Source: Thermoflexales bacterium
Lineage (GTDB): Bacteria; Chloroflexota; Anaerolineae; J036; Brachytrichaceae
NCBI GenBank assembly: GCA_019694215.1
Contig: JAIBCK010000011.1
Coordinates: 1-51,264, forward strand
Length of the DNA stretch: 51,264 nucleotides
Direction: 5' to 3'
Shown here: piece after piece, positions 1 through 51,264 of the stretch
How the letters are laid out: every line of letters starts with the position of its first letter
Position numbering within the stretch: the first letter of the stretch is position 1
Made by a program: the position numbers and the translations under genes
Notes under the pieces: model-generated
The model's database searches: none
What the model saw: only the letters and a program-made list of their open reading frames with translations
What the model was told of the DNA's origin: nothing

Positions 1-1884
1 GACACCCCAACGGTGACGCCGACTGACACGCCGACGAATACGCCGACCGTGACGCCAACGGCCACGGATACGCCGACGGTCACACCGACCGCGACACAGA
101 CGCCAACCCCGACGCCAACGCCAGTGACGATTGGCTGGGTCGGCGCCCTCTCCCCGGACAACACCAGCACGACCGCGCTGCTCGACACCGCCACGCTCTT
201 GATCAGCGCGCAGGTGTGGTCGGGTGGCGTGACCGATGCGGCCGGCCAGGGTGCGGGCATCACCTGCGAGGTCTACTACGGTTCGGTCGCCACGTTTGGC
301 GGAACCTGGTCGTCCATCGCGAGCCTGGCGATGGGCTACGCCGGCGACTCCGGCAACAACGATGTCTACAGTGCGGCGCTGGGCCCCCTGGCGCCGGGCA
401 ACTACGAATACACCGCCCGTTGTGCGCCGACGGGCACCACCGCGTGGGTGTGGGTGAGCGACGGTACGAACAACGGACGCATCACGGTGGCAGCCGCGAC
501 GGCGACCCCGACGGTGACGCCGCTTCCGACGGACACGCCCACGGTGACCCCGACCGACACGGCCACCCTCACGCCCACGGCGACGCACACCGACACGCCG
601 ACGGTGACCCCGACGCAGACGAGCACCGATACGCCGACCGTCACGCCCACGGCGACGGACACGCCGACGGCGACCCCAACGGCCTCGCCGACGGTGACGC
701 CCACGGCTACCGCGACCAACACGCCGACGTCGACGCCGACCCTGACACCCACGGCATCGCCGACGGTAACGCCGACGCTCACCCCGACCCAGACGCCGAC
801 GCCGACGCCGTGCCCGGGCTATGTGTCCATCACCGCCCTCGCAGGGACGAACTTCGAGAACTTCGATACGCTCGCGTCGAGCGGTACGTCGTCCACGCTT
901 CCGTGCGGATGGGCATTGTTTGAGTCTGGCGGCAACAACACCTATACGGCGGGAAATGGCAGTGGCAACGCCGGGGACACCTACAGCTTTGGATCGACGG
1001 GGTCGACAGAGCGTGCGCTTGGGGGCTTGCTCTCGGGTAGCATCGTCCCGTCCTGGGGCGCGAAGTTCAGCAACCAGACCGGTGGCGTGATCTCGTCCGT
1101 GTGGATCACCTACACCGGTGAGCAGTGGCGGCTGGGTGCCCTTGGACGGTCTGACAGCATCACGCTGGCCCTGTCCACCGATGCGACAAGCCTTACATCG
1201 GGGGCCTGGATCACGAGCAATACGCTGGTGTTCACGGCCCCGGTCACCTCTGGAACCGTCGGTCCGCTGGACGGAAATGCGGCTGCTTCCAGCAAGACGC
1301 TCGTTGGCGCGATCTCTGGCTTGAATGTCGTTGCTGGAGGCACCTTCTGGATCCGCTGGAGCGATTACAACGCATCTAGCTCAGACGACGGTCTGGGCAT
1401 CGACAACTTCACCATCACGGTCTTTGGCACGGCGCCGACGCCCACGCCGACGCCCACCAATACCCCGACACCCACGCCGACCTTGACGCCCACGCCGACC
1501 CCGACGCCGGTCACCATCGGCTGGGTGGGCGCGCTGTGGCCGAACAACGGTCAATCCCCAAGCATCTCGACCGCGGGATCCCTCAACGTCTACGTCCAGG
1601 TCTGGTCGTCGGGCGTGACTGAGCCTGCCGGCCAGGGCGCCGGGATCACCTGCGAGATCCACTGGGGCTCGGTCAGCAGTTTTGGGGCCAGCTGGACCAA
1701 CGTCCAGGACACGACCATGACCTTCAATGCCCAGAGCGGGAACAACGATGAGTATGTCGGCGTGCTGTCCGGGCTGGCCGCGGGGCTGTACGAGTACACC
1801 GCGCGGTGCGCGTCCACGGTCACGCTCAGCTGGCAGTATGTGCAGGATGGCTCCAACAACGGCAAGCTGACGGTCACCCCGTAG
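1..1884 (+). CDS. Thr/Pro-linker secreted surface protein (5' end outside window)
   Basis: The reading frame is open from base 1, so the true start and any signal peptide lie upstream; 627 residues are visible. Three globular beta-rich modules alternate with Thr-Pro linkers. The first module (about nt 124-495) and the last (about 1510-1884) are clear copies of each other: both begin VTIGWVGAL and share [10 protein letters not shown], SGNNDxY and YEYTARC. The middle module (about 811-1431) carries [13 protein letters not shown] and YTGEQWRLG, a pattern I associate with modules found beside extracellular nucleases and other exported enzymes. The linkers are made of [11 protein letters not shown] units. 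No catalytic motif is visible in this part. Secretion and a surface or matrix role are inferred from the composition; the function is unknown. Confidence 0.75.
496..813 (+). repeat. Degenerate Thr-Pro codon repeat
   Basis: Low-complexity DNA built from variants of the 6-9 nt unit acgccgac/ccgacg, encoding the central TPTxTPT linker. Shorter tracts of the same kind occupy about 1-120 and 1432-1512. The reverse strand gives an artefactual Val-Gly-rich open frame. Such tracts can change length by slippage. Confidence 0.8.
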
Positions 1885-1902
1885 CGATCCGGTGCGAACA
1901 AT

Positions 1903-1937
1903 GCCGCCTCGGCACTGCCGGGGCGGCTGTTGGTTTT
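1903..1937 (+). terminator. Rho-independent terminator after the surface protein
   Basis: A GC-rich hairpin begins 18 nt after the stop codon: GCCGCC-T-CGGC, loop ACT, GCCG-G-GGCGGC. This is an 11-bp stem including one G-U pair (1903-1927). It is followed by the T-enriched TGTTGGTTTT. The tail is imperfect, so strength is uncertain. Confidence 0.6.
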
Positions 1938-1940
1938 CGG

Positions 1941-1969
1941 TTTCCGAAATCCCGCAGTTTCGGTATCCT
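1941..1969 (+). promoter_or_regulatory. Promoter of the DUF2891-like gene with inverted repeat
   Basis: A -10-like TATCCT (1964-1969) ends 6 nt before the ATG at 1976, so the transcript would start at or next to the start codon. A weak -35 candidate, TTTCCG, lies at 1941-1946 with a 17-nt spacer. The perfect inverted repeat CCGAAA-N8-TTTCGG (1944-1963) fills the spacer and could be an operator. Confidence 0.4.
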
Positions 1970-1975
1970 TCGGGC

Positions 1976-2995
1976 ATGTCCAACCCGCTGCCGTCCCGGG
2001 CCGCGCTCGCACAACGCTTTGTGCCGCTCACTCTGGTCAACCTCGACCGCGAGTATCCCGTCGCGCCCATGGCCCACTGGCGCGAACCGGGCGACGTCCG
2101 GGCGCACCGCAGCAACCACCCCGCCTTCTATGGCTGCTACGACTGGCACTCGGCCGTCCACAGCCACGCCCAGCTCGTGCGCGCGGCCCGCTGGCTGGGG
2201 GAGCACCCGCTCAGCGTCGCGCTGGAGGCCGCATTGGCCGAGCACCTGTCCGCCGAAACCATCGCCGGCGAGATGGACTACCTGGCCCGGCATCCCGGCT
2301 TTGAAGTGCCGTATGGCATGGCCTGGGTGCTTCGCCTCGCGGAGGACCTGCGGGCGGCGTCGCTTGCCTGTGCACCGGCGGCCACGGCGGCCCTGGCACC
2401 GCTCGAGGCCCACGCCGCCGCCGCGCTGCGCCGACACTTTGACAAACTGCCAGTGCCCATCCGCACCGGGCTGCACAACCAGACCGCCTTCTCGCTCGGC
2501 CTGGCGCTGGATTGGGCCAATCGTCACGATGCCGAATGGGCGCCGGTGCTGCGCGGCCATGCACGCCGCTTCTACGTCGACGACCGGGACATTCCCTTTG
2601 ACTTCGAGCCGTCCGCATCCGACTTCCTGTCGCCGGGTCTAGCCGAGGCGGACGTTCTGCGCCGGTTGCTCTTGGCGAGTGATTTCGAGCGTTGGGCGAA
2701 TGGATTTTTCACGCGGAATCTCGAAGGCGTCCTGGTGCCCGCCCGCGTCGTGAGCTACAGCGATCGCCAGCTCGCGCACTTCTGCGGGCTGAACCTGTCT
2801 CGGGCGTGGATGCTGCGCGACCTCGCCCACGCCCTGCCGGAGGGGCACGCGCTGCGTGAGGCGTTCCTGCGCGGTGCGGCCGCGCACCTCACAGCTGGCT
2901 GGCAGGATGCGCTGCATTCGGACATCATGGTCTCGCACTGGGCGCCGACCTATCTGGTGATCGCCATCGAAGGATGGGACATGTCAAACGGATGA
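1976..2995 (+). CDS. DUF2891 family protein
   Basis: A 339-residue soluble protein. I recognise the DUF2891 signature near the N-terminus, HPAFYGCYDWHSAVHSH, with the invariant-looking WHSAVH; the length suits the family. It is largely helical and has no signal peptide or membrane segment. No reaction is established for this family; the conserved His/Asp/Trp residues suggest an active or sugar-binding site, but that is inference. The frame extends upstream to 1892, but the start at 1976 is preferred because a -10 hexamer lies directly in front of it and family proteins begin about here. The next gene follows 26 nt downstream with its own ribosome-binding site. Confidence 0.75.
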   Translation: MSNPLPSRAALAQRFVPLTLVNLDREYPVAPMAHWREPGDVRAHRSNHPAFYGCYDWHSAVHSHAQLVRAARWLGEHPLSVALEAALAEHLSAETIAGEMDYLARHPGFEVPYGMAWVLRLAEDLRAASLACAPAATAALAPLEAHAAAALRRHFDKLPVPIRTGLHNQTAFSLGLALDWANRHDAEWAPVLRGHARRFYVDDRDIPFDFEPSASDFLSPGLAEADVLRRLLLASDFERWANGFFTRNLEGVLVPARVVSYSDRQLAHFCGLNLSRAWMLRDLAHALPEGHALREAFLRGAAAHLTAGWQDALHSDIMVSHWAPTYLVIAIEGWDMSNG

Positions 2996-3021
2996 ATGCG
3001 ATATCTCTTCAGGAGGAAATA

Positions 3022-3477
3022 ATGGCAGGCAAGCAGAAGTTGTGGAAGGCGGGCCGGGGCAAGCTCGGGGCACTCAGCCCGTTGCTCGGCAGCTGGTCGA
3101 CCGAAGCGGACTCACCCGCCGGACGCGTTCGCTGCGAGCGCACCTTTGCGTCCGCGATCGGCGGCGCCTTCGTGACCTTGAGCGCGACCTGGAACACCGG
3201 TGGCAAGGGCTATCACGAGCTGGCCGTCTTCGGGATCGGCGACGACGGTGCGCTGACCTTCTGGTCATTCACCAGCGATGGCCGACGGGCGACGGGCTTG
3301 CGCGTGGCGGCGCCGGATCTCCCGGCAGAGGCACTGGCGTTTGAGGCTGAGATGCCGGCCGGGCTGGCGCGCCAGGCCTACTGGCCGGAGGCGGATGGCA
3401 CAGTGACCTGGGTGGTAGAGGCGCGCAACAAGAGCGGCTGGAAGCGCTTCCTCACCCATCACTACCGTCGCGCGTGA
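3022..3477 (+). CDS. Small beta-rich protein, lipocalin/DUF1579-like
   Basis: A 151-residue protein. The start at 3022 is set by an excellent ribosome-binding site, AGGAGG at 3011-3016, 5 nt upstream; an upstream in-frame ATG at 2974 overlaps the preceding gene and is not used here. After a basic N-terminus the sequence shows LSPLLGSWST, then alternating strands ending with FLTHHYRR. This resembles small beta-barrel proteins that open with LxxLxGxW (DUF1579 or heme-binding-like groups). The assignment rests on general pattern only. No signal peptide or catalytic residues are evident. It is probably co-transcribed with the DUF2891-like gene; murA begins 23 nt downstream. Confidence 0.6.
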   Translation: MAGKQKLWKAGRGKLGALSPLLGSWSTEADSPAGRVRCERTFASAIGGAFVTLSATWNTGGKGYHELAVFGIGDDGALTFWSFTSDGRRATGLRVAAPDLPAEALAFEAEMPAGLARQAYWPEADGTVTWVVEARNKSGWKRFLTHHYRRA

Positions 3478-3488
3478 TCGCATGCGGG

Positions 3489-3494
3489 TAGACT
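3489..3494 (+). promoter_or_regulatory. -10 element of murA (leaderless type)
   Basis: TAGACT ends exactly 6 nt before the murA ATG at 3501. There is no Shine-Dalgarno sequence between them and no convincing -35. Transcription would begin at about the start codon. Confidence 0.4.
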
Positions 3495-3500
3495 GGCGGC

Positions 3501-4778
3501 ATGTCTGAGTTCATCATCGAAGGCGGGCAACGCCTGCATGGCGAGGTGCGCGCCTCCGGCAACAAGAATGCCGCCCTCCCGCTCATCACCGCCGCCCTGC
3601 TGACCGACCAACCCGTCATCCTGCACAACGTCCCGCGCATCGCCGATGTGGTGACGCTGATCCGGCTGATCGAGTCAATTGGGGCATCCGTCCGTTGGAC
3701 TGCCGACAACACCGTGGTCATCCATGCCGCCAATATCGACGCGCGCGCATTGGATCCGCGGCTGTGCAAGGACATCCGCGCCAGCATCCTGCTGGCCGGT
3801 CCGCTGCTCGGGCGGGCGGGCGCCCTCGCGCTCCCGCCGCCGGGCGGCGATGTGATTGGGCGCCGCCGCCTGGACACGCATTTCCTCGCGCTGCGGGCGC
3901 TCGGGGCAACGCTCGAGTACGACGGTGCGCTGCAGCTTCGCGCGCCGAAGGGGCTGGTCGGCACTGACATCATGCTGGACGAAGCCAGCGTGACGGCGAC
4001 CGAGAATGCCATCATGGCGGCGGCGCGCGCGCGCGGCACGACCATTCTTCGCAATGCTGCGAGCGAGCCGCACATTCAGGACCTGTGCGCGTGCCTGACG
4101 GCGATGGGGGCGCGCATCGAGAATGCCGGGACCAACACCGTCATCATCCACGGGGCCGAGACGCTGAAGGGCTGCGAGTTCACCGTCGGCGCCGACAACA
4201 TCGAGGTCACCAGCTTCATTGTGTTGGGCGCGCTGCGCGGGGATGGCATCCGTATCCGGGACGCCTGCGTGCGCGACCTTCGCATGACCGCCATGACGCT
4301 CGAGCGCATCGGGATTCGCTTTGACATCGATGGCAATGATGTCGTGGTGCCCGGCGGGCAACGCCTCGAGGTCGAACCTGACTTTGGCGGCAGCATTCCG
4401 ACCATCGCCGATTCGCCGTGGCCGGGTTTCCCGGCCGACGCGATGAGCCTGGCGGTGGTCGCCGCGACGCAATCGAACGGCACCGTCTTGATCCACGAGA
4501 AGATGTTTGAAAGCCGCCTGTATTTCGTGGACAAGCTGATTGCCATGGGCGCTCGCATCGTCTTGTGCGATCCACACCGCTGTCTCGTTCAGGGAATCAG
4601 CCGATTGCGGGGTGAGGTCGTGCAGAGCCCCGACATCCGGGCGGGGGTGGCGCTGGTGATTGCTGCGTTGTGCGCGGAGGGTCGCAGCGTGATCGGCAAT
4701 GTGGGACAGATCGACCGGGGCTATGAGCGCTTCGAGGACAAACTGCGCGGCCTTGGTGTAAGCATCGAGCGTCGCTAA
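3501..4778 (+). CDS. murA: UDP-N-acetylglucosamine 1-carboxyvinyltransferase
   Basis: MurA transfers enolpyruvate from phosphoenolpyruvate to UDP-GlcNAc, the first committed cytoplasmic step of peptidoglycan synthesis. The protein is 425 residues, close to the usual 420. It has the N-terminal GNKNAALPL with Lys22, MFESRLYFVDKL, and the C-terminal DRGYERFEDKL. The flexible loop reads LPPPGGDVIGRRR: Asp117 occupies the place of the catalytic cysteine (Cys115 in E. coli). The GAT codon is read directly from the sequence. Cys-to-Asp MurA enzymes are known to be active and insensitive to fosfomycin. The gene is monocistronic and far from the dcw cluster; a leaderless-type -10 precedes the ATG. A convergent gene follows. 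Confidence 0.95.
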   Translation: MSEFIIEGGQRLHGEVRASGNKNAALPLITAALLTDQPVILHNVPRIADVVTLIRLIESIGASVRWTADNTVVIHAANIDARALDPRLCKDIRASILLAGPLLGRAGALALPPPGGDVIGRRRLDTHFLALRALGATLEYDGALQLRAPKGLVGTDIMLDEASVTATENAIMAAARARGTTILRNAASEPHIQDLCACLTAMGARIENAGTNTVIIHGAETLKGCEFTVGADNIEVTSFIVLGALRGDGIRIRDACVRDLRMTAMTLERIGIRFDIDGNDVVVPGGQRLEVEPDFGGSIPTIADSPWPGFPADAMSLAVVAATQSNGTVLIHEKMFESRLYFVDKLIAMGARIVLCDPHRCLVQGISRLRGEVVQSPDIRAGVALVIAALCAEGRSVIGNVGQIDRGYERFEDKLRGLGVSIERR

Positions 4779-4780
4779 AC

Positions 4781-4814
4781 AAAAAACGCCCGGGCTGCGG
4801 TGGGCAGCCCGGGC
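4781..4814 (-). terminator. Strong intrinsic terminator of the aquaporin-like gene
   Basis: A perfect 11-bp stem, GCCCGGGCTGC (4788-4798) with GCAGCCCGGGC (4804-4814), closes a 5-nt loop. Read on the minus strand it is followed by a run of T (complement of the A-run at 4781-4786). It lies between convergent stops and may also stop murA transcripts from the other side, where the tail is CTGTTTGCG. Confidence 0.88.
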
Positions 4815-4837
4815 CTGTTTGCGAGACGCGTTGACGC

Positions 4838-5467
4838 CTAGTTGTGCTGCAGCTTGTAGAGCACCGCAGCAAGCGCGCCACCGGCCAGCGGCCCAACGAT
4901 GTAGAGCCACACATTGGCGATGGAGCCGCCGCCAAACAACGCACTCCCCAGCGTGTGCCCGAGGCCAACCGCGGGGTTGAACGCGCCGCCCGATATCCAG
5001 CCGCCGGCTGTCGCGGCGACAAAGATGGTGAACCCGATCGCCAGGCCGTACCAGGGGTTCCCCTCGGTCGCCTTGGTCGTCGCCGCATTCAGCACCACCA
5101 GACACAGCGCGCAGGTGAAGAGCACCTCGATCAGCAAGGAGCCAATCAGGCTGGCCTTGGGGTCTGGGGCGATGGTGAGCGCCTTTCCGGTGATGACAAA
5201 CAGCGCGATGGCTGCTAGGATGGCACCCGCGAGCTGGGCCACCCACTCTCGCGCCATCTCGGCGTAGCTCATCTTGCCGCGCATGGCCACCGCGAGCGAG
5301 ACTGCGGGGTTGTACTTGGCGCCCGAAACGTGTGCGCCCATGTAGACCATGATCATGAGCGTGCTGCCAATGGCCAGGGGGGCCAGTGGGCTGCCGGATT
5401 GGACGGCCAGACCGACCGCCAGGGTGAGAAAGAACGTGCCAATGGATTCGTTGATGTATTTCGACAT
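4838..5467 (-). CDS. MIP family (aquaporin-like) channel
   Basis: A 209-residue inner-membrane protein with six hydrophobic segments and two pore half-helices carrying NPA (residues 53-55 and 164-166). The first motif is KYNPAVS; the second is GGAFNPAVG. In most aquaporins and glycerol facilitators the second NPA is followed by an Arg that lines the selectivity filter; here residue 167 is Val. The family conducts water, glycerol or other small neutral solutes, and the substrate here cannot be predicted. The start at 5467 (MSKY) is chosen over an upstream in-frame codon at 5491 because AGGTGA sits just ahead of it. It is transcribed divergently from the Nudix gene. Confidence 0.88.
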   Translation of the reverse strand: MSKYINESIGTFFLTLAVGLAVQSGSPLAPLAIGSTLMIMVYMGAHVSGAKYNPAVSLAVAMRGKMSYAEMAREWVAQLAGAILAAIALFVITGKALTIAPDPKASLIGSLLIEVLFTCALCLVVLNAATTKATEGNPWYGLAIGFTIFVAATAGGWISGGAFNPAVGLGHTLGSALFGGGSIANVWLYIVGPLAGGALAAVLYKLQHN

Positions 5468-5485
5468 GGTTGTCACCTGAACGCA

Positions 5486-5492
5486 TATCATA
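5486..5492. promoter_or_regulatory. Overlapping divergent -10 elements
   Basis: TATCAT on the plus strand (5486-5491) and TATGAT on the minus strand (5492-5487) nearly coincide in the 45-nt gap between the aquaporin-like and Nudix genes. Each gives a 5' leader of roughly 12-15 nt holding a ribosome-binding site. No good -35 is visible on either side. Confidence 0.4.
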
Positions 5493-5512
5493 ACGGCGTT
5501 GGGAGAATCCGG

Positions 5513-6463
5513 ATGACATCACCTTGTGCCCTGATCGTGGACGCCTACCCGTTTCCAGACGCCGCATGCATCGCCCGGCTGACAGACGCGCTGGCCCGCC
5601 ATGCCCGCGTTGTGGTGGCCCTCACCGGCGCACATCGCCCGCGCTCCCCGCGCCTGCCCTGGACGGTGGAGGAGCGCGCAAACATGCTTCACGTGGCGCT
5701 GCCTCCCGAGCAGTGGGACCGCGTGCGCGTGGTCGGCCTGCGTGAGCACCTGTATCAACCCGAGCGACGCAAGGCCGAGCTCGACGCGCAACTGCGCATC
5801 GAGGGCGCACACGGTGCCGTGATGGTTTGGCGCGCGCCGGCCGTTGAACCCGAGGCCGATCGCGAGCGCCGGGCCGACTACCTGCGGGGTGGGGCGGCCT
5901 GGCGAGCGAACACGCCGGAAGCCGTCATCGCCTGGTTGGAGGGCTTCCGCCTTGGCCCGGCATATGCGCGCTTGCACGAGGAGCAGGCCTGGATGGACAA
6001 GACGCGCGAGAGCTGGGCGGCTGCGCCCTATCCGCCGATCTTCGTCACCGCCGATTCGGTCGTGACCTGGGCAGGGCAGGTGCTGGTTATTCAGCGAAGA
6101 CATGCGCCGGGCGCGGGGTTGTGGGCGCTGCCGGGTGGCTTCGTTGAGCAGCGCGAAAGCCTTCAGGATGCTGCGTTGCGCGAGCTTCATGAGGAGGCGG
6201 GCCTCACGCTGGAACCCGATCTTCGGAAGCGCATGATCCGAACCGGCCGCATCTTTGATCACCCCGACCGCTCGATCCGTGGTCGTTCCATCACCTTCGG
6301 GCTGTGGCTCGACCTGACCGAACTCGGCGTGCGCCCCGAGGTGGCTTCAGGCGACGATGCCGCGCAGGCCGAGTGGTGGCCGTTCGCAGCGCTCGCAGAG
6401 CGCGAGGCGCAGCTGGTCGAGGATCATGTCGACATCATTCGCGCCCTGGTGCCGGAGGCATAG
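5513..6463 (+). CDS. Nudix hydrolase with degenerate NMN-adenylyltransferase-like N-terminal half
   Basis: A 316-residue protein with the architecture of bifunctional NMN adenylyltransferase/ADP-ribose pyrophosphatase enzymes. The C-terminal half has a perfect Nudix box, G209-x5-E-x7-RELHEEAG (209-230), after WALPGG, and should cleave a nucleoside diphosphate-X such as ADP-ribose. The N-terminal half keeps the fold signature RSPRLPWTVEERANM (44-58), but the ATP-binding HxGH is absent: PFP-DAA stands where PFH-NGH is expected. The adenylyltransferase half is therefore probably inactive or altered. The start at 5513 has GGGAGA at 5501; an upstream extension overlaps the divergent gene. The next gene starts 3 nt after the stop. 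Confidence 0.82.
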   Translation: MTSPCALIVDAYPFPDAACIARLTDALARHARVVVALTGAHRPRSPRLPWTVEERANMLHVALPPEQWDRVRVVGLREHLYQPERRKAELDAQLRIEGAHGAVMVWRAPAVEPEADRERRADYLRGGAAWRANTPEAVIAWLEGFRLGPAYARLHEEQAWMDKTRESWAAAPYPPIFVTADSVVTWAGQVLVIQRRHAPGAGLWALPGGFVEQRESLQDAALRELHEEAGLTLEPDLRKRMIRTGRIFDHPDRSIRGRSITFGLWLDLTELGVRPEVASGDDAAQAEWWPFAALAEREAQLVEDHVDIIRALVPEA

Positions 6464-6466
6464 ACC

Positions 6467-7738
6467 ATGTCAACGTCCCTTCCCTTTGACTTGCTCGTCC
6501 TTGGCGCGGGCAATCGCGGCGGGCGCGCCTATGGCGGCTATGCGCTCGAACACCCGGAGCAGTTTCGGGTCGTCGGTGTTGCGGAGCCGGACCGGCGGCG
6601 GCGTGAGCGCATGGTCGACGCCCATGACCTCGCGGAGGAGCGCGTCTACACGGACTGGCGGGATGCGCTGGCGCGGCCGCGCTTTGCCCATGCCTGCGTG
6701 GTGACCACGCAGGACGCCGACCACATCGGCCCTGCGCTCGCGGCGATGGAGGCGGGCTACGACGTGCTGCTGGAGAAGCCGATGGCCACGACGGAGGCCG
6801 ATTGCCGTGCGCTCGTCGACGCGTCCGAGCGGTTGGGCAGGGTGCTGATGGTTTGCCACGTTCTACGTTATACGCCTTTCATGAACGCGCTGCACAGGGT
6901 TGTCACGTCCGGTAGGCTGGGGGAGATCATTACGATTGACCACCGCGAGAACGTCTCGTACTGGCACATGGCCCACAGCTTTGTGCGCGGCAACTGGGGC
7001 AATGCAGCCCGGTCAACGCCGATGATTCTGGCCAAGTGTTGCCACGACCTCGACCTGCTTCTGTGGGTGATGGGTCGACCAGTGCTTGATCTTTCTTCGT
7101 TTGGCTCCCTCTCGCATTTCCGTCGGGAAAACGCCCCGCCGGGCGCACCGGAACGATGCTTGAGCGGCTGCCCTGTTGCGGACACTTGCGCCTGGTATGC
7201 CCCGCGCGTGTACTCCGCCGAGCGCGAGGGCGCAGTCTCAACGCCGCCCTTCATGCTGGGGGCGCTCGAAGGTGGGGACACTGCGGCCAGCCGCCGCGAG
7301 GCATTGAACGGTGGACCCTACGGGCGCTGCGTCTATCACTGCGACAACGATGTCGTTGACCATCAGGTCATCGCAATGCGCTTCGCGGGCGGCACCACGG
7401 CGACGTTCACCATGCACGGGCACTCGGACCGCGAGGGCCGCACGTTGCGCTGGGACGGCACGCGCGCCACGTTGTATGGCGAATTTGGCTATGGTTATCG
7501 CAACGAGCTCGCCATCCACCCGCATGGTCCGGGCGAGGTCGAGGTGCTGCGGCCAGCGATGGGGGAGGGCCACGGCGGCGGCGACGCCGGGATCATGGCT
7601 GACTTTGCGGCTGCCCTGCGCGGGGAGCCCTCCGTGCGCCGCACCACGGCGCGCGCCTCACTTGCCAGCCACGCGCTCGCCTTCGCGGCCGAGCGCTCGC
7701 GGCTGGCCGGAGGTGAGCGCGTGACGATCGAACCGTGA
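6467..7738 (+). CDS. Gfo/Idh/MocA family oxidoreductase
   Basis: A 423-residue NAD(P)-dependent dehydrogenase-like protein. An N-terminal Rossmann fold is shown by VLGAGNRGGRAY (11-22); EKP (103-105) and AKCCHDLDLL (189-198) are the family's cofactor and catalytic motifs. Substrates in the family are sugars, inositols and related polyols; none can be named here. An insert holds five cysteines, C231-x3-C235-x5-C241 and C288-x3-C292, suggesting a metal site of the subgroup with GRCVYHCDNDVVDHQ. It lies 3 nt after the Nudix gene, so the two are probably one operon. Transcription converges with the minus-strand secreted-protein genes. Confidence 0.88.
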   Translation: MSTSLPFDLLVLGAGNRGGRAYGGYALEHPEQFRVVGVAEPDRRRRERMVDAHDLAEERVYTDWRDALARPRFAHACVVTTQDADHIGPALAAMEAGYDVLLEKPMATTEADCRALVDASERLGRVLMVCHVLRYTPFMNALHRVVTSGRLGEIITIDHRENVSYWHMAHSFVRGNWGNAARSTPMILAKCCHDLDLLLWVMGRPVLDLSSFGSLSHFRRENAPPGAPERCLSGCPVADTCAWYAPRVYSAEREGAVSTPPFMLGALEGGDTAASRREALNGGPYGRCVYHCDNDVVDHQVIAMRFAGGTTATFTMHGHSDREGRTLRWDGTRATLYGEFGYGYRNELAIHPHGPGEVEVLRPAMGEGHGGGDAGIMADFAAALRGEPSVRRTTARASLASHALAFAAERSRLAGGERVTIEP

Positions 7739-7776
7739 GCTTCGCGTGGTAAGGGTGCGCCCGCGTCGTCGCCGCC

Positions 7777-7811
7777 GTCGGACCGCGGCGAGACGCATCG
7801 CGCGGTCCGAC
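7777..7811. terminator. Hairpin between convergent genes
   Basis: A perfect 11-bp inverted repeat, GTCGGACCGCG (7777-7787) and CGCGGTCCGAC (7801-7811), has a 13-nt loop. It lies between the oxidoreductase stop and the stop of the convergent secreted-protein gene. No T-run follows on either strand, so it may be a weak or factor-assisted terminator. Confidence 0.45.
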
Positions 7812-7830
7812 AGCGGAGACAGGCCTGGCT

Positions 7831-10800
7831 CTAGCGGACGGCTCTTGGCAGGAAGGCGCGATATCCCACGCCGGTGACCACCCGCCACGTGTTGTTAGCC
7901 AGCTCGAGTTCGGACGTTGTTCCTGCGATGACCAGCGTCGGCGTGATGGTCACGCCCGGTGCGCTGGCGCCGACCGTGAACGTCAGGACGATGGTGGATC
8001 CCACCGCGCCGGAAGCCAACGTGTTCGGCGTCCAGACTAGATTTGGCGCGACGGTCGACGGGGGCGGTTCCGCACCGACGAAAGTGAGCCCCGCTGGCAC
8101 CGTCATCGACAGTGTGGTTCCCGCGGCCGTGCCGCCCCCCTGATTGCCGTACTGCACTGCCATCGTCAGCGTCGTGCCCGGTCGGAGCTCCGGGGGCAGC
8201 CAGCTGTTGACCCACAGGTCAGGGGCCGTAGAACCGAGCGACACTTCGTCGAGGGCGAGCCGCGCGCCGCCGCTGCCATCGCGTGGGTCGATGGCGAAGC
8301 TCAATGTGATTGCGCTTCCGGCAAACGCGCTCATGTCGCGCCAGATGTGCTTCCAGTCCGTGCCCGGAGTCTCGAGTGAGGTGTAAACGACAGTCGCGCC
8401 CAGGTCTGTCTCGGCCGTGACCGTGAACGCGGCCTGGGCGTCGGTCGGGCTTCCGTCGATGCGATACAGGAATGAGAGGCCCGGCGTTGACATCGTGATG
8501 GGGATGGTCATGCGTTGGGCGATCTGGCTTGGCGCCGGCGATCCGTCGAGCCAGGAGAGATGCCAGATCTCGCGCGGGGTCTCGCCTTCGGGTGTGTAGA
8601 GCAGGTTGACGCGCCCGTCCGGCTCAGCCACCAGGGCCGGGTCCGCGGGCCACGGCAATGCGCAACGCCCAAAATCAAGCCATCCAGACGCCTCCGACCA
8701 GCGGGAGCATCCGCCTTCCGAGACGCCGATCAGGTTCTGCGCGCGCCAGGCCATCCAGACATTGGAGCCTGCTGGGGCAAGCGACGCTGCGGCACCGGAC
8801 ACCGCCGTGGGGGAGGTCAACCGCGTGACCGTCCATGCGCCGCCTATGGCTCGGACCCCGTGAAAGACATTGGCCGCATTGATCGCCCAGGCAAGGTGCG
8901 GCCGACCTGCTGCGTCGGTCGCCAGGTCCTTCAAGGTGATCGGCGATGGGTCCGTGTCCACAAGGATGGGCTGCGTCTCGAGGCCGTTGCGGTAGCGGGC
9001 GTAGGCGACGCCATATTGAAGGCTGCCGAAGTTCGCCTGCCAGGCGGAGTGCGCGGCACCGCTCGCATCCACGACCAACTGGGGGCGCGAGAGGCTGAAG
9101 GGCCACGCGAAGACCGCTGTAGGGGGTGCCCAGGTGCCACTGATCGGGCGTTGGCTAAGGAAGCCCGTCCCGTTTTCCCAGGCCAGATAGACGGTTCCGG
9201 TGATGTCCACGGCGATGGCCGGATTGCGGGCGTCAGTGAGATAGGGATTGCTGCCCGTGACGTTTTCCGGCGCCGACCAGAGTCCGCTTGAGCTGCGGCG
9301 CAGGTAATAGACATCAGTCCGGGAGGGTGAAGCCGCGTGCCACGAAATGTGAGCGGTGCCTCCCGGTTCGACGGCCATGCGCGGCAAGGCCCCTTCCTCA
9401 AGGCTACTCGCCACAAGATAGACCAACCAGCCGGTGCCCGGGTCACTGACTGCATAGTAGACATTCCCGTCGGGCCAACTGCGCCAGACAATATGGTCGC
9501 TTCCAGTGTTGTCCGTCGCCAGCTCCGGCCGATAGCCGGCTGGCAACTTCGTGTCTGACGGTGCAAGGTTGCCGAAGATGCCGTGCGGGGCAGTCCAAAC
9601 GCCGGAACTTGAACGCACCGCGGAGTACAACTCGATTGAGCTACCTGTTCGCTCGAACCACGCAGCGTGCAAGGTTTGGCCAACACCAGTGGCCAATGCG
9701 GGACCCGATGAATCAGAAGCCGAAACAGACACGTCAGTGGGTGAACCAAAGAACGCGCCGCCAATCGTCAGGCCAAGCGCGCCAGTGTGGCGACTGTTGA
9801 CATCCGCTCGCACGGCCGAGAAGTCGGTCGATGTCCATGCGCCCAGTTCCAGCGGCTGCTCAAACCCCCAATTCGCAACGATATTGGTGACAGGAGGGAG
9901 GTAGTAGTCATTTCCGCTGGCTTGTTCGGGGAGATACCTCGTGGCTGGTAGTGGACCGTAGCCAGGTTTGGACACCGTTATCGTAATGGCGGGTTCCGCC
10001 GGCCTGATGCTTCCTGAAAAGTCCCCAAACGCATCGCTGCTTGATGTGCTTGATCGGGTACCCGAGCCCAGGCTGGTGGTACTCGATGAGACTGCATTTC
10101 CAACGCTGTCATGAACGTGGCCCAGTACGGTGAGCGCGATCGGAAAGACGGCGCTGTCTCCTTCGTTGGCCGGCCACGGTTCTAGATTCCCGGCGGCGTC
10201 AGTGGCTCTGACGCGGAAGTGATAGACGGCGGTCGGCACGATGGGGAACACCGTCGAGGTCATGACCGTTTGGGAGAACAGATGCGTCCACGTAGTTGCG
10301 GGTTCGACGCGATAGTCTATGTCGTACGCGGCGATGGCAGATCCACCAACGTCCACGGCCTGCCAGCGAATTTGCAGCTCTGTGGCAGGCAGCTGAGTCG
10401 AGGTTACGACCAGCTGACTGTGCGGCGGTTCGGATTCCACCGTTGTCCAGGCATCTGCATCCGGTGGCCAGGCCTCCATATTGCCCATCGAATCCGTCCC
10501 GCGCGATCTGAAGAAGTACTGTTGTGCGGATTTTCCGTGGAACGGAACGACTTTCGGGGCATTCGCGGCGATGTGTGCAAGGGTCGTCCAAGTACCCGTA
10601 AGTCCCGTGCGAACTTGAACTTCGTACTTGATGTCATTCGATGCTACGCCCGTCGACAACGTTCCCGAAACCGAGACTGTAAAGTCCGCGGGTGAAATGG
10701 TTGGCAAGGGTTGGACCGTCGTAGTCGGTGGAAGGATCGTCACCGGCTGGGTGTCCATGCTCCGGTTGAACCCGGCGTTGTCGGCGGTAATCTGATAGCC

Positions 10801-11823
10801 ATGAAACTGACCGTCAAGAGGAATGTACCAGATGACACTTGATTCAAGCGTATTGCCCGTCAGATAGTCCCACCTGGACACTCCAAGCCACTGCCCGTCA
10901 AGACTAAAAGCATCGACTTCCCACATGATCTGATTCGCTGAGCTTCCGAATTGCGCCACATAGGGGCTTGTCCCATCGGCATTGATAACGATCGCATCGG
11001 CCCATTGGTCACCATATGCGTACCCGGAAAATGCAATACGCCCGCCATCCGGCGACCACACAGGATAGGCACTCCAAGCGAAGTCTGCTGACAGGATCAC
11101 GGGATTGCTGCCATCAGCGTTCATCAGCCAGACCCGGCCGCCAGAACCACTTGGCCCGGCCCGATGTGCGACAAATGCGATTCGTGCGGCATCCGGAGAC
11201 CAGGCCGGCTGGGAATCAATGGCGGCGTCGTACGTAAGCCGCTGCTGAGCACTGCCATCCGCGTTCATCACGTAGATCTCGGGCTGCCCGTCTCGGGCGC
11301 TCGTAAATGCGATCTTGCTTGAGTCTGGCGACCACATCGGGTCTGTATCGTCGTCGGCATTGTTCGTCAGGCGTCGAAGGTTGCTGCCATCCACGTTGAC
11401 CGCGTAGATCTCATTGTTCCCATCCCTGTTTGAAACGAACACGACCTGTGTTGCGCCCCGATTCAGCCGGGGTCGGATGTCATCGGCCGCGTTTTGGGTG
11501 ATTCGGATGGGGTTGGCTCCGATTCCGTTCCCCACGTAGATCTCCCAGTTGCCGTCTCGGTTGGACTGGAAGGCCATTCTGGCCTTGTCAGCCAGATAGC
11601 TTGGGTCCGCCAGAGGTGACTGCGGCACCGACATGCCGTCGCTGTCGAGTAGGTCAACGTTGACGGGGCCATCCAATTGGCTGATTTCAGGTCCTTCGGC
11701 GATAACCGGTCGCAGGTGCGCCGTACTGGGAACACAGATCCCAGCTACCGCGATCGCAACGAACACGCGCGAAATTGTCTTCCAGCCGCGAAACAGGGTA
11801 CGACCTTGCTGCACTTGACGCAT
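7831..11823 (-). CDS. Large secreted multidomain protein (TolB propeller, Fn3, DUF11), copy A
   Basis: About 1330 residues. A signal peptide is read at the N-terminus (basic residues, then ISRVFVAIAVAGICVPSTAHL). In order: PD40/TolB-like beta-propeller blades (repeated SPDxxxIAF and NRDGNxEIYxxN), two fibronectin-III-like modules ending YFFRSR and YHFRVRATDAAGN, a carboxypeptidase-regulatory-like module, a second propeller with repeated HxxW units, a jelly-roll-like region and a DUF11-like module. It ends GYRAFLPRAVR, a tail shared with three neighbours. No catalytic motif is seen; a surface or adhesive role is inferred. The start at 11823 is preferred (GGGGAG upstream); in-frame starts exist at 11841 and 11967. 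It has the same domain order and length as the next gene. Confidence 0.82.
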   Translation of the reverse strand: MRQVQQGRTLFRGWKTISRVFVAIAVAGICVPSTAHLRPVIAEGPEISQLDGPVNVDLLDSDGMSVPQSPLADPSYLADKARMAFQSNRDGNWEIYVGNGIGANPIRITQNAADDIRPRLNRGATQVVFVSNRDGNNEIYAVNVDGSNLRRLTNNADDDTDPMWSPDSSKIAFTSARDGQPEIYVMNADGSAQQRLTYDAAIDSQPAWSPDAARIAFVAHRAGPSGSGGRVWLMNADGSNPVILSADFAWSAYPVWSPDGGRIAFSGYAYGDQWADAIVINADGTSPYVAQFGSSANQIMWEVDAFSLDGQWLGVSRWDYLTGNTLESSVIWYIPLDGQFHGYQITADNAGFNRSMDTQPVTILPPTTTVQPLPTISPADFTVSVSGTLSTGVASNDIKYEVQVRTGLTGTWTTLAHIAANAPKVVPFHGKSAQQYFFRSRGTDSMGNMEAWPPDADAWTTVESEPPHSQLVVTSTQLPATELQIRWQAVDVGGSAIAAYDIDYRVEPATTWTHLFSQTVMTSTVFPIVPTAVYHFRVRATDAAGNLEPWPANEGDSAVFPIALTVLGHVHDSVGNAVSSSTTSLGSGTRSSTSSSDAFGDFSGSIRPAEPAITITVSKPGYGPLPATRYLPEQASGNDYYLPPVTNIVANWGFEQPLELGAWTSTDFSAVRADVNSRHTGALGLTIGGAFFGSPTDVSVSASDSSGPALATGVGQTLHAAWFERTGSSIELYSAVRSSSGVWTAPHGIFGNLAPSDTKLPAGYRPELATDNTGSDHIVWRSWPDGNVYYAVSDPGTGWLVYLVASSLEEGALPRMAVEPGGTAHISWHAASPSRTDVYYLRRSSSGLWSAPENVTGSNPYLTDARNPAIAVDITGTVYLAWENGTGFLSQRPISGTWAPPTAVFAWPFSLSRPQLVVDASGAAHSAWQANFGSLQYGVAYARYRNGLETQPILVDTDPSPITLKDLATDAAGRPHLAWAINAANVFHGVRAIGGAWTVTRLTSPTAVSGAAASLAPAGSNVWMAWRAQNLIGVSEGGCSRWSEASGWLDFGRCALPWPADPALVAEPDGRVNLLYTPEGETPREIWHLSWLDGSPAPSQIAQRMTIPITMSTPGLSFLYRIDGSPTDAQAAFTVTAETDLGATVVYTSLETPGTDWKHIWRDMSAFAGSAITLSFAIDPRDGSGGARLALDEVSLGSTAPDLWVNSWLPPELRPGTTLTMAVQYGNQGGGTAAGTTLSMTVPAGLTFVGAEPPPSTVAPNLVWTPNTLASGAVGSTIVLTFTVGASAPGVTITPTLVIAGTTSELELANNTWRVVTGVGYRAFLPRAVR

Positions 11824-11985
11824 ATTGGTAGAACTCCCCATGGAAGTGAGTCTTTCATGTCCGCTCGAGGGTGTCGAGCCGAATAGCGACCAGCCCGGTT
11901 CGGATATGTTCCGAAGTCGGGGCTTGCACGCCGCCACTGAATTTGGCAACTTTGCCGCAGATGGCATACGAGTCCCGTGTCGAGA

Positions 11986-14900
11986 CTACGGTCGGGCGAT
12001 CAGCGGCAGATGGGCGCGATAGCCGACAAAGATGACGCCGGTCCACTGGTTGTTTTGAACATTCACATCCACCGTGCCACCTGACAGTACCAAGGTTGTA
12101 CTGAGTGCCGACGGAGATGGCTGGTTCGCAGCGACCGTCATTGTGATGTGGATTGTGAAGGGGCCGGCTCCCGCGGCCATGTCTGGCAGGATCCACGTCA
12201 GCGGGCCGGTCGACGCCGGCGGTGGTTCTGCCGAAACAAATGTCAACCCAGGCGGCAGTGTCGCAGTCAGTATCTGTCCGCTTGCGATGCCCCCATTGTG
12301 GTTGCCATAGAACACGTCGAGAACCACAGTAGTTCCGGGTAGCGCTTGCGCAGGCGCGTCCGCTGCCACCCAGGCATCCGCCGGAACCGACCCGACGTTG
12401 ACTTCGTCCAGCAACAGCCGCGCCCGGCCGACCCCTGCCATGGCATCAAGTTTGAACGACAGCGTGACGGCCTCACCTGACCATGCGGACAGGTCTCGCC
12501 AGACGTGTGTCCATTCCCCATTTGTCGATGTTTCACGGGTGAAGATCGCGGTGCTGCCCGCCGCACTCTCAACCGTGACCGTCATCATGGGCGTATCTTC
12601 TCCGGCCGGGATATCGAGCACATACAGGAACGACAATGTCGTCCCGGACAACGCCGCCTTCAGGTCCAACGGGTGAGCCACTTCTGAACCGCGAGGGCCG
12701 GCATCTTCCCAGACCACGTGGAAGCGATCAGCGACCGCGCCGCTCGTCGCGCCGAAGTCCAGCTGTATCTGATTGTCCGGACCCGCCGCAAGAATCGGGT
12801 CATCGAGACCGGGCAACCCGTTCACGCACGCGGCTAGGACGTGCCATTGACCATCGAGGGTTTGCTTCTTGCAGGCAACCGAAAAAGTGCCATTGGGCAG
12901 CTGCTCGCGCCAGGTCGCCCACAAACCGGACGTCGTCGAGAGCAAATCGATCTGGCTTGATGCCAATCCGGCCGACGCGGAGAGGTTGGTGACCGACCAT
13001 CCCGTCACGCTGTTGTTTGCAAGAAAGACCTCGCCATCTCCCGTCGACCAGCCGAGCTGTGATCGTCCCTGGAGATCGATCAGCAGCCGATTCATCGAAA
13101 GGGTCGTGGTGCTGGTGTAGGCAAGTTGTGGGCTTGTTGCGAATCCCCCTTCAATCGTCGCGTACACGATCGCGTTCAACCCCGAGATGCCGCCCACCCA
13201 TGCCAGGCGTGCCTGCCCGGTCGAGTCGACAGTCACGTGCGTTTGCTCCAGTTGGAATGGCCATACTGTCACACCGAAAGGCACCGACCAGGTCCCGGAG
13301 ACTGGGCGGCTGGCATAGTAGCCAATTCCGTTTTGCCAGCCCAGATGGGCGGTCTCGGCGGCGTCAACCGCGATGGCCGGATAGGCAGCATTTGTGGCGA
13401 AGAGGTCGTCACCCGTTACCACCTCCAGCGGCCCCCACGCGCCCGCGATGTCGCGGCCGCGGTAGAAAATATCCGAGCGCCCCGAACCCGCGGAGTGCCA
13501 AACCACGTGGACGCGTCCCGCGGCGCTCACCGCGAGGCGGGGTGCGCTGGAGTTCTGCGCGCTCACGCCGTTCGCAAGGAGCTGCGGCGAAGACCAACTC
13601 CCTCCCGAGCTCCGGCTTGCGTGGTAGACCTGACCCGTTGCCGTGTTCTGCCAGGCCACGTGAACGGTTCCCGCGGCATCGATGCCAATTGCAGGCTTGC
13701 CTCGGCTTGGATCACCGACTGGGTCGGGAGTCACCCAGGTTGACAGGATTTCAGGCGCCGTCCACCCTCCCGTCGGGAGGCGTGACGCGAAGGCGATGGA
13801 AGTCTGGCCTGCCGCGGTTTCATTCCAGACCAGGTGCGCCGTGCCTGAAGGTGCCACAATCACTTGTGCGTATCGTGATTCGCTGATCGAATTGGACACG
13901 TTGATCGGTGCTGACGGCCGCAAGCCCCCAAGGGTCAGCGCGCTGAGTCCGGTGTGAGCGCGTTCCGTCGTTGGCCTGGCGAGCGGCAGTCCGTTTGCCT
14001 GCCAGGAAGATCCTGCAAGGCTGCTTGCCTCAAAGTCCGGTAGCGAAATGATGTTGTCGAGCGGCGGCAGGTACACATCAAAGGTGAGGTCCTGGGCGGA
14101 CGTGAAGGGTGTCAGCGGTTGAAGGCCATAGCCGACCTTGCTCCAGGTGGCCGAAATCGTCGGCGTTGTCGTTACCAACACGGACGCGTAGATGCCGGAA
14201 GTATTGGTTGTTCGCACGTCCGGTGTACCTCCGCGATTGAACGTTGCACTGGCTTGCTCAAGTGGGGCATCACGAATATCGTAGACGTGACCCGTACCCC
14301 GCCAAGTGTAGATTGTTGAGTTCGTGTCGCCATCGCCCGGTGGCCAGGCTTCGACATTCGTGGCTGCATCCGTGGCACGCGAACGGAAGAAGTATGTGTA
14401 GCCGCGATCGACAGGGAACGTCGTTGAGGTGGCCGTTGTGGCGGTCAGATACGGCACCCACGCGCCAGCTGCGCCGATCCGATATTGCAAGTCATAGTAG
14501 GTAATTCCCGATCCACCCGGATCTGCTCCGCTCCATTGAAGGGTCAGCGCAGGGGTCCGCGTAAAGGGATCGACGGCCATGACCGAAGATTCGGGGGCAA
14601 GCGTCTCGATCGTGGTGAAGGCATCGACGTCAGACGGCCACGCTTCAACGTTCAAGACGAAATCCTTGGCCCGGCTTCGAAAGTAGTAGGTGTGCCCGCT
14701 CACCCCGTGATAGGTTGTGGAGTTCGGCGCATTCCATGCACTTGTCACGATTGTTGTCCAAGTCCCGGCTAACCCGTCACGAACTTGAATCTCAAAGTCA
14801 AATTGTTGAATCGGTCCATCCCCCGCAGAGCCGGTCCACGTGACCGTGAAATCCGCCGGCGACACCGCGGGCAAGGCGAGCACATTGGAGGTGGGTGGCG

Positions 14901-15969
14901 TGATATCGGTCGTTTTCCAATCGGGGCCAAAGTCGTAGCCCGATGACGTCAGGCGTCGACCGAGGGAATATCCGACCACGACATCATAGTAGTAGGTCTG
15001 CAATTGGCTAAGACAGAGACTGGCTCCGCAATAGCCGTAGAGAAGTGAGGTCGCCGCAATGTATTTCCCATCCGGACTCCATGAACCCATCACTTGGTCT
15101 GTGAGCCACTGGGCGCTCCCCCAGGCAGTTACATACGCCACCCCACCCGTTGCATTCATCCACGCCAAATCCAGCCAGTAGTCGGTGTTCATGTCGGCTT
15201 GAAAGGCGATCCTGCCTCCGTCGGGTGAGAACATTGGACCTCCGGCGAAAGGTGCATCGTAAAGCTGGTGCTGGTTGCTGCCATCGGCGTTCATGAGCCA
15301 GACGCGACCGCCCGTGTTTGCTGGTGCACCTCGTTCTGAGATGAAAACGATCGAGTTGCCGTCGGGTGACCACGATGGGCTGTAGTCATCTGCGCCGTCG
15401 GTTGTCAATCGTGTCAGGCCGCCGCCATCTGCGTTCATGACATAGATATCGGAGTTGCCATTGCGCATCGTGGAAAACACGATGCGGGCCCCATTTGGCG
15501 ACCAGTTGGGATCCAAGTCGTCGCTCGCTTCGTAGGTCAATCGCCTGAGATTGCTTCCGTCTATGCCGACACCGTAAATCTCATAGTTCCCGTCGCGCTT
15601 GGAAGCGAAGACAATCCGATCTGCGCCCCTGCTAAGCCGCGGCTCGATGTCAGACGCGCTGTTGTTGGTCACCCGTGTTTCGATACTGCTGTCGCCATTG
15701 GCGACGTAGATCTCGTAGTTGTTGTCTCGGTAGGACTGAAAGGTGAGCCGGGCGGCATTCACAAGTTCTACTGGCCCCAGATCCGGGGCCGAGATGCGCT
15801 GGGGCGTGTCGGATCGCGCGGGCACGGCTTCAGCGCGTTCCAGAGCCGTCGGAGGTCGTCGAGGTGGCGGGTCCTTGAGCGAGGGCGGGGCTGCGAGTGC
15901 CTGGCGGGGCAAGCCTCCAGTGGCAACGATGAAAATGAGCAACCCGGCGAGCAGACGAGTGCGATGCAT
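11986..15969 (-). CDS. Large secreted multidomain protein (TolB propeller, Fn3, DUF11), copy B
   Basis: 1327 residues. Signal peptide 1-26 (cleavage likely after ALA), PD40/TolB blades about 72-350 (DGNYEIY, SPNGARIVFS, SPDGNSIVF), Fn3-like modules about 357-455 and 457-555, a carboxypeptidase-regulatory-like module about 558-635, a propeller of AxxxxGxxHxxW units about 698-1010, a jelly-roll-like region about 1050-1200, a DUF11-like module about 1210-1310 (LPPGLTFVSAEPPP), and the tail GYRAHLPLIARP. The start is fixed by AAGGAGG at 15978-15984. It is a tandem paralog of the gene on its downstream side, 162 nt away. The function is unknown; the propellers and Fn3 modules suggest ligand binding at the cell surface. 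Confidence 0.85.
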   Translation of the reverse strand: MHRTRLLAGLLIFIVATGGLPRQALAAPPSLKDPPPRRPPTALERAEAVPARSDTPQRISAPDLGPVELVNAARLTFQSYRDNNYEIYVANGDSSIETRVTNNSASDIEPRLSRGADRIVFASKRDGNYEIYGVGIDGSNLRRLTYEASDDLDPNWSPNGARIVFSTMRNGNSDIYVMNADGGGLTRLTTDGADDYSPSWSPDGNSIVFISERGAPANTGGRVWLMNADGSNQHQLYDAPFAGGPMFSPDGGRIAFQADMNTDYWLDLAWMNATGGVAYVTAWGSAQWLTDQVMGSWSPDGKYIAATSLLYGYCGASLCLSQLQTYYYDVVVGYSLGRRLTSSGYDFGPDWKTTDITPPTSNVLALPAVSPADFTVTWTGSAGDGPIQQFDFEIQVRDGLAGTWTTIVTSAWNAPNSTTYHGVSGHTYYFRSRAKDFVLNVEAWPSDVDAFTTIETLAPESSVMAVDPFTRTPALTLQWSGADPGGSGITYYDLQYRIGAAGAWVPYLTATTATSTTFPVDRGYTYFFRSRATDAATNVEAWPPGDGDTNSTIYTWRGTGHVYDIRDAPLEQASATFNRGGTPDVRTTNTSGIYASVLVTTTPTISATWSKVGYGLQPLTPFTSAQDLTFDVYLPPLDNIISLPDFEASSLAGSSWQANGLPLARPTTERAHTGLSALTLGGLRPSAPINVSNSISESRYAQVIVAPSGTAHLVWNETAAGQTSIAFASRLPTGGWTAPEILSTWVTPDPVGDPSRGKPAIGIDAAGTVHVAWQNTATGQVYHASRSSGGSWSSPQLLANGVSAQNSSAPRLAVSAAGRVHVVWHSAGSGRSDIFYRGRDIAGAWGPLEVVTGDDLFATNAAYPAIAVDAAETAHLGWQNGIGYYASRPVSGTWSVPFGVTVWPFQLEQTHVTVDSTGQARLAWVGGISGLNAIVYATIEGGFATSPQLAYTSTTTLSMNRLLIDLQGRSQLGWSTGDGEVFLANNSVTGWSVTNLSASAGLASSQIDLLSTTSGLWATWREQLPNGTFSVACKKQTLDGQWHVLAACVNGLPGLDDPILAAGPDNQIQLDFGATSGAVADRFHVVWEDAGPRGSEVAHPLDLKAALSGTTLSFLYVLDIPAGEDTPMMTVTVESAAGSTAIFTRETSTNGEWTHVWRDLSAWSGEAVTLSFKLDAMAGVGRARLLLDEVNVGSVPADAWVAADAPAQALPGTTVVLDVFYGNHNGGIASGQILTATLPPGLTFVSAEPPPASTGPLTWILPDMAAGAGPFTIHITMTVAANQPSPSALSTTLVLSGGTVDVNVQNNQWTGVIFVGYRAHLPLIARP

Positions 15970-15977
15970 GGCGTGCG

Positions 15978-16019
15978 CCTCCTTGGACCGGGATTATACG
16001 TTCTACACAACCAACGCAA
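15978..16019 (-). promoter_or_regulatory. Promoter and ribosome-binding site of secreted protein copy B
   Basis: Minus strand: a perfect -10 TATAAT (15998-15993), a possible -35 TTGCGT (16019-16014, short 15-nt spacer), then AAGGAGG (15984-15978), 8 nt before the ATG. The rest of the gap to 16216 shows nothing I can assign. Confidence 0.6.
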
Positions 16020-16216
16020 CCTATACGGTTGGCCACCGAGTACTGGTCGGTTGGGTGGTCCGGGACGCGTTGAGTCGAAATGCAACGCTGTCGGCAGTTA
16101 TGTATTGAGGTGCGCCTGCGCCGTTCGCGGCGCGTGGATGTCTGCGCCCATCCGCCTGCAACGGTCAGCGTCGGTAACGCGCTGTCGAGTCGCAGTACGA
16201 CGACTGAGGCTTTCTA

Positions 16217-17455
16217 TCAGGGATGCACAACGCTCGGAATATAGGCGCGTGGCGGCAGCCCCAGGTCGGAGGACATCCGATACACCGTACCCAGCAGGCT
16301 CACGGCATAAAGCTCGCCCCGCGCATCCTCACCCAGCGAGGAGATTGTGTTGGTGCCGAACGTTTGGGTCAGGATCGACGCGGCAACCTGCCCGGGACCC
16401 GTCGGCTCCACGATGGCGAGCCGACCGCTGCCGTAGTCGCCATAGAAGTACAGACCCTGAAGCCAGGGATAGGCATACCCTCGATACACATAGCCACCGA
16501 TGACAGAGTTCCCGACCGCGTGTGTGTAGGACACGATGGCGGTCTGATAGGGTGGATTGTCAGGACAGGAGATGGTGGACGTCGCCATCGGTCCCTCGAA
16601 GCGATTCCAACCGAAGTTCAGACCCGCCGCCGACCCGGCCGGTGCGCGGTTGATTTCCTCCCAGTCGTTGTACCCGACATCCCCAAAATACAAGTCGCCG
16701 GTCCCGCGGTCAAAGGAGGCGCGCCAGGGGCTGCGCACGCCGCGTGCCCACACCTCAGCGGCCTGGCCACTCACAAAGGCGTTGCTGACCGGCACGGTGT
16801 AGGTGAGCTCGCCTATCACATCGAGGCGCAGAATCGAGCCGTGCAGTGTCGACGCATCCTGTCCATTGCAGTGTGGATCGTCCTGCGGGCCGCCGTCGCC
16901 GACGGTCATGTACAGGAAATCATCCGGGCCGAAGCCGATCCACCCACCGTAGTGGTAGAACGAATCAGGGTTGGGCAGGGTGATCAGCCGGGTCACAGCG
17001 AGGGGATCACTTTGATACGGGTTGGTGGCTGACCGCATCCGCCGCTCCAGTCGCAGGTTGCCTTCCGTGTCGACGTAAGTGATGTAGAAGCGACCGTTGG
17101 TTTCGTAGTCGGGTTCGAACGCCAGCCCGAGCAGGCCGGCGTCCACCAGGCCCGTGACGCTGACGGTGAGGAACGGCGTTGGAAGCACACCCTCGCCCGT
17201 CTCATAGACGCGCACCTTGCCCTGTTTCTCGGCGATATACATCTCACCTTCGGTGCCGTCGTGGGTCAGGAAAAGCGGCTGATCCAGGCCGCTGGTGATC
17301 ACGGGGGTGAAGGTGATGGCCGGCCCCGACCAGGCCGGCGCGAGTGCTTCGGCGGACGCCGCTGCAGCAGCGGGTGCCTCGATGCGCCAGTCGGCGACGA
17401 GGACGGCGGCGGCCAACAGCGCGCCACAGACGAGAACGGCAGACGAAGGACGCAT
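16217..17455 (-). CDS. Secreted glucose/sorbosone dehydrogenase-like (PQQ-type) beta-propeller protein, copy A
   Basis: 412 residues with an N-terminal signal peptide, then a six-bladed propeller of the GSDH family. Family landmarks are QPLFLTHDG, GLLGLAFEPDY, GGWIGFGPDDFLYMTVGDGG, GVRSPWRASFDRGTGDLYFGDVG, NFGWNRFEG and GGYVYRG. Family enzymes oxidise sugars outside the cell with PQQ; in the motif around the catalytic His the usual GGRL is GGWI, so activity and cofactor are uncertain. The tail PPRAYIPSVVHP is related to that of its neighbours. The ATG at 17455 with AGGAG upstream is preferred over a GTG at 17488. It is a near equal-length paralog of the next gene. Confidence 0.85.
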   Translation of the reverse strand: MRPSSAVLVCGALLAAAVLVADWRIEAPAAAAASAEALAPAWSGPAITFTPVITSGLDQPLFLTHDGTEGEMYIAEKQGKVRVYETGEGVLPTPFLTVSVTGLVDAGLLGLAFEPDYETNGRFYITYVDTEGNLRLERRMRSATNPYQSDPLAVTRLITLPNPDSFYHYGGWIGFGPDDFLYMTVGDGGPQDDPHCNGQDASTLHGSILRLDVIGELTYTVPVSNAFVSGQAAEVWARGVRSPWRASFDRGTGDLYFGDVGYNDWEEINRAPAGSAAGLNFGWNRFEGPMATSTISCPDNPPYQTAIVSYTHAVGNSVIGGYVYRGYAYPWLQGLYFYGDYGSGRLAIVEPTGPGQVAASILTQTFGTNTISSLGEDARGELYAVSLLGTVYRMSSDLGLPPRAYIPSVVHP

Positions 17456-17629
17456 GATGAGCGAAACTCCTGCATGTGGATGGCGCACGGCATCGTCAGC
17501 GTCCTGCTAGGGGAAGTGGCAAATACACCGATGCGAACCCAAGCGCGCGAGCATCGTACGCGCAGGTCGCACAGGGTCATCAGAATTTTACAAATGCGTT
17601 CAGAGGCTTCTCAGACTGCTTGCTGTTTC

Positions 17630-18865
17630 CTAGCGGGAGACTGTGGGCAGAAAACTGCGTGGCGTCCCAGGCAACAGGGTCTCCAGGCGATACACCGTGC
17701 CGTTGCCAAGATGGGTGAGATAGAGCTCTCCATCCGCCCCTTCGCCCCATGAAGAAAGGCTGTTCGAACCAAAGGTGGTGGTGACAACCAGTTGTGCGGA
17801 GACGAAACTGCCCGGGGTGGTTTGGGTGGCTGTGAACACCTTGCCCGCGCCGTAGTCGGCAAAGAAGTATGTCCCCCACAGCCAGGGGTAACGGCTCCCC
17901 CGATACACGTATCCGCCCGTGATTGAGTTGCCGACGCTGTGCGAGTATGAGAGCACCGGACTCGTAAACGCGTAGGCGGGGTTTGGCAACCCAAGACAAT
18001 TCGTGTTGCCCGAGTCGGCCGGCCCCTCGCGCCGGTTCCAGCCAAAGTTCGAGCCGGCCGCCGAGCCTGCGGACAGGTAGTCGATCTCCTCCCAGCTGCC
18101 CGCGCCGACATCGCCGATGTACAGGTCGCCCGTCTGACGGTCAAAACTATTCCGCCATGGGTTGCGCAGACCCCATGCCCACAACGCCGGAAACTGACCT
18201 GAGCGGAAAGAATTGCTCAACGGCACGGTGTAGGTGATCGCGCCGACGACGTTGATCCGCAGCAGGGATGCCAGCGGCGTGGACTCGGTCTGGCCGTTGC
18301 AGTTTGGATCTCCCTGATCGCCGCCGTCGCCGACCGCAATGTAGAGAAAGCCGTCCGGCCCGAAGCCGATCCAGCCGCCATTGTGATTCGCTGCCGAACT
18401 GTGGGCGATGGTGAGCAGGTTCGTGAGCGAGGCTGCGTTCGCCTGATTGGGGTTTCCGCCCTGCACGGTCAAGCGGGCGATGTGCAGGTCGCCGCTGGCA
18501 TCGGTGTAGTTGACGTAGAAACGTCCGGTGCTGGCGTAGTTGGGCTCGAAGGCCAGGCCGAGCAGGCCGCGCTCGCTCGTCGTCCCCACGCTTAGCGTGA
18601 GGAAGGGGGTGGGCAGCAGCGCGCCGCCTTGCAGGATCTTGACCTTGCCGCCCTTCTCGACGATGAAGAGGCGGTCGTCCCCGGCGTGCGTGACGAAGAG
18701 CGGCTGCGACAGGCCAGACGCAACCGGAGAGAAATAGATTGGCCCTGCCAGCGGCGCGGCTGGCTGTGGCGCCGGTGCCGAGAGCTCCACCTGCCATGGC
18801 GCGACGAGCAACGCACCGATCAGCAACACGCTCGCGAAGAGGACGAGTCTCGACTTGACCTGCAT
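17630..18865 (-). CDS. Secreted glucose/sorbosone dehydrogenase-like (PQQ-type) beta-propeller protein, copy B
   Basis: 411 residues. Signal peptide MQVKSRLVLFASVLLIGALL, then the same propeller landmarks as copy A: QPLFVTHAGDDRLFIVEK, GLLGLAFEPNY, HNGGWIGFGPDGFLYIAVG, GLRNPWRNSFDRQTGDLYIG, NFGWNRREG, GGYVYRG. It ends TPRSFLPTVSR. An extracellular sugar-oxidising role is the family expectation; neither substrate nor PQQ use can be proven here. The frame is open far upstream to 19366, but the signal peptide and a -10 hexamer (TACAAT) 6 nt ahead fix the start at 18865. The 174-nt gap to copy A has no clear terminator. Confidence 0.87.
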   Translation of the reverse strand: MQVKSRLVLFASVLLIGALLVAPWQVELSAPAPQPAAPLAGPIYFSPVASGLSQPLFVTHAGDDRLFIVEKGGKVKILQGGALLPTPFLTLSVGTTSERGLLGLAFEPNYASTGRFYVNYTDASGDLHIARLTVQGGNPNQANAASLTNLLTIAHSSAANHNGGWIGFGPDGFLYIAVGDGGDQGDPNCNGQTESTPLASLLRINVVGAITYTVPLSNSFRSGQFPALWAWGLRNPWRNSFDRQTGDLYIGDVGAGSWEEIDYLSAGSAAGSNFGWNRREGPADSGNTNCLGLPNPAYAFTSPVLSYSHSVGNSITGGYVYRGSRYPWLWGTYFFADYGAGKVFTATQTTPGSFVSAQLVVTTTFGSNSLSSWGEGADGELYLTHLGNGTVYRLETLLPGTPRSFLPTVSR

Positions 18866-18871
18866 GGCGGC

Positions 18872-18877
18872 ATTGTA
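18872..18877 (-). promoter_or_regulatory. -10 element of GSDH-like copy B (leaderless type)
   Basis: TACAAT on the minus strand, 6 nt before the ATG at 18865. No Shine-Dalgarno sequence is present between them. Confidence 0.45.
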
Positions 18878-19029
18878 CGGGCCGCTCCCTTCCCGGTCAC
18901 GGTGTCTCAGGTGCCTATCAGGCTGCCGGTGTACAGCGCGCCGTGTGCGGCGAGGCTGATGGTTGGGTGCGTGCGTACTGCATTCAGTCGCAGGGAAAGT
19001 CGAAACCCGGCAGGCAATGGCAACAGCGC

Positions 19030-19058
19030 TTGACGCACACCGGGTGTGTGCGTAAGAT
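19030..19058 (+). promoter_or_regulatory. Promoter of the membrane-protein gene at 19068
   Basis: TTGACG (19030-19035), a 17-nt spacer and TAAGAT (19053-19058), each one or two mismatches from the sigma-70 consensus. The ATG is only 9 nt after the -10, leaving 2-3 nt of leader at most. Confidence 0.65.
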
Positions 19059-19067
19059 GGCAGTGAC

Positions 19068-19757
19068 ATGACACGTCCGAAGCGGCAGGCTCTCTCCACA
19101 CGCGCCGCGCATCGCTTGCGCGTGGATGTCAGTGCGGCACCCTTTGACGAGGGTCCGCTCCTCGCCGTCGTCGTGCCCTTCATGGTCTGGGTTCCGGTCT
19201 GGGGGATCATGCTCGGCAGTGTCTTCCTGCCCGGGATGCCACTGGAAAGCGCAGGCCTCTTTGTCGCGAATGGCGTCTTCGGCATGGGCATCGCCGCGCT
19301 GTGGGGGATGGTTGGTCTGTTTGCGCGCCGGGCCAATCCACATCGTCGCACCGCGGTTGCACGCACGCACGTTGCCGCCTTCCTGACCGCGTTGGGGCTG
19401 GCCTTTCAGGTGCATGGCATCGGGCATTCGATCGTGGCCGCCCTTGCCGCGTTTGCCGCGAACGTCGTCCTCCTTGCCGTCGGCGTGCGCTGGCGCAACG
19501 ATGGTCTGGCGTTTCTCTCGGGTGAGCGGCAAGGGGCGCTCAGGGTTGCAGCGCTGCTCGAGTTTGGGTTTGGCGCTTTGATCGGCCTGACTGGGTTGGT
19601 CGTCCAGCTTCCCTTCCTGCAGGCGACCGAACCGCCAGCCTTCATGGCGTTCGTGGCCGTTCTCCTGGCAGTGCTCGGCATGCCCTGGGTGCCGATCCTG
19701 CTGGTATGGGCGCGCATGCACTGGCGCGCTGCTGGCAACCCCAACGAACTCGACTAA
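19068..19757 (+). CDS. Uncharacterised multi-pass membrane protein
   Basis: 229 residues. After a basic N-terminus of about 25 residues there are about six hydrophobic segments (near LLAVVVPFMVWVPVWGIMLG, LFVANGVFGMGIAALWGMVG, THVAAFLTALGLAF, IVAALAAFAANVVLLAVG, LLEFGFGALIGLTGLVV and FVAVLLAVLGMPWVPILLVW). I recognise no family motif and assign no function. It has its own promoter, with the ATG 9 nt after the -10. Its stop overlaps the stop of the convergent hydratase gene: both use the four bases CTAA at 19754-19757. Confidence 0.65.
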   Translation: MTRPKRQALSTRAAHRLRVDVSAAPFDEGPLLAVVVPFMVWVPVWGIMLGSVFLPGMPLESAGLFVANGVFGMGIAALWGMVGLFARRANPHRRTAVARTHVAAFLTALGLAFQVHGIGHSIVAALAAFAANVVLLAVGVRWRNDGLAFLSGERQGALRVAALLEFGFGALIGLTGLVVQLPFLQATEPPAFMAFVAVLLAVLGMPWVPILLVWARMHWRAAGNPNELD

Positions 19758-20668
19758 CGTTCGTATTCAACGACCACACGGCCGATCATGCCGAAGTCGA
19801 CGTCCAGCCGGTCGCCCGGCGCGGCGAAGAAGTGTCCCGTGCACGTCCCGGTGCTGACGAATTCCCCCGCGTGTAGCGCGTCCCCACGCCGCCGAAGCCA
19901 GTTGGCCATCCAGGTCAGCGAGGTGAGCGGATTGCCCATTGCCGCCCGCCCGAAGCCGGACTTGACATACTGCCCGTTGATCGAGAGGTCGATCCGTGCG
20001 TTGGGCAGATCGAGCCCGCGCCAATCCGTCACCGGGGGGCCATACACGAAGGCGGCCGCGCCGCCGTTGTCCATCGACGAGCCCTGGTAGCCGCTCGCGC
20101 CATACCAATCCTCAAAAACGGTGTCACCGATCTCGACCGCGGGGTGAAGCGCGGCCACGGCCTCTGCGACTTCTGTCTCGCTGTAGTCCGTTGGGCGCGG
20201 CGGCAGGTCGCGCGCCATGCGGAAGGCGAACTCGCACTCGGAACAGCGGTAGCGAATGAACAGGCTGGCCGGGAGGCGGGCCGGGCTGGCGTGAACGCCC
20301 TTGCGGCTCAGCCGACCGGGGGCGGGCTCCGGCACGCCTTCGGCCCTGCGAATCTCCTCGGCGGCCGCGCCGATCTTCCAGCCCGCGGCCGGCCAGGCCA
20401 GGGTCGCGTTCAGCCGCGCCATGACGGCCAGCACCGAGTCCCAGTTGCGCGTCTTGAGCCGCTCGGGCAGCTCGACGGTGTGATGTTCACGGCGACCCCG
20501 CGCGATGATCGCCACGGTCTCTTCAATTTCCAGTTCGGTCAACGGGCTCTGCCGCGCGCAGCGCACCCCCTGGCCGGGGGCCGTCGGCCCGTGGATCAAG
20601 CGGCCGCGCAGGGTGATGGCAGGATCCAGTTCGGGGGGCGGGGTGGGCGTGCTGGTCATGGCGAACAT
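19754..20668 (-). CDS. FAH-superfamily 2-keto-4-pentenoate hydratase-like protein
   Basis: 304 residues. The C-terminal two thirds match the hydratase/decarboxylase branch of the fumarylacetoacetate hydrolase superfamily: WKIGAA, then acidic metal-ligand motifs SECEFAF and AVEIGDTVFED, NGxAAAFVYGPP and a terminal FGMIGRVVVEYER. Relatives hydrate 2-oxo-4-pentenoate or decarboxylate 4-oxalocrotonate in meta-cleavage pathways with Mg2+ or Mn2+. No other catabolic gene is nearby, so the substrate is open. Start codons at 20668 and 20659 are both possible; neither has a good ribosome-binding site. It is divergent from tkt. Confidence 0.78.
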   Translation of the reverse strand: MFAMTSTPTPPPELDPAITLRGRLIHGPTAPGQGVRCARQSPLTELEIEETVAIIARGRREHHTVELPERLKTRNWDSVLAVMARLNATLAWPAAGWKIGAAAEEIRRAEGVPEPAPGRLSRKGVHASPARLPASLFIRYRCSECEFAFRMARDLPPRPTDYSETEVAEAVAALHPAVEIGDTVFEDWYGASGYQGSSMDNGGAAAFVYGPPVTDWRGLDLPNARIDLSINGQYVKSGFGRAAMGNPLTSLTWMANWLRRRGDALHAGEFVSTGTCTGHFFAAPGDRLDVDFGMIGRVVVEYER

Positions 20669-20773
20669 GCTAGCGCCGGAGCCAGCCCTGTCAACGGCGC
20701 GTGTTTGTGACGAGGAACTGCGGACCCAGCCGCGCCGTCCTCGACAGCCCTGAAGTGGACCCCCTCACCGACC

Positions 20774-20779
20774 TATAAT
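20774..20779 (+). promoter_or_regulatory. -10 element of tkt
   Basis: A perfect TATAAT, 44 nt before the tkt ATG. No convincing -35 hexamer lies at the usual distance. It is predicted to drive the tkt-peptidase-nnr run. Confidence 0.5.
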
Positions 20780-20823
20780 CTGTCTTGCGCTCCCGCACAC
20801 CGCGAGGGCCAACATCTTCTGCC

Positions 20824-22806
20824 ATGAGCCAATTTACCGACTTCGACCGCGCCTGCGCAAATGCCATCCGTGTCCTCACGCTCGACGCCATCCAGAAGGC
20901 CAAGTCCGGCCACCCCGGCATGCCGCTGGGCATGGCCGATGTGGCCTGGGTGCTGTTCAGCCGACACTTTCGTTTCAACGCGCAAGACACGCACTGGTTT
21001 GACCGCGACCGCCTGATCATCTCGGCCGGCCATGGCAGCATGCTGGCCTACTCGCTGCTCTACCTGCTCGGCGAGTCCGCCATGACCATCGAGCAGTTGC
21101 AGCGCTTCCGCCAGGTCGGCTCACTTACGCCCGGGCATCCGGAGAACCACATCACCGCTGGCGTCGAAGTGACGACCGGCCCGCTCGGCGCGGGCACGGG
21201 CAACAGCGTCGGGATGGCGCTGGCCGAGGCCTGGCTCGCCGCGCGCTACAACCGCGAGGGCCTGCCGGTGGTCAACCACACGACCTATGCCATCGTCAGT
21301 GACGGTGACCTGCAGGAGGGCGTCAGCCATGAGGCCGCCGGGCTGGCCGGCCACCTCGGGCTGGGCAAGCTGGTGTGGTTCTACGATGACAACGCGATCA
21401 GCATCGACGGCCCCACCTCGCTGTCCTACAGCGACGATGTGCCGCTGCGCTTCGAGGCCTACGGCTGGCACGTCCAGTCCATCGACGGCCACGACATGGA
21501 CGCCATCGCCGAGGCCATCGACGCCGCGCGCGAGGTTGCGGATCGCCCCAGCATCATCTGCTGCAAAACGGTGATTGGCAAGGGCATGCCGACGCGCCAG
21601 GGCACCCGACTCGCCCACAGCGATGAGCCCGGTGAGGAGGAAGTGCGCGGCGCCAAGGTCTCGTATGGCTACGACCCCGAGAAGCACTTCTCGGTCCCGC
21701 CCGAAGTCCTCGAGGCCTGGCGCGCCATTGGCACGCGCGGCGCAGAGCGCCAGCTGGAGTGGGAGAAGCGCCTGGCCGCCTACGCGGCGGCGCATCCCGA
21801 GCTCGCGCAGGAGTTCGCCGGGGTCGTCACCGGCAGCCTGCCCGAAGATTGGGAGAGCGCCCTGCCGACCTTCGACCCGGCCGGAAAGGCCATCGCCACC
21901 CGGGCCGCCAGCGGCGCTGTGTTGGATGCCATCGTTGGAAAAATGCCCGCCTTGCTGGGGGGCTCGGCCGACCTGACGCCCTCGAACAATACGCTGCCCA
22001 AGGGCGCGGAATCGCTCAAGCGCGGCGACTTCACCGGGCGCTACATTCGATACGGCATCCGCGAGCACGGCATGGGCGGCATCATGAACGGCATGGCCCT
22101 GCACGGCGGCGTGATCCCCTATGGCGGCACCTTCTTCACCTTCTCGGACTACGCCCGCCCCGCGCTGCGCCTCGCCGCGTTGAGCGGCGCGCACAGCATC
22201 TTCGTCTTCACCCACGACGGCATCGGGGTGGGGGAGGATGGTCCAACGCATCAACCCGTCGAGCAGCTGGCGGCCTGTCGCGCCATCCCCGGCCTTTCGG
22301 TCATCCGTCCCGCCGACGCAAACGAGACGGCTCTGGCCTGGAAGATGGCGCTCGAAGCCGATGGCCCGACCGCGCTGATCCTGTCGCGTCAGGCGCTGCC
22401 CATCCTGCCGCGCAACGAAGGCGCGCTGAAAGGCGCGTACGTTGTGCAGGAAGTCGAGGATGCGCAGGTGCTGCTGGTCGGCACCGGCTCCGAGGTCAGC
22501 CTCGCCCTCGAAGCAGCGGCCAGACTCGCCGAGCAAGGCGTGCGCGCGCGGGTGGTCTCGATGCCCTCATGGGACGTTTTTGATCGCCAGGACAAGGATT
22601 ATCGCGAGGCGATTTTCCCGATCCTGCTGCCCAAGGTCGTGATCGAAGCCGGCGTTCGGCAGGGCTGGGACGCCTACACCGGCCCGCTCGCGCGCTTCGT
22701 CACCCAGGAACGCTTTGGCCTCTCCGGCCCGTACAAAGACGTCTACAAGGCGTTCAACTTCACCGTCGAGCGCGTCGTCGAGGAGGCGCTCAAGGCCATC
22801 GCATGA
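20824..22806 (+). CDS. tkt: Transketolase
   Basis: 660 residues, the usual transketolase length. This thiamine diphosphate enzyme moves two-carbon ketol units between sugar phosphates in the non-oxidative pentose phosphate pathway. Seen: KSGHPGMPLGMAD and SAGHGSMLAYSLLY near the N-terminus, the thiamine-binding SDGDLQEGVSHEAAG ending at DDNAISIDG, the pyrimidine-domain REHGMGGIMNGMALHGG with catalytic Glu, and EDGPTHQPVEQLA. The ATG at 20824 is chosen because the protein then begins like other transketolases; a TTG at 20785 is in frame but lies next to the promoter. The stop overlaps the next start by 4 nt (ATGA), so translation is probably coupled. Confidence 0.96.
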   Translation: MSQFTDFDRACANAIRVLTLDAIQKAKSGHPGMPLGMADVAWVLFSRHFRFNAQDTHWFDRDRLIISAGHGSMLAYSLLYLLGESAMTIEQLQRFRQVGSLTPGHPENHITAGVEVTTGPLGAGTGNSVGMALAEAWLAARYNREGLPVVNHTTYAIVSDGDLQEGVSHEAAGLAGHLGLGKLVWFYDDNAISIDGPTSLSYSDDVPLRFEAYGWHVQSIDGHDMDAIAEAIDAAREVADRPSIICCKTVIGKGMPTRQGTRLAHSDEPGEEEVRGAKVSYGYDPEKHFSVPPEVLEAWRAIGTRGAERQLEWEKRLAAYAAAHPELAQEFAGVVTGSLPEDWESALPTFDPAGKAIATRAASGAVLDAIVGKMPALLGGSADLTPSNNTLPKGAESLKRGDFTGRYIRYGIREHGMGGIMNGMALHGGVIPYGGTFFTFSDYARPALRLAALSGAHSIFVFTHDGIGVGEDGPTHQPVEQLAACRAIPGLSVIRPADANETALAWKMALEADGPTALILSRQALPILPRNEGALKGAYVVQEVEDAQVLLVGTGSEVSLALEAAARLAEQGVRARVVSMPSWDVFDRQDKDYREAIFPILLPKVVIEAGVRQGWDAYTGPLARFVTQERFGLSGPYKDVYKAFNFTVERVVEEALKAIA

Positions 22807-23510
22807 AGACGCGCCACATCGTCGCGATGGGCGGCTTTGCGCCGTCCGACAGCCCGGGCGACCGACTGCTCGATGGGTATCTGCTCAGCCTGACGGGCCA
22901 GCCGCGTCCGAAGGTGTGCTTTCTCAGTCAGGCATCCGAGGATGGCCCCTCCTCGACGCTGTCGTTCTACCGGGCCTTTGCAGCGCATGATTGCCGGCCG
23001 TCACATCTCTCACTCTTCGCCCCGCATACGACTGACATCGAGGGCTTCCTGCTGGATCAGGATGCCATCTATGTCGGCGGCGGCAACACCAAGAGCATGC
23101 TCGCGCTGTGGCGTGATTGGGGGCTGGTTGGCATTCTGCGCAAGGCGTGGCATCAGGGCGTTGTGCTGGGCGGCGTCAGCGCGGGTGCGAACTGCTGGCA
23201 CGCTGCCTGCTCGACCGACTCGTTTGGCCCGGGCACGCTGCGCGCGCTGCCCGCCCTCGGCTTTGTTCCGGGTGGCTTCTGCCCGCACTTCGACGGCGAG
23301 CCCGGCCGGCGCCCAACGCTGCGCGCCATGGTGTCACGGGGCGAGATGCCGGACACGCTGGCCTGCGACGACGCGGCCGCAATACACTACCTCGATGATT
23401 CCGCGATGGCCGTCGCGTCGCTGAAAACCGCCCGGGCCTACCGGGTCACCCGGGCCGCAGACGGCCGCGTCAGCATCAAGGCCCTGCCGACCCGCTATCT
23501 GGGCAAATGA
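22803..23510 (+). CDS. Peptidase S51 (dipeptidase E-like) family protein
   Basis: 235 residues. It has the class I glutamine-amidotransferase-like fold used by dipeptidase E and cyanophycinase. Seen: IYVGGGNTKSMLALW (substrate loop), the nucleophile elbow GGVSAGANCW with Ser126, and FCPHFDGEPGRR with a candidate catalytic His162. The best-known relative cleaves Asp-X dipeptides; the substrate here is inferred only from the family. No signal peptide, so cytoplasmic. It overlaps both tkt and nnr by 4 nt and is the middle gene of a three-gene unit. Confidence 0.85.
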   Translation: MKTRHIVAMGGFAPSDSPGDRLLDGYLLSLTGQPRPKVCFLSQASEDGPSSTLSFYRAFAAHDCRPSHLSLFAPHTTDIEGFLLDQDAIYVGGGNTKSMLALWRDWGLVGILRKAWHQGVVLGGVSAGANCWHAACSTDSFGPGTLRALPALGFVPGGFCPHFDGEPGRRPTLRAMVSRGEMPDTLACDDAAAIHYLDDSAMAVASLKTARAYRVTRAADGRVSIKALPTRYLGK

Positions 23511-25144
23511 ACCTGCTTACCGTCGCCGAGATGCGTGAAGTCGAGCGCGCCGCGGACGCGGCCGGCCTCAGCTTCGCCGAGATGCTGGCCAACGCCGGCG
23601 CCGCTGCTGCCGCGGAAATCTGGGGTCGCTTGAGCGACGAAGCCACGCGCATCGTTGTGCTGTGCGGGCCGGGCAACAACGGCGGCGATGGGCTCGTGTG
23701 TGCCGATCGCCTCGCCGAGTCGGTCGCGGCCGCCGGGCGCAAACTGCTGGTGCAGGTTTGTCTGCTCCGCCCGCGCGACGCGGCCGATCCGTTGCTGCCA
23801 CCCCTTTCTGCGGCCGGCGTGTCCGTGCTCTCGCTCGACGGCGAGGGGGCGCAGCGCGACTTGCGCGCCGCGTTGCTCAAGGCCGATGTCATCGTCGATG
23901 CCCTGCTGGGCACCGGCGTGTCACGGCAAGTCGATGGCCCGCTGCGCGACGTGCTGCGCGAGGTCGCCCAATCCCGTGAACGCGGCCGCCGCGGCCGCCG
24001 ACCTTCGCGCTTGCGCGGGGCTGAGTTCTCGCCGGCGCTGGTGGCCCTGGATGGCCCGACCGGGATGGGCTACGACACCGGCTCGCTTGACAGTGCCGCC
24101 GTGCCCGCCGACCTCACGATCACCTTTCACGCCGCCAAGCGCGGCCACTTCTGTTACCCGGCCGCCGGTGCGCGGGGTGAGCTGATCGTGGCGAAGATCG
24201 GCATTGAGCGTTTGGCTTCCGGTGAGGGGACGACCGGCGCTGCCCTGCGCGCGGCGCTGCGGCCGCCGCTCTCGGTTGCGGTACTGAGCGATGCCGAGGT
24301 CGCCGACAGACTGCCGAGCCGACGACCGGATGCGAACAAGGGCAGCCATGGCCGCGTGTTGATCGTTGGTGGATCGTCCGACTACATCGGTGCGCCGGCG
24401 CTGGCGGCTGCCGCGGCGTTGCGGGGTGGGGCGGGCCTTGTCACGCTGGCCGTCCCGGATGCCCTGCGTCCCACGCTCGCGGCGCTCGTGCCTGAGGCCG
24501 TCTACGCGCCGGCCACGTTGGCCGGGCTGGAGAAGGTGGCCGGGCTGAATGCGGCGCTGATCGGTCCGGGCCTTGGCCGGGCGGACGGTGGGCGCGCCGC
24601 GTTGGGCGCTTTTCTCACCGCCATGGCCGCGATGAAGACGCGCCTGAACGGCTGCGTCTTTGACGCCGACGCGCTCAACCTGCTCTCCGAGGATGAGGCG
24701 CTGATCGAGTACCGCCTCAGCGCGCTGCCCTCGGTGCTCACCCCGCATGCCGGTGAGATGGCCCGCCTGACCGGCCTGCCGGTCGACGAGGTGCAGGGGG
24801 ATCGGATCGGCGTGGCCTCTCGCTTTGCGAAGGAGTGGCGTGCAACCGTTGTGTTGAAGGGCGCCAATACCGTCGTCGCGGCCACGGATGGGCGGGCCTG
24901 GGTGCTGGATTCCGCCAACCCAGCCCTCGCCTCTGCCGGCACCGGCGACGTGCTGGCGGGTCTGATTGCCGGGCTGATGGGGCAGGGCCTGCGCCCGCTC
25001 GACGCCGCCCTGGCCGGTGCCGCCATGCATGCGCGGGCCGGCGAGATGTGGCGCGCGGCCAACGGCGATGCCGGCCTTCTGGCGTCCGACCTGCTGCCCC
25101 TCCTGCCGCGCGCCCGCGCGGCCATCGCCGCGATGATGCCGTGA
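23507..25144 (+). CDS. nnr: Bifunctional NAD(P)H-hydrate epimerase / ADP-dependent dehydratase
   Basis: 545 residues: an N-terminal YjeF-type epimerase domain (about 1-235) and a C-terminal ribokinase-like dehydratase (about 260-540). Together they repair hydrated NADH and NADPH. Seen: CGPGNNGGDGL (about 53-63), DALLGTG, KGSHGRVLIVGGSSDYIGAP, LTPHAGEMARLTG and the nucleotide-site GTGDVLAGLIAGLMGQG. The epimerase domain contains an Arg-rich insert, about residues 145-168, just before ALDGPTGMGYDTG. It follows the peptidase gene with a 4-nt overlap and ends 55 nt before ruvB. Confidence 0.94.
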   Translation: MNLLTVAEMREVERAADAAGLSFAEMLANAGAAAAAEIWGRLSDEATRIVVLCGPGNNGGDGLVCADRLAESVAAAGRKLLVQVCLLRPRDAADPLLPPLSAAGVSVLSLDGEGAQRDLRAALLKADVIVDALLGTGVSRQVDGPLRDVLREVAQSRERGRRGRRPSRLRGAEFSPALVALDGPTGMGYDTGSLDSAAVPADLTITFHAAKRGHFCYPAAGARGELIVAKIGIERLASGEGTTGAALRAALRPPLSVAVLSDAEVADRLPSRRPDANKGSHGRVLIVGGSSDYIGAPALAAAAALRGGAGLVTLAVPDALRPTLAALVPEAVYAPATLAGLEKVAGLNAALIGPGLGRADGGRAALGAFLTAMAAMKTRLNGCVFDADALNLLSEDEALIEYRLSALPSVLTPHAGEMARLTGLPVDEVQGDRIGVASRFAKEWRATVVLKGANTVVAATDGRAWVLDSANPALASAGTGDVLAGLIAGLMGQGLRPLDAALAGAAMHARAGEMWRAANGDAGLLASDLLPLLPRARAAIAAMMP

Positions 25145-25184
25145 GTGTGGTTTGTGCGTTGCGCCCATGAGGTGCCCCGTCGGG

Positions 25185-25190
25185 TAGAAT
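25185..25190 (+). promoter_or_regulatory. -10 element of ruvB (leaderless type)
   Basis: TAGAAT, 9 nt before the ATG at 25200. There is no Shine-Dalgarno sequence and no clear -35. No LexA-type palindrome is seen here although ruvB is often an SOS gene. Confidence 0.45.
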
Positions 25191-25199
25191 CGCGCTGAG

Positions 25200-26240
25200 A
25201 TGGCCGCAGACAATGATCCCCGCACCGTTTCCGGCGAGGCGCAGCCCGATGACGATGGCGCGCTCGACCGTGCCCTGCGCCCGCAACGCCTGGACGACCT
25301 GATCGGTCAGGATGCCGTGCGGGACAACCTGCGCATTGCCATTCAGGCCGCTCGCGGTCGGGCGGAGTCACTCGACCATGTCCTGATCTATGGCCCGCCC
25401 GGCCTGGGCAAGACGACGCTCAGCCACATCATCGCCCGCGAGATGGGCGCCAACCTGCGTGTGACCTCGGGCCCGGCCATCGAACGCGCCGGCGACCTGG
25501 CCGCCATCCTCACCAACCTGCGCGCGCACGATGTGCTTTTTATCGACGAGATCCACCGCCTCAGCCGCGCGGTTGAAGAGGTGCTGTATCCAGCGATGGA
25601 AGATTTTGCGCTGGACATCGTGATCGGCAAGGGTCCGAGCGCGCGCAGCGTGCGGCTGAAACTTCCGCCGATTACCATCGTCGGCGCGACGACACGGTTG
25701 GCGCTGCTCTCGAACCCGCTGCGGGATCGCTTTCAGGTGCAGCTGCGCGTGGACTTCTACCCGCTCGACGCCATGTCGCTGATCGTTGATCGGGCCGCCC
25801 GCCTGCTCGACACGCCCATTACCGATGCGGCGGTGCGCGACATCGCGGCCCGCGCCCGCGGCACGCCTCGCGTAGGGCTCCGCCTGCTCAAGCGCGTGCG
25901 CGACTACGCGCAGGTGCGCGGCGATGGGGGCATCAGTCCGGCCGTGGCCATCGACGCGCTCAAGCTGCTGGGCGTTGATGCGCTCGGCCTCGACGATCTC
26001 GACATGCGCGTACTGCAGGCCCTCATCGGCAAGTTCGGTGGCGGACCGGTCGGGTTGGAAACCATCGCGGCCAGCATCTCCGAAGACAGCGACACGATCA
26101 TGGACGTCGTCGAGCCCTATCTGCTCCAGCTCGGCTTCCTCGATCGCACACCGCGCGGGCGCGTCGCCACGGCCCGCGCCTACGAGCACCTCGGCGTGCC
26201 CTTCACGCCGCCGCCTTCGACGCAGAGCGCTTTGCTGTAG
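25200..26240 (+). CDS. ruvB: Holliday junction branch migration ATPase RuvB
   Basis: 346 residues, standard length. RuvB is the hexameric AAA+ motor that drives branch migration with RuvA during recombinational repair. Seen: [11 protein letters not shown] at the N-terminus, Walker A GPPGLGKT (65-72), Walker B DEIH (116-119), sensor GATTR, LRDRF, and the C-terminal winged-helix DNA-binding part ending with [13 protein letters not shown]. ruvA and ruvC are not in the window. The next gene starts 32 nt downstream behind its own -10. Confidence 0.97.
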
Positions 26241-26257
26241 CGGCGCGGGGCGTCTTC

Positions 26258-26263
26258 TATAAT
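26258..26263 (+). promoter_or_regulatory. -10 element of the sugar-transferase gene (leaderless type)
   Basis: A perfect TATAAT, 9 nt before the ATG at 26273, in the 32-nt gap after ruvB. No Shine-Dalgarno sequence is present. A TTG at 26267 is in frame but too close to the -10. Confidence 0.5.
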
Positions 26264-26272
26264 CTCTTGTCC

Positions 26273-27724
26273 ATGCAGGAGGTCGCACCGGCTAAACCGC
26301 CGAGCTCATCGCCATTCGTTCGACACTACACGTCGCTCGTGACGCTGTCGCTGGTGTTGTCGGATGCGTTGGCGATTGCGCTCGCGTTCTACGCCGCCTT
26401 CCGCCTTCGGCTGATCCTGCCCTTCCCGGAAAAGGCCGCCCAGGGGCTGCGTTTTCTGGACTTTCTGCCCCTGCTCGGGCTGCAAATCTTCGCCATTGTG
26501 ACCGCCTTCTTCGTCGGCAAGATGTATCACCGCCGGCGCATTCGCTACGGCAGCGACGAGCTGGCCACGATCTTCTCCGGCGTGTCGATGGGCATGCTGA
26601 TCAGCATCGCTGTCGCCTCGCTCACGCTCAAGACTTCCAGCGGGGCGTATGACTACTCGCGCGGCATGGTCGTCTACTCGTGGCTGCTGACGATCCTATT
26701 CACCATGCTCTTTCGCGGCGTGCAGGCCCGCCTGCAGCGAGCCCTGCAATACCTTGGGTTTGGGCGCACGCGCGTCGTCGTGGTTGGCAGTGGTGATCCC
26801 GCCGTCGCCGTATTGCAACGGCTGATGCAGACCCCGCGACTCGGCTACGACATCGTCGGCCTGATCCCGTTCGACGGGGCACGACCGGTGCCCGGCGTCC
26901 CGACCCTGGGCACGCTCGAGGCCCTCCCCGAGACGCTCACGCGCGAGGCGGTTGACGAGGTGATCATCGCACTGGCCGGCGCATCGGACGAGGACATGCT
27001 GCGCATCATTTCGCGCTGTGATCGCAGCTCGCTTAGCATCAAGGTCTACCCGGACCTGTTCCAGATCATGGCCGGGCAGATGACGATGGGCGAGCTGGGC
27101 GGTCTTCCGCTGCTCAACATCCGCGACGTCGCCCTGCGCGGTTGGCGGGTGACCTTCAAGCGGGCCATCGATGTGATCGGCTCGGCGACCTTTCTCATTC
27201 TGATGTCGCCAATCCTGCTGATCTTTGCGCTGCTGATCAAGCTCGATTCGCCCGGGCCGGTCTTCTTCGCTCAGGAGCGGATGGGCCTGGATGGCAAGAA
27301 GTTCTGGTGCATCAAGTTCCGTTCCATGCGGCGGGATGCCGAGAAGCTTGGGACCTGGACGACCAAGGATGACCCGCGCCGCACGCGCCTGGGCACCTGG
27401 ATGCGGGCCAAGAACGTGGATGAGTTTCCACAGTTTATCAACGTGCTATTGGGCGATATGAGCCTGGTCGGCCCGCGCCCGGAGCAGCCACGCTACGTCG
27501 AGGAGTTCCGCACGCGCATCCCGCGCTACATGGAGCGCCACCGTGAGAAGTCGGGCATCACCGGTTGGGCGCAGGTGAACGGGTTGCGTGGCGACACATC
27601 GATCGAGGAGCGCACGCAATACGACCTGTGGTACATCGAGAACTGGTCGGTTGGCCTCGATTTCCGCATCTTGTTTCAGACTGTCTTCCGCATGTTTGCG
27701 GGCAAGGACGCCAACGCCTACTGA
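26273..27724 (+). CDS. Polyprenyl-phosphate sugar-1-phosphate transferase (exopolysaccharide initiation)
   Basis: About 483 residues. The N-terminal half has four to five membrane helices (from about residue 25) followed by a nucleotide-binding-like domain (RTRVVVVGSGDPAVAVLQRL). The C-terminal half is a bacterial sugar transferase domain: a further helix, then LDSPGPVFFAQERMGLDG, IKFRSM, VDEFPQFINVLLGDMSLVGPRPE and ITGWAQVNGLRGDT. Family members attach the first sugar phosphate, commonly glucose or galactose, to undecaprenyl phosphate to begin an exopolysaccharide or glycan unit. No other glycan cluster gene is nearby. The stop overlaps the next start (TGATG). Confidence 0.92.
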   Translation: MQEVAPAKPPSSSPFVRHYTSLVTLSLVLSDALAIALAFYAAFRLRLILPFPEKAAQGLRFLDFLPLLGLQIFAIVTAFFVGKMYHRRRIRYGSDELATIFSGVSMGMLISIAVASLTLKTSSGAYDYSRGMVVYSWLLTILFTMLFRGVQARLQRALQYLGFGRTRVVVVGSGDPAVAVLQRLMQTPRLGYDIVGLIPFDGARPVPGVPTLGTLEALPETLTREAVDEVIIALAGASDEDMLRIISRCDRSSLSIKVYPDLFQIMAGQMTMGELGGLPLLNIRDVALRGWRVTFKRAIDVIGSATFLILMSPILLIFALLIKLDSPGPVFFAQERMGLDGKKFWCIKFRSMRRDAEKLGTWTTKDDPRRTRLGTWMRAKNVDEFPQFINVLLGDMSLVGPRPEQPRYVEEFRTRIPRYMERHREKSGITGWAQVNGLRGDTSIEERTQYDLWYIENWSVGLDFRILFQTVFRMFAGKDANAY

Positions 27725-28572
27725 TGCGCCTCGTTTCACTCCATCCCGCCGCTACGGACGCGCTGCGCGCCCTGGGCCTGGGCGACGCGCTGGTCGCGCA
27801 CACGCACCTGTGCGAGGGCGCCGGCCTGACCGTCACGCATCCGCGCCCTTCGCAGACCCCCGCACTGAGCGCCTACGAGGTGGACTGGCCGACCGTGGCT
27901 TCCCTGATGCCTGATGTCATCGTCACCCGGGCGACGCCGGGCCGCGCGCTGAAGCAGGGGCCGCTCGTCAACCTCGATGTAGGGCTCCCGGCGCGCGGGC
28001 TGGCGCTCGAGGCGCGCACGCTGGATGAGGTCTTTGAAGGGCTTTCTGCGTTGGGCATCGAGCTTGGCGTGGCGCACATTTCGGAGGCGCTGCTGGCGTC
28101 GCTGCGCGGTCGCATCGATGCCGTCGCCGCCCGCAACGCCGGCATCCGCCATCGCCCTGTTCCCGTCGCCCTGATGCAGTTTGATCCGCCGCTCATCGCC
28201 GGAGGTTGGGTGCCAGAGATGATCGCGCTGGCGGGCGGTACGCCGGTGCTGTCCGAAGCGGGCGAGCGCGCGACGGCTGTGACGTGGGAGGAGATCGCCA
28301 ACGTCCAGCCTGAGCTCTTTCTGACACTCCCGCCGGACGCCGATGTGCTGGAGAGCCTGCGCCAACTCGATGCGTTGGGCGCGCGCAATGACCTGCGCTG
28401 GATGTGGAAGGCAATCCCGGCCGCCTACTTCGACCAGATCTACGCCCTGGAGGCGCGCCACAGCTTCACCGGCCCCGGGCCGGGGCTGGTGGATGGCATC
28501 GAAACGTTGGCCGGGCTGCTGCATCCTGACCGGCATCCTGCGCCACTGGCTGCGCTGGCCCTGCGGCCCTGA
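27724..28572 (+). CDS. BtuF-like substrate-binding-fold protein without signal peptide
   Basis: 282 residues. It matches the helical-backbone periplasmic binding fold used for cobalamin and siderophores: RLVSLHPAATDALRALGLGD at the very N-terminus, DWPTVASLMPDVIVT, AGGWVPEMIALAGGTPVLSE and VQPELFLTLP. It starts directly with the binding domain, with no signal peptide or lipobox, and no permease or ATPase gene is adjacent. It is therefore probably cytoplasmic, and a transport role is doubtful. The ATG shares its A with the stop of the sugar-transferase gene, so expression is likely coupled. Confidence 0.75.
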   Translation: MRLVSLHPAATDALRALGLGDALVAHTHLCEGAGLTVTHPRPSQTPALSAYEVDWPTVASLMPDVIVTRATPGRALKQGPLVNLDVGLPARGLALEARTLDEVFEGLSALGIELGVAHISEALLASLRGRIDAVAARNAGIRHRPVPVALMQFDPPLIAGGWVPEMIALAGGTPVLSEAGERATAVTWEEIANVQPELFLTLPPDADVLESLRQLDALGARNDLRWMWKAIPAAYFDQIYALEARHSFTGPGPGLVDGIETLAGLLHPDRHPAPLAALALRP

Positions 28573-28576
28573 TCCC

Positions 28577-28605
28577 TTCACAGCCGGCGTCTTTTCGCGT
28601 AGAGT
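28577..28605 (+). promoter_or_regulatory. Promoter of the lipoprotein gene
   Basis: TTCACA (28577-28582), a 17-nt spacer and TAGAGT (28600-28605). The ATG at 28615 is 9 nt after the -10, so the mRNA would be leaderless or nearly so. Confidence 0.55.
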
Positions 28606-28614
28606 GTCGGTCTG

Positions 28615-29283
28615 ATGAATGCCCGACTGCGGCGCACGCCGCTTTTCCTCGCCCTGCTGCTCGCAGGGTGCACCCTGCCAAACGTTGGAATGCCGGCGCC
28701 GTCGGCGACGTCCCCCGCCCGGCAGGTCATGCTGCCAAACGTCGGGATGGGCGTGCCGCCCGCGGGCAGTGTGCCCGCTTCAGCGCCCACGCGGCCGGTC
28801 TCCGCGGCCGCGACGGCCGTCGCGGCGCTGCCCGGTCTTGCCTTCTGCGCGCACAACGCCGACTTCAAGCCGGCTGCGCCGGCCTGCAACACGCCGAGCG
28901 TGACCTTTGAGCCGGGCGTCGCCCGCGTCAATGGCGTCTTCGCGGTGGCGGGGTGGCCGGGGACGCGCCTGAGCGGGCGCTGGTATCGCGACGGTCAGCC
29001 GCTCGCCGATCCTGCCAACGCCAAAACGCGCGCACTGTGTTGGGAGGGTGCCCCGGCGGCGCTCGGCTTCACCGCCAGCGGCGCCCAGTTTGTTTCGCTC
29101 TCGGCGACCGCGCTTGGCGTGGCGACCCTTCCACCCGGCGTGTATCGCTTCGAGCTGTATGTCGATGACACCCTGACCCGCTCGGCCGGCTTCGTGGTCG
29201 GCACACCGGGTGCGCTGCCGCCCAACGTCGACACGCTGCTGGCGCCTTCTCGCGCGGGCCGTCCCGCCGCCTGCGCGCGCTGA
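28615..29283 (+). CDS. Putative lipoprotein of unknown function
   Basis: 222 residues. The N-terminus is a lipoprotein signal: basic MNARLRR, hydrophobic FLALLL, lipobox LAGC with Cys at about residue 19. A Pro/Ala/Ser-rich spacer holds two copies of LPNVGM. The rest is a beta-rich domain with SGRWYRDGQPL and PPGVYRFELYVDD, resembling Ig-like or other extracellular beta folds, plus four more cysteines that could pair outside the cell. I recognise no family. The CHAT gene starts 15 nt downstream, so the two are probably co-transcribed. Confidence 0.7.
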   Translation: MNARLRRTPLFLALLLAGCTLPNVGMPAPSATSPARQVMLPNVGMGVPPAGSVPASAPTRPVSAAATAVAALPGLAFCAHNADFKPAAPACNTPSVTFEPGVARVNGVFAVAGWPGTRLSGRWYRDGQPLADPANAKTRALCWEGAPAALGFTASGAQFVSLSATALGVATLPPGVYRFELYVDDTLTRSAGFVVGTPGALPPNVDTLLAPSRAGRPAACAR

Positions 29284-29297
29284 CGAAACACCGCGCC

Positions 29298-30752
29298 ATG
29301 CGCTACCGCAACCTGGATGTCGAGCTGCTCAACCATCGCCCTCTGGCGAAGGGTGGGCATCGCTTCGATGTGCGGGTGCGCAGTGATCGCGTCGACCTCG
29401 CGCTGGCAGAAGAGCCCAGTCAGTTGGACCATGGTGGGCTCGCCCGGCTGAAGGCGCTCGATCAACCCGGGGCCGCCCCGGAGGAGTGGGTGCGGGCCGG
29501 TTGCGCCCTGCGCGATGCCCTCTTCCCGTCGCGCGCGCGGGAGGCATTGACCCGCGCGCGGCAGGTTGCCGCGCAGGCCGACGAGCGCATCCGCCTGCGC
29601 GTGCTGACGGACGCACCCGCACTGGAGGCGTTGCCGTGGGAGGCGTGCCATGACCCGGCCCGTGATGCCGATGCCGACCCCGCCGATGTCGATGGTTTCC
29701 TCGCCTTCGACCGCACGCTGTGCGTGGTGCGTCGCCCGCGGCTGGGCGGCGAGGCGGCTGCCGACCTGACCACGCCGCGCCCGGGCAGGCCCAGGGTGCT
29801 GGTCGTCACCGCCGAGCCGGGCGCACCGCGCCTGCAGCTGGAGGCGGAGGCCGAGCAGATCAGCACAACGCTCGGAAACCACACACCCTGCGTCGTCGTC
29901 ACGTGCCCGCATGCCACCCGCCTCGCGGTCCTCGAAGCGCTCGGGCGCAGCACCCAGATCTTTCATTTCGCCGGACACGGAGGCTTTCAGCGTCGCATGG
30001 GTCTGCAGCCCGGTGTGGTCAGTGGCGAGGGCGTCCTCGTGATGCATGCCGACGGTGAGGGGGAGGGGACCGACCCGTGGCCGGCCGCCTCGCTGGGCAA
30101 TGCCCTGCGCGGCAGCGGGGTGTGGCTGGCCGTGCTGAACGCCTGCGAGAGCGGGCTTCGCGACGACGGCCATCCTTTCTCGGGCGTCGCGGCGGCGCTG
30201 ATCCGCGCCGGCGTCCCGCTCGTCGTGGCCATGCAGCGCCGGGTGGGGGATCAGGCCGCGCTGGCCTTCAGCCGCCTGTTCTACGCGGCGCTCGCGCGCG
30301 GGGAGTGCGTCGAGGCGGCGGTCAGTGAAGGGCGTCTGGCGATGCGCGCGACCGGCGCGATCCTCGACGCGCTCTCGGTCGCGCTTACCACGCGAACCGA
30401 AGAGAGCGTGCTCTTTCCGACGCAGGGTGTTCCGGCCGTTGCCGCCGATGCGGGCGCGCCGGGCCGAAGGCAGGCACCGCTCCCGCCGCCCGACCGCCAC
30501 GCGTTGCGCGCGTATCTCGACCGCACCGTTCGCAGCTTCGACGACCTCGACCTCTTGCTTGCTGCCGCTGAGGCGCGCCTCGCCAATGGCCCGTATGCCG
30601 GGCCGCTCAACCGCGACCGGATCTTTGGCCGCGATCTCCCGCTGCCAAACGCCCTCCTCAAAACCGTGACCTGGTTCGAACAGCGCAGCCTGTTCGGTGA
30701 GCTGGTGGCCGCCATCGGCGACACCGAGCTCGGTCGCGCCAACCCGCTCTAG
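29298..30752 (+). CDS. CHAT-domain protease with C-terminal effector-associated-domain-like region
   Basis: 484 residues. The caspase-like CHAT domain spans about 100-375. Its catalytic His is in IFHFAGHGG (His227) and its Cys in LNACESG (Cys283), with VPLVVAMQRRVGDQAALAFS typical of the family. After a Pro-rich hinge (about 380-400), residues 400-484 form a compact helical region: LRAYLDRTVRSFDDLDLLL, then PNALLKTVTWFEQR and LFGELVAAI, ending NPL. This resembles effector-associated domain 1, a bacterial death-fold-like adaptor that pairs proteases with sensors in conflict systems. The N-terminal 100 residues are unassigned. No partner gene with a matching domain is visible in the window. The CHAT call is firm; the adaptor call is by pattern. 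Confidence 0.85.
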   Translation: MRYRNLDVELLNHRPLAKGGHRFDVRVRSDRVDLALAEEPSQLDHGGLARLKALDQPGAAPEEWVRAGCALRDALFPSRAREALTRARQVAAQADERIRLRVLTDAPALEALPWEACHDPARDADADPADVDGFLAFDRTLCVVRRPRLGGEAAADLTTPRPGRPRVLVVTAEPGAPRLQLEAEAEQISTTLGNHTPCVVVTCPHATRLAVLEALGRSTQIFHFAGHGGFQRRMGLQPGVVSGEGVLVMHADGEGEGTDPWPAASLGNALRGSGVWLAVLNACESGLRDDGHPFSGVAAALIRAGVPLVVAMQRRVGDQAALAFSRLFYAALARGECVEAAVSEGRLAMRATGAILDALSVALTTRTEESVLFPTQGVPAVAADAGAPGRRQAPLPPPDRHALRAYLDRTVRSFDDLDLLLAAAEARLANGPYAGPLNRDRIFGRDLPLPNALLKTVTWFEQRSLFGELVAAIGDTELGRANPL

Positions 30753-30769
30753 CCGCCGCGCACGGCGGC
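30752..30769 (+). terminator. Possible hairpin terminator after the CHAT gene
   Basis: A 7-bp GC stem, GCCGCCG-CGCA-CGGCGGC, lies directly at the CHAT stop. It lacks a following T-run. The remaining bases up to about 30890 show nothing else assignable. Confidence 0.35.
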
Positions 30770-30898
30770 ACCCCTTCGGTCGTTCGTCCGCTTCCACGCG
30801 CCGCGCGCACGCCTCAATTGCGAACGTTGTGCAACAAGCGTCGGCGTCCCATCACGCAAATTCGCGACCGACTTATCCCAGATTGGGTTGAAAAGCCC

Positions 30899-30926
30899 TT
30901 GCGATATTTCGCAAAACCCATAAAAT
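30899..30926 (+). promoter_or_regulatory. Candidate dcw operon promoter
   Basis: TTGCGA (30899-30904), a 16-nt spacer and TAAAAT (30921-30926), with transcription expected to start near 30933, just in front of the MraZ boxes. The AT-rich character of this stretch contrasts with the surrounding coding DNA. Confidence 0.5.
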
Positions 30927-30933
30927 CCTTTCC

Positions 30934-30963
30934 AAAGTGGGACGAAGTGGGAGAAAGTGGTAA
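30934..30963 (+). promoter_or_regulatory. MraZ operator: three 10-bp direct repeats
   Basis: AAAGTGGgac, GAAGTGGgag and AAAGTGGtaa follow each other without gaps, one helical turn apart. They match the MraZ box pattern AAAGTGK-N3 described for MraZ regulators. They sit just downstream of the predicted transcription start and 27 nt before mraZ, so they fit autoregulation of the dcw operon. Confidence 0.85.
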
Positions 30964-30989
30964 CACGTTCCGCGTTTGGTGACATAACA

Positions 30990-31418
30990 ATGCTGCTCGG
31001 TCAAACACAACACGCCGTGGATGCCAAGGGAAGGCTGATGATGCCGGCCCGTTTCCGCGCGTCTTTTGCCGACGGCATCGTCATGACGGCGATCAAGGAC
31101 GACTGCGTGCTGGTCTATCCGGTCGCGGCCTTCCAGGCCCTGGCCGAGAAAGTGCGCGCCCTCCCGCAGTTCCAGCGCGAGTCGGCCATGTTGCAGAGCC
31201 TGATGTTCTCGAACGCCGAGAACGCGGAGCTCGACGGGCAGGGGCGCGTGCTCATCCCCGAGCGTCTGCTCGCCCACGCCGGCCTGACCGGGCCGGCGCT
31301 CGTCGTCGGCGCCTACGACCACCTCGAGTTGTGGAATCCCGAGACCTGGCGCAACCGCGCAGGTGAATTGGCGACGTTGGCCAAGCAGGAAGACGTCTGG
31401 GCGCGCCTCGGCATCTAG
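30990..31418 (+). CDS. mraZ: Transcriptional regulator MraZ
   Basis: 142 residues, the usual length. MraZ is a ring-forming AbrB-like DNA-binding protein that controls the dcw operon it heads. Both halves carry the DxxxR motif (HAVDAKGRLMMPARFR and ELDGQGRVLIPERL). The ATG at 30990 gives the typical MLLGQ start with GGTGA 7 nt upstream; a GTG at 30957 would start inside the operator and is rejected. rsmH follows after 12 nt. Confidence 0.95.
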   Translation: MLLGQTQHAVDAKGRLMMPARFRASFADGIVMTAIKDDCVLVYPVAAFQALAEKVRALPQFQRESAMLQSLMFSNAENAELDGQGRVLIPERLLAHAGLTGPALVVGAYDHLELWNPETWRNRAGELATLAKQEDVWARLGI

Positions 31419-31430
31419 GCCAGGAGAAGC

Positions 31431-32363
31431 ATGACCCACATCAGCGTTCTTCTCCACGAAGCCATCGACGCGCTGAACGTGCGCGCAGGCGGGCGCTACC
31501 TGGACTTGACTGCGGGCGGGGGCGGCCACACGGCAGCGCTGCTCGAGACCTCAGCACCGGACGGGCGCGTGTTCGCGACCGATGCCGATGCCGCGGCGGT
31601 TGCGCGCGTTCAGGCCCGCTTGGCCGCGCACGGCGACCGCGTGCGGGTGGCGCAGTGCTGGATCGATGACGTGGTCGGGCTGGCCGGCCAGGCCGGGTTC
31701 CTGCCCGCCGACGGCGCGCTGGCCGACCTGGGGCTGAGCTCGTTCCAACTCGATCAGGCCGAGCGCGGCTTCGCCTTCATGCGCGAGGGGCCGCTCGACA
31801 TGCGCTTCGACGCGACCCGCGGCGTTCCCGCCTCGGCCTGGCTGGATGCCGCCGATCTCGAATCCCTGACGCAGGTGCTGCGTGAATATGGCGAAGTCGC
31901 CAACCCGCGCCGGGTCGCGCAGGCCATTCTGGACGCGCGCCCGATCACGACGACGACGCAGCTGCGCGATGTCGTGGCGGGCATCGCGCGGGCGGATCGG
32001 CGGCAGCGCATCCACCCGGCGACGCTGGTCTTTCAGGCCCTGCGGATCGCCATCAACGATGAGCTGACGCGTCTCACGCGCGCGTTGCCCGCGGTGATCG
32101 CCGCCCTGGCACCCGGCGGGCGCCTCGCGGTGATCACCTTTCATTCGTTGGAGGATCGCATCGTCAAGCAGGCGTTCCGGGATGCGTCGACGGCGCGGGT
32201 GACCGCTCCGGGCTTTGGCGATGGGTCGGGCGATCGGCCGGCCTCTGCTGTGCTGGTGACGCGCAAGCCTGTCTCGCCATCGGACGCCGAAATCGCCGCA
32301 AATCCACGCGCGCGCAGCGCGCAGTTGCGGGTGCTTGAGAAGGTCGGGGAGGGGGCGCAATGA
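31431..32363 (+). CDS. rsmH: 16S rRNA (cytosine-1402 N4) methyltransferase
   Basis: 310 residues. It methylates C1402 in the ribosomal decoding site using S-adenosylmethionine. Seen: HISVLLHEAIDALNVRAGGRY at the start, the SAM loop LDLTAGGGGHTAALLE, ALADLGLSSFQLDQAERGFAF with MRFD, the helical insert, and VITFHSLEDRIVKQAF. AGGAGA lies just ahead of the start. The stop overlaps the ftsL start by 4 nt. Confidence 0.96.
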   Translation: MTHISVLLHEAIDALNVRAGGRYLDLTAGGGGHTAALLETSAPDGRVFATDADAAAVARVQARLAAHGDRVRVAQCWIDDVVGLAGQAGFLPADGALADLGLSSFQLDQAERGFAFMREGPLDMRFDATRGVPASAWLDAADLESLTQVLREYGEVANPRRVAQAILDARPITTTTQLRDVVAGIARADRRQRIHPATLVFQALRIAINDELTRLTRALPAVIAALAPGGRLAVITFHSLEDRIVKQAFRDASTARVTAPGFGDGSGDRPASAVLVTRKPVSPSDAEIAANPRARSAQLRVLEKVGEGAQ

Positions 32364-32710
32364 AACGGCTCTTGGAACGCTTCCACGGGCGCAGCCATCG
32401 CCAGGCGGTGGCGCTGCTCGTCATCAGTCTGCTTGTCAGCCTGGGGCTGGCGGTTGGCAATCTCCTGGCCAACGCGCGCGCCACCCAGCTGCACAGCGAG
32501 ATGGAACGGCTGTACCAGTCCGAGAAGGATCTGATCAGCGAAACGAACGAACTCTACACGCAGATCGGAAAAGTTGCGTCAACAGAAGAAATGGAACGCC
32601 GGGCGCGGCAGGCCGGCTTCGTTCCAACGGACAAATTCGAGTATCTGCAGATGCCAACACCCACGGCTCGCCCGACGGTGACCGCAACGCTGACAACAAG
32701 GCAACCATGA
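32360..32710 (+). CDS. ftsL: Cell division protein FtsL-like
   Basis: 116 residues: a basic cytoplasmic stretch, one membrane helix (about 17-37), then a heptad-rich coiled coil (about 40-75), the layout of FtsL/DivIC proteins that form a complex with FtsQ and activate FtsW-FtsI. Sequence conservation in this family is low, so the call leans on topology and on position between rsmH and ftsI. The extracytoplasmic tail is rich in Thr and Pro (PTPTARPTVTAT), like the linkers of the secreted proteins in this window. It overlaps both neighbours by 4 nt. Confidence 0.8.
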   Translation: MKRLLERFHGRSHRQAVALLVISLLVSLGLAVGNLLANARATQLHSEMERLYQSEKDLISETNELYTQIGKVASTEEMERRARQAGFVPTDKFEYLQMPTPTARPTVTATLTTRQP

Positions 32711-34491
32711 CCCCCACGCATCCCCGCTATTACGCCTCCATCGCGCAGCAGCCCATGCTGTCCACGCGCCGCATCCTGGTGGTTGCGCTGATCATCGGCG
32801 CAATCCTGACCACGGTGGCCTTTCGCGGGCTGACGCTGCAGGTCCTCGACGCCTCCGTGGCGGAGGAGCGCGGACGCAACCAGTCCATGTTCACGCAGGA
32901 CATCGTCATGCCGCGTGGGCTGATCACCGACCGCAACGGCACGGTGCTTGCCGTGAGCAACCTCGCCTACACCGCGCGCATCAACCCGTTTTACGAGAAG
33001 AATGACCCGCAAAAGCGCTATGTCACCGACACGCTGACCCTGTCGGCCGCGGTGGCGCGCGGCATCGGGCAGCCCCAGGAGACGGTCAAGGCGAACATGG
33101 ACCGCATCCTGACCAGCTGGACCAAGGAAACGAGCGCGACAGTGTCGACTATCATCGCCGCCGACATCTCCATCCAGCAGCTCAATGTGCTGACCACCCA
33201 GCTCGTCACGGTCAAACGCTGCTGCATCAGCATCGAGGAGGGCTGGAAGCGCACCTACCCGCAGGGTACGCTCGCCGCCGGGGTGCTGGGCTATGTCAAC
33301 CGCGAGCCTTCCGGCCTGAGCGGCGTAGAGGACTTCTACAACAATATCCTGCGCGCCACGCCCGGCCAGATCGTGCAGCGCGGCCCGGAGCTGCTCACCA
33401 TCGAGCAATCCAGCCCGGGCTCGGATGTTACCCTTACGCTGGATGCCAACCTTCAGCGCTTCATCGAGCAGCGGCTGGCGAAGGCGCTCAAGGACTATGA
33501 CGCCAACGGCGGCAGCATCATCGTCATGGACACCCGCACGGGCGCGATCCTTGGCATGGCCTCGCTGCCGAACTATGACCCGAACACGGCGCTGAATCAG
33601 GTCACGAACGCCGCCAGCGCACGCAAGCTGCGCAACCCGGCGATCAGTGACGTGTACGACCCGGGCTCGACCATGAAGGTTGTGACCTGGGCGGCCGCGA
33701 TCGACTCGGGCAAGGTGACGACGCGCACGGTGTTCAACGACACGGGCGTGTATCGCACCGACGGCATCCCGATCTACAACTCGTCAAACGGGCGCTATGG
33801 CAACGTGACGCTGTTGGAGGTCTTTCAGCACTCGATCAATACGGTGACTGCGCAGGTTGCGCGGGAGCTGATGGGTCCGACGCTGTTCTACGAGTATGCG
33901 CGCCGCTTCGGCTACGGCAATGCCACGGGCATCGATTTGGGCGGTGAGGAGAAGGGCATCCTGAACTCGCCGGAGTCGCCGCGCTGGAGCCCGATCGTGC
34001 TGACGACGAACTCGTATGGCCAGGGTGTGTCGATGACGCCCATCCAGGTGATTTGCGCGATCAACGCAGTGGCCAATGACGGCGCGTATGTTCAGCCGCA
34101 TGTCGTCGACCACTATACGCTGCCCAACGGTGATGTAAAAGACATCTCCACGATTCGGCGCTATCAGTCAGTGTCGCCGCAGGCCGCGCGCGAGACACGC
34201 GCGGCGCTGGCCGAGGCAACGCGCACGGCGACGCCGGAGGTGCTCTTCAAGGGCTACTCGGTCGCCGGGAAGACGGGCACCGCCGAGCAGCGCCCGAATG
34301 GCATCCCGATGGCGCGCCCGATCCACACCTATGCCGGGTTTTTCCCGGCCTCCAATCCGCGCATCACGATTCTCGTGAAGCTGGACTATCCGCGCCCGGC
34401 CTATGCCAAGGACACTGCCCTGCCAGTGTTCAAGGATGTGGCCGAGCGCACGGCGCAGATCTTCAACATTCCGCCCGATCTGGTCAAGTAG
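32707..34491 (+). CDS. ftsI: Division transpeptidase FtsI (class B penicillin-binding protein)
   Basis: 594 residues: one N-terminal membrane helix (about 23-45), the pedestal domain with MPRGLITDRNGTVLA, then a transpeptidase domain with all three penicillin-binding motifs, Ser321 in PGSTMK, SIN at 376-378 and KTG at 522-524. It crosslinks septal peptidoglycan with FtsW. No PASTA domains are present after the catalytic domain. The ATG at 32707 overlaps the ftsL stop; the longer upstream frame is only an open extension. murF starts 9 nt downstream; the expected murE is absent between them. Confidence 0.95.
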   Translation: MTPTHPRYYASIAQQPMLSTRRILVVALIIGAILTTVAFRGLTLQVLDASVAEERGRNQSMFTQDIVMPRGLITDRNGTVLAVSNLAYTARINPFYEKNDPQKRYVTDTLTLSAAVARGIGQPQETVKANMDRILTSWTKETSATVSTIIAADISIQQLNVLTTQLVTVKRCCISIEEGWKRTYPQGTLAAGVLGYVNREPSGLSGVEDFYNNILRATPGQIVQRGPELLTIEQSSPGSDVTLTLDANLQRFIEQRLAKALKDYDANGGSIIVMDTRTGAILGMASLPNYDPNTALNQVTNAASARKLRNPAISDVYDPGSTMKVVTWAAAIDSGKVTTRTVFNDTGVYRTDGIPIYNSSNGRYGNVTLLEVFQHSINTVTAQVARELMGPTLFYEYARRFGYGNATGIDLGGEEKGILNSPESPRWSPIVLTTNSYGQGVSMTPIQVICAINAVANDGAYVQPHVVDHYTLPNGDVKDISTIRRYQSVSPQAARETRAALAEATRTATPEVLFKGYSVAGKTGTAEQRPNGIPMARPIHTYAGFFPASNPRITILVKLDYPRPAYAKDTALPVFKDVAERTAQIFNIPPDLVK

Positions 34492-34500
34492 GCGTTCAGC

Positions 34501-35958
34501 ATGGGTGACCCCAATACCCTTACCGTTGTGCGTTTTCTGGAGGCCATCCGTGGTCGCGCCCTGCCCGAGCTGGCCTCGCTGAATGCGCCGCTGGGTGTGG
34601 CGGGCGTGGACTCGCGGCAGATGCATGCCGGCGACATCTTCGTCGCAATGAAGGGCGAGCGTGTCGATGGGCATGGCTACGTCGCCGCCGCGTTCGAACG
34701 CGGTGCGCGCCTGGCGCTGGTCGACCATGATGTCAACGCGCCCGGCACCCGCATCGATCTGCGGCGCGGCGCGAACCTGCTTCCCGGAGGCCTGACCGAA
34801 TCGGGTCCCTGTGTCTGTCTGGTCGATGATGTCCTGGCCACGCTGCAGCAGGCGGGGGCGGCGTGGCGAAAGCGCTTCAACCCGACCGTCGTTGGCATCA
34901 CCGGATCGATTGGCAAGTCCACGACCAAGGAGCTGACCGCGCAGGTGCTGTTGGCGCATGCCACGACGCTCAAGAACGAGGGCAATCAGAACAACGAGAT
35001 CGGCATTCCGATCACGCTGCTCAAACTCAAACCGCTGCACAAGTATGCGGTGATCGAGATCGGCATGTATCGGCGCGGCGAGATTCGTGAGTTTGCCGGC
35101 TGGGCGCAGCCCCGCATCGGTGTCATCACGCTGATCGCGCCTGTGCATCTTGAGCGGCTTGGCTCGATGGAGGAGATCGCCCTGGCCAAGGCCGAGCTGC
35201 TCGAAGTGCTGCCGGCCGCGTCCGAGGGTGGGGTGGCCATCCTCAACGACGACGATGCCCGGGTGCGTGCGCTTGCATCCCATACGAAGGCGCGTGTCGT
35301 GCGTTACGGTCTGAATGTGGATGCGGACTTCCGCGTCGAGGATGTCGAATCGTTTGGGTTGGAAGGCATCGCCTGTCGCCTGCGCGAGAAGGGCGACCCG
35401 AAGGGCTATCTCGCGCGCGTGCCCTTGCTTGGAGCGCACAGCGCGCACACGGCGCTGCGCGCCGCGGTCGTCGGGCGGGTGGCTGGCATGGGCTGGGACG
35501 CCATCATCGATGCGCTCAGCCGACCCTCCGGGCCGATCCGCCTCCAGGTGATCGAGGGCCCACACGGCTCACTGGTCATCGATGACACCTACAATGCGAG
35601 CCCCGAGTCCACGCTGGCGGCGTTGAACGTCCTGCAGGAGGTGGGTGAGGGGCGCCCGCGGATCGCTGTGCTCGCCGACATGCTCGAGCTCGGTGAGTTC
35701 GAAGAGCGCGCCCACCGCGAGGTGGGTTGTCGTGCAGCGCTGGTCGCGCAACTCATCGTGTGCGTGGGCGAGCGGGCGCGCTGGATCGCCGAGGAGGCCC
35801 GCGCCTGCGGTGCCCCGGCGACGGCGGTGCTGCACGTTCGAACCAAGGCCGAGGCGATTGCCGCACTGCGGGATCGCGTCACCGTGTCATCGACGATCCT
35901 GGTCAAGGGATCGCGTGGAATGGAGATGGAAGAAGTCGTCGCTGCGCTTCAGGGCTAA
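34501..35958 (+). CDS. murF: UDP-MurNAc-tripeptide--D-alanyl-D-alanine ligase
   Basis: 485 residues. MurF adds the D-Ala-D-Ala dipeptide made by Ddl to the UDP-MurNAc-tripeptide with ATP. Seen: GVDSRQMHAGDIFVAMKGE in the substrate-binding domain, the P-loop GITGSIGKSTTKE (from residue 132), NEIGIPITLL, and the MurF-type DDTYNASPESTLAAL. These features separate it from MurE, which is missing from this cluster. mraY begins 2 nt after its stop. Confidence 0.95.
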   Translation: MGDPNTLTVVRFLEAIRGRALPELASLNAPLGVAGVDSRQMHAGDIFVAMKGERVDGHGYVAAAFERGARLALVDHDVNAPGTRIDLRRGANLLPGGLTESGPCVCLVDDVLATLQQAGAAWRKRFNPTVVGITGSIGKSTTKELTAQVLLAHATTLKNEGNQNNEIGIPITLLKLKPLHKYAVIEIGMYRRGEIREFAGWAQPRIGVITLIAPVHLERLGSMEEIALAKAELLEVLPAASEGGVAILNDDDARVRALASHTKARVVRYGLNVDADFRVEDVESFGLEGIACRLREKGDPKGYLARVPLLGAHSAHTALRAAVVGRVAGMGWDAIIDALSRPSGPIRLQVIEGPHGSLVIDDTYNASPESTLAALNVLQEVGEGRPRIAVLADMLELGEFEERAHREVGCRAALVAQLIVCVGERARWIAEEARACGAPATAVLHVRTKAEAIAALRDRVTVSSTILVKGSRGMEMEEVVAALQG

Positions 35959-35960
35959 CC

Positions 35961-37049
35961 ATGGGAACCTCTCTTCTCGCAGGCGTGATTGCCTGTCTTC
36001 TCACCATGCTGCTGGGTGGACCGTATATCCGCTTTCTGCGCCGGGCAAAGATCGGCAAGCAGATCCGCGTCGACGGCCCGAGCAGCCACATGGTCAAGAC
36101 GGGCACCCCGACGATGGGTGGTGCGCTGTTCGTGGGTGTCACCGTCGTCGTGCTGGTCACCATGTATCTCTACACGCGCGTCGGCGCGCGCCTGGCACCC
36201 GGCTTCCCGCCGGGGCTGGTGCTGGTCGGGCGTTCGCTCGGCCTGGCCATCGTCGTGATGGTCGCCTTTGCCATTTTCGGAGGCGTGGACGACTACATGG
36301 GCGTCAAGGGTGTTCGCCGCGGCGAGGGCATGCGGGGGCGTTCCAAGGCGGTGATCCAACTGTTGATCGCCACCACCGCCGCCGTCATCATGAACCTGGC
36401 ACCGGCGCCGAGTCTTGGCCCGGATGGCCTGACCTTCTCCGACACGCCGCTGTTTGGCATCAGCAAGGTGGGTATTCCAGGTATCGCACAGCCGCTCGAT
36501 CTGGGGATTCTCTGGATTCCGATCGCCATTTTCATCATCTTCGCGTCCTCGAACGCGGTCAACCTCACCGATGGCCTGGACGGCCTGGCGGCACTTATCA
36601 GTTTTGTGTGCTTCATCGTCTACGGTGTGATTGGCTTCATGCAGGGACAGGTCTTTGTGACAACATTCTGCATGGTGCTGTCCGGCGCGCTGCTGGGATT
36701 CCTTTGGTACAACGTGCACCCCGCCCAGCTTTTCATGGGCGATCTGGGTAGTGAGGCGCTTGGCGCATCCCTGGGCATGATGGCGCTGATGACCGGCCAG
36801 TGGCTGCTCTTCCCGATCATCGTCATTGTCCCAGTCGCCGAGGCCGCCAGCACGACCATTCAAGTGCTCTGGTTCAAGTACACCAAGCGCAAGTATGGCG
36901 AGGGCCGGCGCTTCTTCCGCATGTCGCCGCTGCACAATCATTACGTTGTGCAGGGCTGGAGTGAGACCCAGCTCGTGCAGCGTTTCTGGCTGGTGGGCCT
37001 GCTGGCGGGAATGATCGGCATCGGCCTGGCCGTATTGGGGAATCCGTGA
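35961..37049 (+). CDS. mraY: Phospho-MurNAc-pentapeptide translocase
   Basis: 362 residues with about ten membrane helices. It transfers phospho-MurNAc-pentapeptide to undecaprenyl phosphate to make lipid I. Seen: KTGTPTMGG, FGGVDDYMGVKG, the catalytic NAVNLTDGLDGLA, and LHNHYVVQGWSE. In the last motif most MraY proteins have HHH, here HNH. The loop MGDLGSEALG differs from the common MGDTGSLALG. An upstream in-frame extension overlaps murF and is ignored. Its stop shares a base with the murD start. Confidence 0.95.
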   Translation: MGTSLLAGVIACLLTMLLGGPYIRFLRRAKIGKQIRVDGPSSHMVKTGTPTMGGALFVGVTVVVLVTMYLYTRVGARLAPGFPPGLVLVGRSLGLAIVVMVAFAIFGGVDDYMGVKGVRRGEGMRGRSKAVIQLLIATTAAVIMNLAPAPSLGPDGLTFSDTPLFGISKVGIPGIAQPLDLGILWIPIAIFIIFASSNAVNLTDGLDGLAALISFVCFIVYGVIGFMQGQVFVTTFCMVLSGALLGFLWYNVHPAQLFMGDLGSEALGASLGMMALMTGQWLLFPIIVIVPVAEAASTTIQVLWFKYTKRKYGEGRRFFRMSPLHNHYVVQGWSETQLVQRFWLVGLLAGMIGIGLAVLGNP

Positions 37050-38431
37050 TGGACTGGCGGGGCCGGCGCGTCCTCGTTCTGGGTGCCGCCCGGCAGGGGC
37101 TGGCGACCACGCGCTACCTGCTGGCCTGCGGGGCGCTGGTCACGCTGAGCGACGCCAAGCCGGCGGCCGCGCTTGATCTGTCTTCGTTGGGCGCTGCGGG
37201 GCCCGGCGTGCTGCGACTGGCGCTGGGCGGCCATCCGCTCGAGCTGCTGGACGGCTGCGACCTGGTCTGTCTGAGCGGAGGCGTGCCGATCGACCTGCCC
37301 ATCGTCCTCGCCGCCCGTGCGCGCGGCCTGGCGCTGAGCAACGATGCACAGCTCTTCTTCGAGGCCTGCCCGGCGCCCATCATTGGAATCACGGGCTCGG
37401 CGGGCAAAACCACCACGACCACGCTGACCGGCGAGATGCTGCGCGCGAGCGCCGCTGCTGCGGGAGGGCCAGCCGTCCACGTCGGCGGCAACATCGGCAA
37501 CCCGCTGATCGAACAGGTGGATGGCATCGGCGCGGCCGACAAGGTGGTCATGGAGCTGTCCTCCTTCCAGCTCGACCTGATGACCCGCAGCCCGCACATC
37601 GCGGCCATCACCAACATCACCCCCAACCACCTCGACCGACACGGCACGATGGACGCCTATGCCGCCGCCAAGCGCCGTATCCTGGATTTCCAGGGCCCCG
37701 ACGACCATGCGGTGCTGTCGGCCGACGATCCGCTCTCGGCGACGCTGCATCCGGCCGGGGCGCGGCTGACGTTCTCGCTGACGCGGCCGCCGGAGGGCGA
37801 TGGGGCCTGGCTGGATCGAAACGGCGATTTGCAACTCCGCCTCCACGCGCGCGGAATCGAGGCTAGAATCTGCGCTCGTCGCGAGATCGTCCTGATGGGC
37901 GACCACAATGTGCGCAACGTGCTTGCGGCGGCGCTTCTTGGCGCGCTTGGGGGCGCGTCGCTGGAGGCGATCCGTCGCGTCGCTGTGTCGTTCAAAGGCG
38001 TTGCACACCGTCTGCAGCTCATCCGTGAGTGGCGCGGGGCGCGCTTCTATAACGACTCGATTGCAACTGCTCCGGAACGCGTGCTGGCGGACCTGCGCTG
38101 CTTCGAGGTGCCGATCGTCCTGATGGTGGGGGGCCGGGACAAGAAACTGCCCTGGGAGGAGGTCGCAGCGGAGATGGTGCGACGCTGTCGCCACGTCGTG
38201 CTGTTCGGCGAAATGGGTGGCATGGTGGCGGGTAAACTGACTACCGCGGGCCTGCCTGCCGGCCGGATGAGCGTGTGTGACACGCTCGATCGGGCGGTGG
38301 CGCGGGCGTCCGAAATCGTGCATCCGGGTGATGTGGCCCTTCTGTCGCCCGGGGGGACCAGTTACGATGCGTATCGCGACTTCGAGCAGCGCGGAGAACA
38401 CTTCCGTGCACTCGTCGACGCGCTGACGTGA
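37049..38431 (+). CDS. murD: UDP-MurNAc-L-alanine--D-glutamate ligase
   Basis: 460 residues. It adds D-glutamate to UDP-MurNAc-L-Ala. Seen: LVLGAARQGLATTRYL, the P-loop GITGSAGKTTTTTL, HVGGNIGNPLI, ELSSFQLD, NITPNHLDRHGTMDAYAAAK, FYNDSIATAPE and LLSPGGTSYDAY. The GTG one codon before the ATG is not used. The start overlaps the mraY stop (TGATG). ftsW begins 25 nt after the stop. Confidence 0.96.
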   Translation: MDWRGRRVLVLGAARQGLATTRYLLACGALVTLSDAKPAAALDLSSLGAAGPGVLRLALGGHPLELLDGCDLVCLSGGVPIDLPIVLAARARGLALSNDAQLFFEACPAPIIGITGSAGKTTTTTLTGEMLRASAAAAGGPAVHVGGNIGNPLIEQVDGIGAADKVVMELSSFQLDLMTRSPHIAAITNITPNHLDRHGTMDAYAAAKRRILDFQGPDDHAVLSADDPLSATLHPAGARLTFSLTRPPEGDGAWLDRNGDLQLRLHARGIEARICARREIVLMGDHNVRNVLAAALLGALGGASLEAIRRVAVSFKGVAHRLQLIREWRGARFYNDSIATAPERVLADLRCFEVPIVLMVGGRDKKLPWEEVAAEMVRRCRHVVLFGEMGGMVAGKLTTAGLPAGRMSVCDTLDRAVARASEIVHPGDVALLSPGGTSYDAYRDFEQRGEHFRALVDALT

Positions 38432-38456
38432 GACGCAACAGGACAACAGGCTCGTC

Positions 38457-39902
38457 ATGCCCATCGCTTGCGGGGGGCAGCCAAAGACGATGAACACAAC
38501 CGCACTTCCCGCTACTGGCCGCATGCGTCACCGCGCAGATGACCTGCCCTTGCCGATGGACCGCACACTGCTTTTCATCGTGCTCGGCATGCTTGTGCTC
38601 GGGCTGGTGATGGCCTTCAGCTCCACGCTCTTCTACCTCGACGAAACGTCGGGGACGCTCGTTTCCCAGCAGTTCATGAATCAGCTCTTTGCCGCGGGCA
38701 TCGGCCTCGCCGGCATGCTCGTCATCAGCCGAGTCGACTACGCCATCTGGCGCAGGTTCGCCCTGCCGATCATGGCAGTGGTCCTGCTGCTGCTCGTCGC
38801 CGTGCTCTTCACCCAGAAGACGCTCGGTGCCAGCCGCTGGCTGTTCGACCGACGCTTTCAGCCCTCCGAGTTGGCCAAGGGCGCAATGGTGATCTACGGG
38901 GCCACCTGGCTGGCCTCGCGCCGCGACCAGCTCGGCAGCTTCCTGACGGGCTTGCTGCCCTTCGGCCTCATCGTGGGCATCACCGCCCTCTTGATCATCG
39001 TCGAGCCCGACTTTGGCACGACCTCGGTCGTCGTCGCGATTTCGGTCATGATGTTCTTTCTCGCAGGGGCCAGCCTCAAGCATTTTCTGGCGGTGGGAGC
39101 GACGGCCGGCGTGACGGGTGCGTTGGCATACCCCGTCCTCATGTCCCTGTTCCCGCACGCGGCGGCGCGCGTCGCCAACTTTGCGCAGTCCACCGATCCC
39201 AACTACTGGCAGAACCACGTCCCGCAGGCCAAGATCGCCTTTGCGTTGGGGCACTTCTTCGGCTCCGGGCTGGGGAGCAGCTCGCAGAAGCAGGGCTTCC
39301 TGCCGCTGCCGCAGACGGACAGCATTCTGGCGGTGCTGGGCGAGGAGTTGGGCCTGTTGGGGCTGATCCTCACCCTGGCGCTGTTCGCCCTTTTCGCCTG
39401 GCGCTGTCTGGCGATCGCGCGGAGCGCCGACTCGCACTTCGGCGCTTTCATCTGCGTTGGGGTGATGACCTGGTTGGTTGTGCAGCTTTGTATCAATGCG
39501 CTCTCCCTGATGGAGGTGATCCCCTTCACGGGGATTCCGGTTCCCTTCCTCAGCATCGGGGGCACGTCGCTGGTCTCGGTGATGGCGGCCTGCGGGCTGG
39601 TGCTGAGCGTATCGAGGGGTAGCCGTCGCTTGGCAATGGCGCCCGCCCGCGCGGCCTCCCGGGTCCGCGCGCAGGCGCGTCCGACACGAGGTGATCAAGG
39701 TGAGGGTGATGCTCTCAGCCGGGGGAACGGCCGGACACGTGCTCCCCGCACTAACCGCGCTGTCAGCGTTACGACGAATGCGGATGTCCCCGTCCTCGTC
39801 GGGCGCGACATCCGGGTCCGGCGAACCACAACATCAACCCGTGGAGGCGCTGTTCGTCGGGAACCAAAACGGAATGGAGGCGGCGCTCGTCCAACGCGAT
39901 GA
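38457..39902 (+). CDS. ftsW: Septal peptidoglycan polymerase FtsW (SEDS family)
   Basis: 481 residues; ten-helix SEDS glycosyltransferase that polymerises lipid II at the septum with FtsI. Seen: LVMAFSSTLFY, FQPSELAKGAMVIY, EPDFGTTSVV, GLGSSSQKQGFLPLPQTDSI and PFTGIPVPFLSIGGTSLV. The last about 85 residues, after LVLSVSRGSRRL, are a basic low-complexity tail encoded by DNA that also encodes the N-terminus of murG in another frame; 212 nt overlap. The start is uncertain between ATG 38457 and ATG 38490. A true end nearer 39640 would be the usual family length. Confidence 0.93.
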   Translation: MPIACGGQPKTMNTTALPATGRMRHRADDLPLPMDRTLLFIVLGMLVLGLVMAFSSTLFYLDETSGTLVSQQFMNQLFAAGIGLAGMLVISRVDYAIWRRFALPIMAVVLLLLVAVLFTQKTLGASRWLFDRRFQPSELAKGAMVIYGATWLASRRDQLGSFLTGLLPFGLIVGITALLIIVEPDFGTTSVVVAISVMMFFLAGASLKHFLAVGATAGVTGALAYPVLMSLFPHAAARVANFAQSTDPNYWQNHVPQAKIAFALGHFFGSGLGSSSQKQGFLPLPQTDSILAVLGEELGLLGLILTLALFALFAWRCLAIARSADSHFGAFICVGVMTWLVVQLCINALSLMEVIPFTGIPVPFLSIGGTSLVSVMAACGLVLSVSRGSRRLAMAPARAASRVRAQARPTRGDQGEGDALSRGNGRTRAPRTNRAVSVTTNADVPVLVGRDIRVRRTTTSTRGGAVRREPKRNGGGARPTR

Positions 39903-40863
39903 CATTCCCTTCGCCGGCATCACGGCGGGCGCCATGCACGGGGTCGGTGTTCTTCGAACGTTGGGCGGAGCGTGGCGAACCCTGCGCGGCGTCGCGCAGG
40001 CCTGGGGCCTCATCGGTCGCTGGAGGCCGCAAGCGGTGCTCCTGACGGGTGGTTTTGTCGGGGTGCCGGTCAGCATCGCGGCGTGGCTGCGACGGGTACC
40101 GACCCTGGTCTTCCTGCCCGACATCGAGCCGGGCCTCGCGCTCAAGGTCATGGCGCGCCTGGCGTGGCGGGTGGCCGCCACGACGCCGCAATCGGCGTCC
40201 TTCATCGACGCGCGCAAGTTGGTCGTGACGGGCTATCCGCTGCGCAACGCCTTCATCACCGCGGAGCGGGAACGCTCCCGCACGGCGCTGGGTCTGCCCC
40301 TCGATGAGAAGGTGGTGCTTGTCTTTGGGGGGAGCAAGGGCGCGCGCTCGATCAACCGCGCGGTGCTGGCCGAACTCCCGCGCCTGCTCGCGGGCGCCAT
40401 CGTGGTGCACGTGTCCGGGCAGGGCGAGTGGGCGGAGGTCGAGGCGGCGCGCGAGGCGTTGCCGGCCGCGCTGAAAGCGCGCTACCGCGCCTATGCCTAT
40501 CTGCACGATGAGATGGTGGATGCGCTCGCGGCCGCCGATCTGGCGGTCTGTCGCTCGGGGGCCAGCTCGCTTGGGGAGCTGCCCGCGCTGGGCGTGCCGG
40601 CCGTGCTCATCCCGTACCCGCATGCGTGGCGCTACCAGCGGGTGAATGCCTCCTACCTCGCTGAAAGCGGGGCAGCAGTAATGCTCGAGGACGCGCGCCT
40701 GTCGGACCCGACGGAGGGTCTGGTCGTCACGGTCGAGCGCCTGCTGGCGGACGCCGCGCGGCTGGCCGGGATGCGCGAGGCCTCGGCCGGGCTCGGCCGG
40801 CGCGACGGGGCTGATAACATCGGAAGATTGCTGGCGCAAGCCGCGGAGCAAACCCATGATTAA
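39691..40863 (+). CDS. murG: Lipid II synthase MurG (UDP-GlcNAc transferase)
   Basis: 390 residues. It transfers GlcNAc to lipid I on the inner membrane face. Seen: the N-terminal loop SAGGTAGHVLPALTAL (GGTAGH rather than GGTGGH), GGFVGVPVSIAAWL, VFGGSKGARSINRAV and AADLAVCRSGASSLGELPALGVPAVLIPYP. The usual HEQN stretch is replaced by FLPDIEPGL. The N-terminal domain carries a Ser/Gly-rich insert after residue 30 (MSPSSSGATSGSGEP). GTG 39691 is preferred because the first beta strand needs it; ATG 39709 is possible. It overlaps ftsW by 212 nt and the next gene by 8 nt. Confidence 0.93.
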   Translation: MIKVRVMLSAGGTAGHVLPALTALSALRRMRMSPSSSGATSGSGEPQHQPVEALFVGNQNGMEAALVQRDDIPFAGITAGAMHGVGVLRTLGGAWRTLRGVAQAWGLIGRWRPQAVLLTGGFVGVPVSIAAWLRRVPTLVFLPDIEPGLALKVMARLAWRVAATTPQSASFIDARKLVVTGYPLRNAFITAERERSRTALGLPLDEKVVLVFGGSKGARSINRAVLAELPRLLAGAIVVHVSGQGEWAEVEAAREALPAALKARYRAYAYLHDEMVDALAAADLAVCRSGASSLGELPALGVPAVLIPYPHAWRYQRVNASYLAESGAAVMLEDARLSDPTEGLVVTVERLLADAARLAGMREASAGLGRRDGADNIGRLLAQAAEQTHD

Positions 40864-41395
40864 TGCGGATGTCGTTTTCATCGTCTTCGTCCTGATGTTC
40901 GGTGCCGTTGGCGCCGTACGCGGCTGGGTGCGCGAGGTGCTCGTCACCTTCAGCATGATCTTCGGGTTGTTCGTGGTCAACCAGTTCAACAAGGAATTGG
41001 CCTCGCTGGCGGGCACCGCCGGGCCGGAGTGGAAGTGGTTCTGGCGGGCGGCTCCGTTTGTGCTGATCACGTTCTTTGGCTACCTGGGCGGTGTGGTGAC
41101 CAATCGCAAGGTCGAAGGTGGCAAACGTGACGCCGCGCAGAGTGTGCTGGCGATCGTGCTCGGGCTGCTGAATGGCTTCATCCTCTTCAGCTCGCTGGCG
41201 TACTTTGCCTGGCAGGCAGGCGTGCTGACCAATGGCAACTTCGTTTCAGCTGGCAAGGTTCTGTTCTCGCGCCCCGAGGCCGGATGGGATCAGTTCTTCT
41301 TTGTCAAGAACTCCGCCGCGACCTTCTTCTCCGGACCCGGTCTGACCCTCGTCCTGATCGCCTTTGTGCTGTTCATCCTGATCGTGATCATATAA
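40856..41395 (+). CDS. CvpA-like small membrane protein in the dcw cluster
   Basis: 179 residues with four hydrophobic segments (about 5-22, 28-45, 62-80 and 90-115) and a last C-terminal one ending LFILIVII. The early GAVGAVRGWVREVL resembles the GxxRGxxRE turn of CvpA (colicin V production) family proteins, but the match is weak. It overlaps murG by 8 nt and lies 2 nt before murC, so it is made together with the cell wall enzymes; a role in envelope assembly is inferred from that position only. Confidence 0.6.
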   Translation: MINADVVFIVFVLMFGAVGAVRGWVREVLVTFSMIFGLFVVNQFNKELASLAGTAGPEWKWFWRAAPFVLITFFGYLGGVVTNRKVEGGKRDAAQSVLAIVLGLLNGFILFSSLAYFAWQAGVLTNGNFVSAGKVLFSRPEAGWDQFFFVKNSAATFFSGPGLTLVLIAFVLFILIVII

Positions 41396-41397
41396 CG

Positions 41398-42801
41398 ATG
41401 CGAATACACCTGCTCGGGATCGGCGGCGCCGGCATGAGTGCCATCGCCCGCCTCCTCCACGCGCGGGGCGATCAGGTCAGTGGGGATGATCGCGCCGCGT
41501 CACCGCTGCTCCAGGCGTTGAACGCCGAGGGCATCCCGGCCTGGGTCGGGCACCTTCCCGAACACCTCGATGCCCGCGAAGGGTTGCCAGCCGTTGAGGT
41601 CGTGGCACCGTCGTCGGCCATTCCACGCGATGCCGCCGAGCTTGTCGAGGCGCGCCGGCGGGGTCTGCCGGTCTGGCATCGCGGTGAGCTGCTCAACGCC
41701 CTGCTGGAGGGGCGGGTTGGTGTCGCCGTGGCGGGCACGCACGGCAAGTCGACCACCACGGGAATGCTGGCCACGGCCTTGATCGGGGCGGGCGAGGACG
41801 CCTCCTTTATCATTGGTGCCACCCCGCTTCCGTTGGGCACGAACGCCCGCCATGGCGGCGGGTCGGTTTTCGTCCTCGAGGCGGATGAGTATGACCGCAC
41901 TTTCCTGCGCCTGACGCCGACCGTGGCCGTCATCACCAGCGTGGCGTTCGACCACCCCGACATTTTCAAGGACCTGAGCGATACACAGAATGCCTTTGCC
42001 CTGTTCGCCCGCAGCGCTCCGGCCGAGGGCGCTGTGGTGGCCTGCGCGGACGACCCCGGTGTCCGCGAGGCGCTGCGCCGCGCCGCGCCCCTGACGGCAC
42101 CGTTGATCGACTACGGCCTGCATGCGGGGGCTTGGCGCGCGACCGCGCTGCGCCCCAATGCACTCGGGGGCATCGACTTTGCCTTCACTGGCCCGGCCGG
42201 GCAGGCGGGCACCTGCTCGCTGCGGGTGCCTGGCGATCACAACGTGTTGAATGCGTTGTGCGCGCTCGCGACGGGTGATGCGCTGGGCGTTCCGGTGGAC
42301 CGGCTCTCAGCCGGGCTTGGCGCGTATCGCGGCGCAGAGCGTCGCTTTGAGCTGCTGGGCGAGGCGCGCGGGGTGCGCGTCATCGACGACTATGCCCACA
42401 ACCCCGCCAAAATCCGCGCGGCCCTGGCCGCGGCGCGCCAGCGCTTTCCGGTGGGCCGCATCTGGGCGATCTGGCAGCCGCATACCTTCAGCCGCACCGT
42501 CGCCTTGATGGACGAGTTCGCCACGGCCTTCAAGGACGCCGATGAGATTATTACGTTACCCGTCTACGCCGCGCGCGAGGCGCTGGCGGATTTCCCTGCC
42601 GACGCCAACTGGCTGAACGCGATTGCGATCTCGCGGCGGATCCGGCATCCCGCCTCGCGCCCGGCGGCAACGATGGCCGACGCGACCGGGATGTTGTTCG
42701 CGCTGGCGCGCGGCGGCGATGTCGTCATCACACTGAGCGCCGGCGATGGCAACCAGGTCGGCAAGGCGTTGCTGGCGGCACTGAAGGGGGCAGGGGGATG
42801 A
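41398..42801 (+). CDS. murC: UDP-MurNAc--L-alanine ligase
   Basis: 467 residues. It adds L-alanine to UDP-MurNAc. Seen: RIHLLGIGGAGMSAIARLL, the P-loop AGTHGKSTTTGML, VLEADEYDRTFLRL, NVLNALCALA, RRFELLGEARGVRVIDDYAHNPAKI and WQPHTFSRT. The ATG at 41398 is used; the upstream extension overlaps the CvpA-like gene. The murC-murB overlap is 4 nt. Confidence 0.96.
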   Translation: MRIHLLGIGGAGMSAIARLLHARGDQVSGDDRAASPLLQALNAEGIPAWVGHLPEHLDAREGLPAVEVVAPSSAIPRDAAELVEARRRGLPVWHRGELLNALLEGRVGVAVAGTHGKSTTTGMLATALIGAGEDASFIIGATPLPLGTNARHGGGSVFVLEADEYDRTFLRLTPTVAVITSVAFDHPDIFKDLSDTQNAFALFARSAPAEGAVVACADDPGVREALRRAAPLTAPLIDYGLHAGAWRATALRPNALGGIDFAFTGPAGQAGTCSLRVPGDHNVLNALCALATGDALGVPVDRLSAGLGAYRGAERRFELLGEARGVRVIDDYAHNPAKIRAALAAARQRFPVGRIWAIWQPHTFSRTVALMDEFATAFKDADEIITLPVYAAREALADFPADANWLNAIAISRRIRHPASRPAATMADATGMLFALARGGDVVITLSAGDGNQVGKALLAALKGAGG

Positions 42802-43778
42802 GCGAGCCCGAATTCCCCGTCATCGATGCTGCGGACCTGCGCGCGCGGGCGCGGGTGAATGAGGCGCTCTCGCGACACACCACCGCCCGCGTCGGCGGCC
42901 CGGCCGACCTGCTGATCGAGGCGCGCAGCACGGCCGAGCTCGTCGCCCTTGTCCAACGGGCGGATGCCATGGACCTGCCCTGTCACGTGCTCGGCGGCGG
43001 ATCGAATGTGCTGGTGAGCGATCGAGGCGTGCGCGGTCTGGTGATCCTGAATCGGGCCCGCGAGGTGCGCACGCGCCTTGCGGACACCAGCGCGCGCGTG
43101 GATGCCGATGCCGGCGTGGCGCTGATCTCGCTTGCGCGCACCTGCATCGAGGGGGGGATCGGCGGGCTGGAGTGGGCGATTGGCGTGCCGGGCACGCTGG
43201 GAGGCGCGATCGTCGGCAATGCCGGCGCGCACGGCGCCGACATGGCCGCCTGCGTCAACATGGTGCGCGTGCTGCGGCGCGGCGCAAGCGCGCCGGAGTG
43301 GTGGACGCCTCGCCAGCTGGCCTTTGCCTATCGCAGCACGGCGCTCAAGGCCTTCTCACCTGCGGCCCGGCCCGTGGTGCTGAACGCGCTGCTGGACCTG
43401 CGCCGCGACCATCGCGCCAATCTCGAGCGCCGGGCCACGGAGTTCAACGAAAAGCGACGCGCCAGCCAGCCGCCCGGCGCGACGATGGGCAGCATGTTCA
43501 AGAACCCGCCCGGCGATTTCGCCGGTCGCTTGATCGAGGCCGCCGGGCTCAAGGGCCATCAGATTGGCGGCGCGCAAATCTCGACCCGCCATGCCAACTT
43601 CTTTGTCAACACCGGCACGGCGACGGCGGCGGACATCCACAGCTTGATCGAGCTGGCCCGTCACGAGGTGCAGACCCGCTTTGACGTTGTACTCGCGCTC
43701 GAGGTTGAGTTGTTGGGGGAGTGGGACGCCATCGCGGCCCTGGATGAGGGAGACGCACCGTTGGAGATCGGCAGCTGA
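42798..43778 (+). CDS. murB: UDP-N-acetylenolpyruvoylglucosamine reductase
   Basis: 326 residues. FAD-dependent enzyme that reduces the MurA product to UDP-MurNAc. Seen: HTTARVGGPADLLIEA, LGGGSNVLVSDRGVRGLVI, GVPGTLGGAIVGNAGAHG, AYRSTAL, and GSMFKNPPGDFAGRLIEAAG with the catalytic Ser of the GSxFKNP motif. It lacks the extra C-terminal fold of the E. coli enzyme, so it is the shorter type II form. ddl starts 1 nt after its stop. Confidence 0.95.
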   Translation: MSEPEFPVIDAADLRARARVNEALSRHTTARVGGPADLLIEARSTAELVALVQRADAMDLPCHVLGGGSNVLVSDRGVRGLVILNRAREVRTRLADTSARVDADAGVALISLARTCIEGGIGGLEWAIGVPGTLGGAIVGNAGAHGADMAACVNMVRVLRRGASAPEWWTPRQLAFAYRSTALKAFSPAARPVVLNALLDLRRDHRANLERRATEFNEKRRASQPPGATMGSMFKNPPGDFAGRLIEAAGLKGHQIGGAQISTRHANFFVNTGTATAADIHSLIELARHEVQTRFDVVLALEVELLGEWDAIAALDEGDAPLEIGS

Positions 43779-43779
43779 C

Positions 43780-44799
43780 ATGACGGATATCGACAAACCC
43801 ACCCCCGCGCGAATGCGCATCGCCGTTCTGTACGGCGGCCAGTCCGGAGAACACGATGTCAGCATCATGTCGGCCGGCTCCGTGATGGAGTATCTGGACG
43901 AGACCCGCTTTGAGGTCACCCCCATCTTCATCGACCGGGACGGGCGCTGGTCGCACCCGATGGAAGGGCTGCGAGCGTTTGACGCCGTCTTCCCCGTCCT
44001 GCATGGGCCGATGGGCGAGGACGGAACGGTGCAGGGGCTGTGTCGCCTGCTCAATGTGCCGTGTGTGGGGCCGGGGGTGCTTGGGTCCGCTGTAGGGATG
44101 GACAAGCTCGCCTTCAAGGACATCATGCGGGCGCGCAACCTGCCCAGCGTGCCGTATGTCGCCGTCACGCGCGCGGACTGGCGCGACCGTACGGCCGAAA
44201 TCACGGCGCGCATTGCCGAGGTCACGGGCTTTCCCTGTTTCGTCAAACCCGCCAACATGGGCAGTTCGGTGGGCATCACAAAGGTCAAACAGCCGTCCGA
44301 CCTGCCGGCGGCCCTGGCGGAGGCGTTTCGCTGGGACCGCAAGGCGTTGGTCGAGTGGGCGGTTCCGCGGGCGCGTGAGCTCGAAGTCAGCGTGCTGGGG
44401 AACGATCACCCCGAGGCCTCGGTGGTGGGTGAGATCATGCCGTTGCGCGAGTTCTACACGTACGAGGCCAAGTATCTGGACACGGGCCTTGAAGCCTCGA
44501 AGCTGATGATTCCGGCGCCGATCCCGGAGCCCCTCGCGCTGCTGATTCGTGAGACGGCCATCGAAGTCGCGTTGGCGATCGATGCGCGCGGGCTGGCGCG
44601 CGTCGACTTCCTGATGGATGGCTCCCCACGTGGGACAACCCCGACGGCGGGCGAGGTCTTCGTCAGCGAGGCAAACACCATGCCCGGCTTCACCAGCATC
44701 AGCATGTATCCCAAGCTGTGGGAGGCATCCGGGCTGCCATATTCGGCGCTGCTCTCCCGTATGATTGACCTTTCGTTGGAGGATGCCCAGACGACATGA
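43780..44799 (+). CDS. ddl: D-alanine--D-alanine ligase
   Basis: 339 residues of the ATP-grasp fold. It joins two D-alanines for MurF. Seen: VLYGGQSGEHDVSIMSA, PVLHGPMGEDGTVQGL, GSAVGMDKLAFK, FVKPANMGSSVGITKV, REFYTYEAKYLD, and ARVDFLMDG with EANTMPGFTSISMYPKL. The Tyr in EFYTYEAKY is typical of D-Ala-D-Ala enzymes rather than D-Ala-D-lactate ligases of vancomycin resistance. It overlaps ftsQ by 4 nt. Confidence 0.96.
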   Translation: MTDIDKPTPARMRIAVLYGGQSGEHDVSIMSAGSVMEYLDETRFEVTPIFIDRDGRWSHPMEGLRAFDAVFPVLHGPMGEDGTVQGLCRLLNVPCVGPGVLGSAVGMDKLAFKDIMRARNLPSVPYVAVTRADWRDRTAEITARIAEVTGFPCFVKPANMGSSVGITKVKQPSDLPAALAEAFRWDRKALVEWAVPRARELEVSVLGNDHPEASVVGEIMPLREFYTYEAKYLDTGLEASKLMIPAPIPEPLALLIRETAIEVALAIDARGLARVDFLMDGSPRGTTPTAGEVFVSEANTMPGFTSISMYPKLWEASGLPYSALLSRMIDLSLEDAQTT

Positions 44800-45572
44800 G
44801 CTTTCGGTCGACCGAGACGCGCAGCCGCCGTTTTGACCCGGCGTCAAACCCCTCCCGGGATTCCGGACAGGGTCGACGCAGGCTGCTGCGCGGCATCGGC
44901 GTTGTGTTGCTTGCCTTTGTTGTACTCGTCGGTGGTGGCGGCTTCCTTGGCAGCGACCAGTTTCGCGTGCGCGAGGCGCGTGTGGAGGGCAATGAAGGCA
45001 TCGCCGCGCAGGGCATTCTCGCCGCCAGCGGGGTGATGGGCGAGCACTGGCTGCTGCTCGATCTGAATGCATCGGCGCGCCGGGTGCAATCACTGCCGGG
45101 CATCGACGCGGCGAACATCACGTGTGAATGGCAGAAGCCGTGCCTCATCCTCGTCAAGGTCTCGCAGGCGCTGGCCCGCCTCGATGGCCCTGATGGAACG
45201 ATGTGGCTCGATGCGACGGGCCGCGCGCAGCGCACCTGGGACAACGCCCGCGCACGCACAATCGTCCGCCTGGAGGACGGCGCGACCCTGCCCAGGGACG
45301 GTGGATCGGTCGATCCTGCCCTGACTCTTTCGTTGACCGAGCTGGCGGCTGCGCTGCCGAACGTGAGCCAGTACACCTATTCGGCAAAGGAAGGCCTGTC
45401 GTTTGTCAATGAGCGCAACACGCGGGTGAAGCTGGGAACGAGCACCACGGCCGGCGAGATGCGTGAGCGCGCCGGGCTCGCCGAGCTGCTCAAAGAACAG
45501 CTGATTGCGCGTAACATTCAGCCCAAGGTTATCGACGTCCACATCGTCGATGCCCCGTTTTATGTGAGGTAG
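44796..45572 (+). CDS. ftsQ: Cell division protein FtsQ
   Basis: 258 residues: a basic, disordered cytoplasmic N-terminus (1-28), one membrane helix (about 32-52), then a POTRA-type domain beginning FRVREARVEGNEGIAAQGIL and an FtsQ beta domain. FtsQ binds FtsL/FtsB and recruits the septal synthase. Position directly before ftsA and ftsZ supports the call. ftsA starts 12 nt downstream. Confidence 0.9.
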   Translation: MSFRSTETRSRRFDPASNPSRDSGQGRRRLLRGIGVVLLAFVVLVGGGGFLGSDQFRVREARVEGNEGIAAQGILAASGVMGEHWLLLDLNASARRVQSLPGIDAANITCEWQKPCLILVKVSQALARLDGPDGTMWLDATGRAQRTWDNARARTIVRLEDGATLPRDGGSVDPALTLSLTELAAALPNVSQYTYSAKEGLSFVNERNTRVKLGTSTTAGEMRERAGLAELLKEQLIARNIQPKVIDVHIVDAPFYVR

Positions 45573-45584
45573 CAACACAGTACC

Positions 45585-46832
45585 ATGGCTGAAAGTGCAA
45601 AAATCGTCAGCGCCGTTGACATCGGCAGCTCCAAAGTGGTCGCTCTCGTGGGCGAGGCCGGCGAGCGGGAAGGCGACTTCTCGATCATTGGGGTTGGCAT
45701 CGTGCCCTCGCGCGGCATGAAGCGCGGGCAGATCGTCAACGTCGGCGAGGTCACCCAGGCGATCCGCGAGGCCGTCGATGGCGCGGAGCGCTCGTCCGCA
45801 ACCACGATGAGCACCGCGCTCGTGAGTGTTGCGGGCAATCACATTCAGTCGCAGAACAGCCACGGCGCGGTGGCCATCGGCCGCGGTGAGCAGGGCGTCA
45901 CGTCGGAGGACATCAACCGGGTGCTGGAGGCCGCACAGGCCATCACCGTGCCCAACAACCGCGAGGTCATCCATGTCATCCCGCGGCATTTCAAGGTCGA
46001 TGAACAGGAGGGCGTGCGTCATCCACTTGGCATGTTGGGCTACCGCCTCGAAGCGCAGACCAACATCGTGACGGCATCGTCGACGGCGATCCAGAATCTG
46101 TACAAGTGCCTGCATGGTGCGCGCATCGAGCATGCCGAGGCCGTTCTCGCGCCGCTCGCATCGGCCGAGGCGACGCTCACGCCGACCGAGCGCGAGATGG
46201 GTGTGGTGCTTGCGGACATCGGCCACGGCACAACGGACATTGCCATCTACATCGACGGCGCCGTCTGGCATGTCAGCGTGCTCGAGGTCGGGGGATGGCA
46301 TTTCACCAGCGACCTGGCCAAGGTATTGCGCCTTCCGTTGGACACCGCCGAGCAGATCAAACTCGCCCACGGACAGGCAAGCCTGCGCGACCTGACCACC
46401 GAGGCGCCCTTTGTCGCGGCCGGGTTTGGCGATGAAGGCGATGTCACCATCCAGCGCCGTGACATGGCGGAGATCCTGCACGAGCGCGCCCGCGAGCTGT
46501 TCGACCTGATCATGCTCGAGGTCAAGCGCAGCGGCTATGACGGCCTGTTGCCCGCGGGCCTGGTTCTGACGGGTGGGGGCGCACAACTGCCCGGCCTGCG
46601 AGAGGTGGCCCGCGAGGTCGCGCGTCTGCCGGTCCGCCTCGCCGCACCGTCCAATTTGCATGGTCTGGTCGATGCGATCAAGTCGCCGGCCTATTCGACA
46701 GCGGTCGGTCTGGTCAAGTGGGGGATGCTCAATGTGGTCGCGAAGCCCTCCCGTCGGCGGCGCGTCCTGCCCAACTTGCGCATCGACGTCAAGGGCTGGT
46801 TTGGCAATCTCCTGCCGCGCTCCGACAGCTGA
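45585..46832 (+). CDS. ftsA: Cell division protein FtsA
   Basis: 415 residues of the actin fold. It tethers FtsZ to the membrane. Seen: SAVDIGSSKVVALVGE (phosphate 1 loop), the SHS2/1C region, VLADIGHGTTDIAIYIDG (phosphate 2) and LVLTGGGAQLPGL (adenosine loop). The C-terminus IDVKGWFGNLLPRS is an amphipathic membrane-targeting helix. A 217-nt gap with a promoter separates it from ftsZ, the largest gap in the cluster. Confidence 0.96.
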   Translation: MAESAKIVSAVDIGSSKVVALVGEAGEREGDFSIIGVGIVPSRGMKRGQIVNVGEVTQAIREAVDGAERSSATTMSTALVSVAGNHIQSQNSHGAVAIGRGEQGVTSEDINRVLEAAQAITVPNNREVIHVIPRHFKVDEQEGVRHPLGMLGYRLEAQTNIVTASSTAIQNLYKCLHGARIEHAEAVLAPLASAEATLTPTEREMGVVLADIGHGTTDIAIYIDGAVWHVSVLEVGGWHFTSDLAKVLRLPLDTAEQIKLAHGQASLRDLTTEAPFVAAGFGDEGDVTIQRRDMAEILHERARELFDLIMLEVKRSGYDGLLPAGLVLTGGGAQLPGLREVAREVARLPVRLAAPSNLHGLVDAIKSPAYSTAVGLVKWGMLNVVAKPSRRRRVLPNLRIDVKGWFGNLLPRSDS

Positions 46833-46862
46833 GTTCCGCGGCATCCACACCTTTCCCACCGC

Positions 46863-46903
46863 ATCTGCCCGATCTGTCCTCGCGAATCTGCGTGATTTGT
46901 GGA
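46863..46903 (+). repeat. ATCTG 9-mer repeats downstream of ftsA
   Basis: ATCTG starts at 46863, 46872 and 46886, and ATTTG at 46895 (steps of 9, 14 and 9 nt). The sense is close to short intergenic ATCTGCGTNATCTGTGG-like repeats that I recall from other environmental bacteria; relation not proven. Confidence 0.35.
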
Positions 46904-46949
46904 CCAAATGCGGCCAGGTGTGGACAAAATGGGTTGACAATGTGGATAA
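46898..46949 (-). promoter_or_regulatory. Cluster of three DnaA-box-like sites
   Basis: TGTGGACCA (46898), TGTGGACAA (46919) and TGTGGATAA (46941) are in the same orientation, 21 and 22 bp apart. The last is the exact complement of the DnaA box TTATCCACA; the second is the complement of TTGTCCACA, the form used by actinobacteria; the first has two mismatches. The perfect box lies between the -35 and -10 of the ftsZ promoter. Confidence 0.6.
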
Positions 46950-46961
46950 CTCCACTAAAAT
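46934..46961 (+). promoter_or_regulatory. ftsZ promoter
   Basis: A consensus -35 TTGACA (46934-46939), a 16-nt spacer and TAAAAT (46956-46961). This gives a leader of about 80 nt before ftsZ. It is one of the two best sigma-70 type promoters in the window. Confidence 0.8.
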
Positions 46962-47049
46962 GCTCTTTCAGTGTCTTTGGCACCCGAATCGACGGGAGGG
47001 GATGTTACGCGCTCCTGGGACGTCGAGGGCGGGTGAACGATGAGGGACG

Positions 47050-48255
47050 ATGAACAGCTACAACGAGGCCAACGCAAGGAACCAGGGTGCGAACCCGACA
47101 CCGTCGGGACCCTCGTACGCCAGCCACGCCGAGTCACCGGCACAGATCAAGGTGATTGGTGTGGGAGGCGGCGGGCAGAACGCCGTCAACCGCATGATTG
47201 CCGAGAGCATGCAGGGCATCGACTTTGTGGCGGTCAACACCGACCAGCAGGCCCTCATGCTGAGCAATGCGCCTGTGCGCATCCGGCTGGGGGACAAGGC
47301 GACACGCGGTCTTGGTGCGGGGGGCAATCCGAGCCAGGGTGAGAAGGCGGCCGAGGAGTCGGCGGATGAGATCTTCAGCGTCATCAAGGGCGCAGACATG
47401 GTCTTTATCACCGCAGGCATGGGAGGCGGCACCGGCACGGGTGCGGCACCCGTGATTGCCCGCATCGCCAAGGAGCAGGGCTCTCTGACCATCGGCGTCG
47501 TCACCCGTCCGTTTTCCTTCGAGGGCACGCCGCGCCAGCGCGCTGCCGAGGCCGGGATCGAACGGCTGAAGGAGCACGTTGACACCCTGATCGTCATCCC
47601 CAATGACCGCCTGCTCGACATCGTCGACAAGCGCGCCAGCCTCGCGCAATCCTTCCGCGTCGCCGACGATGTGCTTCGTCAGGGTATCCAGGGCATCAGC
47701 GAGGTGATCACGACCCCCGGTTTGATCAACCTCGACTTCGCCGATGTTCGCGCCATCATGAGCGAGGGTGGGGCGGCGCTAATGGCCGTCGGCACCGCCT
47801 CCGGTGAAGGCCGCGCCCGTGCTGCCGCCGAGCAGGCGATCACGTCGAACCTGCTCGATGTCACCATCGACGGCGCGCATGGCATCCTGTTCAACGTCAC
47901 CGGCGGCCCGGACCTCGCGCTACACGAGGTGAACGAGGCCGCCATGCTCATTCGCTCGGCGGCGCACCCAGACTGCAATGTCATCTTCGGCGCTGTGATC
48001 GACGAGAACATGAAGGACACGGTTCGCATCACCGTGATCGCGACCGGCTTCGAGCACACGGCCGGGACGACGCGGCGCATCACGCGCCCGTCCTCGACGC
48101 GCGAGCGCGAAACCGTGGCACGCAGCACATCGACGTTCCGGACGACGCCGGCGCCCGTGACGCGTGACGAGGGAATCTCACCCGCGCCCGCATCGCAGAC
48201 GACCTACGACCCCGAGGATCTCGAAGTGCCGTCTTTCCTGCGCAATCGCCGTTAG
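47050..48255 (+). CDS. ftsZ: Cell division GTPase FtsZ
   Basis: 401 residues. Tubulin homolog that forms the division ring. A polar N-terminal extension of about 32 residues precedes [17 protein letters not shown]; the GTP-binding GGGTGTG is at 125-131; the synergy loop is [12 protein letters not shown] short linker leads to the C-terminal peptide [12 protein letters not shown], which binds FtsA. GAGGG lies just before the start. It has its own promoter and closes the dcw cluster. Confidence 0.97.
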
Positions 48256-48362
48256 ACCCTCGCGTTGAGTCATTCCGTTGGCGGGTGAAGTTTGCACGCT
48301 GGAACGCTCACCCACCCCTTCCTAAACGCTGAACTTTAAGGTCAGGTCTCCCCGTCGACCTG

Positions 48363-48391
48363 TTGACAAGGGGCCCTGTGCTTCATAGAAT
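48363..48391 (+). promoter_or_regulatory. nrdR-nrdJ promoter
   Basis: Consensus TTGACA (48363-48368), an ideal 17-nt spacer and TAGAAT (48386-48391). The start would be near 48398, giving a leader of about 80 nt before nrdR. The stretch between the ftsZ stop and this promoter shows no clear terminator. Confidence 0.82.
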
Positions 48392-48414
48392 CACCGTCCC
48401 ATCCGCCCCATATG

Positions 48415-48440
48415 TTGGGTCGAACGTATGTTCGCCCCAA
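48415..48440. promoter_or_regulatory. LexA-type (SOS) operator
   Basis: CGAACGTATGTTCG at 48421-48434 fits the Gram-positive LexA/DinR core CGAAC-N4-GTTYG. It lies inside a longer imperfect palindrome with flanks TTGGG and CCCAA (48415-48440), about 20-40 nt after the predicted transcription start, where binding would block elongation or initiation. It could alternatively fold as an RNA hairpin. Confidence 0.65.
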
Positions 48441-48480
48441 TAGATGGGCCGATGGCCATCGTTATGTCAACCGAGCGTCC

Positions 48481-48933
48481 ATGAAATGCCCGCAGTGCGG
48501 ATCCACCGAAACACACGTCATCGACACCGTCCGCGAAGCCAGTGGAAACATCCGACGCCGGCGCGCCTGCAAGGCGTGCGAGCGTCGCTTCAGTACCCTC
48601 GAGCGTGTGGTCGATGTCGCGCCGCTCGTGGTCAAGCGCGGCGGGCGGCGCGAACCCTTCAACCGGGACAAAATCCTGGAAGGGCTGCGGATCGCGTGCG
48701 CGAAGCGGCCCGTGCCAGCCTCGGACATCGAGCGGCTGGCGGACCAGATCGAGGCTCAGGTCATTGGCCTGGGCAAACCTGAGGTCTCGGCGCGTGATGT
48801 GGGGGATATCACGTTGCGGGGCCTGCGTGGGCTGGATGAAGTCGCCTACATCCGCTACGCCATCGTCTACCTAAACCTGAAGGATCTCGAGAGCGTCAAG
48901 GGAGAGATCGAGAAGCTTCTTGGCGAGCGTTAG
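48481..48933 (+). CDS. nrdR: Transcriptional repressor NrdR
   Basis: 150 residues. NrdR senses ATP/dATP and represses ribonucleotide reductase genes. It has a zinc ribbon (Cys3, Cys6, Cys30, Cys33), then the ATP-cone from about residue 46 (VVKRGGRREPFNRDKILEGL). The start MKCPQCGS is the family norm; the open frame reaches back to 48412 but would run through the operator. nrdJ begins 40 nt downstream, so NrdR probably controls its own operon. No canonical NrdR box pair was recognised. Confidence 0.95.
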   Translation: MKCPQCGSTETHVIDTVREASGNIRRRRACKACERRFSTLERVVDVAPLVVKRGGRREPFNRDKILEGLRIACAKRPVPASDIERLADQIEAQVIGLGKPEVSARDVGDITLRGLRGLDEVAYIRYAIVYLNLKDLESVKGEIEKLLGER

Positions 48934-48973
48934 CGCGTCCCTCCGCGCCCAACATTCATTGAATGGAATTGGA

Positions 48974-51264
48974 ATGAAGATCACCCGTCGATTCACTCAG
49001 CCCAAGCGCTCGCCCTACAGCAGCATCGCCTTCGAGAAGCGCGCGTCCAGCATCCGCAACACGGACGGTTCGAAGGTCTTCGAGATGACCGGTATCGCCG
49101 TTCCGGCGCAGTGGTCACAGGTCGCTATCGATATCCTGGCCCAGAAATATTTCCGCAAGGCCGGCGTCCCCAGCCAGACCCAGCCAGTCAAGGAGCGCGG
49201 CGTGCCGTCCTGGCTGCAACGCAGCGTGCCGGCCGAAGGTGCCGAGCCCAACACCGGCGAGCGCGACAGCCGGCAGGTCTTCAACCGCCTGGCAGGCTGC
49301 TGGACCTACTGGGGCTGGAAGCACAATTACTTCGACACCGAAGAGGATGCCCGGGCATTTCACGATGAGCTGTGCTACATGCTGGCCATGCAGATGGCTG
49401 CGCCGAACTCGCCGCAATGGTTCAACACAGGTCTGAATTGGGCCTATGGCATCACCGGCCCGTCGCAGGGCCACTACTATGTCGATCCCAAGACGCGCAA
49501 GGTGCTGGCGTCGGATGACGCCTACACGCATCCGCAACCGCACGCCTGCTTCATCCAGTCCGTGCGTGACGACCTCGTCAACGAGGGCGGCATCATGGAC
49601 CTGTGGGTGCGCGAAGCGCGCATCTTCAAATATGGCAGCGGCACCGGCAGCAACTTCTCGAGCCTGCGCGGTGAGAACGAACCGCTGAGCGGCGGCGGAC
49701 GGTCTAGCGGGTTGATGTCGTTCCTCAAGATCGGCGACCGCGCGGCCGGCGCGATCAAGAGCGGTGGCACCACGCGCCGCGCTGCCAAGATGGTGATTCT
49801 GGACATCGACCATCCGGACATCGAGACTTTCGTCGACTGGAAGGTGGCGGAGGAGCAGAAGGTCGCCGCGCTGGTGACCGGCAGCCGGCTTAACAACCTG
49901 CACCTCAACGCAATCATCAAGGCCTGCCATGCCGAGAAGAACATCGCCATTCGCTTTGACCGCCGCCAGAACAAGGCGCTCGCGAAGGCAATCGGCGATG
50001 CGCGGCTCGCGCTGATCCCGGCCAACTACATCGAGCGCGCCATTCAGTACGCGCAGCAGGGCTATACCGGGCTGCACTTCCCGGAATACGACACCGATTG
50101 GAACAGCGACGCGTATGCCACCGTCAGTGGCCAGAACAGCAACAACAGCGTGCGTGTGACAAACGCCTTTATGCGCGCCGTCGAAGCTGATGGTGACTGG
50201 GGCCTTACCTGGCGCACGGATATCGAGAAGGCGCGCCGCAGCGGTGGAACGGCCAAGCCGCGCAAGACCATCAAGGCGCGCGGCCTGATGGAGAGGATCG
50301 CGGATGCGGCGTGGCAGAGCGCAGATCCGGGCATGCAGTTCCACGACACGATCAATGAATGGCATACCTGTCCTGCGGACGGCGAAATCCGCGGCAGCAA
50401 CCCGTGCTCCGAGTACATGTTCCTCGACGACACGGCTTGCAACCTGGCCAGCCTGAACCTGGCCCGCTTCTATGACGAAGCGAGCGGGCGCTTTGACATC
50501 GAGGCCTACCGGCACGCCACCCGTCTGTGGACGATCGTGCTCGAGATCAGCGTGCTGATGGCGCAGTTCCCCAGCCGCGAAGTGGCCGAGCTCAGTGACA
50601 AGTTCCGCACGTTGGGCCTGGGCTATGCCAACCTCGGCGCGCTGTTGATGATCCAGGGCATTCCGTACGACAGCCGCGCCGGGCGCGCCATCGCGGGCGC
50701 CCTCACCGCCATGCTGCACTGCGGCGCGTATGCGACCAGCGCCGAGATGGCCGCCGAGCTCGGCACTTTCCCGGGCTTCGCGCCCAACCGGGACGCCATG
50801 TTGCGCGTCATCCGCAACCATCGCCGCGCGGCCTACAACGCGCCCGCCGGCGATTACGAGGGCTTGAGCATGGCCGCGCACGGCATCGATCCCGAGTACT
50901 GTCCCAGCGACCTGCTGCGCGCCGCGCGCGAGGACGCCGACCGCATGCTGAGCCTCGGCGAGGCGCACGGCTTCCGCAACGCCCAGGTCACCGTCATCGC
51001 CCCGACCGGGACGATCGGCCTGGTCATGGACTGCGACACCACCGGCATCGAGCCGGATTTCTCGCTGGTCAAGTTCAAGAAGCTGGCCGGCGGTGGCTAC
51101 TTCAAGATCATCAACCAGAGCCTGCCCCCGGCACTGCGCAAGCTCGGCTACAGCGACAGCCAGATCGAGGATATTGTGCGTTATGCGAAGGGCTCGGCCA
51201 CCCTCAAGGGCAGCCCGGGCGTGACCGTCGAGCGCCTGCGCGAGCGCGGGTTCAACAGCGACGC
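48974..51264 (+). CDS. nrdJ: Adenosylcobalamin-dependent ribonucleotide reductase, class II (3' end outside window)
   Basis: The frame is open to the last base: 763 codons visible with no stop. This is the long form of the B12-dependent reductase that makes deoxyribonucleotides without oxygen dependence. Seen: NSPQWFNTGL, HPQPHACFIQ with Cys192 (reductant Cys), FKYGSGTGSNFSSLRG, the radical-site loop GSNPCSEYMF with Cys478, TACNLASLNL, and APTGTIGLVMDCDTTGIEPD. No intein is seen in the visible part. The ATG at 48974 lacks a clear Shine-Dalgarno; a small inverted repeat CATTC-N3-GAATG lies at 48953-48965. It is co-directional with nrdR. Confidence 0.95.
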   Translation, partial: MKITRRFTQPKRSPYSSIAFEKRASSIRNTDGSKVFEMTGIAVPAQWSQVAIDILAQKYFRKAGVPSQTQPVKERGVPSWLQRSVPAEGAEPNTGERDSRQVFNRLAGCWTYWGWKHNYFDTEEDARAFHDELCYMLAMQMAAPNSPQWFNTGLNWAYGITGPSQGHYYVDPKTRKVLASDDAYTHPQPHACFIQSVRDDLVNEGGIMDLWVREARIFKYGSGTGSNFSSLRGENEPLSGGGRSSGLMSFLKIGDRAAGAIKSGGTTRRAAKMVILDIDHPDIETFVDWKVAEEQKVAALVTGSRLNNLHLNAIIKACHAEKNIAIRFDRRQNKALAKAIGDARLALIPANYIERAIQYAQQGYTGLHFPEYDTDWNSDAYATVSGQNSNNSVRVTNAFMRAVEADGDWGLTWRTDIEKARRSGGTAKPRKTIKARGLMERIADAAWQSADPGMQFHDTINEWHTCPADGEIRGSNPCSEYMFLDDTACNLASLNLARFYDEASGRFDIEAYRHATRLWTIVLEISVLMAQFPSREVAELSDKFRTLGLGYANLGALLMIQGIPYDSRAGRAIAGALTAMLHCGAYATSAEMAAELGTFPGFAPNRDAMLRVIRNHRRAAYNAPAGDYEGLSMAAHGIDPEYCPSDLLRAAREDADRMLSLGEAHGFRNAQVTVIAPTGTIGLVMDCDTTGIEPDFSLVKFKKLAGGGYFKIINQSLPPALRKLGYSDSQIEDIVRYAKGSATLKGSPGVTVERLRERGFNSD

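Follow-up and report, generated by a model that had tools for sequence, protein, structure and literature searches.

A putative LexA operator lies between two predicted NrdR boxes at the nrdR-nrdJ promoter of a Thermoflexales bacterium

The window analyzed here, the whole 51,264-nucleotide stretch of contig JAIBCK010000011.1 from the Thermoflexales bacterium assembly GCA_019694215.1 (3.4 Mb in 184 contigs), ends in an nrdR-nrdJ operon preceded by ftsZ (47050-48255). The promoter and operator region is located between ftsZ and nrdR, and the features of the locus are the following.

48363..48391, + strand: sigma-70-type promoter of nrdR-nrdJ, TTGACA-17-TAGAAT, 11/12 consensus match
48406..48419, no strand assigned: predicted, degenerate NrdR box 1, CCCCATATGTTGGG, located with a position weight matrix (PWM)
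48421..48434, no strand assigned: putative LexA operator CGAACGTATGTTCG (core GAAC-N4-GTTC at 48422-48433), motif shared with the genome's own lexA and recA
48436..48449, no strand assigned: predicted, degenerate NrdR box 2, CCCAATAGATGGGC, located with the PWM, 30 bp centre to centre from box 1
48481..48933, + strand: nrdR, NrdR repressor of 150 aa (Zn ribbon and ATP cone), TIGR00244 above cut-off, PF22811 and PF03477
48977..51264, + strand, running past the end of the window: nrdJ, class II (B12-dependent) ribonucleotide reductase, TIGR02504 above cut-off

The promoter is made up of TTGACA (48363-48368), a 17-bp spacer and TAGAAT (48386-48391). As the original prediction had stated, it is close to consensus: a match of 11/12 sigma-70 positions was found once, against 0.1 expected from shuffled sequences, and many relatives have a similar promoter at the same place upstream of nrdR. 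Transcription of nrdR-nrdJ would start at about 48398. The nrdR product resembles solved NrdR chains and has the Zn ribbon, the RRRR motif and the ATP cone, with valine rather than arginine at residue 17 (D15-T16-V17-R18). The S. coelicolor NrdR has D15 and R17 at its specificity positions (PMC9110341), and across the family of the window these residues are mostly D15-T16-[V/I/A/T]17-[R/K]18. An in-frame ATG at 48412 was considered as the nrdR start and rejected in favour of the ATG at 48481, because NrdR homologues start near MKCPxC, which is found at 48481. The nrdJ gene is the only PF02867 (ribonucleotide reductase large subunit) gene detected in the genome, which is 96% complete, and a search of the same genome for a class III reductase gene (PF13597) found none. 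In several relatives nrdJ is interrupted after about residue 191 (L014, 2028-3449; L016, 1995-3449; also L013, L020, L021 and L027). Since the L014 interruption matches LAGLIDADG and intein-splicing domains, these interruptions are likely to be inteins.

The putative LexA operator is centred at 48427.5, 30 bp 3' of the -10 element and at about +24 to +37 from the presumed start. It sits within a 26-bp imperfect palindrome, TTGGGTCGAACGTATGTTCGCCCCAA, at 48415-48440, in agreement with the original prediction. The motif by itself is unremarkable, since GAACNNNNGTTC occurs once in the 51-kb window against 0.7 expected.

LexA control presupposes a lexA gene and a motif shared with the promoters of lexA and recA. 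The genome has a single lexA (TIGR00498 above cut-off, with the helix-turn-helix domain PF01726 and the S24 peptidase domain PF00717 also above their cut-offs), and its own lexA promoter, TTGACAATAGAACGCATGTTCGATTACAAT, carries the box between -35 and -10. The recA promoter, TATAATGCGAATAGAACAGACGTTCTA, also contains GAAC-N4-GTTC, so that neither gene bears a different motif. In the family the perfect motif is present in 25/25 lexA orthologues and in 23/24 recA loci, the exception (L177) being a shortened locus. Among the 34 matches in the genome, high-scoring sites directly precede uvrC, uvrB, an imuA-like gene, two FtsK-type genes and a repair radical-SAM gene of the TIGR03916 type, which together form a textbook SOS set. 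Given the sites at lexA and recA and the SOS-type genes behind high-scoring matches, it is very likely that GAAC-N4-GTTC serves as the LexA box in this genome. The evidence for the regulon is the identity of the genes behind the sites, which were drawn from pattern matches and chosen stretches of the genome, and not the number of sites: raw motif counts, whether in the genome (34 against 25) or family-wide, are too little enriched to prove a regulon. A search with the longer pattern CGAAC-N4-GTTCG gave 6 places in the genome against 4 for the reversed control and was not informative, since the actual motif of the family mostly reads TAGAAC-N4-GTTC. Scored with a PWM built from the lexA and recA sites of the family, the window site reaches 18.5 bits, within the training range of 16.1-25.8, and judged by its sequence it holds as a predicted LexA box.

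A few high-scoring sites precede genes with no obvious SOS role, such as nitrilase-like, ABC ATPase and metal-dependent hydrolase-like genes. Three of the best LexA-box scores of the genome (G000:C74:10103, G000:C60:18002 and G000:C68:21971, loci L134, L130 and L132) lie before a gene for a protein without NCBIfam match, a nitrilase-like gene and an ABC-transporter ATPase gene, respectively, and these are possibly unusual SOS genes. Upstream of lexA, locus L007 contains repeated GC-rich units at 900-1375, for example gccgtccgcggtcagcggtc.

The original prediction had reported that the usual pair of NrdR boxes was not seen. A degenerate pair is nevertheless present at 48406-48419 and 48436-48449: with a PWM trained on genera other than that of the window it scores about 21-22 bits, and 0 of 3000 shuffles were as good. 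Most relatives carry two copies of approximately CGCCATATATGGCG upstream of nrdR, 30-31 bp apart; the 30-bp spacing of the window is also found in the g3 relatives and the others have 31. The ends of this family box are GC-richer than those of the usual NrdR box. A spacing of about 30-31 bp is known for NrdR box pairs (PMC9110341, PMC12051234), 30 bp being the short edge of NrdR tolerance (PMC12051234). The centre of the LexA site, 48427.5, is the exact midpoint of the pair, 15 bp (1.5 turns) from either box centre. The LexA box abuts both NrdR boxes, and the 26-bp palindrome is made up of the LexA box and, on either side, the inner half of an NrdR box. It is thus the placement of the core at the midpoint of the NrdR pair, and not its mere presence, that is remarkable. 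The earlier notion of two layers of dNTP control fits more literally than was claimed, since the NrdR boxes flank the LexA site. We consider it likely that the locus carries a composite operator, in which a LexA dimer site would occupy the spacer of two NrdR boxes within the first ~50 transcribed bp of nrdR-nrdJ.

The arrangement recurs in relatives of the window. In the sister genome L011 the spacer, GCGAACATGTGTTCTG, keeps 8/8 core bases, and L018 of genus g6 has a perfect core, GAACAAACGTTC; in both, the N4 and the flanks differ. Sites with one mismatch are found in other members of g6 and in g3 (GAGCAAATGTTC or GATCAAATGTTC) and in g4 (GAAAATTTGTTC). The sites of L011, L018, g6, g3 and g4 all fall within 0.5 bp of the midpoint of the NrdR pair. 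In L018 the NrdR boxes are unrecognisable, and the arms around its perfect core (~45 bp) are still complementary through different bases. Genus g2 has no LexA site before nrdR and a perfect one between nrdR and nrdJ in 4/4 genomes; in L033 this site runs directly into TATAAT, and in both L024 and L033 it is followed by a class II reductase gene. Overall, a perfect site occurs near nrdR in 7/24 loci against 0.13 expected from shuffles, a count that kinship reduces to fewer independent events, yet genera g1, g2 and g6 differ in the sequence or the place of the site. Across 396 genomes of the class, a pattern with an ATG start and a fixed gap range gave nrdR-linked sites only in this family; matches in G225 and G251 were judged from their letters to be due to chance. 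Among nrdR upstream regions from many phyla the perfect core was present in 2/79 (the sister genome and Adlercreutzia), with no general enrichment. Several observations weigh against the composite operator: the degeneracy and short spacing of the NrdR boxes in the window, the single mismatch in most g3 and g6 relatives, and the lack of a LexA site in g7 and g8.

The NrdR pair could be real and the GAAC-N4-GTTC in its spacer a coincidence, or bound by another factor. The LexA site upstream of nrdR is absent in genera g7 and g8, where five loci (L012, L019, L026, L028 and L029) have another conserved spacer, GGGCTATGCGAAA, between the NrdR boxes in its place, which indicates that spacers can hold other motifs; in addition, in most g3 and g6 loci the mismatch is confined to one half-site, which is thus imperfect. 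A perfect core at a given position is nevertheless expected by chance at only about 1e-5 per base (34 occurrences in 3.4 Mb), and the core recurs in L011 and L018, while g2 has perfect LexA boxes before nrdJ. We regard coincidence as quite improbable.

The main rival to the composite operator arises from the same symmetry: the conserved element would be an RNA hairpin in the nrdR 5' UTR, acting on translation or transcript stability, with the LexA-like core as the apical stem-loop. The region does fold as a long hairpin (z-score -2.75), and GAGC in place of GAAC preserves a G-U pair. The arms also pair better within than between sequences (-19.4 against -16.7 kcal/mol, 45/5000 permutations, mainly due to L018), although most of the complementarity follows from the presence of two copies of one palindromic box, and L011 pairs worse with itself than with other sequences. 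Furthermore, the GATC and GAAA variants disrupt the stem, and in lexA the same core is untranscribed because of its location between -35 and -10. A search of the 5' UTR against Rfam for a riboswitch or leader RNA gave nothing at the gathering score, and no Rfam family fits. These results make the hairpin improbable, if a shade less so than coincidence.

Another alternative is that in this genus control of the operon has passed from NrdR to LexA, which would now be the sole regulator, the NrdR boxes being decaying relics of this handover. Of 21 NrdR pair scores, the lowest three (window, 21.0 bits; L011, 17.3 bits; L018, -15.4 bits) belong to exactly those loci in which a perfect LexA site stands between the boxes, and this coincidence of perfect inter-box LexA sites with the weakest NrdR pairs suggests a partial handover. 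The observation comes from two independent lineages only, however; the NrdR pair of the window still beats 3000/3000 shuffles, and nrdR itself is intact and conserved. A complete loss of NrdR control appears unlikely, though it is the least improbable of the three alternatives.

According to the composite operator model, LexA bound to the central box would, as long as the DNA is undamaged, stop RNA polymerase at promoter escape or early in elongation, as its position suggests. NrdR tetramers loaded with dATP/ATP bind two boxes about three helical turns apart and kink the DNA by near 90 degrees at each (PMC9110341), and when dATP is plentiful they would likewise repress by kinking the DNA at the outer boxes. 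One of the two repressors would be enough to block the early transcribed region, LexA being removed by damage and NrdR by low dATP. Upon DNA damage, active RecA would lead to LexA self-cleavage and to the joint induction of nrdJ, supplying dNTPs for repair, and of nrdR, which would re-set NrdR repression once dATP recovers. With the LexA box adjoining an NrdR box on each side and NrdR bending DNA sharply, the two repressors probably exclude each other on this operator. Given its perfect LexA site and weak NrdR boxes, the genus of the window probably has LexA as the stronger layer. More tentatively, one symmetric operator may serve two unrelated, mutually exclusive repressors, a LexA dimer bound in the spacer keeping the DNA unbendable by the NrdR tetramer; NrdR- and LexA-dominated forms may have switched at least 2 times in the family, and a third genus may have reached SOS control through a separate LexA box before nrdJ.

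The site resembles the operators of the genome's own lexA, recA, uvrB and uvrC and belongs by its motif to LexA (SOS) regulons with the Gram-positive-type box GAAC-N4-GTTC; it differs from these in its target, a ribonucleotide reductase operon, and in its location within the operator of a second repressor. In the S. coelicolor nrdRJ operon nrdR also comes before nrdJ, and a pair of NrdR boxes separated by about three helical turns lies close to the start site (PMC9110341). The boxes of the window differ in being degenerate, in their spacing of 30 instead of 31 bp and in having a putative LexA box between them; the S. coelicolor paper makes no mention of LexA (PMC9110341). The main text of the paper on the S. 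venezuelae LexA regulon does not name nrdR, and our literature search, which covered few subscription papers, did not turn up any description of a LexA site within an NrdR operator. Five actinobacterial loci (L082, L108, L110, L111 and L117) have lexA on the opposite strand upstream of nrdR, and in L082 the nrdR gene is also preceded by two perfect LexA sites. That link is one of gene neighbourhood; in the Thermoflexales genome, by contrast, lexA is located away from nrdR, and the putative LexA site is part of the NrdR operator itself. Given this neighbourhood, and since nrdR of Corynebacterium glutamicum is presumably co-transcribed with the LexA-controlled gene divS, links between LexA and nrdR are not wholly new.

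A precedent that speaks against LexA binding comes from V. cholerae, where the nrdA promoter contains a LexA-like sequence to which LexA did not bind in a gel shift assay (PMC5963079). That sequence, CTGTATATATATACAG, could be an NrdR-type AT palindrome, whereas in the window separate LexA and NrdR motifs lie next to each other. As predicted for the operon of the window, the nrdAB genes of E. coli and V. cholerae are induced by damage, but reportedly not via LexA, the V. cholerae gel shift being negative (PMC5963079). Here, unlike in those bacteria, the only detected ribonucleotide reductase catalytic gene appears, together with the gene for its repressor, to be under direct SOS control, so that the supply of dNTPs would be coupled directly to the SOS response. 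The locus would thus represent a compact case of a single promoter that responds both to dNTP levels and to DNA damage, and also a case of operator turnover between two repressors. Compared with these systems, the nrdR-nrdJ arrangement appears to be a variant of known regulation that is well supported in silico.
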